From: Rhizobium indicum | GTDB taxonomy: Bacteria > Pseudomonadota > Alphaproteobacteria > Rhizobiales > Rhizobiaceae | Assembly: GCF_005862305.2 (NCBI RefSeq) | Contig: NZ_CP054021.1 | Location: 2,294,001-2,358,000, forward strand | Direction of reading: 5' to 3' | DNA: 64,000 nucleotides | Shown here: piece by piece, positions 1 to 64,000 of the stretch | How positions within the stretch are numbered: the stretch's first letter is position 1 | Layout: every line of letters starts with the position of its first letter | The notes under the pieces: model-generated | What the model was told of the DNA's origin: nothing | Seen by the model: only the letters and a program-made list of their open reading frames with translations | Database searches by the model: none | Position numbers and translations under genes: made by a program

Positions 1-1
1 A

Positions 2-55
2 GGAATGAGGGTGGAGAGATTGGCCGCGTATTTGCAAGCAGGCCAGCCTGCATGA
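2..55 (+). CDS. 3' end of an unidentified upstream gene (partial)
   Basis: An open frame enters from the left edge and ends with the residues GMRVERLAAYLQAGQPA and a TGA. The stop overlaps the ubiB start codon as ATGA, the usual sign of translational coupling. Only 17 codons are visible. In many rhizobia ubiE precedes ubiB, but this tail does not look like the usual UbiE C-terminus, so I do not name it. It could also be a chance open frame. Confidence 0.35.
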   Translation, partial: GMRVERLAAYLQAGQPA

Positions 56-1626
56 GTACTTTCGGCGCATATTTCCGCCTTTGGCGCGTCGGCTGGGTGC
101 TCGTGCGTGAGGGTGTCGTGTCCGCCCTTCCTTCCGAAGGGCTGCCGCCTCCGGTGGCGCTCGCCAAATCCTTCGTCACGATTTTCGAGCGAAGCAAGGC
201 GCGGCATCAGAAGCGCAGCGACCGGCTGGCCCAGGCTGTCGAGCGGCTCGGTCCCTCCTATGTGAAGATCGGCCAGTTCCTGGCGACGCGGCCGGATGTC
301 GTCGGCGTCGAATTCGCCAACGACCTGTCGCAGCTTCAGGACCGGATGGCCTTCTTTCCCTCGGCAGCCGCCAAGGCCAATATCGAAGGCTCGCTCGGAC
401 GGCCGATCGGCGAGCTCTATGCGAGCTTCGGCGATCCGATCGCCGCCGCCTCGATCGCGCAGGTGCATCCGGCCGAGGTCGATAGCGCCGAGGGCCGGAA
501 GAAGGTCGCCGTCAAGATCGTGCGGCCCGGCGTGCGCCAGCGCTTTGCCCATGACATCGAGGCAATGTATCTCGTTGCCCATATGCAGGAGCGTTTCCTG
601 CCGTCCAGCCGGCGGCTGCGGCCGGTCGAAGTGACGAAGACGCTCGAGCAGACGACCAAGGTGGAGATGGATCTCCGCCTGGAGGCGGCAGCCCTTTCCG
701 AGATCGCCGAAAATACCGAAAAGGACCCGGGTTTCCGCGTGCCGAAGGTCGACTGGGAGCGCACCGGGCGCGACGTCATCACCATGGAGTGGATCGACGG
801 CACGAGAATGTCCGATGTCGAGGGCCTGCGCGCGGCGGGCCACGATCTCAACCTGCTTGCCGATACGCTGATCCAGTCGTTCCTGCGCCACACGCTGCGC
901 GACGGCTTCTTCCATGCCGACATGCATCCGGGCAATCTCTTCGTCGATGCGGGCGGCATGATCGTCGCCGTCGACATGGGCATCGTCGGGAGGCTGGGCA
1001 AGAAGGAGCGGCGGTTCCTCGCCGAAATCCTTTATGGCTTCATCACCCGTGACTATATCCGCGTCGCCGAGGTGCATTTCGAGGCCGGCTATGTGCCCGG
1101 CCACCACAATGTCGAAAGCTTCGCCCAGGCGATCCGGGCGATCGGCGAGCCGATCCATGGACAGCCGGCCGAGACGATCTCGATGGGCAAGCTGCTGACG
1201 CTGCTGTTCGAAGTGACCGAACTCTTCGACATGGCGACGCGGCCGGAGCTGGTGATGCTGCAGAAGACCATGGTCGTGGTCGAAGGCGTGTCGCGCATGC
1301 TCAATCCACGCTTCAACATGTGGAAAGCCTCCGAGCCTGTCGTCGGCGACTGGATCCGTACCAATCTCGGGCCGAAGCGGATCGCCACCGATATCAAGGA
1401 CGGGCTGAAGGCGGCAGTGAAGCTCGCCGAAGCCGTGCCGGAAATCGCGGCAAAAACCGAAAAATTCCACCACCAGCTTCTGCATATGAGTGAGCACGGC
1501 TTACGTTTCGATGCTGAGACGGCGGAGGCGATCGGTAAGGCCGAAGCGCGGCACAACCGTTCGGCCAAGATTGCGCTGTGGGTCATCGCATTGACGCTTC
1601 TCTATATTGCCTGGATGCTGAGCTGA
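52..1626 (+). CDS. ubiB: UbiB, ubiquinone biosynthesis atypical kinase/ATPase
   Basis: Membrane-bound accessory factor of aerobic ubiquinone biosynthesis, of the ABC1/ADCK/UbiB atypical kinase family; it supports the ring-modifying steps rather than catalysing hydroxylation itself. Seen here: the family KxGQ motif (KIGQ, residues 72-75), the Ala-rich nucleotide loop ending in AQVH (about 131-139), a VAVK lysine (155), the catalytic-loop HADMHPGN (288-295), a DMG in place of DFG (308-310) and a hydrophobic C-terminal anchor (about 505-521). Length 524 aa is normal. The ATG overlaps the stop of the preceding frame. In many alphaproteobacteria ubiB lies directly before coaBC; here about 13 kb of other genes separates them. 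Confidence 0.95.
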   Translation: MSTFGAYFRLWRVGWVLVREGVVSALPSEGLPPPVALAKSFVTIFERSKARHQKRSDRLAQAVERLGPSYVKIGQFLATRPDVVGVEFANDLSQLQDRMAFFPSAAAKANIEGSLGRPIGELYASFGDPIAAASIAQVHPAEVDSAEGRKKVAVKIVRPGVRQRFAHDIEAMYLVAHMQERFLPSSRRLRPVEVTKTLEQTTKVEMDLRLEAAALSEIAENTEKDPGFRVPKVDWERTGRDVITMEWIDGTRMSDVEGLRAAGHDLNLLADTLIQSFLRHTLRDGFFHADMHPGNLFVDAGGMIVAVDMGIVGRLGKKERRFLAEILYGFITRDYIRVAEVHFEAGYVPGHHNVESFAQAIRAIGEPIHGQPAETISMGKLLTLLFEVTELFDMATRPELVMLQKTMVVVEGVSRMLNPRFNMWKASEPVVGDWIRTNLGPKRIATDIKDGLKAAVKLAEAVPEIAAKTEKFHHQLLHMSEHGLRFDAETAEAIGKAEARHNRSAKIALWVIALTLLYIAWMLS

Positions 1627-1658
1627 CCGCGTGCCAAAAACATGCGGTGTTCGGCATT

Positions 1659-1670
1659 TGGGATATCCCA
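1659..1670. promoter_or_regulatory. 12-bp perfect palindrome in the leader of the ergothioneine-type operon
   Basis: TGGGATATCCCA reads the same on both strands. It sits in the 89-bp gap between ubiB and the lyase gene, 45 bp before the lyase ATG. It could be an operator for a regulator encoded elsewhere, since no regulator gene lies in the operon. Function is inferred from position only. Confidence 0.4.
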
Positions 1671-1715
1671 TATGACGGAGGGCTCGCTTAGTCTCACTTT
1701 TAAGGAGATAGGCAC

Positions 1716-3302
1716 ATGAAGCACGAACGCCTTGGCATCGAACTTTCCGGACGACCGCTCGGTTTTGCCGAGATGGTGACGATTGGCGCGGGCAAGGCTG
1801 TGATTTCGGCTTCGGCGACAGGCATGGCCCGCATCGCGATCGCCCGCGAGGTCGTCGAGGATGCGATTGCCTCCGGCATGCCCGTCTACGGCTCGACGAC
1901 AGGCGTCGGCGCCATGAAAGATGTGGAGTGGTCGGCCGACGAACTCGACACCTTCAATCTCGGCCTGGTGCGCGCCCATCATTTCGGCACCGGCACACCC
2001 TTTTCCTGCAATATCGTGCGCAATGCCATGGCGATCCGCATCAACACGGCGCTGACCGGCCAGGTCGGCTGCACGCCGGAGCTGATCCAGGCCTATATCA
2101 GAATGCTCGAGGCCGATCTCATCCCGGTCGTGCGCCGCACCGGCTCGATCGGCTGTGCGGATATCGGCCTGATGGGACAGATCGGCGCGGTGCTGACCGG
2201 CGTCGGCGAAGCGATCTATCGCGGCAACCGGATGCAGGCGGCCGAGGCTTTCCAGGCGGCCGGGCTGGAACCGATGCGTATGGCGCCGCGCGACAGCCTC
2301 GCCTCGCTCAGCATCAATGCGGTGAGCTTTGCCTCGGCGGCGGAAACGACCCGCAACGCCGCGGCCTCGATCCGCGTCCTGCTGGCGACGGCGATGATGG
2401 CGGCCGGCGCGCTTGGCGCCTCCCGCGATCCCTGGAAGGCGGTCCGGCATGTCGGAACGGCGCGCGAAGCGCTGATCGGCGCCTGGCTCTGCAATGCCTC
2501 CGACGAATGGAACTGGCCTGTGGCCACGCATGTGCAGGATCCGCTCAGCCTGCGCATGATCGCCCAGGTGTTCGGCGCAGTGATCGAAAACCTCTTATCG
2601 ACCGGCCACAAGATCCTTGCCGCCACCGGGCGCTCGGACGACAATCCCGTCGTGGTCGAAGGCCGGGTGATGACGTCGGGGGGCTCGCTGCCGCTCGATG
2701 TGACGATCCTGCTCGAATCGGCAGCACTCTGCATGGCGCATGCGGCGCGCAACGCCTTCAACCGCTGCGTCATTCTCGGCAACGGCCAGCGGCGCGACCT
2801 GCCGGTTAATCTCGTGCCGCCGGGGCGGATCGCCACCGGTTTCGGGCCGATCATCAAACTTGCCGGCGAGATTTTCTCGCGCGTGCTGTCGATGTCCAAT
2901 CCCGTGTCGGCCCAGTCGCTGGTCGTCGCAGCCGGGCTGGAGGACGAGGCAGCCTTCCTGCCGCTCGTCATCGAACGCTTCGACCGGCAGATGCGGGCGC
3001 TGAAGCGCCTCGCAGCCCTCGAGGCGCTACTGTCTGCCCAGGCGATCGATATTCTCGGCGATGAACCGAAGGGTGTCGCCGCCATGCTCTACGCGGTCGT
3101 GCGCAAACATGCGGATTTCTATACGGTCGACCGGCCGCTTTCGGCTGAAGTGGAGGCGATCGAGGAGGAACTTGGTTCGGACGAATTCGTTACGAAGCTG
3201 ACCGAGCAGGTTCCGATCGCCTCCTTCGACGATTTCTTCGCCCTCGGCTCGCTGGAGCGCATCGAGGAACGGCTGACCCATCACGAGCCGGCAGCAGTCT
3301 GA
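1716..3302 (+). CDS. Ergothionase-type lyase (MIO-less histidine ammonia-lyase homologue)
   Basis: Aromatic amino acid lyase fold, 528 aa. Fold landmarks are present: the tyrosine loop VYGSTTGVG (Tyr58), and GSIG (143-146) leading into the site where HAL/PAL enzymes carry Ala-Ser-Gly, the triad that cyclises to the MIO electrophile. Here residues 147-149 read Cys-Ala-Asp, so MIO cannot form. Ergothionases are known HAL relatives that eliminate trimethylamine from ergothioneine to give thiourocanate without MIO, because trimethylamine is already a good leaving group. The downstream genes match the remaining steps of that pathway. A strong ribosome site (AAGGAG, 1702-1707) fixes the start. First gene of a tight operon. 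A lyase for another trimethylammonium or amino acid substrate is possible but less likely. Confidence 0.85.
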   Translation: MKHERLGIELSGRPLGFAEMVTIGAGKAVISASATGMARIAIAREVVEDAIASGMPVYGSTTGVGAMKDVEWSADELDTFNLGLVRAHHFGTGTPFSCNIVRNAMAIRINTALTGQVGCTPELIQAYIRMLEADLIPVVRRTGSIGCADIGLMGQIGAVLTGVGEAIYRGNRMQAAEAFQAAGLEPMRMAPRDSLASLSINAVSFASAAETTRNAAASIRVLLATAMMAAGALGASRDPWKAVRHVGTAREALIGAWLCNASDEWNWPVATHVQDPLSLRMIAQVFGAVIENLLSTGHKILAATGRSDDNPVVVEGRVMTSGGSLPLDVTILLESAALCMAHAARNAFNRCVILGNGQRRDLPVNLVPPGRIATGFGPIIKLAGEIFSRVLSMSNPVSAQSLVVAAGLEDEAAFLPLVIERFDRQMRALKRLAALEALLSAQAIDILGDEPKGVAAMLYAVVRKHADFYTVDRPLSAEVEAIEEELGSDEFVTKLTEQVPIASFDDFFALGSLERIEERLTHHEPAAV

Positions 3303-3325
3303 TTTCCAGTTACGGAGGAAGCAGC

Positions 3326-4705
3326 ATGGACTTCGATCTCGTTCTGCAGGGCACAGTGGTGCTGCCGGACCGCATTGTCGAAGAGGGCTATGTCGCCGTG
3401 CGCGACGGCAAAATCGCCGAGGTCGGCCTCGGCGTACCGCCGGCGGGCCGCGAACGGCATCTGCTCGGAAAAGCGCTGATCCTGCCCGGTGCGATCGACG
3501 CGCAGGTGCATTCGCTTTCCCAGAAAGACCAGGAGGATTTCATCTGGTCGACGCGCTCGGCGGCGGCCGGCGGGGTGACTGTCATTGTCGACATGCCCTA
3601 TGACGAAGGCAATCTCGTCTGCTCGGCAGCGGCGGTGAAGCGGAAGATCGGCCATGCCGGTCCGCAGGCGCGGGTCGATTTCGCGCTTTACGGCACCGTC
3701 GATCCGGAAGAAGGCCCGGCGCGCATCCGTGAAATGGTGGAGGCAGGCGTTGCGGCCTTCAAGTTTTCGACCTTCGGCACCGACCCCAAGCGCTTTCCGC
3801 GCATTCCGCCGGCCCTGCTCGACGCCTGCTTTGCGGCAATCGCGCCGACGGGACTGACGGTGGGCGTGCACAATGAAGACGACGAGGCGGTGCGCACTTA
3901 CATGGAACAGGTGAAGGCGAGCGGCATCACGGACTGGCGGGCGCACGGCCTGTCGCGGCCGCCGATCACCGAACTGCTGGCGATGCATACGATCTTCGAG
4001 ACCGGCGCCAATACCGGCTGCCCGGCGCATGTGGTGCACTGCTCGCTCGGGCGCGGCTACGATATCGCGCGCGCCTATCGCCGCGATGGCTTTGCGGCAA
4101 CGGTCGAATGCTGCATCCACTACCTGACGCTCGACGAGGAAAACGACGTGAAGCGCCTCGGCGGCAAGGCGAAGATCAATCCGCCTGTGCGGCCGCGCGC
4201 CGAGGTGGAGAGGCTCTGGCGGAAGGTGGCGGAGGGTGACGTCTGGCTGGTCTCGACCGATCACGTCAGCTGGTCGGAAAACCGCAAGACCAATCCCGAC
4301 ATGCTCGCCAACGCCTCGGGCGTTCCCGGCCTCGAGGTGATGGTGCCGCTTTTCGTCAAAGGTGCCGTGGAACGCGGCATTCCGCTGACATGGGCCGCCA
4401 GGCTGATGGCAGAGAACCCGGCGAAGCATTTCCGGCTCGACCATATCAAGGGCGCGCTGACCCCGGGCAAGGATGCCGATATCGTCGTGCTGGAGCCGCG
4501 CGACAGTGTCTATGATGCCGCAGCCAGCGGCAACAACGTCGTCGGCTGGAGCCCCTATAACGGCATCCGCCTGCCCTGGACCGTTTCCGCCACCTATCTC
4601 AGGGGCGAAAAGATCGCCGAGGGCGCGAAGGTGCTGGCCAAGCCCGGCAATGGGCGCTTCGTGCGACCGCTGCCGCGCCAGGTCATTGCGGGAGCTGAAG
4701 CATGA
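3326..4705 (+). CDS. Hydantoinase/dihydropyrimidinase-family hydrolase (hydantoin-5-propionate ring opening)
   Basis: Cyclic amidohydrolase, 459 aa, cytosolic. Binuclear metal ligands line up with D-hydantoinase: His62, carboxylated Lys146 (AAFKFS), His182 (GVHNED), His238 (HVVHCS) and Asp312 (STDH). The first ligand of the usual HxH is Gln60 (DAQVH); this DxQxH form also occurs in some dihydroorotase/allantoinase relatives. In the ergothioneine pathway the penultimate step is opening of the hydantoin ring to N-carbamoylglutamate, done by an enzyme related to uracil-catabolic hydrolases; this gene fits. It starts 23 bp after the lyase stop, behind GGAGGAAG, and its end overlaps the next start by 4 bp. 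Confidence 0.82.
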   Translation: MDFDLVLQGTVVLPDRIVEEGYVAVRDGKIAEVGLGVPPAGRERHLLGKALILPGAIDAQVHSLSQKDQEDFIWSTRSAAAGGVTVIVDMPYDEGNLVCSAAAVKRKIGHAGPQARVDFALYGTVDPEEGPARIREMVEAGVAAFKFSTFGTDPKRFPRIPPALLDACFAAIAPTGLTVGVHNEDDEAVRTYMEQVKASGITDWRAHGLSRPPITELLAMHTIFETGANTGCPAHVVHCSLGRGYDIARAYRRDGFAATVECCIHYLTLDEENDVKRLGGKAKINPPVRPRAEVERLWRKVAEGDVWLVSTDHVSWSENRKTNPDMLANASGVPGLEVMVPLFVKGAVERGIPLTWAARLMAENPAKHFRLDHIKGALTPGKDADIVVLEPRDSVYDAAASGNNVVGWSPYNGIRLPWTVSATYLRGEKIAEGAKVLAKPGNGRFVRPLPRQVIAGAEA

Positions 4706-5982
4706 GCCGCAATCTTCCCGTCAATGCCAGCCAGATCGCTGAAGATATCGAGACGCTGGCCGGGATCACCGAGCCGGGGCATCCCTGGACACGGCGGGCT
4801 TTCTCGCCGCTCTTTCTCGATGGCCGGGCCTATATCGAGGTACGGATGAAGGCGGCGGGGCTGGAAACGCGGATCGATGCCGCCGGCAATCTGATCGGAC
4901 GACGGACAGGCCGGAAACCGTGGCTCGGCACGATCATGGTCGGCTCGCATTCCGACACGGTGCCGGACGGCGGCCGCTTTGACGGCATTGCCGGGGTCAT
5001 CTCGGCGCTGGAGGTGGCGCGGGCGTTGCGCGACCAGGACATCGAGCTCGATCACGATCTCGAAATCGTCGATTTTCTTGCCGAAGAGGTCAGCATCTTC
5101 GGCGTGTCCTGTATCGGCAGCCGCGGCATGACCGGCCAACTGCCGGAGGCCTGGCTTTCGCGCGTCAGCGACGGGCGCGACCTGGCCGAGGGCATCGCTC
5201 AGGTCGGTGGCAGACCCGATGTGCTGATGCAGCAGAACAGGCCCGATATAGCAGGTTTTCTCGAGCTTCATATCGAACAAGGTCCGGTGCTCGAAGCCGA
5301 AAAGCAGGATATCGGCATCGTCACCGCGATATCAGGCATCACCCGCATCGAGATCACCGTCGAAGGGCGGGCCGACCATGCCGGCACGACGCCGATGGAC
5401 CGGCGGGCGGATGCGCTGGTGGCGGCGTCACAGCTGGTGCTCGACATCCGCAACGCCGCTGCAGAGCTTGCCAAAACACCGGGCCATTTTGCAGCAACGG
5501 TCGGCGAATTCCGCATCGAGCCTAATGCCGCCAATGTCGTGCCGTCAAAGGTGGTGCTGCTGATCGATGGACGCGCGGAAATCCGCGCCGACATGGAGGC
5601 ATTCTGCCGCTGGCTCGACGGCCATGTCGAAAAGCTGGCAGGGGCCTACAGCGTGACGATCAAGGCGCCGAACCGGATTTCCGACAATCTGCCGACGCCT
5701 GGCGATGCCGGGCTGCTGTCGACGTTGGAGGCTGCCTGCGAGCGGGTCGGCGCGAAGCACAGGCGAATGGCCTCCGGCGCGGGGCACGATACGGCCTGGA
5801 TCGCCAAGGTGGCACCGGCAGCGATGATCTTCGTGCCCTGCCGGGAAGGCCGCAGCCATTCGGCCGACGAGTGGGCTGACAATGACGATATCGCGCTCGG
5901 CGCCGCCGTGCTTTTCGAAGCGGTGCGCGAAATGGACAAGAGCTTGAATCAGGAGAAGGCGAATGGGACGCATACTGGTTGA
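4702..5982 (+). CDS. M20 N-carbamoyl-amino acid amidohydrolase (probably N-carbamoyl-L-glutamate)
   Basis: Zinc amidohydrolase of the allantoate / L-carbamoylase / beta-ureidopropionase group, 426 aa. Motifs: GSHSDTVPDGGRFDG with His83 and Asp94, the Glu pair 128-129, His190 (LELHIEQGP), dimerisation-domain His226 (DHAGTTPMDRR) and C-terminal His386 (GRSHSADE). In ergothioneine degradation the last step hydrolyses N-carbamoylglutamate to glutamate, CO2 and ammonia. By sequence alone allantoate amidohydrolase or hydantoin utilisation would also be possible; the neighbours decide. It overlaps the preceding gene by 4 bp and the following by 20 bp, so translation is probably coupled. Confidence 0.83.
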   Translation: MSRNLPVNASQIAEDIETLAGITEPGHPWTRRAFSPLFLDGRAYIEVRMKAAGLETRIDAAGNLIGRRTGRKPWLGTIMVGSHSDTVPDGGRFDGIAGVISALEVARALRDQDIELDHDLEIVDFLAEEVSIFGVSCIGSRGMTGQLPEAWLSRVSDGRDLAEGIAQVGGRPDVLMQQNRPDIAGFLELHIEQGPVLEAEKQDIGIVTAISGITRIEITVEGRADHAGTTPMDRRADALVAASQLVLDIRNAAAELAKTPGHFAATVGEFRIEPNAANVVPSKVVLLIDGRAEIRADMEAFCRWLDGHVEKLAGAYSVTIKAPNRISDNLPTPGDAGLLSTLEAACERVGAKHRRMASGAGHDTAWIAKVAPAAMIFVPCREGRSHSADEWADNDDIALGAAVLFEAVREMDKSLNQEKANGTHTG

Positions 5983-7060
5983 GAAGGACGTGGAAGCCGC
6001 CGTCAAAGGCGGCTCCGTCTATGCCGCCGGCGGCGGCGGCTGGGCCGATCACGGGCGGATGCTTGGGCTTGCCGCTGTCAATGTCGGCAAGCCGGAGCTG
6101 GTCTCGATCGACGAGCTGAAGGACGAGGAGTGGATCGCAACCGCGGCCGCGATCGGCGCACCGGCCTCCACAACCCCCTGGGAAATGCAGGGCATCGACT
6201 ATGTGAAGGCGGTGCAATTGCTGCAGGAGACGCTGGGCGAAAGGCTGTCCGGGCTGATCATCGGCCAGAACGGCAAGTCCTCGACGCTGAACGGCTGGCT
6301 GCCATCGGCGATCCTCGGCACCAAGGTGGTCGACGCCGTCGGCGATATCCGCGCACATCCGACGGGCGACATGGGCTCGATCGGCATGGCCGGATCGCCC
6401 GAGCCGATGATCCAGACCGCTGTCGGCGGCAATCGGGCCGAAAACCGTTATATCGAACTGGTGGTGAAGGGTGCGACGGCGAAGATCTCGCCGGTGCTGC
6501 GGGCTGCGGCCGACCAATCCGGCGGCTTCATCGCCAGCTGCCGCAATCCGCTCCGAGCCTCCTATGTCCGCACCCATGCGGCGCTCGGCGGCATCTCGAT
6601 GGCGCTTGCGCTCGGCGAAGCGATCATCGCGGCGGAGAAGCGCGGCGGATCTGCCGTCATCGACGCGATCTGCAAGACGACGGGTGGCCATATCCTTGCC
6701 GAAGGCGTCATCACCCGCAAGGACGTCGTCTACACCAAGGAAGCCTTCGACATCGGCACGATCATCGTCGGCTCGGGCGGAACATCGGTGACGCTGCATG
6801 TGATGAACGAATATATGGCGGTGGACGACGCGGGTGGCGGGCGGCTAGCGACTTTCCCCGCCGTCATCACCACGCTTTCACCGGAGGGCGAGCCGCTTAG
6901 CGTCGGCCAGCTACAGGAGGGCATGCATGTCTTCATCCTGCATGTGCCGATGGAGATCATTCCGCTGTCGGCAAGCGTGCTCGATCCGACCGTCTATCCC
7001 GTCGTCGAAAAGGCGATGGGGATCGAGATCGCACGTTATGCACTGGCGACGAAGGCCTGA
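5963..7060 (+). CDS. DUF917 protein, probable thiohydantoin desulfurase
   Basis: 365 aa, no signal peptide, Gly-rich N-terminus (AAGGGGWADHG, about residues 21-31) typical of DUF917 proteins, which are often found beside hydantoinases. In the reconstituted bacterial ergothioneine pathway a previously unknown enzyme type removes sulfur from the thiohydantoin-propionate intermediate and links the histidine-like half to the uracil-like half. This gene lies between the carbamoylase and the urocanase homologue and is the best candidate. AGGAG upstream of 5963 supports the start inside the preceding gene. The exact substrate is inferred from context. Confidence 0.75.
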   Translation: MGRILVEKDVEAAVKGGSVYAAGGGGWADHGRMLGLAAVNVGKPELVSIDELKDEEWIATAAAIGAPASTTPWEMQGIDYVKAVQLLQETLGERLSGLIIGQNGKSSTLNGWLPSAILGTKVVDAVGDIRAHPTGDMGSIGMAGSPEPMIQTAVGGNRAENRYIELVVKGATAKISPVLRAAADQSGGFIASCRNPLRASYVRTHAALGGISMALALGEAIIAAEKRGGSAVIDAICKTTGGHILAEGVITRKDVVYTKEAFDIGTIIVGSGGTSVTLHVMNEYMAVDDAGGGRLATFPAVITTLSPEGEPLSVGQLQEGMHVFILHVPMEIIPLSASVLDPTVYPVVEKAMGIEIARYALATKA

Positions 7061-7064
7061 GCCC

Positions 7065-7394
7065 GTGGCGCGCGATCCCGGCCTCGAAGAACTGATGCGT
7101 GAGGAACTCGGCGATCGGCCGGGCCTTGCCGAAAAATCCATGTTCGGCGGCTGGGCCTTCATGCTGAATGGCAATCTTCTCTGCTGCGCGCGCCATGACG
7201 GCATGCTGATCCGCCTCGGCAAGGGCGATGACGGCTGGGCGCTGGCTCTGCCGGGCGTGATCCAGATGCTGTCGGGCGAGCGGGTGATGCATGGCTGGGT
7301 GCGCGGCAATGCCGAAGTTTACGGCGACGATGCTCTGAGACGGCGTCTGCTCGATGCAGCACTTGCCTATGTGGAATCGCTGCCGAGCAAATAG
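7065..7394 (+). CDS. TfoX N-terminal domain protein in the ergothioneine-type operon
   Basis: 109 aa from a GTG at 7065, 4 bp after the DUF917 stop; the open frame continues upstream but that part overlaps DUF917 and is not plausible protein. Core motif KSMFGGWAFMLNGNLLCC (about residues 24-41) is typical of TfoX-N domains, alpha/beta proteins known mainly from the competence regulator TfoX but common as stand-alone proteins of unknown role. The C-terminal TfoX domain is absent. Its place between two enzyme genes, with short spacing, suggests a function in the same pathway (accessory, sulfur handling or regulatory). I do not assign one. Confidence 0.7.
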   Translation: MARDPGLEELMREELGDRPGLAEKSMFGGWAFMLNGNLLCCARHDGMLIRLGKGDDGWALALPGVIQMLSGERVMHGWVRGNAEVYGDDALRRRLLDAALAYVESLPSK

Positions 7395-7412
7395 AAAAAC
7401 GAGGAACCCACG

Positions 7413-9074
7413 ATGCCGAAGGCCAATCCACGTCATCCGAAATTTCCGATTCCCGGCGGGCCGGAACTGCGGGCCAAAGGCTGGCGGCAGGAGGCGCTGC
7501 TGCGGCTGCTCGAAAACGTGCTCTCCGTCGGTGAGGATCCCGACAATCTGATCGTCTATGCCGCGCTCGGCAAGGCGGCCCGCAACTGGGCGGCGCACAG
7601 AGGCATCGTCAAGGCGCTGACCGAGATGGAAGAGAACCAGACGCTGCTCATCCAGTCCGGCAAGCCGATCGGGCTCGTTCGAACGCATGCCAAGGCGCCG
7701 CTCGTCATCATGGCGAACTGCAATATTGTCGGGCAATGGGCAAAGGCCGAAGTGTTCTACGAGCTGCAGCGCAATGGACTGATCTGCTGGGGCGGGCTGA
7801 CGGCCGGCGCCTGGCAATATATCGGCAGCCAAGGCGTCATCCAGGGCACGTACGAGATCTTCATGCGCATTGCCGAGCGGCGCTTCGGCGGCGATCTCCT
7901 CGGCCGGTTCGTGCTAACGGCCGGTCTTGGCGGCATGGGCGGAGCGCAGCCGCTCGCCGGCCGCATGGCGGGGGCTGCGATCCTCTGTGTCGACATCGAT
8001 CCGGAGCGTGCCCGCAAGCGCCAGCAGATCGGTTATCTCCAGGAAATCGCGCCCGATCTCGACACCGCCCTTCAGATGATCGATGCGGCGGTGAAGGATA
8101 AGCGGGCGCTTTCCGTCGGGCTCGTCGGCAATGCGGCGGAAGTCTATCCCGAGATCGCCCGGCGCGGCATCGTGCCCGATATCGTCACCGACCAGACCTC
8201 GGCGCATGACCTCGTCTATGGCTACGTGCCGAAAGGCATGAACCTCGCTCAGGTCAAGGGCCTGCGCGACGATGGCCAGGGGCAATTGATGGCGGCAAGC
8301 CGCGCCTCGATCGTCGACCATGTGACGGCGATGCTGGAATTCCAGAAACGTGGCTCGGAAGTCTTCGATAATGGCAACCTGATCCGCACGCAGGCCAAGG
8401 AGGGCGGCGTTGCCAATGCCTTCGACATTCCGATCTTCACCGAAGCCTATCTCAGGCCGCTGTTTGCCCGGGCGATTGGCCCATTCCGCTGGATGGCGCT
8501 ATCGGGCGAGGAGAGCGATATCGCCCGGATTGACGACCTGCTGCTCGAGATGTTCCCCGACAACAAGATCATAACCAACTGGATCCGGCTGGCGCGCGAG
8601 CATGTGCCCTTCGAAGGGCTGCCGGCCCGCATCGCCTGGCTCGGCCACGGCGAACGCACGGCACTCGCAAGGCGCGTCAACGCGCTGGTTGCGAGCGGCG
8701 AACTCAAAGGCCCGGTCGCCTTCTCCCGCGACCATCTCGACGCCGGCGCCATGGCGCATCCGAATATCATGACTGAGGGGATGAAGGACGGCTCGGATGC
8801 GATCGCCGACTGGCCGCTGATCGATGCGATGATGCTCTGCTCGTCGATGGCCGATCTGGTCGTCATCCATTCCGGCGGCGGCGGTTATGCGGGCTATATG
8901 ACGAGCTGCGGCGTCACCGTCATCGCCGACGGCACGGATGCCGCAGACGAACGGCTCGACCATGCACTGACCAACGATACGGCGCTTGGCGTCATGCGTT
9001 ACGCCGATGCCGGTTATGAGGAGGCGCTGGACGAGGTGGCGAAGAAGGATGTGCCCTATATCCGGCTTGGTTGA
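7413..9074 (+). CDS. Urocanase-family enzyme, probable thiourocanate hydratase
   Basis: Urocanase family, 553 aa, NAD+-dependent. The NAD-binding signature TAGLGGMGGAQPLAGRMAG and the DQTSAHD segment are clear. In canonical urocanases a cysteine follows the PARI segment (Cys410 in Pseudomonas putida HutU, aligned by eye); here that residue is Ala408 (PARIAWLGHGE). Thiourocanate hydratases are known as urocanase relatives with a distinct active site, and this gene shares an operon with an ergothionase-type lyase and no hutI/hutG homologues. Probable role: hydration of thiourocanate to the thiohydantoin precursor. GAGGA upstream of the ATG supports the start. Confidence 0.8.
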   Translation: MPKANPRHPKFPIPGGPELRAKGWRQEALLRLLENVLSVGEDPDNLIVYAALGKAARNWAAHRGIVKALTEMEENQTLLIQSGKPIGLVRTHAKAPLVIMANCNIVGQWAKAEVFYELQRNGLICWGGLTAGAWQYIGSQGVIQGTYEIFMRIAERRFGGDLLGRFVLTAGLGGMGGAQPLAGRMAGAAILCVDIDPERARKRQQIGYLQEIAPDLDTALQMIDAAVKDKRALSVGLVGNAAEVYPEIARRGIVPDIVTDQTSAHDLVYGYVPKGMNLAQVKGLRDDGQGQLMAASRASIVDHVTAMLEFQKRGSEVFDNGNLIRTQAKEGGVANAFDIPIFTEAYLRPLFARAIGPFRWMALSGEESDIARIDDLLLEMFPDNKIITNWIRLAREHVPFEGLPARIAWLGHGERTALARRVNALVASGELKGPVAFSRDHLDAGAMAHPNIMTEGMKDGSDAIADWPLIDAMMLCSSMADLVVIHSGGGGYAGYMTSCGVTVIADGTDAADERLDHALTNDTALGVMRYADAGYEEALDEVAKKDVPYIRLG

Positions 9075-9121
9075 TCAAAAATTGCTGTATATCGTTGTCA
9101 CATCTCATCGGGAGTCATGAC

Positions 9122-9340
9122 ATGGAAACAGCAAAGATCTTCTGGTCGGGGTGTTCTCAAGCCGTCCTGCTCCCCAAGGAATTCCGTTTCGACGGCGACA
9201 GCGTCGCCATTCGACGGCAGGGGCGTGCGATCATTATCGAGCCGATTTCCGATGATTGGGACTGGCTTGCCGACCTGGCCGGTCCGGTCGATGCCGATTT
9301 TGCAACAGCGGTGGAAGAACAGCCTGCTGGGCAGGAGTGA
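9122..9340 (+). CDS. VapB/MazE-type antitoxin
   Basis: 72 aa. The N-terminal SpoVT/AbrB-like swapped-hairpin pattern is visible (KIFWSGCSQAVLLPKEFRF, then VAIRRQGRAIIIEP), followed by an acidic toxin-binding tail. Start chosen at METAKIF; an upstream in-frame ATG at 9071 overlaps the preceding gene and adds non-conserved residues. Such antitoxins bind their own promoter and neutralise a PIN-domain VapC encoded immediately downstream. Here the downstream toxin gene is broken, so the antitoxin is an orphan. Confidence 0.75.
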   Translation: METAKIFWSGCSQAVLLPKEFRFDGDSVAIRRQGRAIIIEPISDDWDWLADLAGPVDADFATAVEEQPAGQE

Positions 9341-9360
9341 TCCAAACTGGACTTCTTCAA

Positions 9361-9480
9361 ATGAAGTAGCTGGTTGACGCGAGTGCCGTCATTCCAATGA
9401 TGAAGGGCAACGATCGTCTCGTCGCAAAACTGGGCAAACACCCGCAAATCTTCGACGGATCGGCTGGAGCCGAGCAGCGC
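9361..9480 (+). pseudogene. Decayed VapC PIN-domain toxin fragment
   Basis: Directly after the antitoxin the plus strand encodes MK, a TAG stop (9367-9369), then LVDASAVIPMMKGND and RLVAKLGKHPQIF. This matches the start of rhizobial VapC ribonucleases (typically MKYLLDTNAVI, with the catalytic Asp in the first strand). The TAG replaces a tyrosine codon. Homology stops near 9480 where the convergent VOC gene ends, so most of the PIN domain, including the later acidic residues, is missing. No functional toxin can be made. Confidence 0.65.
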
Positions 9481-9481
9481 G

Positions 9482-11115
<1,634 letters not shown>

Positions 11116-11206
11116 ATCTTCATCCTTCCGACCTCCGATCTAGTCAACGCCGCTCCATTTGTCCAATATATGGGACTGGCGATTTCGATAGGTTTTGGAG
11201 ATGGCG

Positions 11207-12085
11207 ATGGAGCTGCGGCATTTGAGATATTTTCTCGCGGTGGCAGAAGAAGGCAATTTCACCCGTGCCGCCGGCAAGCTCGGCATCGGGCAGCCACCGC
11301 TCAGCCAGCAGATCCGCGACCTGGAAAGGGAAGTGGGCGCGGCGCTGTTTCATCGCGTCCCGCACGGCGCCGAATTGACGGCGGCGGGCGCGGCCTTCCT
11401 CGGCGAAGCAAAGGCTTCGCTGGCGGCTGCGGAAAAGGCGAAGCTTGCGGCGCAAAGCGCCAATCGCGGCGAGACCGGCCGGCTGTCGCTCGGTTTCACC
11501 GCTTCCTCCGCCTTCAATCCCGTGGTCAGCACGACGATCCGCCGGTTTCGCGCGCGCTGGCCGGAGGTGCAGCTGTCGCTGACGGAAATGAATACGCTGG
11601 CGCTGATGCAGAAGCTGGAACGCGGCGAGCTCGACGCCACCTTCATGCGTCCCAGCCTGGACGATCCCGCCGGCATCCGGCTGCGGCGACTGCCGGATGA
11701 GCCGATGGTGATCGCCCTGCCCGCCAGCCATCCCTTGACGCGGCACCCCAGCCTGCCGCTTGCGGCGCTGGCGGACGAACCCTTCATCCTCTTTCCCCGG
11801 CTCGTGGGCTTGAGCCTTTACGACGATGTCGTGCTTGCCTGCCGCAAGGCGGGATTCGAGCTGACCGTGGCGCAGGAGGCGCCGCAGATTTCCTCGGTCG
11901 TCAATCTGGTGGCGGCCGATCTCGGCGTCTCGATCGTGCCGGCCTCGATTTCGCAGATCAAGCTCGAAGGTGTGGCCTACCGGCCGATCGAGGGACCGCC
12001 GGCCGTGGCGCGCCTGGCGCTGGCAATGCTGAAAACACATCGCTCGCCGGTCACCGAGAACCTGATCAGCCTGCTGAGTACATGA
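11207..12085 (+). CDS. LysR-family transcriptional regulator
   Basis: 292 aa from the ATG at 11207 (MELRHLRYFLAVAEEG), which has GGAG 6 bp upstream; frames opening at 11195 (TTG) or 11201 have no room for a ribosome site. Winged-HTH with FTRAAGKLGIGQPPLSQQI (about residues 18-36), then a periplasmic-binding-like effector domain. The effector domain resembles the BenM/CatM side of LysR proteins. It is divergent from the MFS/VOC operon and likely controls it in response to an aromatic or similar ligand (inference). Confidence 0.85.
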   Translation: MELRHLRYFLAVAEEGNFTRAAGKLGIGQPPLSQQIRDLEREVGAALFHRVPHGAELTAAGAAFLGEAKASLAAAEKAKLAAQSANRGETGRLSLGFTASSAFNPVVSTTIRRFRARWPEVQLSLTEMNTLALMQKLERGELDATFMRPSLDDPAGIRLRRLPDEPMVIALPASHPLTRHPSLPLAALADEPFILFPRLVGLSLYDDVVLACRKAGFELTVAQEAPQISSVVNLVAADLGVSIVPASISQIKLEGVAYRPIEGPPAVARLALAMLKTHRSPVTENLISLLST

Positions 12086-12086
12086 A

Positions 12087-12992
12087 TTAACCCGCCGGAT
12101 CCCAATAGGGCGGATCGCCGAAGCTCTTCTTCAGATGATCGGCGATGGCGCGAAGCTTGGCGGAGGGATTGCGGCCTTCGGGATGGGCCATGTAGATGAA
12201 TTCGGCCTCCGGCCTGTGGCCGACATCGATTTCGGCAAGCCGGCCCTCGCGGATGGCGGGGCCGGCGATGAAGGCGGGCAGCAGCGCGATGCCGAGCCCG
12301 GCAATCGCGGCGTCGCGGAGCATGTCGCCATTGTTGATGCCGAGCGCCAGTTTCGCGCGGACGACGATCGCACCCTCTGGCGTCTGGAAGCGCCAGTCGG
12401 CAACGCCGCGATTGGTGTAGAAGATGCCGCGATGGCTGTCGAGATCAGAGAGCGACGAGGGAATTCCCTGGCGGGCGAGATAATCCGGCGAGGCGCAGAG
12501 AAGGCGGCGGCTATGCGCGAGCTTCCAGGCGACCAGCCTGTTATCGGCGATCGGACCGTTGCGGATGATGGCATCGTAACCGTCCGAGGCGGCATCGACG
12601 CGTCGGTCATCGATATCGAGGGTCAGTTCGATCTCGGGATGTTCGGCAAGAAAGGGATAGAGCACCGGGCCGAGATGCATGCGGCCGAAGGTGACGGGGG
12701 CAGCGATGCGGATCGGTCCCGATAGTGTTCCGCGCCGCTCGGCCATATCGGCTGCGGCTTCCTCGATCTCGCGCACGATGCGCGCGGCGCGCCCGAGGAA
12801 GACCGTGCCATCCTCCGTCAAAGTGAGCTTGCGCGTCGTTCGGTGCAGCAGCATGCCGCCGAGCGACTTCTCCAGTTCCGCCAGCCTTTCGCTGACGACG
12901 GATTTGGACAGCCGCAGGCGTCGGGCCGCCTCGCTGACCGAGCCTGCCTCGACCACGGCGACGAAAGCCGCAATACCTTCGATCCTGATCAT
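12087..12992 (-). CDS. LysR-family transcriptional regulator
   Basis: 301 aa. N-terminal wHTH with SVSEAARRLRLSKSVVSERLAELE, then a substrate-binding domain of the CrgA/AaeR-like group (YRFQTPEG-type centre, here DWRFQTPEGAIVV). Its stop is one base after the stop of the convergent LysR gene. It faces the SDR gene at 13119 across a 126-bp gap, the usual arrangement for regulating a divergent oxidoreductase; this link is inferred. Confidence 0.85.
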   Translation of the reverse strand: MIRIEGIAAFVAVVEAGSVSEAARRLRLSKSVVSERLAELEKSLGGMLLHRTTRKLTLTEDGTVFLGRAARIVREIEEAAADMAERRGTLSGPIRIAAPVTFGRMHLGPVLYPFLAEHPEIELTLDIDDRRVDAASDGYDAIIRNGPIADNRLVAWKLAHSRRLLCASPDYLARQGIPSSLSDLDSHRGIFYTNRGVADWRFQTPEGAIVVRAKLALGINNGDMLRDAAIAGLGIALLPAFIAGPAIREGRLAEIDVGHRPEAEFIYMAHPEGRNPSAKLRAIADHLKKSFGDPPYWDPAG

Positions 12993-13118
12993 CGTTCGGC
13001 TTTTCCGAATTCGAGTTCCCCGATCTGGAGACTAATCCGAACGAATGGAAAATGCCATCTTCCACTCATCGAAAGGGACGGCAGGGGCCGCCTCACCTTA
13101 AACGCAGGAGATGGAACC

Positions 13119-13883
13119 ATGAACCGCTTGAACAACAGGGTCGCGATCGTCACCGGCGCAAGCTCCGGCATCGGCCGCTCCACGGCAAAGCTCTTTGCCG
13201 CCGAAGGCGCCAAGGTCGTCGTCGGCGCCCGCCGCCAGGGCGAACTCGACAGTCTCGTCGCCGAGATCAAGGCAGAGGGCGGCGACGCCATCGCCATTGC
13301 CGGCGACGTGCGCTCGGAAGACTATCACAAGGCGCTGGTCGCCGCCGCCGTGACGTATTACGGCAAGCTCGATATCGCCTTCAACAATGCCGGCACGCTC
13401 GGCGAAGCCGGTGCGAGCACCGCCGTTTCGGAAGCAGGCTTCAGCGAGGCGCTGGCGATCAATCTGACGGCCTCCTTCCTCGCCGCCAAGCACCAGATCG
13501 GCGCGATGGTGGAAAATGGTGGCGGCTCGGTGATCTTCACCTCGACCTTCGTCGGCTACAGCTTCGCTTTTCCGGGCGTTGCCGCCTATGCCGCCAGCAA
13601 ATCCGGCCTGATCGGCCTGACGCAGGCGCTCGCCGCCGAATTCGGCCAGCAGGGCGTGCGCGTCAATGCCATCCTGCCGGGTGCTGTTGATACCGACATG
13701 TATCGGGACATGAACGATACGCCTGAGAAGCAGGCCTTCGTTACCAATCTGCATGCGCTGAAGCGTGTCGCGACACCCGAAGAACTCGCCCGCTCGGTTC
13801 TCTATCTCGCCTCCGACGATGCGAGCTTCGTCACCGGCACGGCCTCGCTGGTCGACGGTGGCGCTTCGATCACCCGCACCTGA
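13119..13883 (+). CDS. SDR-family oxidoreductase
   Basis: 254 aa from the ATG at 13119, 8 bp after AGGAG. The open frame runs upstream to 12843 but that part lies opposite the LysR gene and is not conserved-looking. Classical short-chain dehydrogenase: TGASSGIG cofactor loop (about residues 12-19), NNAG motif, catalytic Ser and YAASK, and the GTASLVDGGAS C-terminus. NAD(P)H-dependent reduction or oxidation of an unknown small substrate. Possibly one transcript with the second SDR at 14019. Confidence 0.87.
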   Translation: MNRLNNRVAIVTGASSGIGRSTAKLFAAEGAKVVVGARRQGELDSLVAEIKAEGGDAIAIAGDVRSEDYHKALVAAAVTYYGKLDIAFNNAGTLGEAGASTAVSEAGFSEALAINLTASFLAAKHQIGAMVENGGGSVIFTSTFVGYSFAFPGVAAYAASKSGLIGLTQALAAEFGQQGVRVNAILPGAVDTDMYRDMNDTPEKQAFVTNLHALKRVATPEELARSVLYLASDDASFVTGTASLVDGGASITRT

Positions 13884-14018
13884 GGCGGCGCGGCGCGATT
13901 ATCCGCTGCGGGTTGACGATCCTTCAAGACGCCGGCTTATCGCGCCGCTTTTTTCAGAGCATTCTCCCATCCAACAACAACGGGCCGCGGCCCAAAATTC
14001 GATCAAAGGAACGTCATC

Positions 14019-14768
14019 ATGTCACGTCTGCAAAACAAGACAGCCCTCATCACCGGCGGCACCAGCGGCATCGGTCTCGAGACCGCCCGCCAGTTCATCG
14101 CTGAGGGCGCCCGCGTCGTCGTTACCGGCAGCAGCGTGGCAAGCGTCGAGGCGGCCCGCGCCGAACTTGGCGGCAAAGCCACAGTCATCCAGGCCGATGC
14201 CGGCAATGCGGCCGGCCAGAAGGCCGTCGCCGACACAGTGAAAGAGGCTTTCGGCACGCTCGACATCCTCTTCGTCAACGCCGGCGTCGCCGAATTCGGG
14301 CCGCTGGAACAGTGGAGCGAAGCCGCCTTCGACAAGTCGGTTGATATCAACGTCAAGGGCCCGTTCTTCCTGATTCAGGCGCTGCTGCCGATTTTTTCGA
14401 AGCAGGCTGCGATCGTGCTCAACACCTCGATCAACGCCCATATCGGCATGCCGAACTCCAGCGTCTATTCGCTGACGAAGGGCGCGCTGCTGACGCTTGC
14501 CAAGACATTGTCGGGCGAACTCATCGGCCGCGGCATCCGCGTCAACGCCGTCAGCCCCGGTCCGATCGCCACGCCGCTTTACAGCAAGCTCGGGGCATCG
14601 GAAGCCGATTCCAAGGCGATGACCGCGCAGATCCAATCCCAGATCCCTGTCGGTCGCTTCGGGAACCCCAGCGAAGTCGCGAAGACGATCGTCTTTCTCG
14701 CCTCCGATGAGGCGGCCTATATCGTCGGCAGCGAACTCATCATCGACGGCGGGATGAGCAACCTCTGA
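14019..14768 (+). CDS. SDR-family oxidoreductase
   Basis: 249 aa, classical SDR: TGGTSGIG (about 11-18), NAGVAEFG, catalytic YSLTK and the GSELIIDGGMSNL end. AAAGGAA upstream of the ATG supports the start. It is a paralogue of the preceding SDR but only loosely similar. The 135-bp gap between the two has no obvious terminator, so co-transcription is plausible. Substrate unknown. Confidence 0.87.
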   Translation: MSRLQNKTALITGGTSGIGLETARQFIAEGARVVVTGSSVASVEAARAELGGKATVIQADAGNAAGQKAVADTVKEAFGTLDILFVNAGVAEFGPLEQWSEAAFDKSVDINVKGPFFLIQALLPIFSKQAAIVLNTSINAHIGMPNSSVYSLTKGALLTLAKTLSGELIGRGIRVNAVSPGPIATPLYSKLGASEADSKAMTAQIQSQIPVGRFGNPSEVAKTIVFLASDEAAYIVGSELIIDGGMSNL

Positions 14769-14945
14769 CCCCACGAGCGCGGCGGAGACCAGCTGCCGCG
14801 CTGCTTGCCGCCTTCAGCATGGCGATCGCGATCGTCATGCGGCGGCTGCCCGAGCAGATCCTATGCGTGTCGCCCGCGCGATTGCATGTTCTCCGCCAAA
14901 GGCTTAGGGTCGAGAGCGGTCAGAAAAGGCAACGGGAAGAAGGCC

Positions 14946-16151
14946 ATGGCTCTCAGCGGCAAACGCATCCTCCTCATCATCTCCGGCGGCATCGCGGCCT
15001 ATAAGAGCCTGGATCTGATCCGCCGGCTGCGCGAACGCGGCGCGAGCGTGCGCCCTGTGATGACCAAGGGCGCGCAGGAATTCGTCACGCCGCTTGCCGT
15101 CGGTGCGCTGACGGCGGACCATGTCTACCTCGATCTGTTTTCTCGGCAGGACGAACAGGATGTCGGTCATATCCGGCTGGCGCGTGACTGCGACCTTGTG
15201 CTGATCGCCCCCGCCACCGCCGATCTGATGGCGAAGATGGCGAACGGGCTTGCCGACGATCTCGCCTCGACCGTGCTTCTGGCGACCAACAGGCCGGTGC
15301 TTGCGGCACCGGCGATGAACCCCGCCATGTGGGCACATCCGGCTACGCGGCGGAATGCCGCGATGCTCAGAGCCGACGGCATCCGCTTCGTCGGGCCGAT
15401 GGCCGGCGAGATGGCGGAAAGCCGGGAGGCCGGGCTTGGCCGGATGGCGGAACCGCTGGAGATCGTCGCTGCCGCCGAAACCATGCTCGACGACGGAGAA
15501 AAGCCGCTCAAGGGACGCAAGGCAATCGTCACGTCAGGACCGACGCACGAGCCGATCGATCCGGTGCGCTATATCGCCAACCGCTCCTCCGGCCGGCAGG
15601 GGCATGCGATCGCCGCAGCCCTGGCAAAGCTCGGGGCGGAGGTGACGCTGGTATCCGGGCCGGTGACGATCGCCGATCCCGTCGGCGTCAGCGTCGTGCA
15701 TGTCGAGCGGGCCGAAGAAATGCGTGATGCTGTGCTTGCGGCGCTGCCGGCCGACATCGCGGTGATGGTCGCAGCGGTGGCGGACTGGCGCGTCGCCTCG
15801 GCGGCCGACCAGAAGCTGAAGAAACATCCCGGCGAATCCATTCCGACGCTGGCGCTGACCGAGAACCCGGACATCCTGAAAACCGTCGGCCATCATACGA
15901 TGCGGCCGAAGCTGGTAATCGGCTTTGCCGCCGAGACGCAGGACGTCGAAAGCAATGCAAAGGCAAAACTCGAAAGGAAAGGCGCCGACCTGATCGTCGC
16001 CAATGACGTTTCCCCTGCGACCGGGATCATGGGCGGCAGCCGCAACAGGGTTAAACTCATTCGCCGCGACGGCGTCGAGCAATGGCCTGACCTGACGAAG
16101 GAAGAGGTCGCCGAAAGGCTGGCGGCGCTGATCGCCAAGCAGCTCCGCTGA
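14946..16151 (+). CDS. coaBC: CoaBC, phosphopantothenoylcysteine synthetase/decarboxylase
   Basis: Bifunctional coenzyme A biosynthesis enzyme, 401 aa from the ATG at 14946; a further 47 codons of upstream open frame are not family-like and the ATG has a purine-rich GAAGAAGG site. N-terminal CoaC is an FMN-dependent decarboxylase: His75 (GHIRLA) and the PAMNPAMW substrate motif (122-129) are present. The C-terminal CoaB half adds cysteine to phosphopantothenate using CTP; NDVS and the GFAAET segment are visible. Housekeeping. Confidence 0.95.
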   Translation: MALSGKRILLIISGGIAAYKSLDLIRRLRERGASVRPVMTKGAQEFVTPLAVGALTADHVYLDLFSRQDEQDVGHIRLARDCDLVLIAPATADLMAKMANGLADDLASTVLLATNRPVLAAPAMNPAMWAHPATRRNAAMLRADGIRFVGPMAGEMAESREAGLGRMAEPLEIVAAAETMLDDGEKPLKGRKAIVTSGPTHEPIDPVRYIANRSSGRQGHAIAAALAKLGAEVTLVSGPVTIADPVGVSVVHVERAEEMRDAVLAALPADIAVMVAAVADWRVASAADQKLKKHPGESIPTLALTENPDILKTVGHHTMRPKLVIGFAAETQDVESNAKAKLERKGADLIVANDVSPATGIMGGSRNRVKLIRRDGVEQWPDLTKEEVAERLAALIAKQLR

Positions 16152-16180
16152 TCGCCAGCGGCTCAGCTGACGCCAAGCGT

Positions 16181-16993
16181 TCAGGCAGGAATGGCCACGC
16201 GCTGCGGCTTGGAGGCACTGCGCTTCTCCGGCCGGAAGTCGGCGACGTCAATGCCATCTTTGCCGATAGTGACCGCGCTGCCATCCGGAATTTCGGCCCA
16301 GGCATCGACATCATCGTTCAACGGCTCGGAGACGAGGCAATAACCGGCGTTGACGGGTGAGGCATAAAGCGTCGGCGCCTTGCGATCTGTTGCATAACGG
16401 ATCGCATAGAGCGTGTTGCCGTCGGAGAAGGCGGCGGTAAAGCGCAGCAGGATCGAGCCGATGACGCTGTCGGCCAGATCTTCGACGACACCGATCATGT
16501 GAGCCATCGCGGCGATCGGCGCCTCACGCAGGCCGAACTGCAGCGCCAGCAGGAACATCAGCTCGGAATCGGTCGTGCCGCCGCGGGCATTGAACAGCTC
16601 GTCGTCGAGCATCGCCTCCATTGGCCGGCGCAGGCGCTCGAAGCCGGAGATCTGGCCGTTGTGCATGAAGGACCAGGTGCCATGGGTGAAGGGGTGGCAG
16701 TTGTCGCGGCGCGTGCCGCCGCCTGTGGCAGCGCGGACATGGGCGAGAAAGAGCGGCGAACGGATCTGCCGCGCCAGGCTTTTCAGATTGCAATCCGACC
16801 ATGCGGGCAGGATATCGCGGTAACGGCCGGGCTCGGGCCTGTCGCCATACCAGGCGATGCCGAAGCCATCGCCATTCGTCGCCGTCTTGGCGCGGGTGGC
16901 GCAGTGGGACTGCTCGATCAGCGAGTGGGCGGGCGAGGATACCAGTTCCTCGAGATAGAGAGGGTCTCCACGATAGGCTGCCCAGCGACACAT
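16181..16993 (-). CDS. Class II glutamine amidotransferase (YafJ-type)
   Basis: 270 aa, Ntn-hydrolase glutaminase domain. After Met removal Cys2 (MCRWAAY) is the N-terminal nucleophile; NGDGFGIAW, HVRAATGG and FMHNGQI are the family binding motifs. Stand-alone glutaminase-like proteins of this kind have poorly defined substrates. EgtC of ergothioneine biosynthesis belongs to the same superfamily, but no egt genes lie nearby and this YafJ-like type is widespread, so I do not call it EgtC. Confidence 0.85.
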   Translation of the reverse strand: MCRWAAYRGDPLYLEELVSSPAHSLIEQSHCATRAKTATNGDGFGIAWYGDRPEPGRYRDILPAWSDCNLKSLARQIRSPLFLAHVRAATGGGTRRDNCHPFTHGTWSFMHNGQISGFERLRRPMEAMLDDELFNARGGTTDSELMFLLALQFGLREAPIAAMAHMIGVVEDLADSVIGSILLRFTAAFSDGNTLYAIRYATDRKAPTLYASPVNAGYCLVSEPLNDDVDAWAEIPDGSAVTIGKDGIDVADFRPEKRSASKPQRVAIPA

Positions 16994-17264
16994 GGCTCTT
17001 TGCTCCGGAACCCCGCCGCCGCATCGGCGGGAATGCTCTAAATTGTCGAACGTCGCGGCTAATAACAGCTTAACGCGCGGCCGGTTTGCAAGGGCAACAT
17101 GACGGTTTCGTGGCGCAAAACATCTTCAAATTCGGCGAACAGCTGTGTTCTCTCGTGAACACCCAATTTTCCCAAGACAGCGCATACGTGCATTTCTGCT
17201 TGCATCTCAGAAGAATCAGCCTAACTTTAAGCCATCAGCAACAGAACGAAAGGAAGGTGATCCA
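16994..17264. other. Gene-free stretch upstream of the small ORF
   Basis: About 270 bp between the amidotransferase start and the 23-codon ORF. It is AT-richer than its surroundings. It should hold the minus-strand promoter of the amidotransferase and the plus-strand promoter of the small transcript. I see no clear -35/-10 pair. Confidence 0.5.
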
Positions 17265-17336
17265 ATGTCTAATGAGATTTCGGACCTCGTAACGGGCATG
17301 GAAGAGGTGACGAAGGCGAGGCAGCCCTCGCTCTAA
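17265..17336 (+). CDS. 23-aa small protein or leader peptide with very strong ribosome site
   Basis: The ORF encodes MSNEISDLVTGMEEVTKARQ plus PSL. The bases just before the ATG (GAAAGGAAGGTGATCCA, 17248-17264) match almost the whole anti-Shine-Dalgarno complement of the 16S 3' end, interrupted by one extra A. A strong intrinsic terminator follows at 17395. A dedicated short transcript that is translated is therefore likely. The peptide has no signal sequence, no membrane segment and no run of one amino acid as in attenuator leaders. Function unknown; the GntR gene downstream has its own promoter region. Confidence 0.5.
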   Translation: MSNEISDLVTGMEEVTKARQPSL

Positions 17337-17394
17337 TCCCCGCCTTCCTGGGGCTGCATAGACAGTCCAGGCCAGTTTGAGGCCAAACTCATGG

Positions 17395-17421
17395 AAAGGG
17401 TCGCTGAGGCGGCCCTTTTTT
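17395..17421 (+). terminator. Intrinsic terminator of the small transcript
   Basis: Ten-base-pair stem (AAAGGGTCGC / GCGGCCCTTT, one G-U pair), TGAG loop, then a T run. A second small stem (AGTTTG / CAAACT, about 17374-17389) precedes it. It closes the transcript carrying the 23-codon ORF. Confidence 0.85.
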
Positions 17422-17475
17422 ATTGTCTTGATGTCCTTATTGTCTCGATGCCGAGCGTTGACGAAAGATTGAAAT

Positions 17476-17516
17476 CCACTACTCATAAGGTCATCAGATG
17501 ACTTTATGAGTAGTGG
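17476..17516. promoter_or_regulatory. 41-bp near-perfect palindrome at the GntR gene start (putative operator)
   Basis: Arms CCACTACTCATAA and TTATGAGTAGTGG are exact reverse complements (13 bp); inside them GTCATC and GATGAC also pair around a single central base at 17496. Only one position pair mismatches. The right arm covers the first ATG (17506) of the regulator. GntR-family dimers bind inverted repeats, so autoregulation of the regulator-transporter operon is the natural reading. Confidence 0.7.
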
Positions 17517-18195
17517 GATGCGAGCACTCATCAAGACCAATCTCGCCGATGAGGCGATCGAGGCGATCCGCGGCGACATTCTCGGCAAACGCTGGGTGGT
17601 CGGCGAAAAATTGCCGAATGAAGCCTCGCTGTCGGCCATGCTTTCCGTCAGCCGTGGCACGGTGCGCGAGGCGGTGCGCGTTCTGGTTTCCCAGGGTTAT
17701 CTCGAAACAAGGCAGGGGTCGGGCACCTATGTCCGTGCCACCAGCGACGCCGGCCGGCCGCTGACGATGGCGCGGCGCGCCAGCCTGCGCGACCAGTTCG
17801 AGGCGCGCCTGGCGCTCGACGTCGAGGCCGCCCGGCTGACGGCGATCCGCAAGACGCCGGAGACGGTTGCCGGGCTCCGCCGGCTGCTTGCCGAACGCGG
17901 CAATTACGACGGCGGCAACCAGGCCGCCTTCATCGAACGCGACATCGCCTTCCACAAGGCTGTCATCGCCGCTTCGGGCAACCGGGCGATGATCGAGATC
18001 TACGACTTCTTCTCGGCCTCGATCGCCGACACCATCGCGGCGACGCTCGGCAAGGACATTCCCGAGCCGGATATGCGGGCGCATGCCGATATCATCGACG
18101 CCATCGAAACCGGCGATCCCGACAAGGCGGATGCGGCGGTGCGGCGCTTCATGGCACCGGTTCTTGCCGCACTCGAGCGGATGATCCTGTCATGA
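17506..18195 (+). CDS. GntR-family regulator, FadR/FCD subgroup
   Basis: 229 aa. N-terminal winged helix with GEKLPNEASLSAMLSVSRGTVREA (about residues 30-54), linker, then an all-helical FCD ligand domain with metal-type residues (ERDIAFHKAVIAASGN). FCD proteins usually sense organic acids or amino acid derivatives. The start could instead be the ATG at 17518, which would leave the 41-bp palindrome fully upstream; neither ATG has a good ribosome site. Its stop overlaps the transporter start by 4 bp, so the two are one unit. Confidence 0.87.
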   Translation: MSSGMRALIKTNLADEAIEAIRGDILGKRWVVGEKLPNEASLSAMLSVSRGTVREAVRVLVSQGYLETRQGSGTYVRATSDAGRPLTMARRASLRDQFEARLALDVEAARLTAIRKTPETVAGLRRLLAERGNYDGGNQAAFIERDIAFHKAVIAASGNRAMIEIYDFFSASIADTIAATLGKDIPEPDMRAHADIIDAIETGDPDKADAAVRRFMAPVLAALERMILS

Positions 18196-19484
18196 ACACG
18201 CCTGCCAACCATGCCATAAGCACGCTTGAGGCGGCCGACGAATTGCTTGTAGACGCCGAGGCCGGCAACCTTCCGCCGTCGCAGGCAACGCCGGTGCGGG
18301 GAGCTGCGGGTCGTTTCCTGCTGGGCGCGAGCCTGGTGCTGATCGCCTTCAACCTGCGCCCGGTCTTCTCCAGCGCCTCGGCGCTACTGCCGGAAATCCG
18401 CTCGGAGCTCGGCCTGAGCGCGCTCGGCGCCAGCCTGCTGACGACGCTTCCGGTCGTCTGCCTCGGCGCCTTCTCGCCGCTTGCGCCTCGTCTTGCCCAA
18501 CGCCTCGGTACCGAACGCACGCTACTTGGCGTTCTCCTGCTTCTGGCGCTCGGCACCGCACTGCGCGGGCTTTCCTCCGTGCCGCTGCTCTTCATCGGCA
18601 CGGCCCTTGCCGGCGCCTGCATCGCCGTCGGCAACGTGCTGCTGCCGGGGCTGGTGAAGCGCGATTTTGCCGGGCACGCCGCGCTGATGACCGGCTTCTA
18701 TACGATGGCGCTTTGCGCCGGGGCGGCAAGTGCCGCCGGGCTGACGCTGCCGATCGAGCACGCACTCGGCGGCTCTCTCGAGGGCGCCCTCGCCGTCTGG
18801 GCGCTGCCGGCGCTCGCCGTCAGCCTGCTCTGGCTGCCTGAGGTTCTTCGCAGCGGCAGACAGGCAAGACGAAACGGCTTCCGCGTCGAAGGCCTCTGGC
18901 GCGACCGGCTCGCCTGGCAGGTGACGCTGTTTATGGGGCTGCAATCGGCACTTGCCTATTGCGTCTTCGGCTGGCTGGTCCCGATCTTGCGCGAACGCGG
19001 GCTCGACGGCGTTACATCAGGGGCGATCGTTTCGCTGTCGGTGATGGTGCAGGCGGCATCCTGCCTGATCGTGCCGCATATCGCCGTGCGCGGCCGGGAC
19101 CAGCGGCTGATCAATGCGAGCCTCTGCGGCGTCGCCGTCATCGCCCTGCTCGGCCTGCTCTTCGCGCCGCTTTCGACGGTCTGGCTATGGGCGGTGCTGC
19201 AGGGCATCGGCCAGGGAGGGCTGATCGCAGCGGCCATGACGACGATCGTGCTGCGCTCGCGCGATCCCGATGTCGCCGCCCATCTTTCCGGCATGGCGCA
19301 ATGCGTCGGTTACCTGCTCGCCGCCATCGGCCCGCTCATCGTCGGCCTCATCCGCGGCTGGACCGGCAGCTTTTCCTGGTGCGCAGCCCTCTTCGTCGCA
19401 CTCGGACTGGGCGCGGCGATCAATGGCTGGAAGGCCGGCCGGGCGGTGGAGATCAATGTCCATGTGGTCGAAAAAGACGGCTGA
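18192..19484 (+). CDS. CynX/NimT-family MFS transporter
   Basis: 430 aa, about 12 transmembrane segments after a roughly 50-residue hydrophilic N-terminus. The segment VLIAFNLRPVFSSASALLPE is typical of the CynX/NimT (cyanate or 2-nitroimidazole transport) MFS family, and PLAPRLAQRLGTERTLL corresponds to loop 2-3. Actual substrate unknown; no cyanase gene is near. Translationally coupled to the GntR gene, which probably represses it. Confidence 0.85.
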   Translation: MNTPANHAISTLEAADELLVDAEAGNLPPSQATPVRGAAGRFLLGASLVLIAFNLRPVFSSASALLPEIRSELGLSALGASLLTTLPVVCLGAFSPLAPRLAQRLGTERTLLGVLLLLALGTALRGLSSVPLLFIGTALAGACIAVGNVLLPGLVKRDFAGHAALMTGFYTMALCAGAASAAGLTLPIEHALGGSLEGALAVWALPALAVSLLWLPEVLRSGRQARRNGFRVEGLWRDRLAWQVTLFMGLQSALAYCVFGWLVPILRERGLDGVTSGAIVSLSVMVQAASCLIVPHIAVRGRDQRLINASLCGVAVIALLGLLFAPLSTVWLWAVLQGIGQGGLIAAAMTTIVLRSRDPDVAAHLSGMAQCVGYLLAAIGPLIVGLIRGWTGSFSWCAALFVALGLGAAINGWKAGRAVEINVHVVEKDG

Positions 19485-19585
19485 GCCCTTCGCTCACCTA
19501 TCCATCACCATCTCTTGATGCCGGTCGTCGGCAGCGGATGCTACGCTATCTCAGCCTCTCATTCCCGATCGCCGGAGGAGACATC

Positions 19586-21118
19586 TTGCGCATACGAACC
19601 CTGTTTCTGCTCGCCGCGCTTGTAGCATCGCTGGCCCCTGCCCTTTCCTATGCGCAGGAAAGCGATCCACCGAGGGCGAATGTCCAAAGCGGCGCGCGCG
19701 GCGGCGTATTGAAGCTGCTGCCGGCCGATTCCGTCACAGAGCACGCGCTGACGATCGGCGACCGGAAGCTCGCCTATACCGCCACTGCCGGCACGCTGGA
19801 TCTCTTCGGCCAGGACGGCGCGCAGACCGGCGCGATCTTCTACACCGCCTATGTCGCGCGGGATGGCGGGCCGAACCGGCCTCTGACCTTTGCCTTCAAC
19901 GGCGGGCCGGGTGCGGCTTCCGCCTTCCTGCATCTCGGGCTGGTCGGGCCGAAGGTGCTCGATTTCGGGCCGGACGGACGCGACGGCGCCAATGCGAAAC
20001 TCGTCGACAACCCGCAAAGCTGGCTCGATTTCACCGATCTCGTGCTGATCGATCCGATCGGCACCGGCTGGAGCCGAACGGCAAAGGCAGACGACGCCTC
20101 CAATTATTACAACGTCAGTGCCGACGCTGAGAGCATCGCCAAGGCGATCGCGCTCTATATCGCGCACAACAACCGTTCCAACTCGCCGAAATATCTTCTC
20201 GGCGAAAGTTATGGCGGCTTTCGCGCCGCCAAGGTCGCCTCGGCGCTGCAGGAAAGCCAGGGCATTATCGTCGCCGGTGCGGTGATGCTTTCCCCCTTGC
20301 TCGAGGGCCAGCTGATGTTCAATGCCGATCAGTTTCCGCTCGGCGCCGCGCTGGAGCTGCCGTCGCTGGCCGCCGCCGAACTCGACCGGCACAATGCCTT
20401 TGACGAAGAGAAGCAGAAGGCAGCCGAGACCTTCGCGCTCGGGAACTATCTGACGACGCTCGCCGGGCCGCCGCCGATGGGTGCCGACGCCGCCGCCTTC
20501 TATGGCAGGATTGCTCGCCTGACGGGAATTCCCGAGGATATCGTCACCCGCAACCGCGGCTTCCTCGGCAGTTCCTTCGTCAAACATTCAGATGAGGGCA
20601 GCGGCGAGGTAATGAGCTCTTACGACGCCTCCTTTGCAGCACCCGATCCCTATCCGGAATCGGATTACGATCGCGGCGAAGACGCCATCCTCGACGGTTT
20701 CACCCGCGCCTATGGCGGGGCTTTCGCCGACTATGCCCGCAACGAACTCGGTTTCAGGACCGAGATGACCTATTCGCTGCTCGACCGCGATATCAGCCGG
20801 CGCTGGGAATGGGGTGGTGGGCGCGGCGGCGGATCGCGCTTCCAGGCAAGCGCCACCGACGACATAAGGCAGCTGCTCGCCGCGAACCCGGCCTTCCATC
20901 TGCTGATCGCACATGGCTACAGCGATCTGGTGACACCTTATGGCGTCAGCCGCTACGTGGTCGACCATCTGCCGCCCTCGCTCGCCGGCGGCCGCGTCGG
21001 GCTAAAACTCTATCGCGGCGGGCATATGTTCTATACAAGAGCTGATCAGCGGGCCGCCTTCACGGCGGATGCAAAGGCCTTCTACGCCACACATGTGGCC
21101 GCTCAGCCGGCGGACTAA
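19586..21118 (+). CDS. Exported S10 serine carboxypeptidase
   Basis: 510 aa from a TTG at 19586 with GGAGGAG 5 bp upstream. This start gives a clean Sec signal peptide (RIRTLFLLAALVASLAPALS, Ala cleavage near SYA-QE). An ATG at 19539 would add residues before it and has no ribosome site. Catalytic features of family S10: oxyanion FNGGPGAAS, nucleophile GESYGGFRA, Asp in HGYSDLVTPYG and His in GGHMFYTRADQ. Probably a periplasmic carboxypeptidase; physiological substrate unknown. Confidence 0.88.
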   Translation: MRIRTLFLLAALVASLAPALSYAQESDPPRANVQSGARGGVLKLLPADSVTEHALTIGDRKLAYTATAGTLDLFGQDGAQTGAIFYTAYVARDGGPNRPLTFAFNGGPGAASAFLHLGLVGPKVLDFGPDGRDGANAKLVDNPQSWLDFTDLVLIDPIGTGWSRTAKADDASNYYNVSADAESIAKAIALYIAHNNRSNSPKYLLGESYGGFRAAKVASALQESQGIIVAGAVMLSPLLEGQLMFNADQFPLGAALELPSLAAAELDRHNAFDEEKQKAAETFALGNYLTTLAGPPPMGADAAAFYGRIARLTGIPEDIVTRNRGFLGSSFVKHSDEGSGEVMSSYDASFAAPDPYPESDYDRGEDAILDGFTRAYGGAFADYARNELGFRTEMTYSLLDRDISRRWEWGGGRGGGSRFQASATDDIRQLLAANPAFHLLIAHGYSDLVTPYGVSRYVVDHLPPSLAGGRVGLKLYRGGHMFYTRADQRAAFTADAKAFYATHVAAQPAD

Positions 21119-21175
21119 AGCGTGGCGATGTCTTTGTCGCTAAACGTTGTACAGTTTTGCGCGACGTGCTTTGGG
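21117..21175. repeat. Degenerate palindromic intergenic element (second family)
   Basis: An imperfect inverted repeat starting AAAGCGTGGCGATGTC and ending GCGCGACGTGCTTT. The centre (CGCTAAACGTTG...CAGTTTTGCGCGAC) resembles the distal half of the element at 29593-29700. It directly follows the S10 gene stop. Confidence 0.5.
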
Positions 21176-21184
21176 GACTTGCCG

Positions 21185-21586
21185 ATGCATATTACCGGAG
21201 GATGCCACTGCGGCGCGATCCGCTATCAGGCGGAGATCGACCCGGAGCGGGTCTCGATCTGCCATTGCACCGATTGCCAGCGGTTGACTGGCTCGGCCTA
21301 TCGCATCACGGCGCCGGCGCGGCCGGGAAGTTTCACGCTTACTTCAGGCGAGCCAAGAGGCTACGCGAAGTATGGTGACAGCGGTGGTCTCAGCCGGCAA
21401 TTCTTCTGCCCGAATTGCGGATCGCCGCTCTACCGCACGGATGGCGACGGCGGCGCGTTCGGCATCCGCGTGGGCAGCATCGACCAGCGGCAGGAACTGG
21501 TGCCGAAGAAACAGATATGGTGCCACTCAGCCTTGCCCGGGGTGGAGAATATCGAAACGCTTCCGCGCTTCGAGGGCGAGGATTAG
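21185..21586 (+). CDS. GFA-domain zinc protein (glutathione-dependent formaldehyde-activating-like)
   Basis: 133 aa from the ATG at 21185 (MHITGGCHCGAIRY). Zinc cysteines of the GFA fold are present: CHCG, CHCTDC and a later CPNCGSPLY. The longer open frame from 21122 runs through the palindromic repeat and is not a credible N-terminus. Family members are structurally related to Gfa, but enzymatic activity is uncertain. A single gene, convergent with the Lrp gene. Confidence 0.85.
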   Translation: MHITGGCHCGAIRYQAEIDPERVSICHCTDCQRLTGSAYRITAPARPGSFTLTSGEPRGYAKYGDSGGLSRQFFCPNCGSPLYRTDGDGGAFGIRVGSIDQRQELVPKKQIWCHSALPGVENIETLPRFEGED

Positions 21587-21612
21587 GCTGGCCTCGGCTT
21601 AACATCCTGCCT

Positions 21613-22140
21613 TTATTCCGGCAGAGGCATGTCCGGCCAGCTATCGGTGACGCCGGCCTGTACCGGACGCTCCAGATAGGTGGAAAGCGCGATATAGCTG
21701 CGGGTGCCGGTGACACCGGGAACGGCGTGAATCTGGGCGAGAAAAGCTTCCAAGGCCTGCGGGCTGGCGGTGCGGACCTTGAAGAGAACGCTGGCGTCGC
21801 CCGCGACCGAATGCATCTCCTCGACCTCGGGAAACTGCAGGACCTGCATCAGTCGCTCGCTCTTGCCCCAGCCCGCAGCCTCCACATGCACGAAGGCAAG
21901 CAACGGTTTGCCGAGGGCTGCGCCATCCAGCGCGGCATGCACGCCCTTGATGGCGCCGGATTGTCTCAGACGGCGCACACGCTCATGCACGGCCGGCGCC
22001 GAGAGGCCGACCGCTTCGCCAAGCCTGGCATAGCTCTGGCTGCTGTCGGCGGCGAGCGCGGCTAATATTCTTCGGTCGAATGCATCGATGACAGCCTGCT
22101 GCCTGCGTCCCTGCCGAAGATCCTCTGTATTTTTCGCCAT
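21613..22140 (-). CDS. Lrp/AsnC-family regulator
   Basis: 175 aa from the ATG at 22140 (MAKNTEDLRQ), preceded by GGGGAG. N-terminal HTH (SYARLGEAVGLSAPAVHERVRRL), then an RAM ligand domain (VLFKVRTASPQALEAFL, then ITRSYIALST-like). The frame continues upstream across the divergent gene and is discarded. Lies back to back with the RidA gene (82 bp gap), so it probably regulates it. Amino acid-responsive control is the family norm. Confidence 0.87.
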   Translation of the reverse strand: MAKNTEDLRQGRRQQAVIDAFDRRILAALAADSSQSYARLGEAVGLSAPAVHERVRRLRQSGAIKGVHAALDGAALGKPLLAFVHVEAAGWGKSERLMQVLQFPEVEEMHSVAGDASVLFKVRTASPQALEAFLAQIHAVPGVTGTRSYIALSTYLERPVQAGVTDSWPDMPLPE

Positions 22141-22221
22141 TCCGCAAACTCCCCTTTCTGCCGAAGAATAATCGCCGATACTGGCACTCTTCAATAGGAT
22201 ATTCGGAAGAGGAGGAATTTC

Positions 22222-22608
22222 ATGGAGACGATCGCGCACAATCCGGCAAACGGGATCTATCCGGCCAGCCCTGATTACATCCATGCGCTGGAGGTCAGGC
22301 AAATGTCCCGGCTGCTCTTCGTCAGCGGCACGATGGGTCTCGATCAACAGGGAATGGCCGCGGCCGATCTGGAAGGCCAGTTGGAGCTCATCTGGTCCAA
22401 TCTGCGCGCCATCCTCACCTCCGCTGATATGACGGTGGACAATATCGTGCGGCTGACGAGCTATCTCAGCGACGGCGCCTTTATGGAAGCGAACCAGAAT
22501 GCCCGTCTTCGGGCGCTTGGCGGCCGCGCCGTGCCGACCACGGCGATCATCGTCGAAACGCTGCGCGACGACTGGCTGGTCGAGATCGAGATCATCGCCG
22601 CCGGCTGA
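22222..22608 (+). CDS. RidA/YjgF-family deaminase
   Basis: 128 aa. RidA proteins hydrolyse reactive enamine/imine intermediates from PLP enzymes, releasing ammonia and 2-keto acids. Visible: the LLFVSGTMGLDQQG segment, NLRAILTSADMTVDNIVRLTSYL and a C-terminal VEIEIIAA. The usual active-site Arg of the RidA archetype (near CxR) is not obvious; the C-terminal motif reads VPTTAIIVETL, so this may be another Rid subgroup. GGAGG lies before the ATG. Divergent from the Lrp gene. Confidence 0.85.
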   Translation: METIAHNPANGIYPASPDYIHALEVRQMSRLLFVSGTMGLDQQGMAAADLEGQLELIWSNLRAILTSADMTVDNIVRLTSYLSDGAFMEANQNARLRALGGRAVPTTAIIVETLRDDWLVEIEIIAAG

Positions 22609-22653
22609 CGGCAGATCGACCGCCGCACCGCAGGGGCGCGACGGCTGGGGCGA

Positions 22654-23361
22654 TCAGGCCGCCTGTTTCAACAGGCCGAGCGCCTCGGCCAGATCGACCT
22701 CACCGCGGAAACCGCCGCTGCTTTTCGCCTCCTGCCGATGCTCGATGGCATGGGCAAAACGCACGGCCGGCTCCTGCTGCATGCGTTCATAAAGGCGATG
22801 CAGGCCGGGAAACTGACGGCGGTCGACGACCTTGTGAAAATCGTTCCAGCGGGTGATGCCGACGAAATAGGCGTCCGCCAGGCTTGACCCACTGCCGAGA
22901 AGCCATTCGCGGCCGTCGAGCAGACGCTCCAGCGTATGATGCGCCTTTTCGACCGCGGCGATGCCATAGGCCGTGAGGGCCTGCTTCTGCTGCGGCTCCA
23001 GCGGATGCTCGATCGCATACCAGAGCGGGCCGAATGCCTGGAAGAAGGTGGTGTTGAGAAAGGCGAGCATCTGGTTCAGGCGATCGAAATCCGCCGAGCC
23101 CTGCGCAACGCCCAGACCGCTGTCGATCGTGCGGGCGCCGATATGGTGCAAGATCGCCATGCTTTCGCTGATCGTCCTGCCATCTTCGAGCAGCAGCGAT
23201 GGCGTTTCGCCGACCATGTTGATCCGCTTGTATTCTTCGCTGGAGACTATTTCCGGCATCTCGACGCGGCAGAGCCGATAAGGAAGGCCGGACCATTCCA
23301 GCGCGACGATCGAGCCGAAAGAGCAGCCCTCCGGAACGCCGTAAAACAATATGGGTGACAT
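22654..23361 (-). CDS. Glutathione S-transferase-like protein
   Basis: 235 aa. N-terminal thioredoxin-like domain (ILFYGVPEGCSFGS; a Ser/Cys at the activation site), the cis-Pro motif VGETPSLLLEDG and ESMAIL, then the all-helical C-terminal domain with SLADAYFV. ATG at 23361 has AGGA upstream. Probably binds glutathione to conjugate or isomerise a small electrophile; substrate unknown. Divergent from the LysR gene at 23476, which is the likely regulator. Confidence 0.85.
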   Translation of the reverse strand: MSPILFYGVPEGCSFGSIVALEWSGLPYRLCRVEMPEIVSSEEYKRINMVGETPSLLLEDGRTISESMAILHHIGARTIDSGLGVAQGSADFDRLNQMLAFLNTTFFQAFGPLWYAIEHPLEPQQKQALTAYGIAAVEKAHHTLERLLDGREWLLGSGSSLADAYFVGITRWNDFHKVVDRRQFPGLHRLYERMQQEPAVRFAHAIEHRQEAKSSGGFRGEVDLAEALGLLKQAA

Positions 23362-23475
23362 CAATCGTTCCTTTCAGAATTGAACCCGTTTGGACGCGAT
23401 CAATGTGAAGACATGGACGATCCCGCGGTAGAGGCTATAAATGCATCGCAATGTCCACATATCTGGAAGCTGACG

Positions 23476-24366
23476 ATGGCGCTTTTCAACCTCAACGATC
23501 TCCATCTTTTCGTGCAGGCCGTCGACAGCGGCAGCTTTACCGCCGCCGCCAGGCATCTCGGCATTCCGAAATCGACGGTGAGCAAGCGGGTTGCGGAGCT
23601 GGAGGCACGGCTTGGCGTGCGGCTGATCCAGCGCACGTCGCGAAGCTTCGCGCTGACCGAACTCGGCCGGGAATTCTTTCAGCATGCCCAAGCCTCGATC
23701 ATCGAGGCGGAGATGGCCGAGGGCATCGTGCGGCGGCATCTGGCCGAACCTGCCGGCAGCGTTCGCCTGACCGCCTCGGTGCCGACGGCGCAGTTTACCT
23801 TGACGGAGCATCTGCCGGCGCTGGCGGCGCGCTATCCGAAACTCCGGCTCTCCGTGCATGTGACGGACCGCTTCGTCGATATCGTCCAGGAGGGTTTCGA
23901 TATCGCGCTGCGCAACCACCGGACACCGCTGCCGGATTCGGCCCTGGTGCAGCGGAAGCTTGCCAGCCACCCCTTCTTCATCCTCGCCTCGCCGGATTAT
24001 GTGAATGCCCATGGCGAACCGCGTCGGCCGGAGGAGTTGGCACAGCATGCGACGATCATGACCAGCCTGACGGAGGACCAGTGGCAGCTTTATTCGGGCG
24101 GCGACGAGGTTGTCGTCACACTGCATTCCGTCATGGCGGCGGATGAGCCTTATGTCTTGATGGAAATGGCCATGTCGGGCCTCGGCATTACCTGTCTGCC
24201 GACATCCGTCTGCCGCAAGGCGCTGGCGGACGGGCGGCTGGTGCGGGTGCTGCCGGAATGGACGGCGGGCAGCATCGAGACGACGATCCTGATGCCGCAC
24301 CGGCGCGGCCAGCTGCCGGCGGTGCGCGCCGTCGTCGATTTCCTGGCGGAACGGCTGGTGGGGTGA
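23476..24366 (+). CDS. LysR-family regulator
   Basis: 296 aa from the ATG at 23476 (MALFNLNDLHLFVQAVDSGS); the open frame starts 32 codons earlier but only from here does LysR homology begin, with GGAAG upstream. wHTH FTAAARHLGIPKSTVSKRVAELE followed by an effector-binding domain of the CrgA/DsdC-like type. Divergent to the GST gene (114-bp gap) and ends 3 bp from the convergent prfC stop. Confidence 0.87.
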   Translation: MALFNLNDLHLFVQAVDSGSFTAAARHLGIPKSTVSKRVAELEARLGVRLIQRTSRSFALTELGREFFQHAQASIIEAEMAEGIVRRHLAEPAGSVRLTASVPTAQFTLTEHLPALAARYPKLRLSVHVTDRFVDIVQEGFDIALRNHRTPLPDSALVQRKLASHPFFILASPDYVNAHGEPRRPEELAQHATIMTSLTEDQWQLYSGGDEVVVTLHSVMAADEPYVLMEMAMSGLGITCLPTSVCRKALADGRLVRVLPEWTAGSIETTILMPHRRGQLPAVRAVVDFLAERLVG

Positions 24367-24369
24367 TGT

Positions 24370-25953
24370 TCACGCCGCCTTGGCGGCGTGATATTCCTTG
24401 ATCGCGACCATCTTGATCGCCGGATGTCGCTCGGATTCGTAGCGCAGCGAAAAACCATCCTGGGCGAGGAAGACCGGATCGCCGTCGAGATCGCGGGCGA
24501 TATCGCCGCGCTTGACGGTGAGGAATTTTTCCAGATCGGCCGGCTGATCGGCCGAGATCCAGCGGCAGACCGAGAAACGCGACATTTCGAAGGAGACCGG
24601 CAGGCCGTATTCGGCCATCAGCCGCTCCTTCAAGACGTCGAGCTGCAGGGCGCCGACGACGCCGACGATCGCCGGCGAACCGTCTTCCGGCGAGAACAGC
24701 TGGACGACGCCTTCTTCAGCCATCTGCTGCAGGGCTTCCTTGAGCTTCTTCGCCTTCATCGCGTCTTCCAGGCGCACGCGGCGCAGGATCTCCGGCGAGA
24801 AGTTCGGCACGCCTTGGAAGACCAGCGATTCACCTTCGGTCAACGTATCGCCGATCCGGAGCGTGCCGTGGTTGGGAATGCCGACGACGTCGCCGGCATA
24901 GGCCGTGTCGGCCAACTGGCGCTGCGAGGCGAAGAAGAATTGCGGCGCCGTCAGGCCGAGCTGCTTGCCGGTGCGGGCGAGCCTTGCCTTCATGCCGCGC
25001 TCGAGCTTGCCGGAGCAGATCCGGGCAAAGGCGATGCGGTCGCGGTGGTTGGGGTCCATGTTCGCCTGGATCTTGAAGACGAAGGCCGTCATCTTGTCGT
25101 CGGTCGCATGCACGGTCCTGGTGTCGGCGACCTGGTCACGCGGCGGCGGCGCAAAATCGCCGAGCGCGTTGATGAGATCGCGAACGCCGTAATTGCGCAG
25201 CGCCGAGCCGAAAAAGACCGGCGTCATATGGCCTTCCAGGAAGGCCTGGCGGTCGAACGGACGGCAGGCCTCGATCGCCAACTCGGTCTCCTCGACGAAG
25301 ACCTGGCGCTCGTTTTCCGGCAGCCTGCCGGCCACGCTTTGTGGACCGTTGACCGGCGTTCCCTCGATTTCGGTATCCGAACCGCGCACCGTGTTGGCGG
25401 CGATATTGTAGGTGCCGCAAAAGGTCTTCGAGCGGCCGATCGGCCAGGTGATCGGCGCCGTATCCAACGCCAGCTTTTCTTCCACCTCGTCGAGGATCTC
25501 GAAGGGATCGCGGCTTTCGCGGTCCATCTTGTTGATGAAGGTAATGATCGGGATATCGCGCATGCGGCAGACTTCGAAGAGCTTCAGCGTCCGCGGCTCG
25601 ATGCCCTTGGCGGCATCGATGACCATGACGGCGGCATCGACAGCCGTCAGCGTGCGATAGGTATCGTCGGCGAAATCCTCGTGACCCGGCGTGTCGAGGA
25701 TGTTGAAGACATTGTCGTTATATTCGAAGGTCATCACCGAGGTGACGACGGAGATGCCGCGTTCGCGCTCGATCTTCATCCAGTCGGAGCGCGTCTGCAT
25801 GCGATCCTTCTTGGCCTTGACTTCGCCGGCAAGCTGAATGGCGCCGCCGAACAGCAGCAGCTTTTCGGTGAGCGTCGTCTTACCCGCGTCCGGGTGGGCG
25901 ATAATAGCGAATGTGCGGCGGCGGGAGACCGCCTCGGCGAGACTTTCGGCCAT
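24370..25953 (-). CDS. prfC: Peptide chain release factor 3
   Basis: 527 aa translational GTPase that recycles RF1/RF2 after termination. G1 AHPDAGKTT (19-27), switch region with ERERGISV, G3 DTPGH, G4 NKMD, and the RF3 C-terminal domain (GVVGALQLDVLKERL). Normal length. The frame starts MAESLAEAVSRRR. Monocistronic, divergent from dut. Confidence 0.96.
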   Translation of the reverse strand: MAESLAEAVSRRRTFAIIAHPDAGKTTLTEKLLLFGGAIQLAGEVKAKKDRMQTRSDWMKIERERGISVVTSVMTFEYNDNVFNILDTPGHEDFADDTYRTLTAVDAAVMVIDAAKGIEPRTLKLFEVCRMRDIPIITFINKMDRESRDPFEILDEVEEKLALDTAPITWPIGRSKTFCGTYNIAANTVRGSDTEIEGTPVNGPQSVAGRLPENERQVFVEETELAIEACRPFDRQAFLEGHMTPVFFGSALRNYGVRDLINALGDFAPPPRDQVADTRTVHATDDKMTAFVFKIQANMDPNHRDRIAFARICSGKLERGMKARLARTGKQLGLTAPQFFFASQRQLADTAYAGDVVGIPNHGTLRIGDTLTEGESLVFQGVPNFSPEILRRVRLEDAMKAKKLKEALQQMAEEGVVQLFSPEDGSPAIVGVVGALQLDVLKERLMAEYGLPVSFEMSRFSVCRWISADQPADLEKFLTVKRGDIARDLDGDPVFLAQDGFSLRYESERHPAIKMVAIKEYHAAKAA

Positions 25954-26044
25954 ACTTGTGAATCCTGTGGAATTGCCGCTTAACTAGCGACTAAAGGCCG
26001 GCTTTGCAATTGACCTTGTCCTTCCACGCGCAAAGTAATGGGCC

Positions 26045-26515
26045 ATGAACATTCATCACGACACGCGCCCGACGCTGAACCTGATCCGCTTAGCCAATGG
26101 CGAAGGCCTCGACCTGCCCACCTATGAAAGCAAGGGAGCGGCCGGCATCGACCTGCGCGCCGCCGTTGAAGAGGCAGCACCGCTGACGCTTCTGCCCGGC
26201 AAGCGGGCGCTGGTGCCGACCGGCTTCATCTTCGAGATCCCCGAAGGTTTCGAGGGACAGGTGCGGCCACGCTCCGGCCTGGCGTTCAAAAACGGCATCA
26301 CCTGCCTGAATTCGCCGGGCACCGTCGACAGCGACTATCGCGGCGAGGTGAAGGTGCTGCTGATCAATCTAGGCGAGGAGCCCTTCGTCATCTCGCGCGG
26401 CATGCGCATCGCCCAGATGGTGATCGCGCCGGTGACCCAGGCACGGGTGGCCGAGATCACCGCGGCCAGCGAAACGGTGCGTGGCGCAGGCGGCTTCGGC
26501 TCCACCGGCGTCTGA
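26045..26515 (+). CDS. dut: dUTP diphosphatase
   Basis: 156 aa trimeric dUTPase: hydrolyses dUTP to dUMP and pyrophosphate. The five motifs are recognisable: [40 protein letters not shown] and the C-terminal GAGGFGSTG flap. Followed immediately by the GNAT gene with one base shared between the TGA and the next ATG. Confidence 0.96.
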
Positions 26516-27414
26516 TGGCCAAGCGCCTCGACAGCGCTGGCCTGACCTTCCGGCAGGACTATTTCGGCGATCCCGCCGGCTGGGCGGCGCTGGTCTGCCT
26601 GCTCAAGGATATTTTCGGCATCGATATCGGGCCGCTGCAACAGCTTGGCGGACCCGATCCTACGAGCATGCCCTTCGGCTGGTTTGATGCCGAAGGTGAG
26701 CTTGCGGCCAATATCTCAGCCTTTGCGCTGCCCTTCGTCCTCAACGGCAGGATCGTCCATGCCGCCGGGCTGCAATCCGGCACCGTGCGGCCGCCATGGC
26801 GCGGCCGCGGGCTCTATCGCGACGTGACGGTGAAGGCGCTCGACTGGTGCGATCAGCAGGGTTTTGAAGCCGTCATCCTCTATACCGACAAGCCATCGCT
26901 TTACGAGCCCTATGGTTTCCACGCGATACCGCTGCACCGATACGAGGGAGCGGCACCCGACCCTTCGTCTTCCGCCGCCCGCGCCCGGCCGCTTTTACCG
27001 ACGAATGCGGATGATCTTGCCCTGCTGCAATCGCTGCTGAAAGGACGCAGCCCGGTTTCGACCTCGCTGGCGGTCACAGTCAATGCGGCGATGTTTCTCA
27101 TCAACACCCAGCTCGATCCCGATATCCGTGTCAGCTTCCTCGAAGACAAACAGGCGGTGATCGCCTGGAAGGTCGATGAGGCGGGCCGCTTCAGCCTCCT
27201 CGACGTCGTGGCGGCTGAGATACCGTCGCTTGCCGCGATCCTCGGCGGGCTGGAGATAGCCCCCGCCTCCGTCGAGGTGCTTTTCCGTCCCGACAAGCTC
27301 GGCTGGGAGGGTGTTCCACAATCGTTGGAAAGCGGCACGAGGCTGATGCTGCGCGGGCTCGGCAATGCCACCCCGGATTTTCCGGCGATGTTGTCGCCGA
27401 TGGCAGAATTCTAG
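26515..27414 (+). CDS. GNAT-family N-acetyltransferase
   Basis: 299 aa. N-terminal GNAT domain with the acetyl-CoA loop TVRPPWRGRGLYRDV (about residues 97-111) and YEPYGFHAIP (substrate side). The C-terminal 130 residues form a second, less conserved domain, an arrangement seen in two-domain, Eis-like acetyltransferases. Substrate unknown. Start shares a base with the dut stop, so translation is coupled to dut. Confidence 0.8.
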   Translation: MAKRLDSAGLTFRQDYFGDPAGWAALVCLLKDIFGIDIGPLQQLGGPDPTSMPFGWFDAEGELAANISAFALPFVLNGRIVHAAGLQSGTVRPPWRGRGLYRDVTVKALDWCDQQGFEAVILYTDKPSLYEPYGFHAIPLHRYEGAAPDPSSSAARARPLLPTNADDLALLQSLLKGRSPVSTSLAVTVNAAMFLINTQLDPDIRVSFLEDKQAVIAWKVDEAGRFSLLDVVAAEIPSLAAILGGLEIAPASVEVLFRPDKLGWEGVPQSLESGTRLMLRGLGNATPDFPAMLSPMAEF

Positions 27415-27420
27415 ATCTCC

Positions 27421-27885
27421 CTATTTCCGGCGTGACAGCGGCGGCAGGCGGCGTTTGACAGGCGAGGCTTTGATCATCGCGGTGTTGGTCTCCGCCCTTT
27501 CGGCAACCCGGTCGAGGATGCCGTCGAGGTCGGCCATCGAGCGGATGACCAGGCGGGCGATAAAACAATCATCACCCGTCACCTTGTCGCATTCGATGAT
27601 TTCGGGAATTTCCTGGATGATCCGCTCGACGATGTGCAGCTGTCCCGGCAGCGGGCGCACGCGCACGATCGCCTGCAAGGGGTAACCGACCGTGGCGGGA
27701 TCGAGATCGATGGTGAAGGCCTTGATGACGCCGCGTTCCTCCAGCCGGCGCAGGCGCTCGGCGGCACTCGGCGAAGAGAGGCCGACCTGCTGTGCCAGCT
27801 CCTTCAGCGAGATCCGCGCATTGCCGGCCAGCGCCTCCAGAATGGCCTGATCGATTTCGTCGAGCGATTGCACATCATTAGCCAC
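27421..27885 (-). CDS. Lrp/AsnC-family regulator
   Basis: 154 aa from a GTG at 27885 (MANDVQSLDEIDQAIL) with GGGGAA upstream. The frame stays open to 28788 but that part lies opposite the transporter gene. HTH: ISLKELAQQVGLSSPSAAERLRRLEERG; RAM domain with IECDKVTGDDCFIARLVI. Divergent from the DMT-family gene (gap about 110 bp), the classic layout of an Lrp protein regulating an amino acid exporter. Confidence 0.88.
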   Translation of the reverse strand: MANDVQSLDEIDQAILEALAGNARISLKELAQQVGLSSPSAAERLRRLEERGVIKAFTIDLDPATVGYPLQAIVRVRPLPGQLHIVERIIQEIPEIIECDKVTGDDCFIARLVIRSMADLDGILDRVAERAETNTAMIKASPVKRRLPPLSRRK

Positions 27886-27996
27886 AGCGAGTGATTCCCC
27901 TAGTATGATTAGGCTACATCGGTCATTTTCCTTTTTATCCTTATATAAAATCGCCTTCCGGCGCAATATTCTTATGCCATCGAAATGGAGGCAATC

Positions 27997-28899
27997 ATGG
28001 GCAGCGACATCAAAAGAGGCACGGCGGAAATGACGGCGGCGATGCTGATCTCGGGGACGATCGGCTGGTTCGTCGTCATGTCGGGACAACCGGTCAGCGG
28101 CGTGGTCTTCTGGCGCTGCCTGTTCGGCGCGCTCACTTTGCTTGTCATCTGCGGCGCTCTCGGGCTGCTGCGGCCCGGCATCATCACGCTGCGCGCCTTC
28201 GGCATCGCGATTTTCGGCGGCATCGCCATCGTCTTGAACTGGCTGCTGCTCTTTGCCTCCTATTCGCATGCGACGATCTCGGTCGCGACGACGGTCTACA
28301 ACACCCAGCCTTTCATGCTGCTGGTGCTCGGCGCGCTCTTTCTCGGCGAGAAGATCACCGCCGCCAAGCTGTTCTGGCTGGCGCTCGCCTTCGCCGGCAT
28401 GGTGGCGATCGTCCAGGCGAAACCCGGTGCGGGCGGCGCTGCGTTCGACGGTTACGGCCTCGGCATTCTGATGGCGTTGGGGGCTGCCTTCTTCTACGCG
28501 CTCGCCGCCCTTGCCGCGAAGTGGCTGAAAGGCACGCCGCCGCATCTGATCGCGCTCATCCAGGTCGCAACCGGCATGCTGATGCTGGCGCCGATGACGG
28601 ATTTTTCCCATCCGCCCGGCGATATTGGGTCCTGGGCGATCCTGGTGACCGTCGGCGTCGTCCATACCGGACTGATGTATGTGCTGCTCTACGGTGCGAT
28701 CCAGAGGCTGCCGACGCATCTCACAGGAGCCCTGTCCTTCATTTATCCGATCGCCGCGATCCTCGTCGATCGGCTCGCCTTCGGCCATGCGCTGCAGCCG
28801 ATGCAGATATTAGGCGCGGCGATCATCCTGCTTGCCGCCGCCGGCATGAATCTCGGCTGGACACCGCGCTGGCTGCGGCCACGGGCGCTGGAGAGCTGA
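27997..28899 (+). CDS. EamA/DMT-family exporter
   Basis: 300 aa, two EamA halves, about 10 transmembrane helices. The ATG at 27997 has GGAGG 5 bp upstream; an in-frame ATG at 27985 contains that ribosome site and is less likely. Conserved pieces: GTIGWFVVMSG, WRCLFGALTLL, YNTQPFMLLVLGALFLGEK and GALSFIYPIAAILVDRLAFG. Probably exports an amino acid or related metabolite under control of the divergent Lrp protein. Confidence 0.87.
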   Translation: MGSDIKRGTAEMTAAMLISGTIGWFVVMSGQPVSGVVFWRCLFGALTLLVICGALGLLRPGIITLRAFGIAIFGGIAIVLNWLLLFASYSHATISVATTVYNTQPFMLLVLGALFLGEKITAAKLFWLALAFAGMVAIVQAKPGAGGAAFDGYGLGILMALGAAFFYALAALAAKWLKGTPPHLIALIQVATGMLMLAPMTDFSHPPGDIGSWAILVTVGVVHTGLMYVLLYGAIQRLPTHLTGALSFIYPIAAILVDRLAFGHALQPMQILGAAIILLAAAGMNLGWTPRWLRPRALES

Positions 28900-28946
28900 G
28901 AACCGGGCGTCCCGATCGGGATGGCTGAGACGTCCGGTTGCCGATA

Positions 28947-29465
28947 TTACCTCTGCGGGCGCGTCGTTTCGAACAGGAACCAGGTGCGGCGCTCGCCCTC
29001 GTCGATCCAGTTCTCGATCAGGCTGGCGGTTGCGACATCATTATGCTCGTCGCAAAGGCCATGCACCTCGCGCAGCAGCGAAACGAGCTGAACGTTATCC
29101 TCGCGCAGTTCCGACAACATGTCCTCGGGCGTGACGAAATCCGCGTCATTGTCCAAAAGGCGCTGCTGACGAGCGATCTGGCCGATGGAGCGCAGCGTCG
29201 TGCCGCCGATCTTGCGGGCACGCTCGGCAATGTCGTCGGTCATGGCGAAGATCTGCTCCGCCTGTTCGTCGAGCAGCAGATGATAGTCGCGAAAATGCGG
29301 GCCGGACATGTGCCAATGGAAATTCTTGGTCTTCACATAAAGCGTAAAGACATCGGCGAGCAGTGCGGTCAGCGCCGCCGAAATATCGGTAATGGCGTTG
29401 GTCGACAGGCTGGACGGCGTCTTGAGTGGCGAAAGCCTGCGGGTTTCGGCTGGCGTATGGGACAT
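28947..29465 (-). CDS. dps: Dps-family DNA-protecting ferritin
   Basis: 172 aa dodecameric mini-ferritin: oxidises Fe(II) with peroxide and protects DNA. Ferroxidase ligands are visible in KNFHWHMSGPHFRDYHLLLDE (written in two parts: KNFHWH near residue 47, then HLLLDEQAEQI near 62). Length and the helical pattern fit. Purine-rich AAGGAG upstream of the ATG. Single gene. Confidence 0.92.
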   Translation of the reverse strand: MSHTPAETRRLSPLKTPSSLSTNAITDISAALTALLADVFTLYVKTKNFHWHMSGPHFRDYHLLLDEQAEQIFAMTDDIAERARKIGGTTLRSIGQIARQQRLLDNDADFVTPEDMLSELREDNVQLVSLLREVHGLCDEHNDVATASLIENWIDEGERRTWFLFETTRPQR

Positions 29466-29592
29466 TTAATCTCTCCTTGGTGATGAAAATCTCTAGCGCC
29501 ACCGGCCGGGACAACCGCGACAGGCCGCGCTGATCGCGCATTTGCAGAGAGGGAAATAGCAAGGCCGGGTCGCTTTCCAAGTGGATCATGGT
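29466..29592. other. dps promoter region
   Basis: About 130 bp between the dps start and the repeat element. It should contain the minus-strand dps promoter. I see no convincing OxyR, Irr or RirA site. Confidence 0.4.
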
Positions 29593-29700
29593 CTAAAGCG
29601 CGTCGCGATCTTTCAGATTCGCTCTTCGCGCTTTAGGTCTTTGTTTTTACGCATGTCGTTCTCGCAAAACCGCTGCACACTTTTGCGCGACATGCTCTAG
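29593..29700. repeat. RIME-like palindromic intergenic element (family 2, full copy)
   Basis: About 108 bp built of two hairpins: CTAAAGCGCG ... CGCGCTTTAG, then GCATGTCG ... CGACATGC enclosing a 23-bp core (29664-29686, GCAAAACC to CTTTTGC). The 23-bp core recurs exactly at 55821-55843. Size and double-hairpin layout fit the Rhizobium intergenic mosaic elements. Confidence 0.75.
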
Positions 29701-29802
29701 CAGACCTATTCCTTATGGTTATGGACCGATCAGCGCCAAAGCATTGATGAGGAAGCGGCGCTTGCCTATAGATGGGCGGTGGAAGCCCTGAGGGTTAAGA
29801 AG

Positions 29803-30420
29803 ATGAGCCTCACCGTCCTGATCACCTATGCCGGAGCGCTGTTCATCGCCGCGGCCATTCCGGGACCCGGGATTACCGCGATCGGTGCGCGTGCGCTCGG
29901 CTCGAATTTCCGCGAGACCTTTTTCATGGGTCTCGGCCTGGTGCTCGGCGACATGACCTATCTCACAGCGGTCATTCTCGGCCTTGCCTTCGTGGCGCAG
30001 ACCTTTACCGAGGTGTTCATCGCCATCAAGATCGCCGGCGTCCTCTATCTCGGCTACATCGCCTGGAAACTCTGGACGGCGGGGCTGCTGCCGCAGGATA
30101 TCGCGGCGCGGAAATCCACCAATATCGGCATGTCTTTCCTCTCCGGCCTGCTGGTGACGCTCGGCAATCCGAAGACGATGCTCTTCTATGTCGCCCTGGT
30201 GCCGACGCTGATCGATATCGGTAATATCGGCATGCGCGACTATGCGCTCCTGCTCACCACCACCTTCGTCGTGCTGATCGTCGTGCTCGTGCCCTATATG
30301 CTGCTTGCCTCGCGGGCCCGCACGATGCTGAAGCAGCCGCGGGCCTTGCAGGCGCTGAACCGGGTTGCGGCCGGCATCCTCGCCGGCACGGCAGCCTTCA
30401 TCGCCACGCGGGCGGCCTGA
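29803..30420 (+). CDS. LysE-family amino acid/metabolite exporter
   Basis: 205 aa, six hydrophobic segments, LysE/RhtB superfamily. The N-terminal FIAAAIPGPGITAIGARAL matches the family PGP motif, and LVTLGNPKTMLFYVALVP the second signature. ATG at 29803 chosen over the GTG at 29779, which adds eight residues before the first membrane segment. Substrate unknown. Confidence 0.88.
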   Translation: MSLTVLITYAGALFIAAAIPGPGITAIGARALGSNFRETFFMGLGLVLGDMTYLTAVILGLAFVAQTFTEVFIAIKIAGVLYLGYIAWKLWTAGLLPQDIAARKSTNIGMSFLSGLLVTLGNPKTMLFYVALVPTLIDIGNIGMRDYALLLTTTFVVLIVVLVPYMLLASRARTMLKQPRALQALNRVAAGILAGTAAFIATRAA

Positions 30421-30565
30421 AATAAACATTCGGCAAGAAACGGTTTTCAAAGGTTTTTTTCTCTCCTGATCGCCTCTCCAGGTCGAACGCGGTCTGGTCT
30501 AGACGGGCCTTTGACCCTATTCTCCCCCTCGATTTCAGGAGCAGGATTTCAAAGGGAGAGCACCC

Positions 30566-31528
<963 letters not shown>

Positions 31529-31577
31529 GGCTGGGCTTTGGTTGGGGCTTTCCCGGCTATCATCTTCGCAGAGTATC

Positions 31578-31600
31578 GGGGCGCTTCGGCGCCCCTTCTT
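31578..31600 (+). terminator. Intrinsic terminator of cysK
   Basis: GGGGCGC TTCG GCGCCCC, a perfect 7-bp stem with a UUCG-type loop, followed by TTCTT. It lies inside the segment duplicated near comM (about 33222), where the stem is degenerate. Confidence 0.85.
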
Positions 31601-31601
31601 G

Positions 31602-31660
31602 TTACGCCACAGCCGTCAGACGTTTACCGGCGATGAGGTACTCGTCGCCTTCGAGCGACC
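31602..31660 (-). pseudogene. Degenerate duplicate of the comM 3' end
   Basis: Read on the minus strand this encodes SLEGDEYLIAGKRLTAVA and a TAA. The true ComM C-terminus, 1.6 kb away, ends SYRIAGERLTAAA and TAA. The surrounding DNA also matches (31565-31650 against 33209-33293; roughly three quarters identical by eye). No coding capacity remains. It marks one boundary of the small island before comM. Confidence 0.7.
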
Positions 31661-31762
31661 GACATAGCCCGCGGCTGTAATCGTACCCAAGCGCGACGAC
31701 AGTAAGTGCCGTTAGCGTGAGTCGAAGTTTGGTCGGTGTCGGGGATTTTGGCAGCACGCAAG

Positions 31763-32479
31763 CTAGTCTGACAAGAAATCCTTGAGGGCAGCAATTTTCT
31801 TCTCCAGCTTTTCAAGACCCTCCCTGTTGAGGAGAGCCGAAACTCTGACTGTATCGCCCGTGATCTCGGCATTGATTTTGTTCAACTCCAAAAACGGAGC
31901 GGGTGGCGGAGCGGCCGCAGCGATGGTCTGGGGCGTATGCATCTGATTTTTCTCCGATTTTTCAGAACTCTCGTTGAATCCTGCACCTAAATCAGATTGA
32001 TCGCCACCACTTTCGAACGCTTTCGATTGCTCAAGAAACTTCATCGTTTCGAGATACGCTTTTGTTACCGGATTGATGGCGCGATCAAGAAAATTTTCTC
32101 GCATCAGCCATCCCTTTAGAGCACCTTCCGAGGGGATACCGTCGTTAAATCGAGCTCTAATGTCACGAAAGATAGAAGGAGAAAAACCTGCCTCCTGGAG
32201 CGCCGCACGTTTATCCTCCGCGCTGTCAGGATAGAGGATATCGACAAGAGTCTGCGTAACACGCAATTGACCCTTTCCTGCTTTCTCTACAAGGGCATAA
32301 TGAGCAAGCGTTCCAAGACTCTTGTCAGCCGCGCCGCTGGAGCCACTGTAGCCGATATGCTGCGCGGCCACATCCCGATCGATGGCATTTTTCCTATCTT
32401 TTTCAAAGATTTGAGACGCGAGATCAATTGCTTTCTCAAGTGGAAAATTGGGGTATCCAGGGCTTTGTTTCTGGGTCAT
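31763..32479 (-). CDS. Unknown protein, winged-helix-like N-terminal half (island gene)
   Basis: 238 aa from the ATG at 32479 (MTQKQSPGYPNFPLEKAIDL) with AAGGAG 8 bp upstream. The first 150 residues look like a small DNA-binding-type domain: AAQHIGYSGSSGAADKSLGT, then LAHYALVEKAGKGQLRVT, a helix-turn-helix-plus-wing pattern. I have seen similar hypothetical proteins in mobile or accessory regions but know no function. The middle is a low-complexity linker and the end (LEKLEKKIAALKDFLS) a short coiled coil. GC and codon use are clearly lower than its neighbours, which suggests transfer. Confidence 0.6.
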   Translation of the reverse strand: MTQKQSPGYPNFPLEKAIDLASQIFEKDRKNAIDRDVAAQHIGYSGSSGAADKSLGTLAHYALVEKAGKGQLRVTQTLVDILYPDSAEDKRAALQEAGFSPSIFRDIRARFNDGIPSEGALKGWLMRENFLDRAINPVTKAYLETMKFLEQSKAFESGGDQSDLGAGFNESSEKSEKNQMHTPQTIAAAAPPPAPFLELNKINAEITGDTVRVSALLNREGLEKLEKKIAALKDFLSD

Positions 32480-32610
32480 ATGTGCGCGCTCCTTGAATTG
32501 CTTCTTCACAGCTTATATCAGAAGCAATTATTACAAGCAATCGAGACTAGCAATTGGCGGAAAATCGGAGCAATGGCGTTGTAATCGATGCAATGATGTG
32601 CATGAATACA

Positions 32611-32796
32611 AATCGCCGAGGTTGGAGCCTCGGCGATTCGCAACATTCGGAGAATGCGATGGAGCCCATATAACAACCGCTTCCTGATCTAACGGGGTCT
32701 GATCCACCCGGTTAGATTCAGCAGTCGCCGCAAGGGCGATAGGAGCCGGGGCGAGAATGCCTCGGTTCCACTCCGGTTCGAAAATAGTTTCGAGCC
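32611..32796. ncRNA. Run of five stem-loops, candidate structured RNA or recombination site
   Basis: Five hairpins in 186 bp: 32611-32638 (11-bp perfect stem, AATCGCCGAGG), 32688-32716 (TCTAAC + GGGT stems), 32725-32739 (TCGCC/GGCGA), 32743-32768 (10-bp stem GAGCCGGGGC with two G-T pairs) and 32775-32796 (9-bp stem GGTTCGAAA, loop ATAG). No credible ORF covers them. G-T pairs in the stems favour an RNA on the plus strand. Confidence 0.45.
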
Positions 32797-32824
32797 AGAA
32801 CAATGGCCGCGTAACGGACATCTG

Positions 32825-32868
32825 AACGATTTTGACAATGATTCATTTGCCGAATCTCGTCAATCGTT
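32825..32868. promoter_or_regulatory. Imperfect inverted repeat upstream of the small HTH gene
   Basis: AACGATT..GAC...GATTC faces GAATC...GTC.AATCGTT around a 7-bp centre; a TTGACA (32832-32837) lies within the left arm. It ends 33 bp before the ATG of the 63-aa HTH protein, so it may be its operator and promoter. Confidence 0.45.
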
Positions 32869-32901
32869 ATTCGGTCGCAACCTTTTAGCAAAGGAAGAGA
32901 C

Positions 32902-33093
32902 ATGCAAGACCGAAAGGTAACTCCGGATATGGTTCCGGTGATCAAACTGGCCCGTGGACTGAAATACAACTATGCACGCATCGCATCGTATTTTCAGATC
33001 AACCAAGGCCGCATTGCGGACGTAATGAAGGGGCGCCTGTTCCCCAACATTCCGCCGGCAGGAAATCTCCCTCCCGATTTCCCGCAAGCTTAA
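32902..33093 (+). CDS. Small HTH-domain protein, 63 aa (island gene)
   Basis: The core YARIASYFQINQGRIADVMK reads as a helix-turn-helix of the kind found in short phage- and plasmid-associated proteins (IA..F..NQGRI...). AAAGGAAGAG upstream of the ATG. A strong terminator follows at 33104, and an inverted repeat lies before it. It is probably a DNA-binding regulator; target unknown, perhaps its own promoter. Confidence 0.65.
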   Translation: MQDRKVTPDMVPVIKLARGLKYNYARIASYFQINQGRIADVMKGRLFPNIPPAGNLPPDFPQA

Positions 33094-33103
33094 AGAGGAT
33101 TTG

Positions 33104-33129
33104 GGGGCGGCCTGACAGTCGCCCCTTTT
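33104..33129 (+). terminator. Intrinsic terminator after the small HTH gene
   Basis: GGGGCGGC / GTCGCCCC stem (8 bp with one G-T), loop CTGACA, then TTTT. It starts 11 bp after the HTH stop. Confidence 0.85.
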
Positions 33130-33244
33130 CAGTTTCCGGATTTTATTGCGGAAACTGCGAAGTCCAGCATCAAGACCAGCGCGCTCAAGGATTATTCGTC
33201 AGTTCGTTTTCGCAGGATATCGGGGCGTTTCGGCACTCCATCTG

Positions 33245-34777
33245 TTACGCCGCCGCCGTCAACCTCTCACCCGCGATGCGGTAGGAGATCGCTTCGGCGA
33301 GATGGATGCGGCCGACCGTTGGCTTGCCGTCGAGATCGGCCAGCGTGCGGGCGACCTTGAGCACGCGGTGGTAACCGCGGGCGGAGAATTTCATCTTTTC
33401 GGCGGCGTCGCGCAGCAGCTGCAGGCCGCTGGCATCGGGCTCGGCCAGTTTCTCGATCATCGCGGTGGAGCAGCGGGCATTGGTGCCGATGCCCTTTGCG
33501 CCTGTGCTTTCGAAGCGCTCCTGCTGGATCTCGCGGGCGCGGGCGACGCGGCGGGCAACGTCGGCGCTGGTTTCGGCCGCCATCGGCCGGATCAGATCGG
33601 CAGCGGAGACGGCCGGCACGTCGATGCGGATATCGATGCGGTCCATCAGCGGGCCGGAGATGCGGGCCTGGTAATCGCTCATGCAGCGCGGGCCGCGGGC
33701 ACAGGTATGGCCCGGCTCGCCGGCCATGCCGCAGCGGCAGGGGTTCATCGCCGCGATCAGCTGGAATTTGGCCGGATAAGAGACGCGGTGATTGGCACGC
33801 GCGATGACGCATTCGCCGCCTTCAAGCGGCTGGCGCAGCGCATCGAGCGCCTGCGGCGTGAATTCGGGAAACTCGTCGAGAAACAGCACGCCGTGATGGG
33901 CAAGCGAGGCTTCGCCCGGACGGGCGCGCAGGCCGCCGCCGACGAGGGCCGCCATGGTGGCGGAGTGATGCGGGGTGCGGAAGGGCCTTCGATCGGAAAG
34001 CTTGCCGCCGGAGAGTTGGCCGGCGATCGAATGGACCATCGATACTTCCAGCAGCTCGGCGGCCGAAAGCGGCGGCAGGATCGATGGCAGCCTTGCCGCC
34101 AGCATCGACTTGCCGGAGCCCGGAGGACCGACCATCAGCAGATTATGGCCGCCGGCGGCCGCGACCTCGAGCGCCCGCTTGGCGCTTTCCTGGCCCTTGA
34201 TCTCGGCAAGATCCGGCAGGTTCGCGGCATTGGCGCGGATCGACGCCTCCGGCCTAGAGAGGACCTGCGTGCCGCGGAAATGATTGGCAAGGGCAATCAG
34301 GCTGCGCGGCGCGAGGATATCGACTTCCGAGCCTGCCCAGGCGGCTTCGGCGCCGCTTTCGGCCGGGCAGATCAGCCCCTTGCCGAGCGCATTGGCGCCT
34401 ATCGCAGCCGGCAGCGCGCCTGATATGGCGGCGATCGTGCCGTCGAGGTTGAGCTCGCCGACGACGACAAAGTCCGACAGCGCATCGGCGGGAATGGCGC
34501 CGAGAGCGGCCATCAGGGCAAGCGCGATCGGCAGATCGAAATGAGAGCCTTCCTTCGGCAGGTCGGCAGGCGCCAGATTGACCGTCACGCGCTTTGCCGG
34601 CAGCGCCAGGCCGGAGGCGTGGAGGGCCGCCTGCACGCGCTCGCGGCTTTCGGCCACCGCCTTGTCGGGCAGGCCGACGATCTGCATTCCGACCTTGCCG
34701 GGAGCGACCATGACCTGGACCTCGACCGGCACACCTTCGATGCCCTGAAATGCCACCGTACTGACACGCGCGACCAT
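33245..34777 (-). CDS. comM: ComM/YifB-family AAA+ ATPase (Mg chelatase-like)
   Basis: 510 aa from the ATG at 34777 (MVARVSTVAFQG). ComM proteins are hexameric helicases promoting branch migration during natural transformation; in most bacteria the role is less clear. Visible: N-terminal Lon-substrate-like domain (VNLAPADLPKEGSHFDLPIAL), Walker A GPPGSGKS, Walker B LFLDEFPEF, a zinc-type CRCG...C...C segment and the Mg_chelatase C-terminal domain. Its last bases are duplicated in degraded form 1.6 kb downstream, across the island. Confidence 0.93.
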   Translation of the reverse strand: MVARVSTVAFQGIEGVPVEVQVMVAPGKVGMQIVGLPDKAVAESRERVQAALHASGLALPAKRVTVNLAPADLPKEGSHFDLPIALALMAALGAIPADALSDFVVVGELNLDGTIAAISGALPAAIGANALGKGLICPAESGAEAAWAGSEVDILAPRSLIALANHFRGTQVLSRPEASIRANAANLPDLAEIKGQESAKRALEVAAAGGHNLLMVGPPGSGKSMLAARLPSILPPLSAAELLEVSMVHSIAGQLSGGKLSDRRPFRTPHHSATMAALVGGGLRARPGEASLAHHGVLFLDEFPEFTPQALDALRQPLEGGECVIARANHRVSYPAKFQLIAAMNPCRCGMAGEPGHTCARGPRCMSDYQARISGPLMDRIDIRIDVPAVSAADLIRPMAAETSADVARRVARAREIQQERFESTGAKGIGTNARCSTAMIEKLAEPDASGLQLLRDAAEKMKFSARGYHRVLKVARTLADLDGKPTVGRIHLAEAISYRIAGERLTAAA

Positions 34778-34949
34778 ATGCCCATCCCTTGCCCGCAAAC
34801 TCTTATAGCGCCTGCAACCCTTCAGGGCCAGCGGTTGCAATCTGGCACGGAAGGAGGAATAAAACAAGAACAATAAAGGAACGTAGTCGGATATACACTG
34901 TGACCGGGGTTGTATCCGGTCAGCAGACGCTTGGGGTCAGGAGGCGAGA

Positions 34950-35897
34950 TCAGCCGCGCTTGCGCTCGATCGCATCCCAAAGCAGCGCTGCTATATCGGC
35001 GCCGCCGAACTTCTTGACCTCGCGAATGCCTGTGGGCGAGGTGACGTTGATCTCGGTCATGTAATCGCCGATCACGTCTATGCCGACGAGCAGGAAGCCG
35101 CGCTCCCTCAGCGCCGGGCCGATGCGGGCGCAGATTTCCTGTTCGCGCGGCGTCAGTTCGGTCGCCTCGGCGCGGCCGCCGACATGCATGTTGGAGCGGC
35201 TGTCGTGCTCGGCCGGCACGCGGTTGATGGCGCCGGCGAATTCGCCGTCGACCAGGATGATGCGTTTGTCGCCCTTGCGCACGTCGGGCAGATATTGCTG
35301 GGCGATGAAGGGCTCGCGGAAAAGCTGGCCGAACATTTCCAGCAGCGAAGAGAGATTGCGGTCGTCGCGGGTCGAATGGAAGACGCCGGCGCCGCCATTG
35401 CCGTAGAGCGGTTTCAGGATGATGTCGCCCATCTCGTCGCGGAAGCGGCGGATCTCGGCGGCATCCTTGGTGATCAGCGTCTTCGGCATCAGGTCGGAGA
35501 ATTCGGTGACGAAGATCTTCTCCGGCGAATTGCGCACCCAGGCCGGATCGTTGACGACGAGGGTCTTCGGATGGATGCGCTCGAGCAGATGCGTCGAGGT
35601 GATATAAGCCATGTCGAAGGGCGGGTCCTGGCGCAGCAGCACGACATCCATGGTCGAAAGATCAACGCGCTCCGGCGCGCCAAGCTCGTAGTGATCGCCC
35701 TTGACGTCGCGCAGCACCATCGGCTCGACGCTGGCATAGAGCCGGCCGTCGCGGAAACTCAAGCGATCGGGGGTGTAATGGAAGAGCTTGTAGCCGCGCG
35801 CCTGCGCTTCCAGGCTCATGGCGAAGGTGGAATCACCTGCGATATTGATGCCTGCGACATGGTCCATCTGGACCGCTACATTGGTGATCTTGGCCAT
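34950..35897 (-). CDS. gshB: Glutathione synthetase
   Basis: 315 aa ATP-grasp ligase joining gamma-glutamylcysteine and glycine. The start [12 protein letters not shown] at 35897 has GAGGG 6 bp upstream; an ATG two codons earlier overlaps that site. ATP-grasp landmarks: [28 protein letters not shown] (substrate loop) and [10 protein letters not shown] (metal). Part of a minus-strand block rsmI-yraN-(cupin)-gshB-comM that is commonly conserved in rhizobia without the cupin. Confidence 0.95.
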
Positions 35898-35978
35898 TTC
35901 CATCCCTCGCTGAATGCCGGACAGATGTAGGTCGGCCAGATTTCAAACGCAACGGTCAATCAAGGGCTTCCGGTCGCC

Positions 35979-36082
35979 AGAGCGCCGCGCGTCCAATAGG
36001 ACGCGCTAAGGACGCTCTGTTGCTTTGAATTGGCGCATAATCCTTTCCGAAAATCGATTCCGATTTTCGGGGTTATGCGCTA
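35979..36082. repeat. RIME1-like palindromic element (family 1, full copy)
   Basis: Begins AGAGCGCCGCGCGTCC, holds GCGCGTCC/GGACGCGC, then a long nested hairpin: GCGCATAA ... TTATGCGC enclosing CCGAAAATCG ATTC CGATTTTCGG. A related full copy lies at 42687-42793. Size, nested palindromes and intergenic position fit Rhizobium RIME1. Confidence 0.8.
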
Positions 36083-36133
36083 GCGCCGCGCGTCCACCAG
36101 GACGCGCTAAGGACGCTCTGCCACTTTGAATGG
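36082..36133. repeat. RIME1-like element, partial tandem copy
   Basis: The first half of the preceding element repeated directly after it (AGCGCCGCGCGTCC, then ACGCGCTAAGGACGCTCTG and CTTTGAAT), lacking the long second hairpin. It ends just before the cupin gene stop. Confidence 0.75.
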
Positions 36134-36143
36134 GCGGCGAAAA

Positions 36144-36647
36144 TCAGGCGGCGATGCCCTGGTTGCCGCTGTTGCGCAGCATGTTGCGGAGGCGGTAGGC
36201 GATCGCCAAGGGCTTCGGGAAGGGCTTGCGCAGGAAGGCGACCTTGCGGACGTAATTGTCGACCCGCCAGCTTGCCCAGGTTCCACCGGCGAAAAAGGCG
36301 ACGTCGCCGGCGCGCAGAGTTCGTTCGGTGCCGTCCTCGGCGGTGATATGGACCTCGCCTTCGAGGATCATCACCGTCTCGTCCCAGCCGAAATACCAGC
36401 GGAATTCGCCCGCCGTGCAATCCCAGATCGCCGTCAGCGATGCTTCGTCATGGCCGCGCGAATGTTCGGCGGTGCGGGCCTGCGGATTGCCGCTGATAAC
36501 CCAGTCCGGATTGATCGGCGTGGATTTCAGCGGCAGCAGATCGCTCGCATGCGCGACGAAGGATTTTCCGGCCGGCTTCGCCACGGCATACGGCACCGAG
36601 CGCGCGGCCATGGCGACCGCACTTGCAAGCATCAGCTTCCAGGCCAT
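36144..36647 (-). CDS. Cupin-domain protein (cupin_3 / DUF861)
   Basis: 167 aa from the ATG at 36647 (MAWKLMLASAVAMAARSVPY). Single cupin core GWDETVMILEGEVHITAEDG, then LRAGDVAFFAGGTWASWRV, typical of the EutQ/DUF861 type. The usual metal histidines are reduced: the first motif has no His pair, so metal binding is doubtful. The N-terminus may be a signal or anchor. Located between yraN and gshB and beside two palindromic repeats, suggesting later insertion. Confidence 0.8.
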   Translation of the reverse strand: MAWKLMLASAVAMAARSVPYAVAKPAGKSFVAHASDLLPLKSTPINPDWVISGNPQARTAEHSRGHDEASLTAIWDCTAGEFRWYFGWDETVMILEGEVHITAEDGTERTLRAGDVAFFAGGTWASWRVDNYVRKVAFLRKPFPKPLAIAYRLRNMLRNSGNQGIAA

Positions 36648-36760
36648 GAAACAACCCCCAATTGCTACCCTACCGAGTCGATAGCAGAGAGTCGTAAGGA
36701 CCTCGTTCAAGCGGGGACTAAAATTTTAACGATCCGGAAATCGGATGGGGCGAAAGGAGG

Positions 36761-37129
36761 TCAGAAGGCATCAATAAAATGCCGCGGCAGCCGGCCCGGC
36801 ATGATCGCCACGATATCATAACGCTGGGAAAGGCGGGCCTGATCCGCCTGGCGGGCAAGCCAGAGATCGCTTGCCGCCCGTATCCGCTTTTGTGCGGCGA
36901 CAGAGACGGCGTCGACCGCCGCCGCCTCGCCATGGCGGGCCTTGACCTCGACGAAGACGGCGAGATCGCCCTTGCGGGCGATGATATCGATCTCGCCGAG
37001 CCGGGTGCGGTGTCGCAGCGCCAGGATGCGGTAGCCCTTCAGCATCAGGAAGACGGCCGCGACATATTCCGACATGCGGCCCCGGCGCAGCGCCTTCCTT
37101 CTGATCGCGGTGAGATCATTATCGCCCAT
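36761..37129 (-). CDS. YraN/UPF0102 endonuclease-fold protein
   Basis: 122 aa from the ATG at 37129 (MGDNDLTAIRRKALRRGRMS). Restriction-endonuclease-like fold: GEIDIIARKGDLAVFVEVKAR carries the PD-(D/E)xK-type Asp and EVK. Function unknown; rsmI neighbours it in many bacteria. Overlaps the rsmI 3' end by 11 bp, so the pair is co-translated. Confidence 0.9.
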   Translation of the reverse strand: MGDNDLTAIRRKALRRGRMSEYVAAVFLMLKGYRILALRHRTRLGEIDIIARKGDLAVFVEVKARHGEAAAVDAVSVAAQKRIRAASDLWLARQADQARLSQRYDIVAIMPGRLPRHFIDAF

Positions 37130-38036
37130 CGGCGTTCTTGATCTCCAGCAGGCGCTGGTAGAGCACCTTGCGCGGCAGGCCGGTGAGGCGGGCGGCTTCG
37201 GTGGCGGCGCCTGCCGTCGGCATTGACTTCGACAGGTCGGCCAGCACGGCTTCGACATCGGCCTTAGACGTCTCGACCGGCTCCGGCGGACCGATCACCA
37301 GGACGATCTCGCCCTTGACGTTTTCCACCTGCTGATAATGCGCCGCAAGGTCGGCAAGCGTGCCGCGGCGGAACTCCTCATAGGTCTTGGTCAGCTCGCG
37401 GCAGACGGAGGCGGGCCGAGTGCCGCCCAGCACATCGGCGGCGGCCAGAAGCGTTGCGCCGATGCGATGCGGCGATTCAAAGAAGATCAGCGTCGCGGGC
37501 GCTGCTGCAAGTTCACCGAGGCGGTCGCGGCGGGCCTTGTCCTTGGCCGGCAGGAAACCGGCGAAAAGGAAAGCATCGTTCGGCAGACCGGAGCCGACAA
37601 GGGCTGCGAGCGGCGCGGAGGCGCCGGGAATGGGAATGACACGGTAACCTGCCGCTATCGCCTGTTGCGCCAGCCGATAGCCTGGATCGGAAACCAGCGG
37701 CGTGCCGGCATCCGAAACCAGCGCCACCGATCGCCCGGCTTCGAGCGCCTGCAGCAGCCTTGGGCCAGCTTCGTCGGCATTGTGCTCATGATAGGCAAAG
37801 GGGCGGTTCTGGATGCCGTAGCGGTCGAGCAGCACGCGGGTGACGCGCGTATCCTCGCAGGCAAGCACATCGGCGCCGGCCAGCGTTTCGAGCGCCCGCA
37901 GGGTGATGTCGCCGAGATTGCCGATTGGAGTGGCGACCAGATAGAGCGCCGGCTCCAGCGGCCGCGCCGGCACCGTTGCATTGTGCAGGCGGAAGCTTCG
38001 CCGGGTGGCGGCGTCCGCTGTCGTTTCCTCATTCAT
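37119..38036 (-). CDS. rsmI: 16S rRNA (cytidine1402-2'-O)-methyltransferase
   Basis: 305 aa from the ATG at 38036 (MNEETTADAATRRSFRLHNA). SAM-dependent enzyme modifying C1402 in the decoding centre. Motifs: LYLVATPIGNLGDITLRAL, CEDTRVT, SDAGTPLVSDPGYRL and IPGASA. The open frame upstream to 38186 has no homology. First gene of the minus-strand block; divergent from dnaN across 259 bp. Confidence 0.94.
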   Translation of the reverse strand: MNEETTADAATRRSFRLHNATVPARPLEPALYLVATPIGNLGDITLRALETLAGADVLACEDTRVTRVLLDRYGIQNRPFAYHEHNADEAGPRLLQALEAGRSVALVSDAGTPLVSDPGYRLAQQAIAAGYRVIPIPGASAPLAALVGSGLPNDAFLFAGFLPAKDKARRDRLGELAAAPATLIFFESPHRIGATLLAAADVLGGTRPASVCRELTKTYEEFRRGTLADLAAHYQQVENVKGEIVLVIGPPEPVETSKADVEAVLADLSKSMPTAGAATEAARLTGLPRKVLYQRLLEIKNADGR

Positions 38037-38295
38037 GCCATTTGCTTTCGTCCCGCCGGCTCGTCGCCGGCATCGAACCCTTATGGGCGAGCCGCACCGC
38101 TTCGGCAAGGGTTCGGATTTCTGTGAGCATTGCTCTGGAAAACCGCAAATGCAGGGGTGCCGACGTCCATGCCTCTTGCAAAGCAATGCTGAAGTCTGCC
38201 ATTTTGCCCGTCCACTCCCCCGGCCTCAAGCCGGGACAGCATTCTTCGGGTGCTCGACGCGCCCGGACAGTCACGGTCGAAAGCGGTAGCATCCC

Positions 38296-39414
38296 ATGCG
38301 TATTACTATTGAGCGGTCAAACCTGTTGAAATCGCTGAACCACGTCCACCGCGTGGTCGAACGTCGCAACACGATCCCGATCCTGTCCAACGTATTGCTC
38401 AAGGCCGACGGCCAAAAGCTCGACATGAAGGCGACCGACCTCGACCTCGAAATCACCGAGGCGACCCCTGCTAGCGTCGAGCAGCCCGGCGCCACCACCG
38501 TTCCCGCGCATCTCCTCTACGATATCGTGCGCAAGCTTTCCGACGGCTCGGAAGTGCTGCTTGCCACCAGCCCGGATGGCGGCGCGATGACCGTGCAGTC
38601 CGGCCGCTCGAAATTCTCGCTTCAGTGCCTGCCGGAATCGGACTTCCCGGATCTCACAGCCGGCACCTTCACCCATTCCTTCAAGCTGAAGGCGGCCGAT
38701 CTGAAGATGCTGATCGACCGCACGCAGTTCGCGATCTCGACGGAAGAGACGCGTTATTATCTGAACGGCATCTTCTTCCACACGATCGAGAGCAACGGCC
38801 AGCTGAAGCTGAGGGCGGTTGCGACCGACGGCCACCGGCTGGCGCGCGCCGATGTCGATGCGCCCTCCGGCTCCGAAGGCATGCCCGGCATCATCATTCC
38901 GCGCAAGACGGTCGGCGAGTTGCAGAAGCTGGTCGACAATCCCGAGGTGATGGTGACCGTCGAGGTCTCCGACGCCAAGATCCGGCTGACCATCGGCTCG
39001 ATCGTCATGACCTCGAAACTGATCGACGGCACCTTCCCGGATTATCAGCGCGTTATCCCCACCGGCAACGACAAGGAAATGCGGGTCGACTGCACGAGTT
39101 TCGCACAGGCCGTCGACCGCGTCTCGACGATCTCCTCCGAGCGTGGACGCGCCGTCAAGCTGGCGCTTTCCGAGGGGCAGCTGATGCTGACCGTCAACAA
39201 TCCCGATTCCGGCAGCGCGACGGAAGAAGTCGCCGTCGGCTACGACACGGATGCGATGGAAATCGGCTTCAACGCCAAATACCTGCTCGACATCACCGCC
39301 CAGCTTTCCGGCGAGGAAGCGATCTTCCTGCTTGCCGATGCCGGCTCGCCGACGCTGATCCGCGACACGGCGGGCGACGATGCACTCTATGTGCTGATGC
39401 CGATGCGCGTCTGA
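38296..39414 (+). CDS. dnaN: DNA polymerase III beta subunit (sliding clamp)
   Basis: 372 aa ring-forming processivity clamp. The start MRITIERSNLLKSLNHVHRV and the end LYVLMPMRV (the conserved M-P-M-R-[LV] tail) are standard. Three clamp domains of about 120 residues. dnaA and recF are not adjacent, as usual for Rhizobiales, so this locus is not evidence for the origin. Confidence 0.97.
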   Translation: MRITIERSNLLKSLNHVHRVVERRNTIPILSNVLLKADGQKLDMKATDLDLEITEATPASVEQPGATTVPAHLLYDIVRKLSDGSEVLLATSPDGGAMTVQSGRSKFSLQCLPESDFPDLTAGTFTHSFKLKAADLKMLIDRTQFAISTEETRYYLNGIFFHTIESNGQLKLRAVATDGHRLARADVDAPSGSEGMPGIIIPRKTVGELQKLVDNPEVMVTVEVSDAKIRLTIGSIVMTSKLIDGTFPDYQRVIPTGNDKEMRVDCTSFAQAVDRVSTISSERGRAVKLALSEGQLMLTVNNPDSGSATEEVAVGYDTDAMEIGFNAKYLLDITAQLSGEEAIFLLADAGSPTLIRDTAGDDALYVLMPMRV

Positions 39415-39468
39415 CGGGAACGAAGGCCGCCCGCTGCCGTTTTTCCTCCTGTCAAAACGGAGGATCCC

Positions 39469-40380
39469 ATGACCAAAAAGACGGGAGCGGTGCGCATCGG
39501 CATATCCGGCTGGACCTATACGCCCTGGCGCGGCCAATTCTACCCGAAGGACCTGCCGCAGAAGCAGGAGCTTTCCTACGCCGCCCGGCACTTCCGGTCG
39601 ATCGAGATCAACGGAACCTTCTACGGATTGCAGCGACCCGAAAGTTTCGGCCACTGGCGCGACGAGACGCCGGATGATTTCGTCTTCGCGGTCAAGGGAC
39701 CGCGCTTCATCACCCATATGCTGCGGCTGCAGAATATCGAGACGGCGCTCGCCAATTTCCTCGCTTCCGGTCTGCTGCGGCTTGGCCCCAAACTCGGGCC
39801 GATCCTCTGGCAATTCCCGCCGAACATGGCCTTCGACCCGTCCCTGTTTGACAGTTTCTTGTCGCTGCTGCCGCATGACCGCGACGCGGCGATAGCGCTT
39901 GCCAAGCGGCATGACGGGCACATCAAGGGACCGGCCTGGCTTGAAAGCGACGGGCACCAACCGATCCGCCATGCGCTCGAAATCCGCCACGAGAGCTTCC
40001 GCTCGCTGGCTTTCATCGAAATGCTCAGGCGTCACAGGGTCGCACTCGTCTGCGCCGATACGGTGAAATGGCCGCTGCTGATGGATGTCACCGCCGATTT
40101 CAGCTACTGCCGCCTGCATGGCTCGGAAAAGCTCTATGTCAGCGGCTACGATGACAAAGCACTCGACATATGGGCGCAACGTATCCGCGCCTGGGCCACG
40201 GGCGGAGAACCCGAGAATGCGACGCGGGTGCTGGCGCCCGTAGCGGCGCGCAACAAGGGCCGCGACGTCTATCTCTATTTCGACAATACCGACGTGAAGC
40301 TGCGTGCCCCAGTCGACGCCGATCACTTGAGCGAAAGGCTCGCCGATCTCATGCCCGGTTCAGCGCCGAAAGCCGCATGA
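39469..40380 (+). CDS. DUF72 (YecE-like) protein
   Basis: 303 aa TIM-barrel-like family of unknown function. Hallmarks: IGISGWTYTPWRGQFYP (about 9-25), EINGTFYGLQRPESF and FAVKGPRFITHMLRL. GGAGG before the ATG. It follows dnaN by 54 bp. No enzymatic role is established. Confidence 0.88.
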   Translation: MTKKTGAVRIGISGWTYTPWRGQFYPKDLPQKQELSYAARHFRSIEINGTFYGLQRPESFGHWRDETPDDFVFAVKGPRFITHMLRLQNIETALANFLASGLLRLGPKLGPILWQFPPNMAFDPSLFDSFLSLLPHDRDAAIALAKRHDGHIKGPAWLESDGHQPIRHALEIRHESFRSLAFIEMLRRHRVALVCADTVKWPLLMDVTADFSYCRLHGSEKLYVSGYDDKALDIWAQRIRAWATGGEPENATRVLAPVAARNKGRDVYLYFDNTDVKLRAPVDADHLSERLADLMPGSAPKAA

Positions 40381-40475
40381 ACTGTTGATGCCGATGTCCT
40401 TGTTGCGAAAATCCTTGTCCCTTAAGCGACAAGCGGCATATTAAGGCATTCGATCAACATGCGGATGGGTGGAGA

Positions 40476-41075
40476 ATGAGCTTACGGGTCAAGGTGAAGG
40501 AACGGTTCGGGAAGAGGTTCGACGACGAGATCCGCTTCTTCCGGGGCATGATGCAGGGGCCGAAGACGGTGGGCTCGATCGTGCCGACCTCCTCGATCAC
40601 GGCCAAGCGCATGGCAAGCGTCGTCGACATCCATTCCGGGCTGCCGGTGCTTGAACTCGGACCGGGCACGGGCGCCATCACCAAGGCCATTCTCGGCCGC
40701 GGCGTCCGTCCGGAAAATCTCGTCGCAATCGAATATTCGACGGATTTTCATAAACATCTGCAGCGGACCTATCCCGGCGTGCACTTCATCAACGGCGATG
40801 CCTTCGATCTTCAGGCCACCCTTGGCAATTTCAGCGGTCTCACCTTCGATTCCGTCGTCTCGGGCATTCCGCTGCTGAATTTCCCGATGGCGAAGCGCAT
40901 CTCGCTGCTCGAAAGCCTGCTCGATCGACTGCCGGCCGGCCGGCCGATGGTGCAGATTTCCTATGGCGCGATCTCGCCGATCGCCGCCAATCCCGACCGC
41001 TACCATATCCAGCATTTCGACTTCGTCATGCGCAATATTCCGCCGGCGCAGCTCTGGATCTATAAGCGCGGCTAA
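40476..41075 (+). CDS. pmtA: PmtA, phospholipid N-methyltransferase
   Basis: 199 aa, Sinorhizobium-type SAM-dependent methyltransferase that converts phosphatidylethanolamine through three methylations to phosphatidylcholine, a membrane lipid important in rhizobia-plant interaction. SAM motif I LELGPGTGAITKAIL (about 60-74), the N-terminal RFFRGMMQGPKTVGSIVPTS typical of PmtA, and GIPLLNFP. One base separates its stop region from the next gene, indicating an operon with the phosphatase-like gene and pyrF. Confidence 0.92.
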   Translation: MSLRVKVKERFGKRFDDEIRFFRGMMQGPKTVGSIVPTSSITAKRMASVVDIHSGLPVLELGPGTGAITKAILGRGVRPENLVAIEYSTDFHKHLQRTYPGVHFINGDAFDLQATLGNFSGLTFDSVVSGIPLLNFPMAKRISLLESLLDRLPAGRPMVQISYGAISPIAANPDRYHIQHFDFVMRNIPPAQLWIYKRG

Positions 41076-41076
41076 G

Positions 41077-41658
41077 ATGTTCGGGATCTACATCACTCAT
41101 CCGCAGGTCAGGATCGACGCCAACGTGCCAGTGCCGAAATGGGGACTTTCCGATGTCGGCGCGGCGCGCGCCCGCAAAGCGGCAGAGAGCGGCTGGGCCA
41201 AGCAATTGCGGCGCATCGTCTCCAGCGACGAGACGAAGGCGATCGAGACGGCCGAAATTCTGGCGAAAGCTTCCGGTGTGACCGTGGAGATCGTCCACGC
41301 GACCCACGAAAACGACCGCACGGCCACCGGCTTCCTGCCGCCGCCGCAATTCGAAGAGGCGGCCGACTGGTTCTTCGCCCATCCGGAACAAAGCTTCAAA
41401 GGCTGGGAGCGCGCCGTCGACGCGCAGGCCCGCATCGTCGAGGCCGTTAATGCCGTTCTCGCCACGCATGATGCGACAGCGCCGATCGCCTTTGTCGGCC
41501 ACGGCGGCGTCGGCACGCTGCTCAAATGCCATCTGGCGGGCAGCCCGATCGCGCGCGACCGCGACCAGCCCGGCGGCGGCGGCAATCTCTATGCTTTCGG
41601 TCTTGCGGATCGGCGCCTAACATGCGACTGGACGCCCATCGAAGACTGGCAGGGGTGA
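41077..41658 (+). CDS. Histidine phosphatase-superfamily protein with altered RHG motif
   Basis: 193 aa from the ATG at 41077. Shape of a phosphoglycerate mutase-like phosphatase: the N-terminal strand with a His (YITHPQV, residues about 5-11), SSDETKAIETAEILA, and the second His in FVGHGGVGTLL. The signature Arg-His-Gly is Thr-His-Pro here, so the nucleophilic His remains but the phosphate-pocket Arg is missing. It may be a weak or non-canonical phosphatase. In operon between pmtA and pyrF. Confidence 0.8.
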   Translation: MFGIYITHPQVRIDANVPVPKWGLSDVGAARARKAAESGWAKQLRRIVSSDETKAIETAEILAKASGVTVEIVHATHENDRTATGFLPPPQFEEAADWFFAHPEQSFKGWERAVDAQARIVEAVNAVLATHDATAPIAFVGHGGVGTLLKCHLAGSPIARDRDQPGGGGNLYAFGLADRRLTCDWTPIEDWQG

Positions 41659-41664
41659 CTTCAG

Positions 41665-42372
41665 ATGGACGCACGCGAGCGGTTGATCGTCGGCCTGGAT
41701 GTTCCAACGATCGGCGAGGCGGAAAGACTGGTTTCCACGCTCGGCGACGACATTCTCTTCTACAAGATCGGCTATCAGCTGGTCTTTGCCGGCGGCCTGG
41801 AATTCGCCCGTGATCTTGCCGCCAGCGGCAAGAAGATCTTTCTCGACATGAAGCTGCTCGACATCGACAACACCGTTGCCTCCGGCGTCGAGAACATCGC
41901 CAAGATGGGCATGTCGATGCTGACGCTGCATGCCTATCCGAAAGCCATGAAGGCGGCGGTCGAGGCCGCGGCCGGCTCCGGCCTCTGCCTGCTGGGCGTG
42001 ACCGTGCTGACCTCGATGGATGCCGACGACCTCGCCGAGGCCGGCTACAGCCAGGATCCGCACAGCCTGGTGCTGCGCCGCGCCGAACAGGCGCGCACAG
42101 CCGGTATGGGCGGTATCGTCTGCTCGGCGGAGGAAGCGGCTGCGGTGCGCGAAATCGTCGGACCCGACATGGCGATCGTCACCCCCGGCATTCGCCCTGA
42201 TGGTAGCGACAAGGGCGACCAGAAGCGGGTGATGACGCCTTTCGACGCGCTGAAGGCAGGAGCGACGCATCTCGTCGTCGGCCGGCCTGTCGTCAAGGCG
42301 CCGGATCCCCGGGATGCCGCCCGCGCGATCCTCAGCGAGATGGTGACGGCACTCTGGCCGGCAAACCGCTAA
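41665..42372 (+). CDS. pyrF: Orotidine 5'-phosphate decarboxylase
   Basis: 235 aa, last step of UMP synthesis. Catalytic Asp61-Lys63-Asp66-Asp68 lie in [19 protein letters not shown] and the phosphate site VVGRPV follow. Type I bacterial enzyme of normal length. Starts 6 bp after the phosphatase-like gene. Confidence 0.95.
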
Positions 42373-42400
42373 TAGTTTCAACGACAAAAGGGAGAAGATC

Positions 42401-42688
42401 ATGGCCAAGGGATATTGGATCGCCCGCGTCGATGTTCGCGATGCCGAGCGCTACAAGGATTACGTGGCGGCGGCCAAGCCGGCCTTCGAAAAATATGGCG
42501 CGAATTTCCTGGCGCGCGGCGGCGCCTTTACCGAACTCGAGGGCAAGGCGCGCGTCCGCAACGTGGTGATCGAATTCCCGTCGATGCAGCATGCGGTCGA
42601 CTGCTATAATTCGCCGGAATACCAGATCGCCGCGAAAATCCGCCAGGAAGCCGCGGATGCGGAAATGGTCGTCGTCGAAGGCGTCTAG
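42401..42688 (+). CDS. DUF1330 protein
   Basis: 95 aa. Ferredoxin-like dimeric alpha/beta barrel family: GYWIARVDVRD, KYGANFLARGGAF and YNSPEYQIAAKIRQEAADAE are the conserved parts. Function unknown in the family. GGGAG upstream of the ATG. Its stop codon lies inside the start of a RIME1-like repeat. Likely the last gene of the pmtA-pyrF operon. Confidence 0.9.
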   Translation: MAKGYWIARVDVRDAERYKDYVAAAKPAFEKYGANFLARGGAFTELEGKARVRNVVIEFPSMQHAVDCYNSPEYQIAAKIRQEAADAEMVVVEGV

Positions 42689-42793
42689 AGCGCCGTGCGT
42701 CTTTCGGACGCACAAAGGACGCTCTAGCACTTTAAATCTACTCATCGTGCCTTCCGAAATCGATTCCGATTTTTGGAAGGCACGATGCGTTAG
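42687..42793. repeat. RIME1-like palindromic element (family 1, second full copy)
   Basis: Same plan as 35979-36082: AGAGCGCCGTGCGTC, a GTGCGTC/GACGCAC hairpin, AAGGACGCTCTAG, then a long hairpin with arms CATCGTGCCTTCC and GGAAGGCACGATG around a conserved AAATCGATTCCGATTTT-type centre. It overlaps the DUF1330 stop and may act as a 3' stabilising or terminating structure. Confidence 0.8.
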
Positions 42794-42905
42794 GCGCCCT
42801 CGCATTCGCAAAAAACTGACGGCGTGATGGGCCTTCCCGTCGCGCAGGGATTCGGCTAAGACGGAGCCAATCAAGCATTCCGCAAAGCCTTTCGAGGAGC
42901 CTGCC

Positions 42906-43886
42906 ATGACCCTTGCCAACCTGCCGCCGCTCGTCACCGTGTTCGGAGGGTCGGGCTTCGTGGGCAGGCACGTGGTTCGGGCGCTGGCCAAGCGCGGCTA
43001 TAACATCCGCGTCGCCGTGCGCCGTCCCGATCTCGCCGGCTTCCTGCAGCCGCTCGGCAATGTCGGCCAGATTTCCTTCGTGCAGGCGAACCTGCGCTAC
43101 CGCGGCTCGATCGATCGCGCCGTCGACGGTGCGAGCCACGTCGTCAACTGCGTCGGCATTCTGCAGGAGACCGGCCGCAACACTTTCGACGCCGTGCAGG
43201 AATTCGGCGGTCGTGCGATTGCTGAGGCGGCGCGCAGCGCGGGTGCGACGCTGACGCATATTTCGGCGATCGGCGCCGACGCGAAATCCGATTCGGACTA
43301 TGGCCGCACCAAGGGTCGCGCCGAAACGGCCATCCTCTCGGTCAAGCCCGATGCGGTGATCTTTCGTCCGTCGATCGTCTTCGGACCGGAGGACAGCTTC
43401 TTCAACAAGTTCGCCCAGATGGCGCGCATGTCGCCGATCCTGCCGCTCATCGGCGGCGGCAAGACGAAATTCCAGCCTGTCTATGTCGAAGATATCGCCG
43501 AGGCCGTCGCCCGCGCCGTCGACGGCAAGGTTGCCGGCGGCAAGGTCTATGAGCTTGGCGGGCCTGAGGTGCTCAGCTTCCGCGAATGTCTCGAGACGAT
43601 GCTGAAGGTAACGTGCCGCAAGAACCCGCTGGTATCCCTGCCCTTCGGCATCGCTTCGATGATCGGCAGCATCGCTTCGCTGGTCCCCTTCATAACGCCG
43701 CCGATCACGCCGGATCAGGTGCGCATGCTGAAGCGCGACAATATCGTCTCCCCGGAAGCCGAGGCGGAAGGCCGCACGTTGAAGGGCCTCGGCATTGCGC
43801 CCACCATGGTGGCATCGGTGCTCGGCTCCTATCTGGTGCACTATCGTCCGCACGGCCAGTACACCGGCACCGGCAAGGCCGCCTGA
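42906..43886 (+). CDS. NDUFA9-like NAD(P)-binding protein
   Basis: 326 aa atypical SDR. Rossmann motif TVFGGSGFVGRHVV (about 11-24); VVNCVGIL and SAIGAD.KSDSDYGRTKG replace the usual YxxxK context, as in the complex I accessory subunit NDUFA9/39 kDa group. Bacterial members are thought to bind quinone or NADPH, role unclear. GAGG precedes the ATG. Stand-alone gene. Confidence 0.85.
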   Translation: MTLANLPPLVTVFGGSGFVGRHVVRALAKRGYNIRVAVRRPDLAGFLQPLGNVGQISFVQANLRYRGSIDRAVDGASHVVNCVGILQETGRNTFDAVQEFGGRAIAEAARSAGATLTHISAIGADAKSDSDYGRTKGRAETAILSVKPDAVIFRPSIVFGPEDSFFNKFAQMARMSPILPLIGGGKTKFQPVYVEDIAEAVARAVDGKVAGGKVYELGGPEVLSFRECLETMLKVTCRKNPLVSLPFGIASMIGSIASLVPFITPPITPDQVRMLKRDNIVSPEAEAEGRTLKGLGIAPTMVASVLGSYLVHYRPHGQYTGTGKAA

Positions 43887-44170
43887 CCATCTTTTCCAAC
43901 CGATGAGATTGGCCGTCTGCGGATCCCGCGAGCGGCCTTTTGGCGTTGCCGTGTCCTGCAAAGCCCGGCGCAAGTTTGAAGTGTTTTGGTGCTCGGCATA
44001 TTCAGCGGCGTTGCATAAAAGACGCATCGGAAATTTTGTGGAATTAACACCAAATTTAGCAGGAACGTTTATTGCTATTTGTCATTCCACTGACTACCAA
44101 ACCCGCGCGTCTTCCAACGGACTCAACGCCTGCGGTCGCGCGCGGCAATCACTGTGAAAGGCAATTCTCA

Positions 44171-44323
44171 ATGGGCAAGTCAATCGCGCTCCTGTTTGCG
44201 TGTGCGGCGCTGGTTATCCTTGCAGGCTCTTTCGTTGCGCCCGGTTCGGTCGCGGCGGTAAAGGGCGATTGCTCGCCGGCCTACGGCGTCGATCCTTGCT
44301 CGACGGCTTCGATCATCCATTGA
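44171..44323 (+). CDS. Small exported protein, 50 aa
   Basis: MGKSIALLFACAALVILAGS followed by a short, Cys-containing mature part (VKGDCSPAYGVDPCSTASIIH). The N-terminus is a signal peptide; AAAGG lies about 10 bp upstream. Two cysteines suggest a disulfide in the periplasm. The frame is open 33 codons upstream but without protein character. No function recognised. Confidence 0.6.
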   Translation: MGKSIALLFACAALVILAGSFVAPGSVAAVKGDCSPAYGVDPCSTASIIH

Positions 44324-44521
44324 CGAAAAGCCCGGCCCTGCGCCGGCATCCTGCTCCAAGCAAGCAGTCGATCGAAACGCCTGATACAGGGCGCTTCTAG
44401 ATCATCGCTCAGTTTCGCCTGCTTCAAAGCGGCGGTGGGAGCGTTTCCCCTCAATGACCAACTGAAAAATTCGGCGCCTTGCCGGTAACCGGGTGCCTGT
44501 TTGTGCGGTCCGACGGGGCAT

Positions 44522-44553
44522 TTGCATTCGCGCCGGGAGTTGCGCGAATGCAA
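44522..44553 (-). terminator. Stem-loop after uppP (possible terminator)
   Basis: TTGCATTCGCGC and GCGCGAATGCAA form a perfect 12-bp stem with an 8-nt loop, 16 bp downstream of the uppP stop. There is no T run on the minus strand, so it may be a stability hairpin rather than an intrinsic terminator. Confidence 0.5.
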
Positions 44554-44568
44554 TGCAGGGCGGGTGTC

Positions 44569-45366
44569 TCAGGCAATCAAGCCGGTCGCGGCCATGCCGA
44601 GCAGCAAAACACCGAGAATGATGCGGTAGATGGCAAACAGGGTAAACCGGTTGCTCCTGATATATGCAAGCAGCCATTTGACCGCGATGAAAGCGACGAC
44701 GGTGGAGACAACGAAGGCGATGCCGAGCGCCGTCCAGTCTTCGCCTGCCGCTCCGCCATCCCTGAAGGTCTTCAGCAATTCATAGGCGCTGGCCGCGTAC
44801 ATTGTGGGAATGCCGACGAGAAAGGCAAACTCGGTCGCCGCGGCCCGGTTGCCCGTGCCTGCCAGCATGGCGACGAAGATCGTGGCGCCGGAGCGCGAGG
44901 TTCCCGGGAAGACGCCGGCAACGATCTGGGCGATGCCGACCAGGATGGCGACAAGCCAGGTAATCTCTTTATGCGGCGGCCTGCGGGCGGCCGCCCATTC
45001 GGCAAAGATCATCCAGATGCCGCCGATGATGAGCGCCCAGGCGATCGGTGTCGCAGTCTCCGGCAGTTCAAAGCCGAGCTTCTTGACGACCAGTCCGAGA
45101 ATGGCGGTGATGAGAAAGGCGACGATCAGCTTGGCGGCATAATCGCGGTTGGCGGGGTCGCGCCAGCCAAGCACCAGATCCACCAAGCGACGCCAGTAAA
45201 TGATGGTGACGGCGAGGATGGCGCCCGCCTGAATAACGATGTTGAACATATCCGACCGATGTCCGAGCCATTGCTCGGCAATGATCAGGTGGCCGGTGCT
45301 CGAGATCGGCAGGAACTCGGTGATCCCTTCTATGACGCCGAGAATTGCAGCATTTATATAATCCAT
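44569..45366 (-). CDS. uppP: Undecaprenyl-diphosphatase
   Basis: 265 aa integral membrane enzyme recycling undecaprenyl pyrophosphate for cell wall synthesis; also linked to bacitracin resistance. Signatures EGITEFLPISSTGHLII (about 13-29) and PGTSRSGATI are intact; seven to eight membrane helices. Single gene with a stem-loop behind it. Confidence 0.95.
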   Translation of the reverse strand: MDYINAAILGVIEGITEFLPISSTGHLIIAEQWLGHRSDMFNIVIQAGAILAVTIIYWRRLVDLVLGWRDPANRDYAAKLIVAFLITAILGLVVKKLGFELPETATPIAWALIIGGIWMIFAEWAAARRPPHKEITWLVAILVGIAQIVAGVFPGTSRSGATIFVAMLAGTGNRAAATEFAFLVGIPTMYAASAYELLKTFRDGGAAGEDWTALGIAFVVSTVVAFIAVKWLLAYIRSNRFTLFAIYRIILGVLLLGMAATGLIA

Positions 45367-45598
45367 ACATTGTCTCCGGTTTAAAGTTCGGCCGGGTCTG
45401 AGCGCTTGGGTCGATCAGGCCGCCGTTTCCAATCATTCGTTAGACCGTGTTTCGCCATTATCAGATGGCCTGAAAAATCCGATTCGCTTGTATTGGCGGG
45501 GCCAAGCTCCTATAGCTTCAACCAATGAGTCATGACTAGGGCGCTATAATCGAGCTGCCACACAGTCCTGTAACAGCAATCACAAAGCCCGAGTATCT

Positions 45599-46291
45599 AT
45601 GCCCACGCTTTATCATCATCCCATGTCATCCGCATCTCGCTTCGTCCGGCTGATCCTGGCGGAATACGGCTATCAGGCGGATCTGATCGAGGAGCAGACA
45701 TGGGAGAAGCGCCGGGATTTCCTGGCGCTCAATCCGGCCGGCACGCTGCCGGTCTATGTCGACGACAGCATGCGCGCGCTCTGCGGCGCGAGCGTCATTT
45801 CCGAATATCTGGACGAGACGCACGGCGTCTTGAAACGCGACCGGCGGCTGCTCGCCGAAGACCCTTTCCAGCGGGCGGAAATCCGCCGGCTGACCGAATG
45901 GTTCATGCAGAAGATGGAAAACGATGTGACCAAGCCGCTCGCCCGCGAGCGTGTCTATAAGTTGCAGATGACCGCCGATCAGGGCGGCGGAGCGCCGGAT
46001 TCGAAGGTTCTGCGCACGGCCCGCGCGAATATCCGCCAGCATATGCGCTATCTCACCTGGCTTGCCGGCTCGCGTCAGTGGCTGGCGGGCGAGCGGATGA
46101 GCTATGCCGACCTTGCCGCCGCGGCCTCGATCTCGATCCTCGATTATCTCGGCGAGATCGAGTGGGCGGATTCGCCAGTCGTCAAGGACTGGTACCAGCG
46201 GCTGAAGTCGCGTCCGTCCTTCCGGCCGATGCTGACCGAGCGCGTGCGCGGCCTGACACCGGTTTCACACTATGCCGATCTGGATTTCTGA
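45599..46291 (+). CDS. Glutathione S-transferase family protein
   Basis: 230 aa. Thioredoxin-like N-domain (YHHPMSSASRFVRLILAEYGY; Ser-rich activation site), NPAGTLPVYVDD with cis-Pro, then a helical C-domain ending in MSYADLAAAASISILDYLG. It lies 12 bp before queG, and gst-queG is a frequent alphaproteobacterial pair. The substrate is unknown. A TATAAT box (about 45544-45549) upstream may belong to its promoter. Confidence 0.88.
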   Translation: MPTLYHHPMSSASRFVRLILAEYGYQADLIEEQTWEKRRDFLALNPAGTLPVYVDDSMRALCGASVISEYLDETHGVLKRDRRLLAEDPFQRAEIRRLTEWFMQKMENDVTKPLARERVYKLQMTADQGGGAPDSKVLRTARANIRQHMRYLTWLAGSRQWLAGERMSYADLAAAASISILDYLGEIEWADSPVVKDWYQRLKSRPSFRPMLTERVRGLTPVSHYADLDF

Positions 46292-46303
46292 CGAGGGCTC
46301 TTC

Positions 46304-47461
46304 ATGCCCGAACCTGACAATGACGACAAAGAGCGCCGCCGCCGCGACAATTTGACCGAGTTCGTCCGGGCAGAATCTGCCGCCAAGGGCTTCGATCTCT
46401 GCCGCATCACGCGCCCGGATGCGATCCCGCAAGCGAAAGAGCGCCTCGGCCAGTTCATCGATGCCGGGCGCCACGGGACGATGGATTGGATGGCGGAGAC
46501 GCGCGACCGGCGCGGCGATCCCCTGACACTCTGGAGCGAGGTGCGCTCCGTCGTCGTCTTCGGCCTCAATTACGCTCCGGAAGAAGATCCCCGCGCTATC
46601 CTCGACAAGCCGGACAAGGCAGCGATTTCCGTCTATGCCCGCAACCGCGATTATCACGACGTCATCAAGGGCCGGCTGAAGGAGATCGCCACGCGCTTTG
46701 CAGCGCGGGCAGGCGCCGACGTGAAAGTGTTCGTCGATACGGCGCCGGTCATGGAGAAACCGTTGGCGGCGGCGGCCGGGCTCGGCTGGCAGGGCAAACA
46801 TACCAATCTCGTCAGCCGCGTTCACGGTTCTTGGCTGTTCCTCGGCACGATGTTCACCACCGCCGATCTTGCCGTCGACGCGCCGGAGATCGATCATTGC
46901 GGCTCCTGCCGCGCCTGTCTCGACATCTGTCCGACGGCTGCCTTCCCGGCGCCTTACCAGATCGACGCGCGGCGCTGCATCTCCTATCTCACCATCGAGC
47001 ACAGGGGACCGATCGACGCCGATTTGCGCGTATTGATCGGCAATCGCATCTACGGCTGCGACGACTGTCTTGCCGCCTGTCCCTGGAACAAGTTCGCAAG
47101 CTCCGCCTCCGAGATGAAGCTCAAGGCGCGGGAGGATCTGAAGGAGCCGTCGATCGCCTTTCTGCTGACGCTTGACGATGCCGCCTTCCGTGCCTTCTTC
47201 AGCGGCTCGCCGGTGAAGCGGATCGGCCGCGACCGTTTCGTCCGCAATGTGCTGATCGCCGCCGGCAATTCCGGCGACAAGGCGCTCATCGGGCCGTGTC
47301 GCGGGCTTTCGGAGGATCCCTCGCCCGTGGTGCGCGGCATGACGGTCTGGGCGCTTTGGCGGCTGATGGAGGCTGGCGAATTTGCGGACTTTGCCGCACA
47401 AAGGGCGGACGAGAGAGATGACGACGTCCTGAACGAATGGCGATTGGCGGGAGTGGGCTGA
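46304..47461 (+). CDS. queG: Epoxyqueuosine reductase
   Basis: 385 aa, final step of queuosine tRNA modification: reduces epoxyqueuosine with cobalamin and two [4Fe-4S] clusters. Cluster ligands are visible in [16 protein letters not shown] and [17 protein letters not shown]-terminal cobalamin-binding region with [11 protein letters not shown]. Its stop shares a base with the next gene's ATG (TGATG), showing coupling. Confidence 0.94.
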
Positions 47462-48333
47462 TGCATGTGATGATCTTTGGCTGCGGTTATTCCGGCACGG
47501 CAATCGCCAAGGCCTTTGCCGGCGACGGCGTGCGGGTTTCCGGCACCACGCGCTCGCCTGACAAAGTGGAAGCGCTCCGCCAGAACGGCATCGAAGCATT
47601 CCTTTTCGACGGCGAGAGCATGGAAGAGGGGTTGCGCCAGGCTTTGGACGGCGTCACCCACCTGGTTCAATCGATCGCCCCTGGAAAGGCCGACCCGCTG
47701 CTGCGGCTGCTTGATAAAGACGGCGCACGCCTGCTGCCGAAGCTTGAATGGATCGGTTACCTCTCCACCGTCGGCGTCTATGGCGATCACCAGGGCGCCT
47801 GGGTGAGTGAGGAAACGCCGTGCCTGCCCGTTTCCGGACGGTCGACCGAGCGGCTCGAGGCGGAAGAGGGCTGGCTGGCGATGGGCCGGGAGCGCGGCGT
47901 GCCGGCGGCGGTGCTGCGCCTTTCCGGCATCTATGGGCCGGGCCGCAACGCCTTCTGCAATCTGGACAAGGGCACGGCGCGACGGCTGATCAAGAAGGAC
48001 CAGGTGTTCAACCGCATCCGCGTCGAAGATATTGGCGCAGCGACACGCTTTCTGTCGGAGCGCGGCCTCGGCGGCATCTATAATGTCACCGACGACCGGC
48101 CCGGCCCGCCGCAGGATGTGATCGTCGAGGCAGCCCGCCTGATGGGCGTCGAACCGCCGCCGGAGCAGGCGTTCGAGACCGCCGAATTGACGCCGATGGC
48201 GCGCACTTTCTACGGCGAGAACAAACGGGTTTCGAATGCAAAACTCAAGGCCGCCGGCTTCGCATTTTCCTTCCCGAACTATCCTATGTCGCTTGCGCAA
48301 TTGTGGCGGGATGGATGCTGGTGGGGGGAGTAG
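47461..48333 (+). CDS. NAD-dependent epimerase/dehydratase-like (YeeZ-type)
   Basis: 290 aa from the ATG at 47461, which overlaps the queG stop. Extended-SDR Rossmann motif is altered to MIFGCGYSGTAIAKAF (GxGxxG with Cys), and the catalytic YxxxK is not present in its normal place, as in the YeeZ group. IYGPGRNAF and YNVTDDRP are conserved. Substrate unknown; third gene of the gst-queG unit. Confidence 0.82.
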   Translation: MHVMIFGCGYSGTAIAKAFAGDGVRVSGTTRSPDKVEALRQNGIEAFLFDGESMEEGLRQALDGVTHLVQSIAPGKADPLLRLLDKDGARLLPKLEWIGYLSTVGVYGDHQGAWVSEETPCLPVSGRSTERLEAEEGWLAMGRERGVPAAVLRLSGIYGPGRNAFCNLDKGTARRLIKKDQVFNRIRVEDIGAATRFLSERGLGGIYNVTDDRPGPPQDVIVEAARLMGVEPPPEQAFETAELTPMARTFYGENKRVSNAKLKAAGFAFSFPNYPMSLAQLWRDGCWWGE

Positions 48334-48739
48334 AACTCAGTCCTGTTTGCGACGGATGCGATCACCCAAAATGAGTAGGAAATTCCTACTTTCCCGCTTT
48401 GGCCGGATAATTTTCGCCGCATATTATGGTTAACGGCCTTTGAATTTGCCCAAATGTGGCAGTAAATATGGCGAAATCGGAAAAATATTTTCGCGATTTT
48501 CGTGAACGCCGAGGCGTTAACTATCCCTTCGGAAAATTCGTTCGGATTTTAGCTGATTTTATTAGGTTTTTTCTACCTTTTGGCGCGGCGCTCATTCCTG
48601 GAATCCCGACATTACCCTCACGAATGTTACGGATTGTAATAATCCGTGAACTGGCGCGGCACTTTTTCGCCACTTTTTCACAGATTTAAGCCCCGCCGCC
48701 TGCAAGGGCGTGAGTTCAATAGTTGAGGGATACTCTGTT
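48334..48739. other. AT-rich intergenic region upstream of the RlpA-like gene
   Basis: About 400 bp, markedly AT-richer than the flanks. It contains a 17-bp perfect palindrome (48374-48390), an ATGGTTAA (48426-48433, reverse of the CtrA half-site TTAACCAT) and a TTAACTAT (48517-48524). A 77-codon open frame at 48456 has poor protein character. Best read as a regulatory region. Confidence 0.5.
48374..48390. promoter_or_regulatory. 17-bp perfect palindrome
   Basis: AGTAGGAA-A-TTCCTACT, an exact inverted repeat with a one-base centre, 40 bp after the epimerase stop and 350 bp before the RlpA-like gene. It looks like a dimeric repressor site; the regulator is unknown. Confidence 0.45.
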
Positions 48740-49102
48740 TTGAAGAACATACGTCGTTCTATTATCGCCGCTGTAACTATTGTAGCCTGTTCTTCCATGC
48801 TTCCGGCAGAGGGTTTTGCTGGCAATGGCTGTGGCGGTGCTTCATGGTACGCACTTCGCTCCAAAACTGCTTCCGGGGAACGTATGAATCCTGCCATCTT
48901 GACTGCTGCACATCGTTCGCTTGCTTTCGGCACCAAGGTGAAGGTCACCAACCGCAACAATGGCCGCACAGTCGTCGTTCGCATCAACGATCGTGGTCCG
49001 TTCATCCGTGGTCGTGTGATCGACCTGTCGCGCGCCGCCGCCCAGAATATCGGCATGGTGAGCTCCGGCACTGCGAAGGTCTGCTACCAGGTCGTCAGCT
49101 GA
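48740..49102 (+). CDS. RlpA-like double-psi beta-barrel protein
   Basis: 120 aa from a TTG at 48740 with GAGGGA upstream; no ATG gives a better signal peptide. After the signal ([20 protein letters not shown]) comes an RlpA-type barrel: [55 protein letters not shown]. The catalytic-type Asp in NDRGPF is present. The SPOR domain of full RlpA is missing, so septal localisation by denuded glycan is not expected. Possibly a cell-wall lytic transglycosylase or barwin-like protein. Confidence 0.83.
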
Positions 49103-49246
49103 GGCCGCCACTGACTGTGCCGGAAGCGGCGCTTGCTCTTGCCGTCAATCGCGGTTACCACCCGGTTGAGACTTGTGAACAATTGACTGCGTGACACTCG
49201 CGTTTGCGCTGATCGTTCACACGCCACGGCAACAGGAGACATGTGA

Positions 49247-50536
49247 ATGCGTCTGGGCGGCCGCCTCGAAGGGGCGATTTCTGTGCTCGCGGACATCGAT
49301 GCCCGCAAGCGGCCCGTCGCCGACGCGCTGAAGGACTGGGGCCTCGCGCACCGCTTCGCCGGCTCCGGCGATCGTGCAGCGATCGGCAACATTGTCTATG
49401 ACGCACTGCGCATGCGGCTTTCCCATGCCTGGCTGATGGATGACGACAGTCCTGCTGCCATTGCCCATGGCGTCATGTTCCGCCAATGGGGTTTTTCACC
49501 TGACAGTCTTGCCACTGAGCTGGCGGACGACAAGTTTGCGCCGGCGCCACTTTCAACCGACGCTGTTGCGGCCTTTCAAAGCCGCTCGCTCGACGATGCG
49601 CCGCCGCATATCCGCGGCGATATTCCCGAATGGGTCCAACCCTCCTTCGAACAGGCCTTCGGCGCCGCCTGGCTTGCCGAGGCACAGGCGCTCGCCGCCC
49701 GCCCGACGCTCGATCTGCGCGCCAACCTGCTCAAAGCCTCTCGCGACAAGGTCGTCAAGGCGCTCGAAAGAGCCAACGCGCATGCAGCGAAGATCGCCCG
49801 CTACGGCATCCGGATTGCCGCTGGCGAAGGCGCCTCGCGTCTTCCCAACGTGACTGCCGAGCTTTCGTTCCAAAAAGGTTGGTTCGAAGTTCAGGATGAG
49901 GGATCGCAGATCGTCGCCGACCTGGTGCTCGCCCATGATGGCGAACAGGTTCTCGACTATTGCGCCGGCGGTGGCGGCAAGACGCTCGCCATGGCGGCGG
50001 CCATGCAGAACAAGGGACAGGTTCACGCCTATGATGCCGACCGCAAACGGCTGGCGCCGATCATCGAACGGCTGAAGCGGGCGGGCACGCGCAATGTCCA
50101 GGTGCATGACGACGCCAGGGCGCTCTCCGCCCTTGCCGGACGCTGCGACAAGGTGCTGGTCGACGCGCCCTGCACCGGCACCGGCACGTGGCGCCGCCGC
50201 CCCGATACGAAGTGGCGGCTGACGGCGAAGAACCTCGACGAGCGCATCGCCCAGCAGCAGGACGCGCTGGCGCAGGCGAGCGGCTTCGTCAAACCCGGCG
50301 GCGATCTGATCTATGTCACCTGCTCGGTCCTGCCCCAGGAAAACGAGGAGCAGGCGCGCCGCTTCACGGCCGACAATCCTGATTTTCAGCTCGTCAGCGC
50401 CCTGCCCGCCTGGGAAGCCCTGTTCGGCAAGGACGCCCCGCGTCCGCATTCGTCCGACGGCCTGACGGTGACGCTGACGCCCGCCTCCACCGATACCGAC
50501 GGCTTCTTTTTCTGTCGTATGCAGCGGAAGGGCTGA
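49247..50536 (+). CDS. rsmB: RsmB-like 16S rRNA (cytosine-C5)-methyltransferase
   Basis: 429 aa RsmB/NOP family, SAM-dependent. N-terminal NusB-like helical region, then the methyltransferase core: motif I LDYCAGGGGKTLAMA, motif IV DAPCTGTGTWRRRPD with one of the two catalytic cysteines, and motif VI TCSVLPQENE with the other. Target likely C967 of 16S rRNA, by homology. Single gene. Other NOP-family RNA targets cannot be excluded. Confidence 0.9.
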   Translation: MRLGGRLEGAISVLADIDARKRPVADALKDWGLAHRFAGSGDRAAIGNIVYDALRMRLSHAWLMDDDSPAAIAHGVMFRQWGFSPDSLATELADDKFAPAPLSTDAVAAFQSRSLDDAPPHIRGDIPEWVQPSFEQAFGAAWLAEAQALAARPTLDLRANLLKASRDKVVKALERANAHAAKIARYGIRIAAGEGASRLPNVTAELSFQKGWFEVQDEGSQIVADLVLAHDGEQVLDYCAGGGGKTLAMAAAMQNKGQVHAYDADRKRLAPIIERLKRAGTRNVQVHDDARALSALAGRCDKVLVDAPCTGTGTWRRRPDTKWRLTAKNLDERIAQQQDALAQASGFVKPGGDLIYVTCSVLPQENEEQARRFTADNPDFQLVSALPAWEALFGKDAPRPHSSDGLTVTLTPASTDTDGFFFCRMQRKG

Positions 50537-50651
50537 CGCGGTTTAGCGAAGGCCCGCTACGGATCGTGATGCCGCGGCGGAATGCGCGGTTGCTGCCAAT
50601 TTTTCAAGCGGATGCCGTTCAAAAAAGCCAGGTTGGCAACGTCTGTCCGTT

Positions 50652-50668
50652 CTTAAAACCATTCCAAA
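50652..50668. promoter_or_regulatory. Candidate Irr box (ICE) upstream of the imelysin operon
   Basis: CTTAAAACCATTCCAAA agrees at 14 of 17 positions with the rhizobial iron control element form TTTAGAACCATTCTAAA. It lies 82 bp before the first imelysin ATG, and a TTGACA follows at about 50678. Irr is the haem-responsive iron regulator of Rhizobiales. Matched by eye. Confidence 0.5.
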
Positions 50669-50749
50669 CTAGAGCGTTTGACACAAGTTTGCTTTTGCGC
50701 GAAGAGACGGAGCCCGATTAGACGGAAAATCCCGTCACAGGAGAGGATC

Positions 50750-52027
50750 ATGAAGCTCAACCGCAAATTCCGCGCAGCCGTGCTGGCGATCGCCCCCGCC
50801 GCCCTGCTCGCCCTTCCCGCGCATGCCGAGACTGATGCTGCCGCCGTGGTGAAACACTATGCCGGTGTGGCACATGCGAAATACGAGGACTCGCTGACGA
50901 CGGCCAAGGCGCTCGACGCCGCGATCGACGCCTTCCTGAAGGCGCCGACCGATGCGACGCTCAAGGCCGCCAGAGACGCCTGGATCAAGGCGCGCGTCCC
51001 CTACCAGCAGACGGAAGTCTATCGCTTCGGCAATCCGATCGTCGACGACTGGGAAGGCAAGGTCAATGCGTGGCCGCTCGATGAAGGCCTGATCGACTAT
51101 GTCGACGCTTCCTACGGCACCGAGAGCGACGAGAATTCTCTCTATGTGGCAAATGTCATCGCCAACAAGACGATCAAGATCGACGGCAAGGATGTCGACG
51201 CTTCCAAGCTGACGCCGGAATTCCTCTCCGGCACGCTGGCCGAGGCCGGCGGCATCGAAGCCAATGTCGCGACCGGCTATCATGCCATCGAATTCCTGCT
51301 TTGGGGTCAGGATCTGAACGGCACGGGACCCGGCGCCGGCGACCGTCCGGCAACCGACTACGACCTCAAGAACTGCACGCACGGCAATTGCGACCGCCGC
51401 GCCGAATATCTGAAGTCCGCCTCCACCCTGCTCGTTTCCGACCTGCAGGAAATGACCGACAACTGGAAGCCGGACGGTGCAGCGACGAAGAACGTCGAAA
51501 CCGATCCGAAGGCCGGCCTCGTCGCGATTCTGACGGGCATGGGTTCGCTTTCCTACGGCGAGCTTGCCGGCGAGCGGATGAAGCTCGGCCTGCTGCTGCA
51601 CGATCCCGAGGAAGAGCATGATTGCTTCTCCGACAACACCTACAATTCGCATCTCAACGACGCGATCGGCATCGCTGCCGCCTATACCGGCAACTATACC
51701 CGCGTCGACGGCACCAAGCTCAGTGGCCCGTCGCTGCATGATCTGGTGGCCGCCAAGGACAAGGCGCTCGATGCCGAAGTGGAAGGCAAGCTCAACAAGA
51801 CGCTCGAAGCGATGAATGCCATGGCAAAGCGCGGCGAGACCGTCGAGAAGTACGACCAGATGATCGGCGAAGGCAACAAGGAAGGCAACGCCGTCGTTCA
51901 GGCCGCTATCGACGGGCTGATCGACCAGACGAAATCGGTGCAGCGCGTTATTGCCGCACTCGATCTCGGCACGGTTCAGCTTGAAGGTTCCGACAGCTTG
52001 GATAATCCTAACGCCGTCTTCAAATAA
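50750..52027 (+). CDS. irpA: Imelysin-family iron-regulated protein (IrpA-like)
   Basis: 425 aa from the ATG at 50750 behind AGGAGAGG; Sec signal (KFRAAVLAIAPAALLALPAHA). Imelysin proteins are periplasmic or surface proteins of the M75 fold whose GxHxxE motif (GYHAIE, His178/Glu181 here) is thought to bind metal; they cluster with iron genes. FGNPIVDDWEGKVNAWPLDEG and the WGQD segment are typical. First of four genes with a second imelysin, a di-haem protein and a DUF1513 protein. Exact role in iron uptake is not settled. Confidence 0.88.
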   Translation: MKLNRKFRAAVLAIAPAALLALPAHAETDAAAVVKHYAGVAHAKYEDSLTTAKALDAAIDAFLKAPTDATLKAARDAWIKARVPYQQTEVYRFGNPIVDDWEGKVNAWPLDEGLIDYVDASYGTESDENSLYVANVIANKTIKIDGKDVDASKLTPEFLSGTLAEAGGIEANVATGYHAIEFLLWGQDLNGTGPGAGDRPATDYDLKNCTHGNCDRRAEYLKSASTLLVSDLQEMTDNWKPDGAATKNVETDPKAGLVAILTGMGSLSYGELAGERMKLGLLLHDPEEEHDCFSDNTYNSHLNDAIGIAAAYTGNYTRVDGTKLSGPSLHDLVAAKDKALDAEVEGKLNKTLEAMNAMAKRGETVEKYDQMIGEGNKEGNAVVQAAIDGLIDQTKSVQRVIAALDLGTVQLEGSDSLDNPNAVFK

Positions 52028-52037
52028 GCAAAAAGGC

Positions 52038-52064
52038 GGGCCGCTTCGAAAGCCGGAGCGGCCC
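52038..52064 (+). other. Stem-loop between irpA and the di-haem gene
   Basis: GGGCCGCT / AGCGGCCC, 8-bp perfect stem with an 11-nt loop and no T run. It may stabilise the irpA message or lower expression of the genes downstream. Confidence 0.5.
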
Positions 52065-52074
52065 GGACCCTGAA

Positions 52075-53613
52075 ATGTCGCATGCCCCGGCCCGCCGATT
52101 TTTCGCCAGCGCAACGCTCTGCGCCACGCTTGCCGGTTTTTCCGTCAGCATCGCAGCCGGTTTCGACCTGCCGACGAAACGCACCGACCTCTCCGAATCC
52201 GATCTGCAACGCGTCGCCGACGTCACCCGGCCGACAGCGGATTTTTCCAAAGCCGAACAATACGAAGCGATGCAGGCAGGGGCTACGACCTCGATCGACC
52301 CTGTCACCGAGGACAGTTTCTCGCATACTTCGGCCAACATTCCCTTCGAGGAAGAGCAGAATTTCAAGCTCGGCAATGCGCTCTTCCGCAAGCTCTGGGT
52401 GTCCGCTCCCTCCTCGACGCAGGCTTCCGATGGTCTCGGGCCGCTGTTCAACGCCCGCTCCTGCATGAGCTGCCATGTCAATGACGGCCGCGGCAAACCG
52501 CCGGAGGGAGGCCCGAGCGCCACCTCGATGTTCCTGCGGCTTTCCCGCGCCGCCACGACGCCGGAGGACGAAAAGGCCATCGCACAGGCTGATGTCGTCA
52601 ATTTTCCCGATCCGGTCTACGGCCATCAGCTGCAGGATCTCGCCGTTCCTGGCCTTGCTGCCGAAGGGAAGATGGTGATCAGCTACCGCGAAGAGAGGGT
52701 GACGCTCGGCGACGGCGAGACCGTGTCGCTGCGCCGGCCGAGTTATGCGGTGACGAACCTTGGTTATGGGCCGCTCGACCCCGCGACGACGATTTCGCCG
52801 CGGGTCGCCTCGGCGATGATCGGCCTCGGACTGATCGAGGCCATTCCCGAGGCCGACATCCTTGCCCATGCCGATCCTGATGATGCCGACGGCGACGGCA
52901 TCTCCGGCAAGGCGGCGATCGTGCGCGACCACCGCAGCGGTGGGATCGCGCTCGGCCGGTTCGGCTGGAAGGCGCAGAACGCCACGGTGCGCGACCAGAG
53001 TGCCGATGCCTTCGCCAATGATATCGGCATCTCGACGCCCGATCACCCGGATGCGCAGGGCGACTGCACCAAGGCGGAAGAGAAATGCCGTGATATGCCG
53101 ACCGGCGTGCAGAAACGGCTGGGCGCGGAAGAAGCGCCGGGTCCCATTCTCGACCTCGTCACCTTCTATTCCGGAAATCTTGCCGTTCCGGCACGGCGCA
53201 AGGCGAGTTTCGCCGAGACGCTGCAGGGCAAGCGGATTTTTTACGAAAGCGGCTGCATTTCCTGCCACATGCCGAAATTCGTCACCCGGCGGGATACGCC
53301 GGACAAGGCACAGTCCTTCCAGCTGATCTGGCCCTATTCCGACTTTCTTCTGCACGACATGGGCGACGGGCTTGCCGACGGGCAGCAGGTCGGCCTTGCA
53401 AGCGGACGTGAATGGCGCACGCCGCCGCTATGGGGTATAGGACTGACCCGGACTGTCAGCGGACACAGCTTTTTCCTGCATGACGGCCGTGCGCGGAGCC
53501 TCACCGAAGCGATCCTCTGGCATGGCGGCGAAGCTGAAAAGGCCCGCAACGCTTTCTCCTCCCTGTCGACAGACGACAGGGCGGCCCTGATTACATTCCT
53601 GGAGTCACTTTGA
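52075..53613 (+). CDS. Di-haem thiol oxidoreductase-like protein (DUF1111)
   Basis: 512 aa with an N-terminal signal peptide (FFASATLCATLAGFSVSIAAG) and two c-type haem motifs, CMSCH (130-134) and CISCH (394-398). DUF1111 proteins resemble the MauG/cytochrome c peroxidase group and often accompany imelysins. Probably a periplasmic electron-transfer or metal-oxidising partner in iron handling. No clear ribosome site; a stem-loop precedes it. Its stop overlaps the next ATG by one base. Confidence 0.88.
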   Translation: MSHAPARRFFASATLCATLAGFSVSIAAGFDLPTKRTDLSESDLQRVADVTRPTADFSKAEQYEAMQAGATTSIDPVTEDSFSHTSANIPFEEEQNFKLGNALFRKLWVSAPSSTQASDGLGPLFNARSCMSCHVNDGRGKPPEGGPSATSMFLRLSRAATTPEDEKAIAQADVVNFPDPVYGHQLQDLAVPGLAAEGKMVISYREERVTLGDGETVSLRRPSYAVTNLGYGPLDPATTISPRVASAMIGLGLIEAIPEADILAHADPDDADGDGISGKAAIVRDHRSGGIALGRFGWKAQNATVRDQSADAFANDIGISTPDHPDAQGDCTKAEEKCRDMPTGVQKRLGAEEAPGPILDLVTFYSGNLAVPARRKASFAETLQGKRIFYESGCISCHMPKFVTRRDTPDKAQSFQLIWPYSDFLLHDMGDGLADGQQVGLASGREWRTPPLWGIGLTRTVSGHSFFLHDGRARSLTEAILWHGGEAEKARNAFSSLSTDDRAALITFLESL

Positions 53614-54713
53614 TGCGCCTTTGGCACCCCCTGCTCTGCCTTACTCTGATCGGCCTCGCGACATCAGCGGCCGCCCAGACGGCCACTCCCCCGGCAGGGC
53701 TGAACGAGGATGCCGTTCCCGCCGTCATGCAGCGCGCCGTCGACGAGGTGATCCGTCCCGGCTATCGTAACATGCAGCAATCAGCCGCCCGGCTGACGAC
53801 GGCAATGAAGGATCTTTGCGCCGACGGCACGCAGCAGACGCTCGACAAGGCGAAGTCCACCTTCGACGACACGATCCGCTATTGGTCGATCATCGAGATC
53901 GTCCAGACCGGACCTGTCATCCAGGACAATCTCTTCGAGCACATCCTGTTTTATCCCGACCGTAAGGGCGTCGGCCTCAAGCAGGTGCAGGCGCTGATCG
54001 CCAAGGCCGACCCGAAGGATGCGACGGTCGATGCGATCGCCGGCAAGAGTGTTGCGCTGCAAGGCCTGACGGCACTGGAATACGTCCTTTATGGCAATGG
54101 CTCCGACGATCTCGTCGGGCAGAAGGGCAGTTTCCGCTGCCTTTACGGCGAGGCGGTCGCCGGCAATATCCAGCGTGAGGCCGGCGAAGTCGTCGCCGCC
54201 TGGGAAAAGCCCGACGGCGTGCAGGCGAGCTGGAAACATCCAGGCCCGCAGAGCAACGACTTCATGGACAACAAGGAAGCGGTGACCGCTCTGCTCGGCA
54301 TTCTCGTCCATGGCGCCGAGAATGTCCGCGACCAGCGGCTGGAGCAATTCTACAAAGGCAAGGACACCGCGCCGCGGCCGCGCATGGCGATTTACTGGCG
54401 CTCCAAAAACACCTGGAAATCGATGACCGCCAATCTGGAGGGCCTGCGCACGCTCTGGCAGAAGGCCGGCATGGCCGAACTTCTGCCGCCGGACAAACAG
54501 CCGATCGCCGCCTCGATCGACGAGGACTTCAAATCGCTGCTCGACAGCGTGCCGAAGCTCAATCCCGACATCGACGTCGCCACAAGCGATGCGGAGAAGG
54601 CCAAGCTCGATACGCTGCTTGCCGAAAGCCGCGACCTGATCACCCGGATCAGCGACGAATATGGCGCAGCCATCGGCCTTTCGGCCGGCTTTTCCTTTTC
54701 GGACGGAGACTGA
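53613..54713 (+). CDS. Second imelysin-family protein
   Basis: 366 aa, Sec signal (LWHPLLCLTLIGLATSAAA), start at 53613 overlapping the preceding stop; GGAG upstream. Contains the imelysin fold with LQGLTALEYVLYG, where the GxHxxE position reads GLTALE, so the motif His is Thr/Leu; metal binding may differ from IrpA. Paralogous to the first gene but shorter and divergent, suggesting two roles within one complex. Confidence 0.83.
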   Translation: MRLWHPLLCLTLIGLATSAAAQTATPPAGLNEDAVPAVMQRAVDEVIRPGYRNMQQSAARLTTAMKDLCADGTQQTLDKAKSTFDDTIRYWSIIEIVQTGPVIQDNLFEHILFYPDRKGVGLKQVQALIAKADPKDATVDAIAGKSVALQGLTALEYVLYGNGSDDLVGQKGSFRCLYGEAVAGNIQREAGEVVAAWEKPDGVQASWKHPGPQSNDFMDNKEAVTALLGILVHGAENVRDQRLEQFYKGKDTAPRPRMAIYWRSKNTWKSMTANLEGLRTLWQKAGMAELLPPDKQPIAASIDEDFKSLLDSVPKLNPDIDVATSDAEKAKLDTLLAESRDLITRISDEYGAAIGLSAGFSFSDGD

Positions 54714-54717
54714 AACG

Positions 54718-55797
54718 ATGATGCGAAGTGCCGCGATCGACCGACGCAACTTCGTCAAGGCGGCCGGCCTTGGCTTCCTTGCTTCTTTGGCGCCGAGGTC
54801 GCTGATGGCGCTGGAGCGGACTGATGCGGTCTATGCCTCGGGCATTCGGGCAGCCGACGGCTCCTTTGCCATTGCGACCGTGACCGAGCGCGGCGAGATC
54901 GTCGATCAGGTGGCTCTTCCCGCCCGCGCCCATGGCATGGCGTTCAGCGCCAGCACCGGCAAGACTGTCGCCTTTGCACGCCGGCCCGGCACCTATGCGA
55001 TGATCTTCGATCCCTGGAACAAAAGCGAGCCGATCGTCATCAGCTCCAGGGAGGACCGGCATTTCTACGGCCACGGCGCCTTCTCTCCTGACGGCCGTTT
55101 GCTCTACGCCAGCGAGAACGACTTCGATGGCAATCGCGGCATGATCGGCCTCTACGCCGCCACCGACCGCTTCTCCCGCATCGGCGAATTCGAGACCTAC
55201 GGCATCGGTCCGCACGACATGACGGTGTCCGACGACGGACGCCTGCTCATCGTCGCCAATGGTGGCATCGAGACGCATCCGGATTTCGGCCGCACCAAGC
55301 TCAATCTCGGAGAGATGCAGCCGTCGCTTGTTCTGATCGATGCGGCAACCGGTGCGCTGGTCGAAAAACATGTGCTGCCGGCGGAATGGGCAGAACTCTC
55401 TACCCGCCATGTCGATCTCGACGGCGCGGGCCGCATCTGGTTCGCCTGCCAGTATGAAGGCCACCGCAAGGATTTGCCGCCGCTTGTCGGCCATTTCGCC
55501 AAGGGCGAAAATCTTACCTTCATCGACCTGCCGGAGGAGACGACGCGCCGGCTCGCCAATTACGTCGGAGCGATCGCCGTCAATCGCAGCGAAGGTCTCG
55601 TCGGCATCACCTCGCCGAAGGGCGGCGCCTCGGTGACCATCGACGCTAGGACGGGCAAGATGCTGGCCGAGACTTCCGTTCCGGATGCGGCGGGCATCGC
55701 GCCGGCAAGAAGCGGCTTTGCCGTTTCCTCCTATGACGGCGATTTCCTGTCGACCCGCAGCGATGTCGCCTGGGACCAGCACATCGTGCGGATCTAA
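54718..55797 (+). CDS. DUF1513 protein with Tat signal
   Basis: 359 aa from the ATG at 54718. N-terminal twin-arginine motif DRRNFVKAAGLGFLASLAP predicts export in folded, probably cofactor-loaded form. The rest is a beta-propeller-like repeat structure (HDMTVSDDGRLLIVANGG, DLDGAGRIWFACQYEG, VTIDARTGKMLAE). DUF1513 proteins occur at the end of imelysin / DUF1111 operons; function unknown. The operon order is imelysin, di-haem, imelysin, DUF1513. Confidence 0.87.
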   Translation: MMRSAAIDRRNFVKAAGLGFLASLAPRSLMALERTDAVYASGIRAADGSFAIATVTERGEIVDQVALPARAHGMAFSASTGKTVAFARRPGTYAMIFDPWNKSEPIVISSREDRHFYGHGAFSPDGRLLYASENDFDGNRGMIGLYAATDRFSRIGEFETYGIGPHDMTVSDDGRLLIVANGGIETHPDFGRTKLNLGEMQPSLVLIDAATGALVEKHVLPAEWAELSTRHVDLDGAGRIWFACQYEGHRKDLPPLVGHFAKGENLTFIDLPEETTRRLANYVGAIAVNRSEGLVGITSPKGGASVTIDARTGKMLAETSVPDAAGIAPARSGFAVSSYDGDFLSTRSDVAWDQHIVRI

Positions 55798-55803
55798 ATC
55801 AGA

Positions 55804-55857
55804 GAAGCGCAATTCCGGACGCAAAACCGCTGCACACTTTTGCTGGAATTGCTTTAG
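55804..55857. repeat. Palindromic intergenic element (family 2, short copy)
   Basis: Arms GCAATTCC / GGAATTGC around the same 23-bp core (55821-55843) found at 29664-29686. It sits between two convergent genes and its end overlaps the stop of the DUF2252 gene. It could serve as a bidirectional 3' structure. Confidence 0.75.
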
Positions 55858-56930
55858 CCGGCGCGGAAATAGGCTTTCTGCTCGGCGCTGACGCTCGATG
55901 CCGCGGTCCTTGCCGCCTCGTACAGCCAGTCGTTTCCCCGCGCCGCCAAATCCTTCAGGATCACCGCAACCGCCGCCGCATCGTCGGAATGGCAATTGGC
56001 GATCTCAAAGCCCATCAGTTCGAGCATCGTCGGCGAAAGCAGGATCTCGGGATGCCGGTCGATTTCGATCTTGCAGCTATTTGGCGAGAGCCGGCGCATG
56101 AGGATGCGGCCGGAAACCTGGTAGTGAGGATCGGCTGAGCGCGCCCGCCCATTGGCGATCTCGCTTGCATGGATCGCCACATCCTGCGGCCTGTGGCGAA
56201 GCGACCAGGCGGACGGCACCAGCGCCTTTGCCTCGCGCAGCACCGGTCCACCTTGCCATTCGGCATAGGCGACGAAACGCGGCCGGCCGAGGCTGCCGGT
56301 ACCGCCGCTGCGCGGCTTCGCCATGAAAGGTCCTGATCCCAACGGCAGCGCGTCTGCGAGCGCCTTGACATAGGCTGATGGTGCCGGCTTCTTGCCGGGC
56401 TGCAACATTTCATATTTCTCCCAGAATTCCCGGCGTTCGGAATTCGGCAGCAGCAGCGCCTTGCGCAGCCATTTGTGGTCGCGCTCGAGGATGACGGGCA
56501 GCGGATTTTCAAGACCCCGGCGATAACCGCTCAAGATCAATTCGCCGATCATGCGAACCGAGGGACCGTCGCCGCCGCGGGCCAGGACGGCGCTTGCCGC
56601 AAGGCGAACGAGATCCAGCGCATAGGGCATCACCGCCGCGTCGTCGAAATCATTGACGCCCCAGACGAGCCGGCCCTCGATATCGCGCCAAGTACCGAAA
56701 TTCTCCAGATGCGTATCGCCGATCGCCAGCACCTCAGGCGCGCCTGACAGTTCCGGGCAGATATCGAGGATGATCTCGCACCAGCGCCAATAGGTAGCGC
56801 GCAGGAAGACGAAATCGCCGCTTCGCATCTTCTCGTGCTTCTCCCGGAGATCGTCCTTGACGAGATCGTCGCCGAGTTCGCCGGCCAGCCAGGTCTCGAA
56901 ATTCCGGACCGATTGCGATATCGTTATCAT
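55854..56930 (-). CDS. DUF2252 family protein
   Basis: 358 aa. Members are related to protein-kinase-like / aminoglycoside phosphotransferase folds. Visible: AIGDTHLENFGTW (catalytic-loop-like, HLENF) and GVNDFDDAAVMPYALDL (DFD, DFG-like), then SYRRG. Possible kinase; substrate unknown. The start codon is at 56930 (MITISQSVRNFETWLAG). Its stop lies inside a palindromic repeat. Confidence 0.85.
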   Translation of the reverse strand: MITISQSVRNFETWLAGELGDDLVKDDLREKHEKMRSGDFVFLRATYWRWCEIILDICPELSGAPEVLAIGDTHLENFGTWRDIEGRLVWGVNDFDDAAVMPYALDLVRLAASAVLARGGDGPSVRMIGELILSGYRRGLENPLPVILERDHKWLRKALLLPNSERREFWEKYEMLQPGKKPAPSAYVKALADALPLGSGPFMAKPRSGGTGSLGRPRFVAYAEWQGGPVLREAKALVPSAWSLRHRPQDVAIHASEIANGRARSADPHYQVSGRILMRRLSPNSCKIEIDRHPEILLSPTMLELMGFEIANCHSDDAAAVAVILKDLAARGNDWLYEAARTAASSVSAEQKAYFRAG

Positions 56931-57197
56931 GCCGGCACTCCATCATTTCGCGACGCGACGCGGAGAATACGCGTGCCGCACGAAGCTGCAATCGTCTTCG
57001 CATCGGATCGCCACAATCGAGCGGTACTGGCCAGCGGTACCGGCCAGCTGTGCCGGCTTGCACGGTGACGGAAAGGTGAAAGGTTGCCCCGGCGACACGG
57101 TCCCGGGTTTCCATCGCCGCCCAGACCGATTTCAGCAATGTCCAGCTTGTCGAATGCGGCGCGCCATGCCAATTTCGCGGCTGCAAGAGGGGCAGAC

Positions 57198-57647
57198 ATG
57201 AGCGAGACCGACAGGGGCGATTTCCGCGCGCGAATCCGCCGTAATTTTGCGCGGCAGGCGGCGATGGAAACGATCGGCGCGGAGCTGACGCGCGTCGAGC
57301 ACGGCGTCGTCGAGATCGAGCTACCCTTCGACGTCAAACTGACACAGCAGCACGGAATCCTGCATGCGGGCATCATTTCCGCGGCGCTCGATTCGGCCTG
57401 CGGCTTTGCCGCCTATAGCGTTATCGACCCGGAAGCCTCGATCCTGACTATCGAGTTCAAGGTCAATCTCATGTCGCCGGGGCGGGGCGATCGTTTCCTG
57501 TTTCGCGGGGAAATCACCAAACCCGGCTCCACCATCATCGTCGCCGACGGACGAGGCTACGCGATCAGCGACGGGCCGGCGAAACTCATCGCCTCCATGA
57601 CCGGAACGATGATGGTGATCCGCGGTAGAGAGGGCATTACGGGATGA
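57198..57647 (+). CDS. PaaI-type hot-dog thioesterase
   Basis: 149 aa from the ATG at 57198 (MSETDRGDFRARIRRNF), behind GAGGGG. Hot-dog fold with HGILHAGIISAALDSACGFAA (catalytic Asp in the long helix) and TIEFKVNLMSPGRGDRF. Hydrolyses an acyl-CoA; substrate not predictable. The stop overlaps the MTA/SAH nucleosidase start by 4 bp. Confidence 0.87.
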   Translation: MSETDRGDFRARIRRNFARQAAMETIGAELTRVEHGVVEIELPFDVKLTQQHGILHAGIISAALDSACGFAAYSVIDPEASILTIEFKVNLMSPGRGDRFLFRGEITKPGSTIIVADGRGYAISDGPAKLIASMTGTMMVIRGREGITG

Positions 57648-58282
57648 AGTTCGAACTGAAATCGGTCGCGGGGAAATCCATCCTTTTCGTCATGGCGGCG
57701 GAGGCCGAATACGGTCCCTTCCTGCGTTCGCGCATCGAACCTTTGATGACAGGCGTCGGCCCGGTCGAGGCGGCCATCGCGCTGAGCAAAACATTGGCGC
57801 GGCTGGATGCCGTCGACGACCTGCCCGATCTCGTCGTGTCCCTCGGCTCGGCCGGCTCCGCGAAACTGGAGCAGACCGAAATCTATCAGGTGACCTCGGT
57901 TTCCTACCGCGACATGGACGCCTCGCCGCTCGGCTTCGAAAAGGGCAAGACACCCTTTCTAGACCTGCCGGCAACGCTCGATCTGCCGCTGCGCATTCCC
58001 GGCATTGCCGAAGCAAGCCTTTCCACCGGCGGCAACATCATTTCGGGCGCCGCCTATACCAATATCGACGCCGACATGGTCGATATGGAGACCTATGCGG
58101 TGCTGCGCGCCTGCCAGGGTTACAAGCTGCCGCTGATCGGCCTTCGCGGCATTTCCGACGGCGCCGTCGAGCTACAGCATATTTCGGGCTGGACCGAATA
58201 TCTGCACATCGTCGACCGCAAGCTCTCTTACGGCGTCGACAGCCTGTTCACGGCGCTGGAGGACGGGGTTTTCTGGTTCTGA
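57644..58282 (+). CDS. mtnN: 5'-methylthioadenosine/S-adenosylhomocysteine nucleosidase
   Basis: 212 aa phosphorylase/nucleosidase fold: cleaves MTA and SAH to adenine plus methylthioribose or S-ribosylhomocysteine. TGVGPVEAAIAL, SLGSAGS, VDMETYAVLRA (substrate Glu/Met) and the catalytic Asp in LRGISDGA are present. Slightly short for the family. Coupled to the thioesterase gene and 92 bp before guaA. Confidence 0.85.
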   Translation: MKFELKSVAGKSILFVMAAEAEYGPFLRSRIEPLMTGVGPVEAAIALSKTLARLDAVDDLPDLVVSLGSAGSAKLEQTEIYQVTSVSYRDMDASPLGFEKGKTPFLDLPATLDLPLRIPGIAEASLSTGGNIISGAAYTNIDADMVDMETYAVLRACQGYKLPLIGLRGISDGAVELQHISGWTEYLHIVDRKLSYGVDSLFTALEDGVFWF

Positions 58283-58345
58283 GCCCCTGAATGCGGGACA
58301 ATTGGAACAATAAAAACCTGATGCCGCCGATTTCCCGGATTGCAA

Positions 58346-58374
58346 GGCGAGGCGCTTTTCATTAAAGCCTCGCC
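58346..58374 (+). promoter_or_regulatory. Hairpin ending at the guaA start codon
   Basis: GGCGAGGC (58346-58353) pairs with GCCTCGCC (58367-58374), 13-nt AT-rich loop; the 3' arm touches the ATG at 58375. No Shine-Dalgarno sequence lies between stem and ATG. It could mask or position ribosome entry. Confidence 0.5.
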
Positions 58375-59937
58375 ATGACCCAGACAGCACATCCCGACTC
58401 CGTTCTCATCGTCGATTTCGGCAGCCAGGTGACCCAGCTCATCGCACGACGCGTGCGCGAGGCCGGCGTCTATTGCGAGATCGTTCCCTTCCAATCGGCC
58501 GAAGAGGGCTTCCACCGCCTGCAGCCGAAGGCCGTGATCCTGTCCGGCAGCCCGGCTTCCACGGTGGACGAGGGATCGCCGCGAGCGCCCCAGATCATCT
58601 TCGACAGCGGTCTGCCGGTGTTCGGCATCTGCTATGGCCAGCAGACGATGTGCATGCAGCTCGGCGGCAAGGTCGAGAGCGGCCATCACCGCGAATTCGG
58701 CCGCGCCTTCCTCGAGGTCGACAGGGACTGCCAGCTGTTCGAGGGCCTCTGGTCCTCCGGCTCGCGCCATCAGGTCTGGATGAGCCATGGCGACCGCGTC
58801 ACCGCGCTGCCGGATGGTTTCGAAGTGGTCGCCACCTCCTCCAACGCGCCTTACGCCTTCATCGCCGACGAGAAGCGTAAATATTACGGCGTGCAGTTCC
58901 ACCCGGAAGTCGTGCATACGCCTGATGGCGCCAAGCTGATCGGCAATTTCATTCACAACATTGCCGGCATCAAGGGTGACTGGTCGATGTCGGCCTATCG
59001 CCAGAAGGCGGTCGAGCAGATCCGCGCGCAGGTGGGCGACAAGCGCGTCATCTGCGCGCTTTCGGGCGGCGTCGACAGTTCCGTCGCGGCTCTCCTGATC
59101 CACGAGGCCGTCGGCGACCAGCTGACCTGCATCCTCGTTGACCACGGGCTGATGCGCAAGGACGAGGCGGCCGGCGTCGTCGCCATGTTCCGCGAGCACT
59201 ACAATCTGCATCTGCTGCACGTCGATGCCGCCGATCGCTTCATCGGCGAGCTCGAAGGCGTCAGCGACCCGGAAACCAAGCGCAAGATCATCGGCCGGCT
59301 GTTCATCGAGACCTTCGAGGAAGAGGCAAAGAAGCTCGGCGGCGCCGACTTCCTCGGCCAGGGCACGCTTTATCCCGACGTGATCGAGAGCGTTTCCTTC
59401 ACCGGCGGCCCGTCGGTGACGATCAAGTCGCACCACAATGTCGGCGGCCTGCCGGAGCGCATGAAGATGCAGCTCGTCGAGCCGCTGCGCGAACTCTTCA
59501 AGGACGAGGTGCGCGCGCTCGGCCGCGAACTCGGCCTGCCCGACAGTTTTATCGGCCGCCACCCCTTCCCAGGCCCCGGCCTGGCGATCCGCTGCCCCGG
59601 CGGCATCACCCGCGAAAAGCTGGAGATCCTGCGCGAAGCCGATGCGATCTATCTCGACGAAATCCGCAAAGCCGGCCTCTACGACGCCATATGGCAGGCC
59701 TTCGCCGTGCTGCTCCCCGTCCAGACCGTCGGCGTCATGGGCGACGGGCGCACCTATGAATTCGTCTGCGCGCTGCGCGCCGTCACCTCCGTCGACGGCA
59801 TGACGGCGGACTTCTACCACTACGACATGGAATTCCTCGGCCGCGCCGCCACGCGTATCATCAACGAGGTGCGCGGCATCAACCGCGTGGTCTACGATGT
59901 TACGTCGAAGCCGCCGGGCACGATCGAATGGGAGTGA
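58375..59937 (+). CDS. guaA: GMP synthase (glutamine-hydrolysing)
   Basis: 520 aa. N-terminal class I glutaminase with nucleophile Cys86 (GICYGQQ) and the His/Glu pair in [11 protein letters not shown]-loop ATPase SGGVDSS; C-terminal dimerisation domain ending with KPPGTIEWE. Converts XMP to GMP. Normal length. The start codon directly follows a hairpin and lacks a ribosome site. Confidence 0.97.
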
Positions 59938-60065
59938 GCGGGCAATCGTGGCTTAGTTTCGACGGCAGTTTGCGCTGCCCTTCGGCTGCCATTCCCATTG
60001 TTCCTCGCTCTCGCCTGGTGATGTTGGATCTCGCAGCTTCGGCCAGCGCCTGGTTTTTTGCGCGT

Positions 60066-61292
60066 CTAAGCCTGCACGACCGAAGCGCTTCGCGGAAGCG
60101 CGATGAAGTAGACGAGCAGCCCTGCAGCGGTCAGCACAAATCCGGCAAGCGGTGAAAAGAGGACGCTGTATCCCGCAGCGATGACCAGTCCACCGCCCCA
60201 AGCCCCAAGAGCATTCGCGACATTGAGGGCCGCCAGGTTCATCGCCCCCATCAGTGTCGGTGCTTCCGGTGCAAAATGCGTCATCCGCACCTGGATGGTT
60301 GGAATCGCCGCCATCATAGCAGCACCCACGCCGAAGAGGCAGGGCATGAAAACCCATGCGTTCGTCCCAAAGCACGACAAGATAACAAGGAGGATGAGCG
60401 TTATCCCGTACCCAAGGATGAGGCCGCGAAACGCAAAAGTGTCTGCGAGCTGACCACCGACAGCGTTGCCGACCGTCATGCCGACGCCAAAGACACCAAG
60501 CGTAAGGGGGATCGTGGATTGATCGAGCTGCACCACATCGGTCACCAATGGTCCGATAAAGGCATAGACCGCAAAAATGCTCGATATTCCGAGCGCGGCA
60601 ACAACGATTATTGCCCAAACATTCCATCGACGAAGCCCGGATAACTCATGGAAGACCGAGCCCCCGTGAAGGGCATCCGTGCGCGGCACGAACAGGAACA
60701 GCGCAAGAAGCGCGACTGCGCCGAGCGCGGCCATGGCGAGATAGGTGTTCCGCCACCCCAGCGTCTGACCAAGGAAGGTTGCCAAGGGCGAACCGAAGAT
60801 CGTTGCGATCGTCAGACCGGTCATGACCAGCGCGAAAGCCTTTCCGGCGCGGTCTGCGCCGAAGAAATAGGCCGCGACAACCGCCCCCGCTCCAAAATAG
60901 GCGCCTTGCGGCACACCGCTTATGAACCGGGCGGCCGCAAACAGGCCGATATTGCTCGCCATCGATGAGAGGACGTTTCCAACTACCCATAGCGCCATCA
61001 GACACAGCAGCAAAGTCCGACGATTGAGTCTGGCCGCGACAAGCGTGGCGAGCGGCGCGCCAAGGACGACGCCGAAAGCATATCCGGTAATCGCATTCGT
61101 CGCCGTTGGAATATCGATCCCGAAGTCTTCGGCATATAATTGTATGATGCCCATGCTGGCGAATTCTGACGTTCCGATACAGAAACTGCCCAGTGCAAGC
61201 GAGAAAAGAGCCAGCGCCTGGCTCTCATGGTGAGCACTGGACGGGGCAAATTTCGTTGCCTGGCATTGTGCTTCGTAGGCCTTTCCAAACAT
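60066..61292 (-). CDS. MFS exporter, DHA1 / AraJ-like
   Basis: 408 aa from the ATG at 61292 (MFGKAYEAQC) with GGAG 8 bp upstream; 11 further codons are open but without ribosome site. About 12 membrane segments; LGSFCIGTSEFASMGIIQLY is the standard TM1 pattern of AraJ/arabinose-efflux-like DHA1 exporters, and LNRRTLLLCLMALWVVGN the loop 2-3 motif. Last gene of the minus-strand group with aldehyde dehydrogenase, ABM and DJ-1 proteins. Confidence 0.87.
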   Translation of the reverse strand: MFGKAYEAQCQATKFAPSSAHHESQALALFSLALGSFCIGTSEFASMGIIQLYAEDFGIDIPTATNAITGYAFGVVLGAPLATLVAARLNRRTLLLCLMALWVVGNVLSSMASNIGLFAAARFISGVPQGAYFGAGAVVAAYFFGADRAGKAFALVMTGLTIATIFGSPLATFLGQTLGWRNTYLAMAALGAVALLALFLFVPRTDALHGGSVFHELSGLRRWNVWAIIVVAALGISSIFAVYAFIGPLVTDVVQLDQSTIPLTLGVFGVGMTVGNAVGGQLADTFAFRGLILGYGITLILLVILSCFGTNAWVFMPCLFGVGAAMMAAIPTIQVRMTHFAPEAPTLMGAMNLAALNVANALGAWGGGLVIAAGYSVLFSPLAGFVLTAAGLLVYFIALPRSASVVQA

Positions 61293-61347
61293 CGACCGAT
61301 CTCCAATCCGGTGGCTACAAGGCATAATTTTAGAAGATGCGCCGGCG

Positions 61348-62724
61348 CTAGCGCTTGAAGACGATCATCTTCTCCGCGGTCATTTCGCGCGCCGTAAAGG
61401 GAATGCCGCCGACGCCGTAACCGGATTCGCGCCGGCCGGCAAAAGGCATCCAGTCGGTGCGGAACGCGCTGTGATCGTTCACCATCACCGCCGAAGCGTC
61501 GAGCTTTTCGGCCGCGTTGAACGCGACATCCAGATCGCGTGTGAAAATGCTGGCTTGAAATGCTACCGGCAGGGAATTTGCGGCAGCAATCGCATCCTCG
61601 ACCTCGTTATATCCGTAAACGCAGGTGACAGGCCCGAAAATCTCATGCGTCGAGACCTTGGTGTCGCGCGGTGGATCGACGAGTATGGCCGGCCTGAGCG
61701 TGGTATCGCTCAGGCGTCCGCCGCCGATCCGACGGGCTCCTGCCGTTGCGGCTTCATCGATCCACGCCTCGACCCGCGTGGCTTCTTCAGGCGTGATCAG
61801 GGGGCCGACCTCTGTTTCGGCGCGGGTGGGATCGCCGACACGGAGCTGGTCGACCCGCGCGGCGAACCGCTCGGTGAAAGCCTCCTTGAGTTCGGCGTGT
61901 ACATAAATGCGCTGGACGGACACACATACCTGGCCAGCATGATAATAGCCGCCTTTGGCAAGGGGCTCGATGATCGCGTCGAGATGGGCACTCCGGTCGA
62001 CAATGACGGGTGCGACGCCGCCATGCTCAAGGGCGCAACGGGTGCCGGGAGCCAGGTTTGCGCGCAGGCGCCAGCCCACTTCCGCCGACCCGATGAAGCT
62101 CAGGAACGCGATGCGCGCATCGCTCGCAAACGCGCTTGACAGAATGCGACTTTCGGGAAGAAAGGCCTGCACCCAGCCCTCCGGCATCCCGGCCTGATGA
62201 ACCAGCTTGACCAGTTCGAGACAACAAAGCGGCGTAGCTGCTGCCGGCTTGATGATGACGGGGCAGCCGGTTGCAATCGCCGGTGCCACCTGATGGACGA
62301 TGAGATTGAGCGGGTGATTGAAGGCGGAAATGGCGGCCACGACACCGATCGGCTCCTGAATGGTCCAGGCACGTCGATTGTCACTTGCCTGCGTAAGGCC
62401 CATCGGGATCTCGACGCCACCGCGGGTCCGCAGCACGTCGGCAGCATTCCGAATGCCGTCGATCGCGCGGTCGGTCTCGACGAGCGCGTCGGTGTAGGGC
62501 TTGCCGCCTTCGCATGCAATGCGCTTGGCGAAGACCTCGCGCTGCAGCGCGACAAGGTCTGCGAGTCTCCGCAGCACTGCCATCCGTTCATGCGGCGCAA
62601 GCCAGTCGTTGCGATTCAGAAAACGTGCGCGCGCAGTCTCGAGCTTCGATTCCAAGGCCGCAGCATCGTCCGTCGGCAGATCGGCGATGTGTTTCCGATC
62701 AAAGGCTTGCACCACTTCAAGCAT
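61348..62724 (-). CDS. Aldehyde dehydrogenase-family protein
   Basis: 458 aa NAD(P)-dependent ALDH. Catalytic Glu in ALEHGG (the usual LELGG is altered) and nucleophilic Cys in HAGQVCVSVQR; FNHPLN and SFIGSAEVG cofactor motifs; EIFGPV near the end. Similar to succinate-semialdehyde or lactaldehyde-type subgroups; exact substrate unclear. Followed after 55 bp by the MFS gene. Confidence 0.9.
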   Translation of the reverse strand: MLEVVQAFDRKHIADLPTDDAAALESKLETARARFLNRNDWLAPHERMAVLRRLADLVALQREVFAKRIACEGGKPYTDALVETDRAIDGIRNAADVLRTRGGVEIPMGLTQASDNRRAWTIQEPIGVVAAISAFNHPLNLIVHQVAPAIATGCPVIIKPAAATPLCCLELVKLVHQAGMPEGWVQAFLPESRILSSAFASDARIAFLSFIGSAEVGWRLRANLAPGTRCALEHGGVAPVIVDRSAHLDAIIEPLAKGGYYHAGQVCVSVQRIYVHAELKEAFTERFAARVDQLRVGDPTRAETEVGPLITPEEATRVEAWIDEAATAGARRIGGGRLSDTTLRPAILVDPPRDTKVSTHEIFGPVTCVYGYNEVEDAIAAANSLPVAFQASIFTRDLDVAFNAAEKLDASAVMVNDHSAFRTDWMPFAGRRESGYGVGGIPFTAREMTAEKMIVFKR

Positions 62725-62749
62725 GGATGTTCTCCGATCCTCGACAGAA

Positions 62750-63049
62750 CTACGACACGGCTACCGCCTCGAGTACCAGCGCCGACCGCTCTGCCAGCGA
62801 AGGAATGCGCGCCAGATAATCCTGGTAGTGCGGCGTCCGGCGATGCGCCTCCACCGCCTCACCGTCGCGATAGAGCTCATCCAGAACGTAGCGCTCGGGA
62901 ACGGCCTGGTCGCGCCAGACATCCCAGCGCAGATTGCCGGGTTCGGCTCTGCAAAGCGGCGCCATGCCGACAAGCAGTGATCGCAGGGCAGCGGCTTTGC
63001 CGGGGAGAGCAGTAAGGACGGCAGTGATCTTGGCCGGCGATTGAGTCAT
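62750..63049 (-). CDS. Antibiotic biosynthesis monooxygenase (ABM) domain protein
   Basis: 99 aa from the ATG at 63049 (MTQSPAKITAVLTA) behind GGGAG. Dimeric ferredoxin-like ABM fold: MAPLCRAEPGNLRWDVWRD and YVLDELYRDGEAVEAHRRTPHY are typical of the YgiN/quinol monooxygenase group. Probably acts on quinones or other reactive small molecules. 25 bp before the aldehyde dehydrogenase gene. Confidence 0.87.
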   Translation of the reverse strand: MTQSPAKITAVLTALPGKAAALRSLLVGMAPLCRAEPGNLRWDVWRDQAVPERYVLDELYRDGEAVEAHRRTPHYQDYLARIPSLAERSALVLEAVAVS

Positions 63050-63151
63050 GCGATAGGCTCCCGATAAAATGCGCATGTGCACTCGTTTGAGTTACGAGCG
63101 CGGTCGAGGTATGGGGGCGCGCCCGAATGTTTCAGCCTGCATCTCATCAAT

Positions 63152-63835
63152 TCACGCCGGAACGGCAGCCCGTTTGAGGGCGGCGACCAGTTCTTTTCCC
63201 AGCGGCCCCGCCGAGGCGGGGTTCTGGCCGGTGATAAGGCGGCCATCAACGACGACGTGAGGTTCCCAGTTGGATGCAGATGAGTACTCGGCACCCTCCG
63301 CCCTTAACGCATCCTCAAGTTCGTAAGGCACGTCATCGCGGGCGTAGTCGTATTCTTCCTTCTTCGAGAACGACGTAAGCTTCTTGCCGCGCACGAACGG
63401 CGTGCCATCACCGAGGTCGACGCTGAGCAACGCGCACGGACCGTGACAAACAGCGGTTACGAGCTTTCCGGTGGTCCAGGCGCGCACAATGGCCTTCTGG
63501 ACATCCGCGTTACGCTGGATGTCGACCATGGGCCCGAGGCCACCGGGCACTAGGATGGCGTCGTAGTCCGCAGCGTCCACTTCGGACAACTTTCGGCTAT
63601 GATTCAGGCGACGAAAGGCCTTGCTCTCGAGAAACTCCTTTTGGGCGGGGTCTTTCTCGTCGTACGCGTCGTAGGGCGTCCATCCGCCAGCGGGAGACGC
63701 GAACTCTACGGCGACCCCCGCCTTGTCGAGCACGTCGAAAGGATGAGCGACCTCGGCGAAAAAGAAGCCGGTCTTGCGATTGTGCGGACCGATCACGGCT
63801 GCGTTGGTGACGATGAACAGGACATGTTGAGTCAC
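63152..63835 (-). CDS. DJ-1/PfpI-family protein (Hsp31/glyoxalase III-like)
   Basis: 227 aa from a GTG at 63835 with AAGGAG. The N-terminal TGFFFAEVAHPFDVL carries the conserved Glu; the nucleophile elbow is AVCHGPCALL with Cys; AVxGHG-type His is provided by CHG. Such proteins act as glutathione-independent glyoxalases or chaperones against methylglyoxal damage. Starts the visible part of the minus-strand detoxification group. Confidence 0.87.
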   Translation of the reverse strand: MTQHVLFIVTNAAVIGPHNRKTGFFFAEVAHPFDVLDKAGVAVEFASPAGGWTPYDAYDEKDPAQKEFLESKAFRRLNHSRKLSEVDAADYDAILVPGGLGPMVDIQRNADVQKAIVRAWTTGKLVTAVCHGPCALLSVDLGDGTPFVRGKKLTSFSKKEEYDYARDDVPYELEDALRAEGAEYSSASNWEPHVVVDGRLITGQNPASAGPLGKELVAALKRAAVPA

Positions 63836-63956
63836 AATCTTCTCCTTGAATAAATTATGATGCGTTCAAATATTGGGTTTCATTCGGACATGAAGTCACT
63901 TCGGGCGCAGGATACTTGGCGCGGCAGTAATCCGGTCTCGTTGCGCCCTCACGCTG

Positions 63957-64000
63957 TCAGAACATCACGACGGCACGCCCAACGATTTTATTGTCGCGCA
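63957..64000 (-). CDS. 3' end of a gene from beyond the right edge (partial, possible MDR dehydrogenase)
   Basis: The minus strand ends ...RDNKIVGRAVVMF and TGA. This resembles the C-terminus of zinc-dependent alcohol dehydrogenase / quinone reductase (MDR) proteins. Only 13 codons are visible, so the identification is tentative. The 120-bp gap to the DJ-1 gene has no terminator-like hairpin that I can see. Confidence 0.4.
   Translation of the reverse strand, partial: RDNKIVGRAVVMF

Follow-up and report, generated by a model that had tools for sequence, protein, structure and literature searches.

Ergothioneine is a sulphur-containing compound of fungi and some bacteria. Its five-step bacterial catabolism was reportedly described by Beliaeva, Leisinger and Seebeck in 2021. 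In the literature, the reactions follow the order ergothionase, thiourocanate hydratase, thiohydantoin desulfurase, hydantoin-5-propionate amidohydrolase and N-carbamyl-L-glutamate amidohydrolase. The 2021 pathway is cited in PMC9732360, and PMC13405746 counts Agrobacterium radiobacter among the few organisms in which ergothionase has been definitively identified. According to the abstract of PMC7653990, fungi and actinobacteria make ergothioneine and plants take it up from soil. All five enzyme classes of the 2021 pathway are encoded in the Rhizobium operon described here, and all but the lyase (4/5) exceed the curated NCBIfam equivalog cut-offs for ergothioneine catabolism. Here the operon has a fixed chromosomal site by ubiB, a TfoX_N gene inside it, no transporter and a putative regulator that is unlinked. 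We are highly confident that the locus is a complete five-step operon leading from ergothioneine to glutamate, most likely switched by a LysR-type protein at TTGGGATATCCCA. The pathway and its curated models are already known, and the operon adds a member. What appears to be new is the genus-wide conservation, the split regulon and the predicted regulator and operator; in the literature searched, with most subscription journals outside its scope, neither the Rhizobium operon nor its regulator was found described.

The window, the whole 64,000-nucleotide stretch that was analysed, corresponds to G000:C1:2294001-2358000 in a genome of 7.53 Mb. Open reading frames and Pfam families place a single plus-strand operon at 1716-9074, with five enzyme genes and a small TfoX_N gene. 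The features, with functions as predicted, are:

1648-1670, no strand assigned: predicted operator TGTTCG-N3-TTTGGGATATCCCA, conserved upstream of the lyase, with a LysR-type box T-N11-A inside (1658-1670)
1716-3302, plus strand: ergothionase-type trimethylamine-lyase (MIO-less HAL homologue), step 1; 528 aa; Pfam Lyase_aromatic
3326-4705, plus strand: hydantoin-5-propionate amidohydrolase (ErtD), step 4; 459 aa; Amidohydro_1; NF058538
4702-5982, plus strand: N-carbamyl-L-glutamate amidohydrolase (ErtE, M20 family), step 5; 426 aa; Peptidase_M20; NF058540
5963-7060, plus strand: thiohydantoin desulfurase (the DUF917 protein of the original prediction), step 3; 365 aa; S-Me-THD_N/C; NF058529
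7065-7394, plus strand: TfoX_N-domain protein; 109 aa; most likely GTG start
7413-9074, plus strand: thiourocanate hydratase (urocanase homologue), step 2; 553 aa; Urocanase N/Rossmann/C; NF058530

The original prediction had proposed a five-gene plus-strand operon with short gaps or overlaps. All five open reading frames were recovered where it had placed them, the Pfam families agree, and the spacings range from +23 to -20 bases; the five enzymes of its gene list therefore stand, but a sixth gene, for the TfoX_N protein, had been overlooked. In operon order after the lyase the spacings are +23, -4, -20, +4 and +18 bases, with overlaps of 4 bp between the hydantoinase and M20 hydrolase genes and 20 bp between the M20 hydrolase and DUF917 genes. 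A Shine-Dalgarno-like AAGGAG lies 5' of the lyase ATG. The ubiB gene ends 89 bp upstream of the operon, and a VOC gene and an MFS gene follow downstream on the opposite strand. The lyase shares 99% identity with its counterparts in Rhizobium leguminosarum strains and R. johnstonii 3841. Among the named lyase loci compared (the best 80 of 161 found), the order ubiB-lyase-hydantoinase-M20-DUF917-urocanase is present on one strand at 75, 67 of which carry the TfoX_N gene. One other locus has the five enzymes without ubiB in the stretch, one meets a contig end right after the hydantoinase, and three have only the lyase and ubiB. This recurrence of gene order across lyase loci argues that the operon is not due to chance. 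The TfoX_N gene, present at 68 of these best 80 of 161 loci, may be a lineage-specific passenger or an accessory.

The enzyme identities proposed here are based on curated models together with signature residues and fold. For the lyase, these support a prediction of a MIO-less ergothionase-type TMA-lyase. Its closest solved relative, by sequence as well as by fold, is the ergothionase of Treponema denticola (PDB 6s7j). The two proteins share the MIO-less HAL fold and the residues K68, D308, H342 and K381 (window numbering), which differ in P. putida HutH. We take the lysine of the ergothionase signature to be catalytic. However, identity to the Treponema enzyme is only 25-26%, and the Rhizobium lyase forms a separate subfamily with GCAD at the MIO site where the Treponema enzyme has GEGD.

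The remaining enzymes were assigned by model scores. The hydantoinase reaches 780.9 bits with NF058538 (cut-off 600) and the DUF917 protein 595.5 bits with NF058529, the thiohydantoin desulfurase model (cut-off 440). The urocanase homologue scores 1056.2 bits with NF058530, the thiourocanate hydratase model (cut-off 930). The M20 hydrolase exceeds the cut-off of NF058540 (633.4 bits, cut-off 520), although NF009531, a generic model for Zn-dependent hydrolases, gives a higher score (847.5 bits). Together with the signature and fold of the lyase, these four scores support the earlier claim that the operon would encode the known ergothioneine pathway. It had also been expected that automatic annotation would mislabel these genes. 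This is partly borne out by the record of a plasmid cluster, where they appear under generic names (aromatic amino acid ammonia-lyase, amidohydrolase, Zn-dependent hydrolase, DUF917 and urocanate hydratase), but the 2026 NCBIfam release has specific models for four of them.

One competing explanation is a second histidine-utilisation (Hut) operon, which would make the lyase a histidine ammonia-lyase and turn the urocanase homologue into a normal HutU. The lyase has the HAL fold and is homologous to HutH, as is the hydratase to HutU; both match Hut families, and sources label the lyase histidine ammonia-lyase or aromatic amino acid lyase. However, the MIO triad is missing: the lyase has G-CA-D where HutH has G-ASG-D, and the triad is absent from all 80 lyase loci (best 80 of 161) and from 120/120 homologues among the matches listed. 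Neither protein finds its best match in a true Hut enzyme, the outcome that the original prediction had named as one that would refute it. The lyase is far below the cut-off of the hutH model TIGR01225 (205.6 bits, cut-off 539.15), and the urocanase homologue passes that of hutU TIGR01228 (688.7 bits, cut-off 375) but scores well above this with the thiourocanate hydratase model. The operon has no imidazolonepropionase and instead encodes the desulfurase, hydantoinase and carbamoylase; to our knowledge, the Hut route uses neither a desulfurase nor hydantoin steps. On contig C3 of the same genome, another urocanase homologue adjoins a HutH-type gene that does have the ASG triad. A Hut operon is thus extremely improbable, and was rejected on the MIO-site motif and the model scores. 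It is also improbable, if less so, that the enzyme set acts mainly on S-methyl-ergothioneine or ergothioneine sulfonate. The S-methyl pathway was rejected on the scores: the DUF917 protein and the urocanase homologue stay below the cut-offs of the S-methyl desulfurase (278 of 450) and S-methyl hydratase (732.9 of 880) models, whereas both pass those of the thio models. The Treponema ergothionase is reported to accept ergothioneine sulfonate. A pathway for the sulfonate is cited for the relative A. radiobacter in PMC13405746. Since such a substrate should make a thiohydantoin desulfurase needless, we disfavour the sulfonate as the main substrate. Degradation of N-tau-methylhistidine, an alternative route, is likewise disfavoured, since ammonia elimination should need MIO.

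In the preferred reading, catabolism of ergothioneine itself, the lyase would release trimethylamine from ergothioneine to give thiourocanate, and the hydratase would convert thiourocanate to thiohydantoin propionate. The desulfurase would then yield hydantoin-5-propionate with loss of sulphide, from which the product of 3326-4705 would form N-carbamyl-glutamate, and that of 4702-5982 glutamate. No EgtD match was found in the genome that carries the operon, so ergothioneine would probably come from outside; self-made ergothioneine, looked for by way of EgtD, was rejected as the source. EgtD exceeds the cut-off in 2/148 genomes of the genus, and three more reach 271-274 of the 290.9 bits needed.

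The operon is close to universal in the genus Rhizobium, is missing from a few lineages and is not a peculiarity of one strain. The desulfurase scores above cut-off in 131/148 Rhizobium genomes. Outside the genus it does so in 26/391 genomes of an order sample (32/397 counting six of the genus), including 1 of the 15 genomes listed from the same family, and in 2/394 of a phylum sample (6/398 counting four of the genus). The contrast between 131/148 Rhizobium genomes and 2/394 others suggests that ergothioneine regularly serves as a nutrient (carbon, nitrogen, sulphur) where rhizobia live. The operon adjoins ubiB in all 16 genus loci fetched (of 131). In five of the seven operon-free genomes examined (of 17), ubiB is directly followed by the VOC or MFS gene, and the cassette therefore extends from lyase to hydratase; the other two of the seven showed none of the neighbours tested for. 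R. wenxiniae (L198) and a Rhizobiales isolate (L200) have only the lyase beside ubiB. An orphan lyase was rejected for both, as the desulfurase is found elsewhere in each genome, with the M20 and hydratase genes; the hydantoinase was not found in the stretch taken. In Shinella UYSO24 (L199) the desulfurase and hydratase frames are interrupted, which may be due to sequencing error.

Between ubiB and the lyase lies a conserved site, TGTTCGGCATTTGGGATATCCCAT (1648-1671), that we predict to be an operator. Its palindromic core of 13 bases, TTGGGATATCCCA (1658-1670), has the dyad symmetry and the T-N11-A pattern expected of a LysR box at a promoter. The core was sought in the 700 bp before the lyase, with the reversed pattern as control. 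Among the best 80 of 161 lyase loci it is found with at most one mismatch in 78 and with two in one, whereas the Shinella locus has no core upstream of the lyase (best site, five mismatches). All 16 genus loci, a set that overlaps the 80, have it with at most one mismatch. In some strains of the R. leguminosarum group an inserted stretch shifts the core to -160 to -171. For 11 lyase clusters outside the genus, mismatches numbered zero (four clusters), two (two), three (two), four (two) and five (one); the reversed control gave three once and otherwise four to six. An exact copy of TTTGGGATATCCCA occurs only once in the genome, at the site before the lyase. With up to two mismatches there are 15 matches on both strands, compared with 11 for the reversed pattern.

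Clusters outside the genus suggest which protein might bind this site. Of the 26, 19 were fetched, and 11 of these include the lyase; in the other eight the stretch fetched, in one case a 6-kb contig, shows no lyase, and pairing with the lyase is therefore not universal. A divergent LysR-type gene stands beside the lyase in 7 of the 11 lyase-bearing clusters, and in all seven the core sits between the two genes with 0-3 mismatches. Four of the clusters that lack a lyase show a LysR-like match; mismatches at their best sites number two, three, five and six, and in the SL42 plasmid cluster the core was not found beside the LysR gene. Ten of the 11 lyase-bearing clusters have a four-subunit quaternary-amine ABC transporter between the lyase and the remaining genes, and in Ochrobactrum quorumnocens all five enzyme genes are grouped with LysR and the transporter. 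The SBP of the L080 locus is named as OsmF-type (490.7 bits, cut-off 400). Such an in-cluster transporter is suited to a trimethylammonium compound and thus gives independent support for a betaine substrate. It belongs to the same quaternary-amine-binding class as the ergothioneine importer EgtU described in PMC9732360, but compared with solved relatives the L080 SBP is nearer to a proline/glycine-betaine SBP (471 bits) than to EgtUC (105 bits), and orthology of the transporter to EgtU was not supported.

The same transporter, with four subunits, is present in the Rhizobium genome, outside the window; its SBP is 64% identical to that of L080. Beside it, at G000:C1:2146381-2147625 and 148 kb from the operon, is a LysR gene with two HTH_1 stretches (tandem HTH), 33% identical over both to the L080 LysR; LysR and transporter together span C1:2146381-2151995. 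The full operator was not found at this locus, where there is only a site with 2 of 12 mismatches over the SBP ribosome-binding site. We predict that the tandem-HTH LysR is the dedicated regulator of the operon and read the Rhizobium arrangement as a putative split regulon. At a threshold of E <= 1e-60, the LysR was found in 130 of the 148 Rhizobium genomes: in 130/131 that have the desulfurase and in 0/17 that are operon-free (Fisher's p = 2e-21, kinship ignored). Thirteen of the LysR matches listed run over one stop codon. The one desulfurase-bearing genome without LysR, G110, is an 82% complete assembly of 1320 contigs. The neighbouring SBP gene is kept in 147/148 genomes, being missing only in the operon-bearing G044, and therefore serves as a control against simple loss of the LysR region. 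Its presence in all 17 operon-free genomes led us to reject a transporter strictly bound to the pathway in Rhizobium. At the transporter loci examined, LysR is absent in 7/7 operon-free genomes and stands beside the SBP gene in 13/13 operon-bearing ones. It lies between SBP and cutC in nine of these 13, the other four having no cutC in the stretch. In the seven operon-free loci, cutC is less than 300 bp from SBP in four, 1.3 kb away in one and not in the stretch in two.

It could be argued that the distant LysR is unrelated to the operon and merely inherited and lost within the same lineages. The distance, the weakness of the operator-like match nearby, the confinement of operon absence to a few clades and the clusters elsewhere that do not have both LysR and operator are consistent with this. 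However, the adjoining transporter is not lost with LysR. On a ubiB tree with 31 operon-bearing and 17 operon-free rows, four changes are required, and thus about four co-losses of operon and LysR; at least three separate changes are forced by well-supported branches, with LysR gone in each operon-free genome. A LysR of the same tandem-HTH kind also adjoins the lyase, across the palindrome, in the seven clusters outside the genus. We therefore regard an unrelated LysR as unlikely. With moderate confidence we favour a near-core Rhizobium trait whose dedicated two-HTH LysR has split off with a betaine-type transporter, yet is kept or lost with the operon. The LysR would act at the palindrome before the lyase, probably activating the operon on sensing ergothioneine or an intermediate as inducer. 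The quaternary-amine ABC transporter beside it, which has relatives within the operon in other families, is the likeliest importer, a weaker suggestion, and ergothioneine would enter through this OsmF-type system.

If this is correct, rhizobia would sense and feed on ergothioneine from soil fungi, actinobacteria or plants. The predicted regulator, operator and inducer lend themselves to direct tests in laboratory strains. The lyase signature and the operator could also serve as simple markers for ergothioneine degraders and trimethylamine producers in genomes that still label these enzymes as lyases of histidine or aromatic amino acids.

A consensus scan of 1500-9600 gave three sigma-70-like sites, compared with 1.2 (sd 1.2) in shuffles, none of them in front of the lyase, and two terminator-like sites, compared with 4.8 in shuffles, none just past the last gene. 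RNA from 9060-9160 does, however, fold more favourably than shuffled sequence (z -2.9).

Contig C2 of the Rhizobium indicum genome encodes a second HAL homologue that lacks MIO:

L056:8657-10306 (fetched locus; C2:434699-436135), minus strand: second MIO-less HAL homologue, found also on pRL12 of R. johnstonii 3841 (L261)

The protein is annotated as histidine ammonia-lyase. It scores 267.5 bits against ergothionase, whereas HAL-type chains reach 243.5 bits or less, which makes ergothionase the nearer relative. Among the matches listed, all 120 homologues keep the ergothionase lysine, and Arg replaces His88 in 120 of 120. Its gene neighbours those for a glycine-betaine-type SBP, a HutC-like regulator, a CoA-transferase, a MaoC hydratase, an SDR and an OCD-family protein. 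We suggest that the C2 protein is possibly a trimethylamine-lyase that acts on another aromatic betaine. Contig C3 holds another HAL homologue:

L057:16089-17576 (fetched locus; C3:376113), plus strand: another HAL homologue

In the alignment its MIO site is three residues shorter and the ergothionase lysine is absent. An ORF upstream of the gene resembles, by eye, an ABC transporter ATPase.

The predicted ergothioneine operon itself also contains a small additional gene:

window 7065-7394, within the operon: TfoX_N-domain gene

It is present in 68 of the 80 named loci (the best 80 of 161 lyase loci), and eight named loci, including the L197 MAG, have all five enzymes but not the TfoX_N gene. 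Clusters encoding all five enzymes are also carried on a large plasmid of Rhizobium sp. SL42 (L260) and on a 1-Mb plasmid of Ochrobactrum quorumnocens (L259). At the Shinella sp. UYSO24 locus (L199, L258) neither the desulfurase nor the hydratase has an intact reading frame, and no operator was found upstream of the lyase gene; either decay or sequencing error could account for the broken frames and the absent operator.

Several strains of the R. leguminosarum group (L122, L123, L124, L129 and L130) carry an inserted stretch between the operator and the lyase start, which places the operator at −160 (L122), −171 (L123) or −166 (L124). By eye, the insert is palindromic. Directly 3′ of the last gene (window 9060-9160), the terminator scan found no acceptable T run; the RNA of this segment folds better than its shuffles (z −2.9; 1 of 200 equally good). 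Directly upstream of the window lies a gene (L055:6327-7898, minus strand, own genome) that looks dnaA-like by eye. Since it stands ∼ 6 kb ahead of the operon, the cassette may be located near the replication-initiation region.
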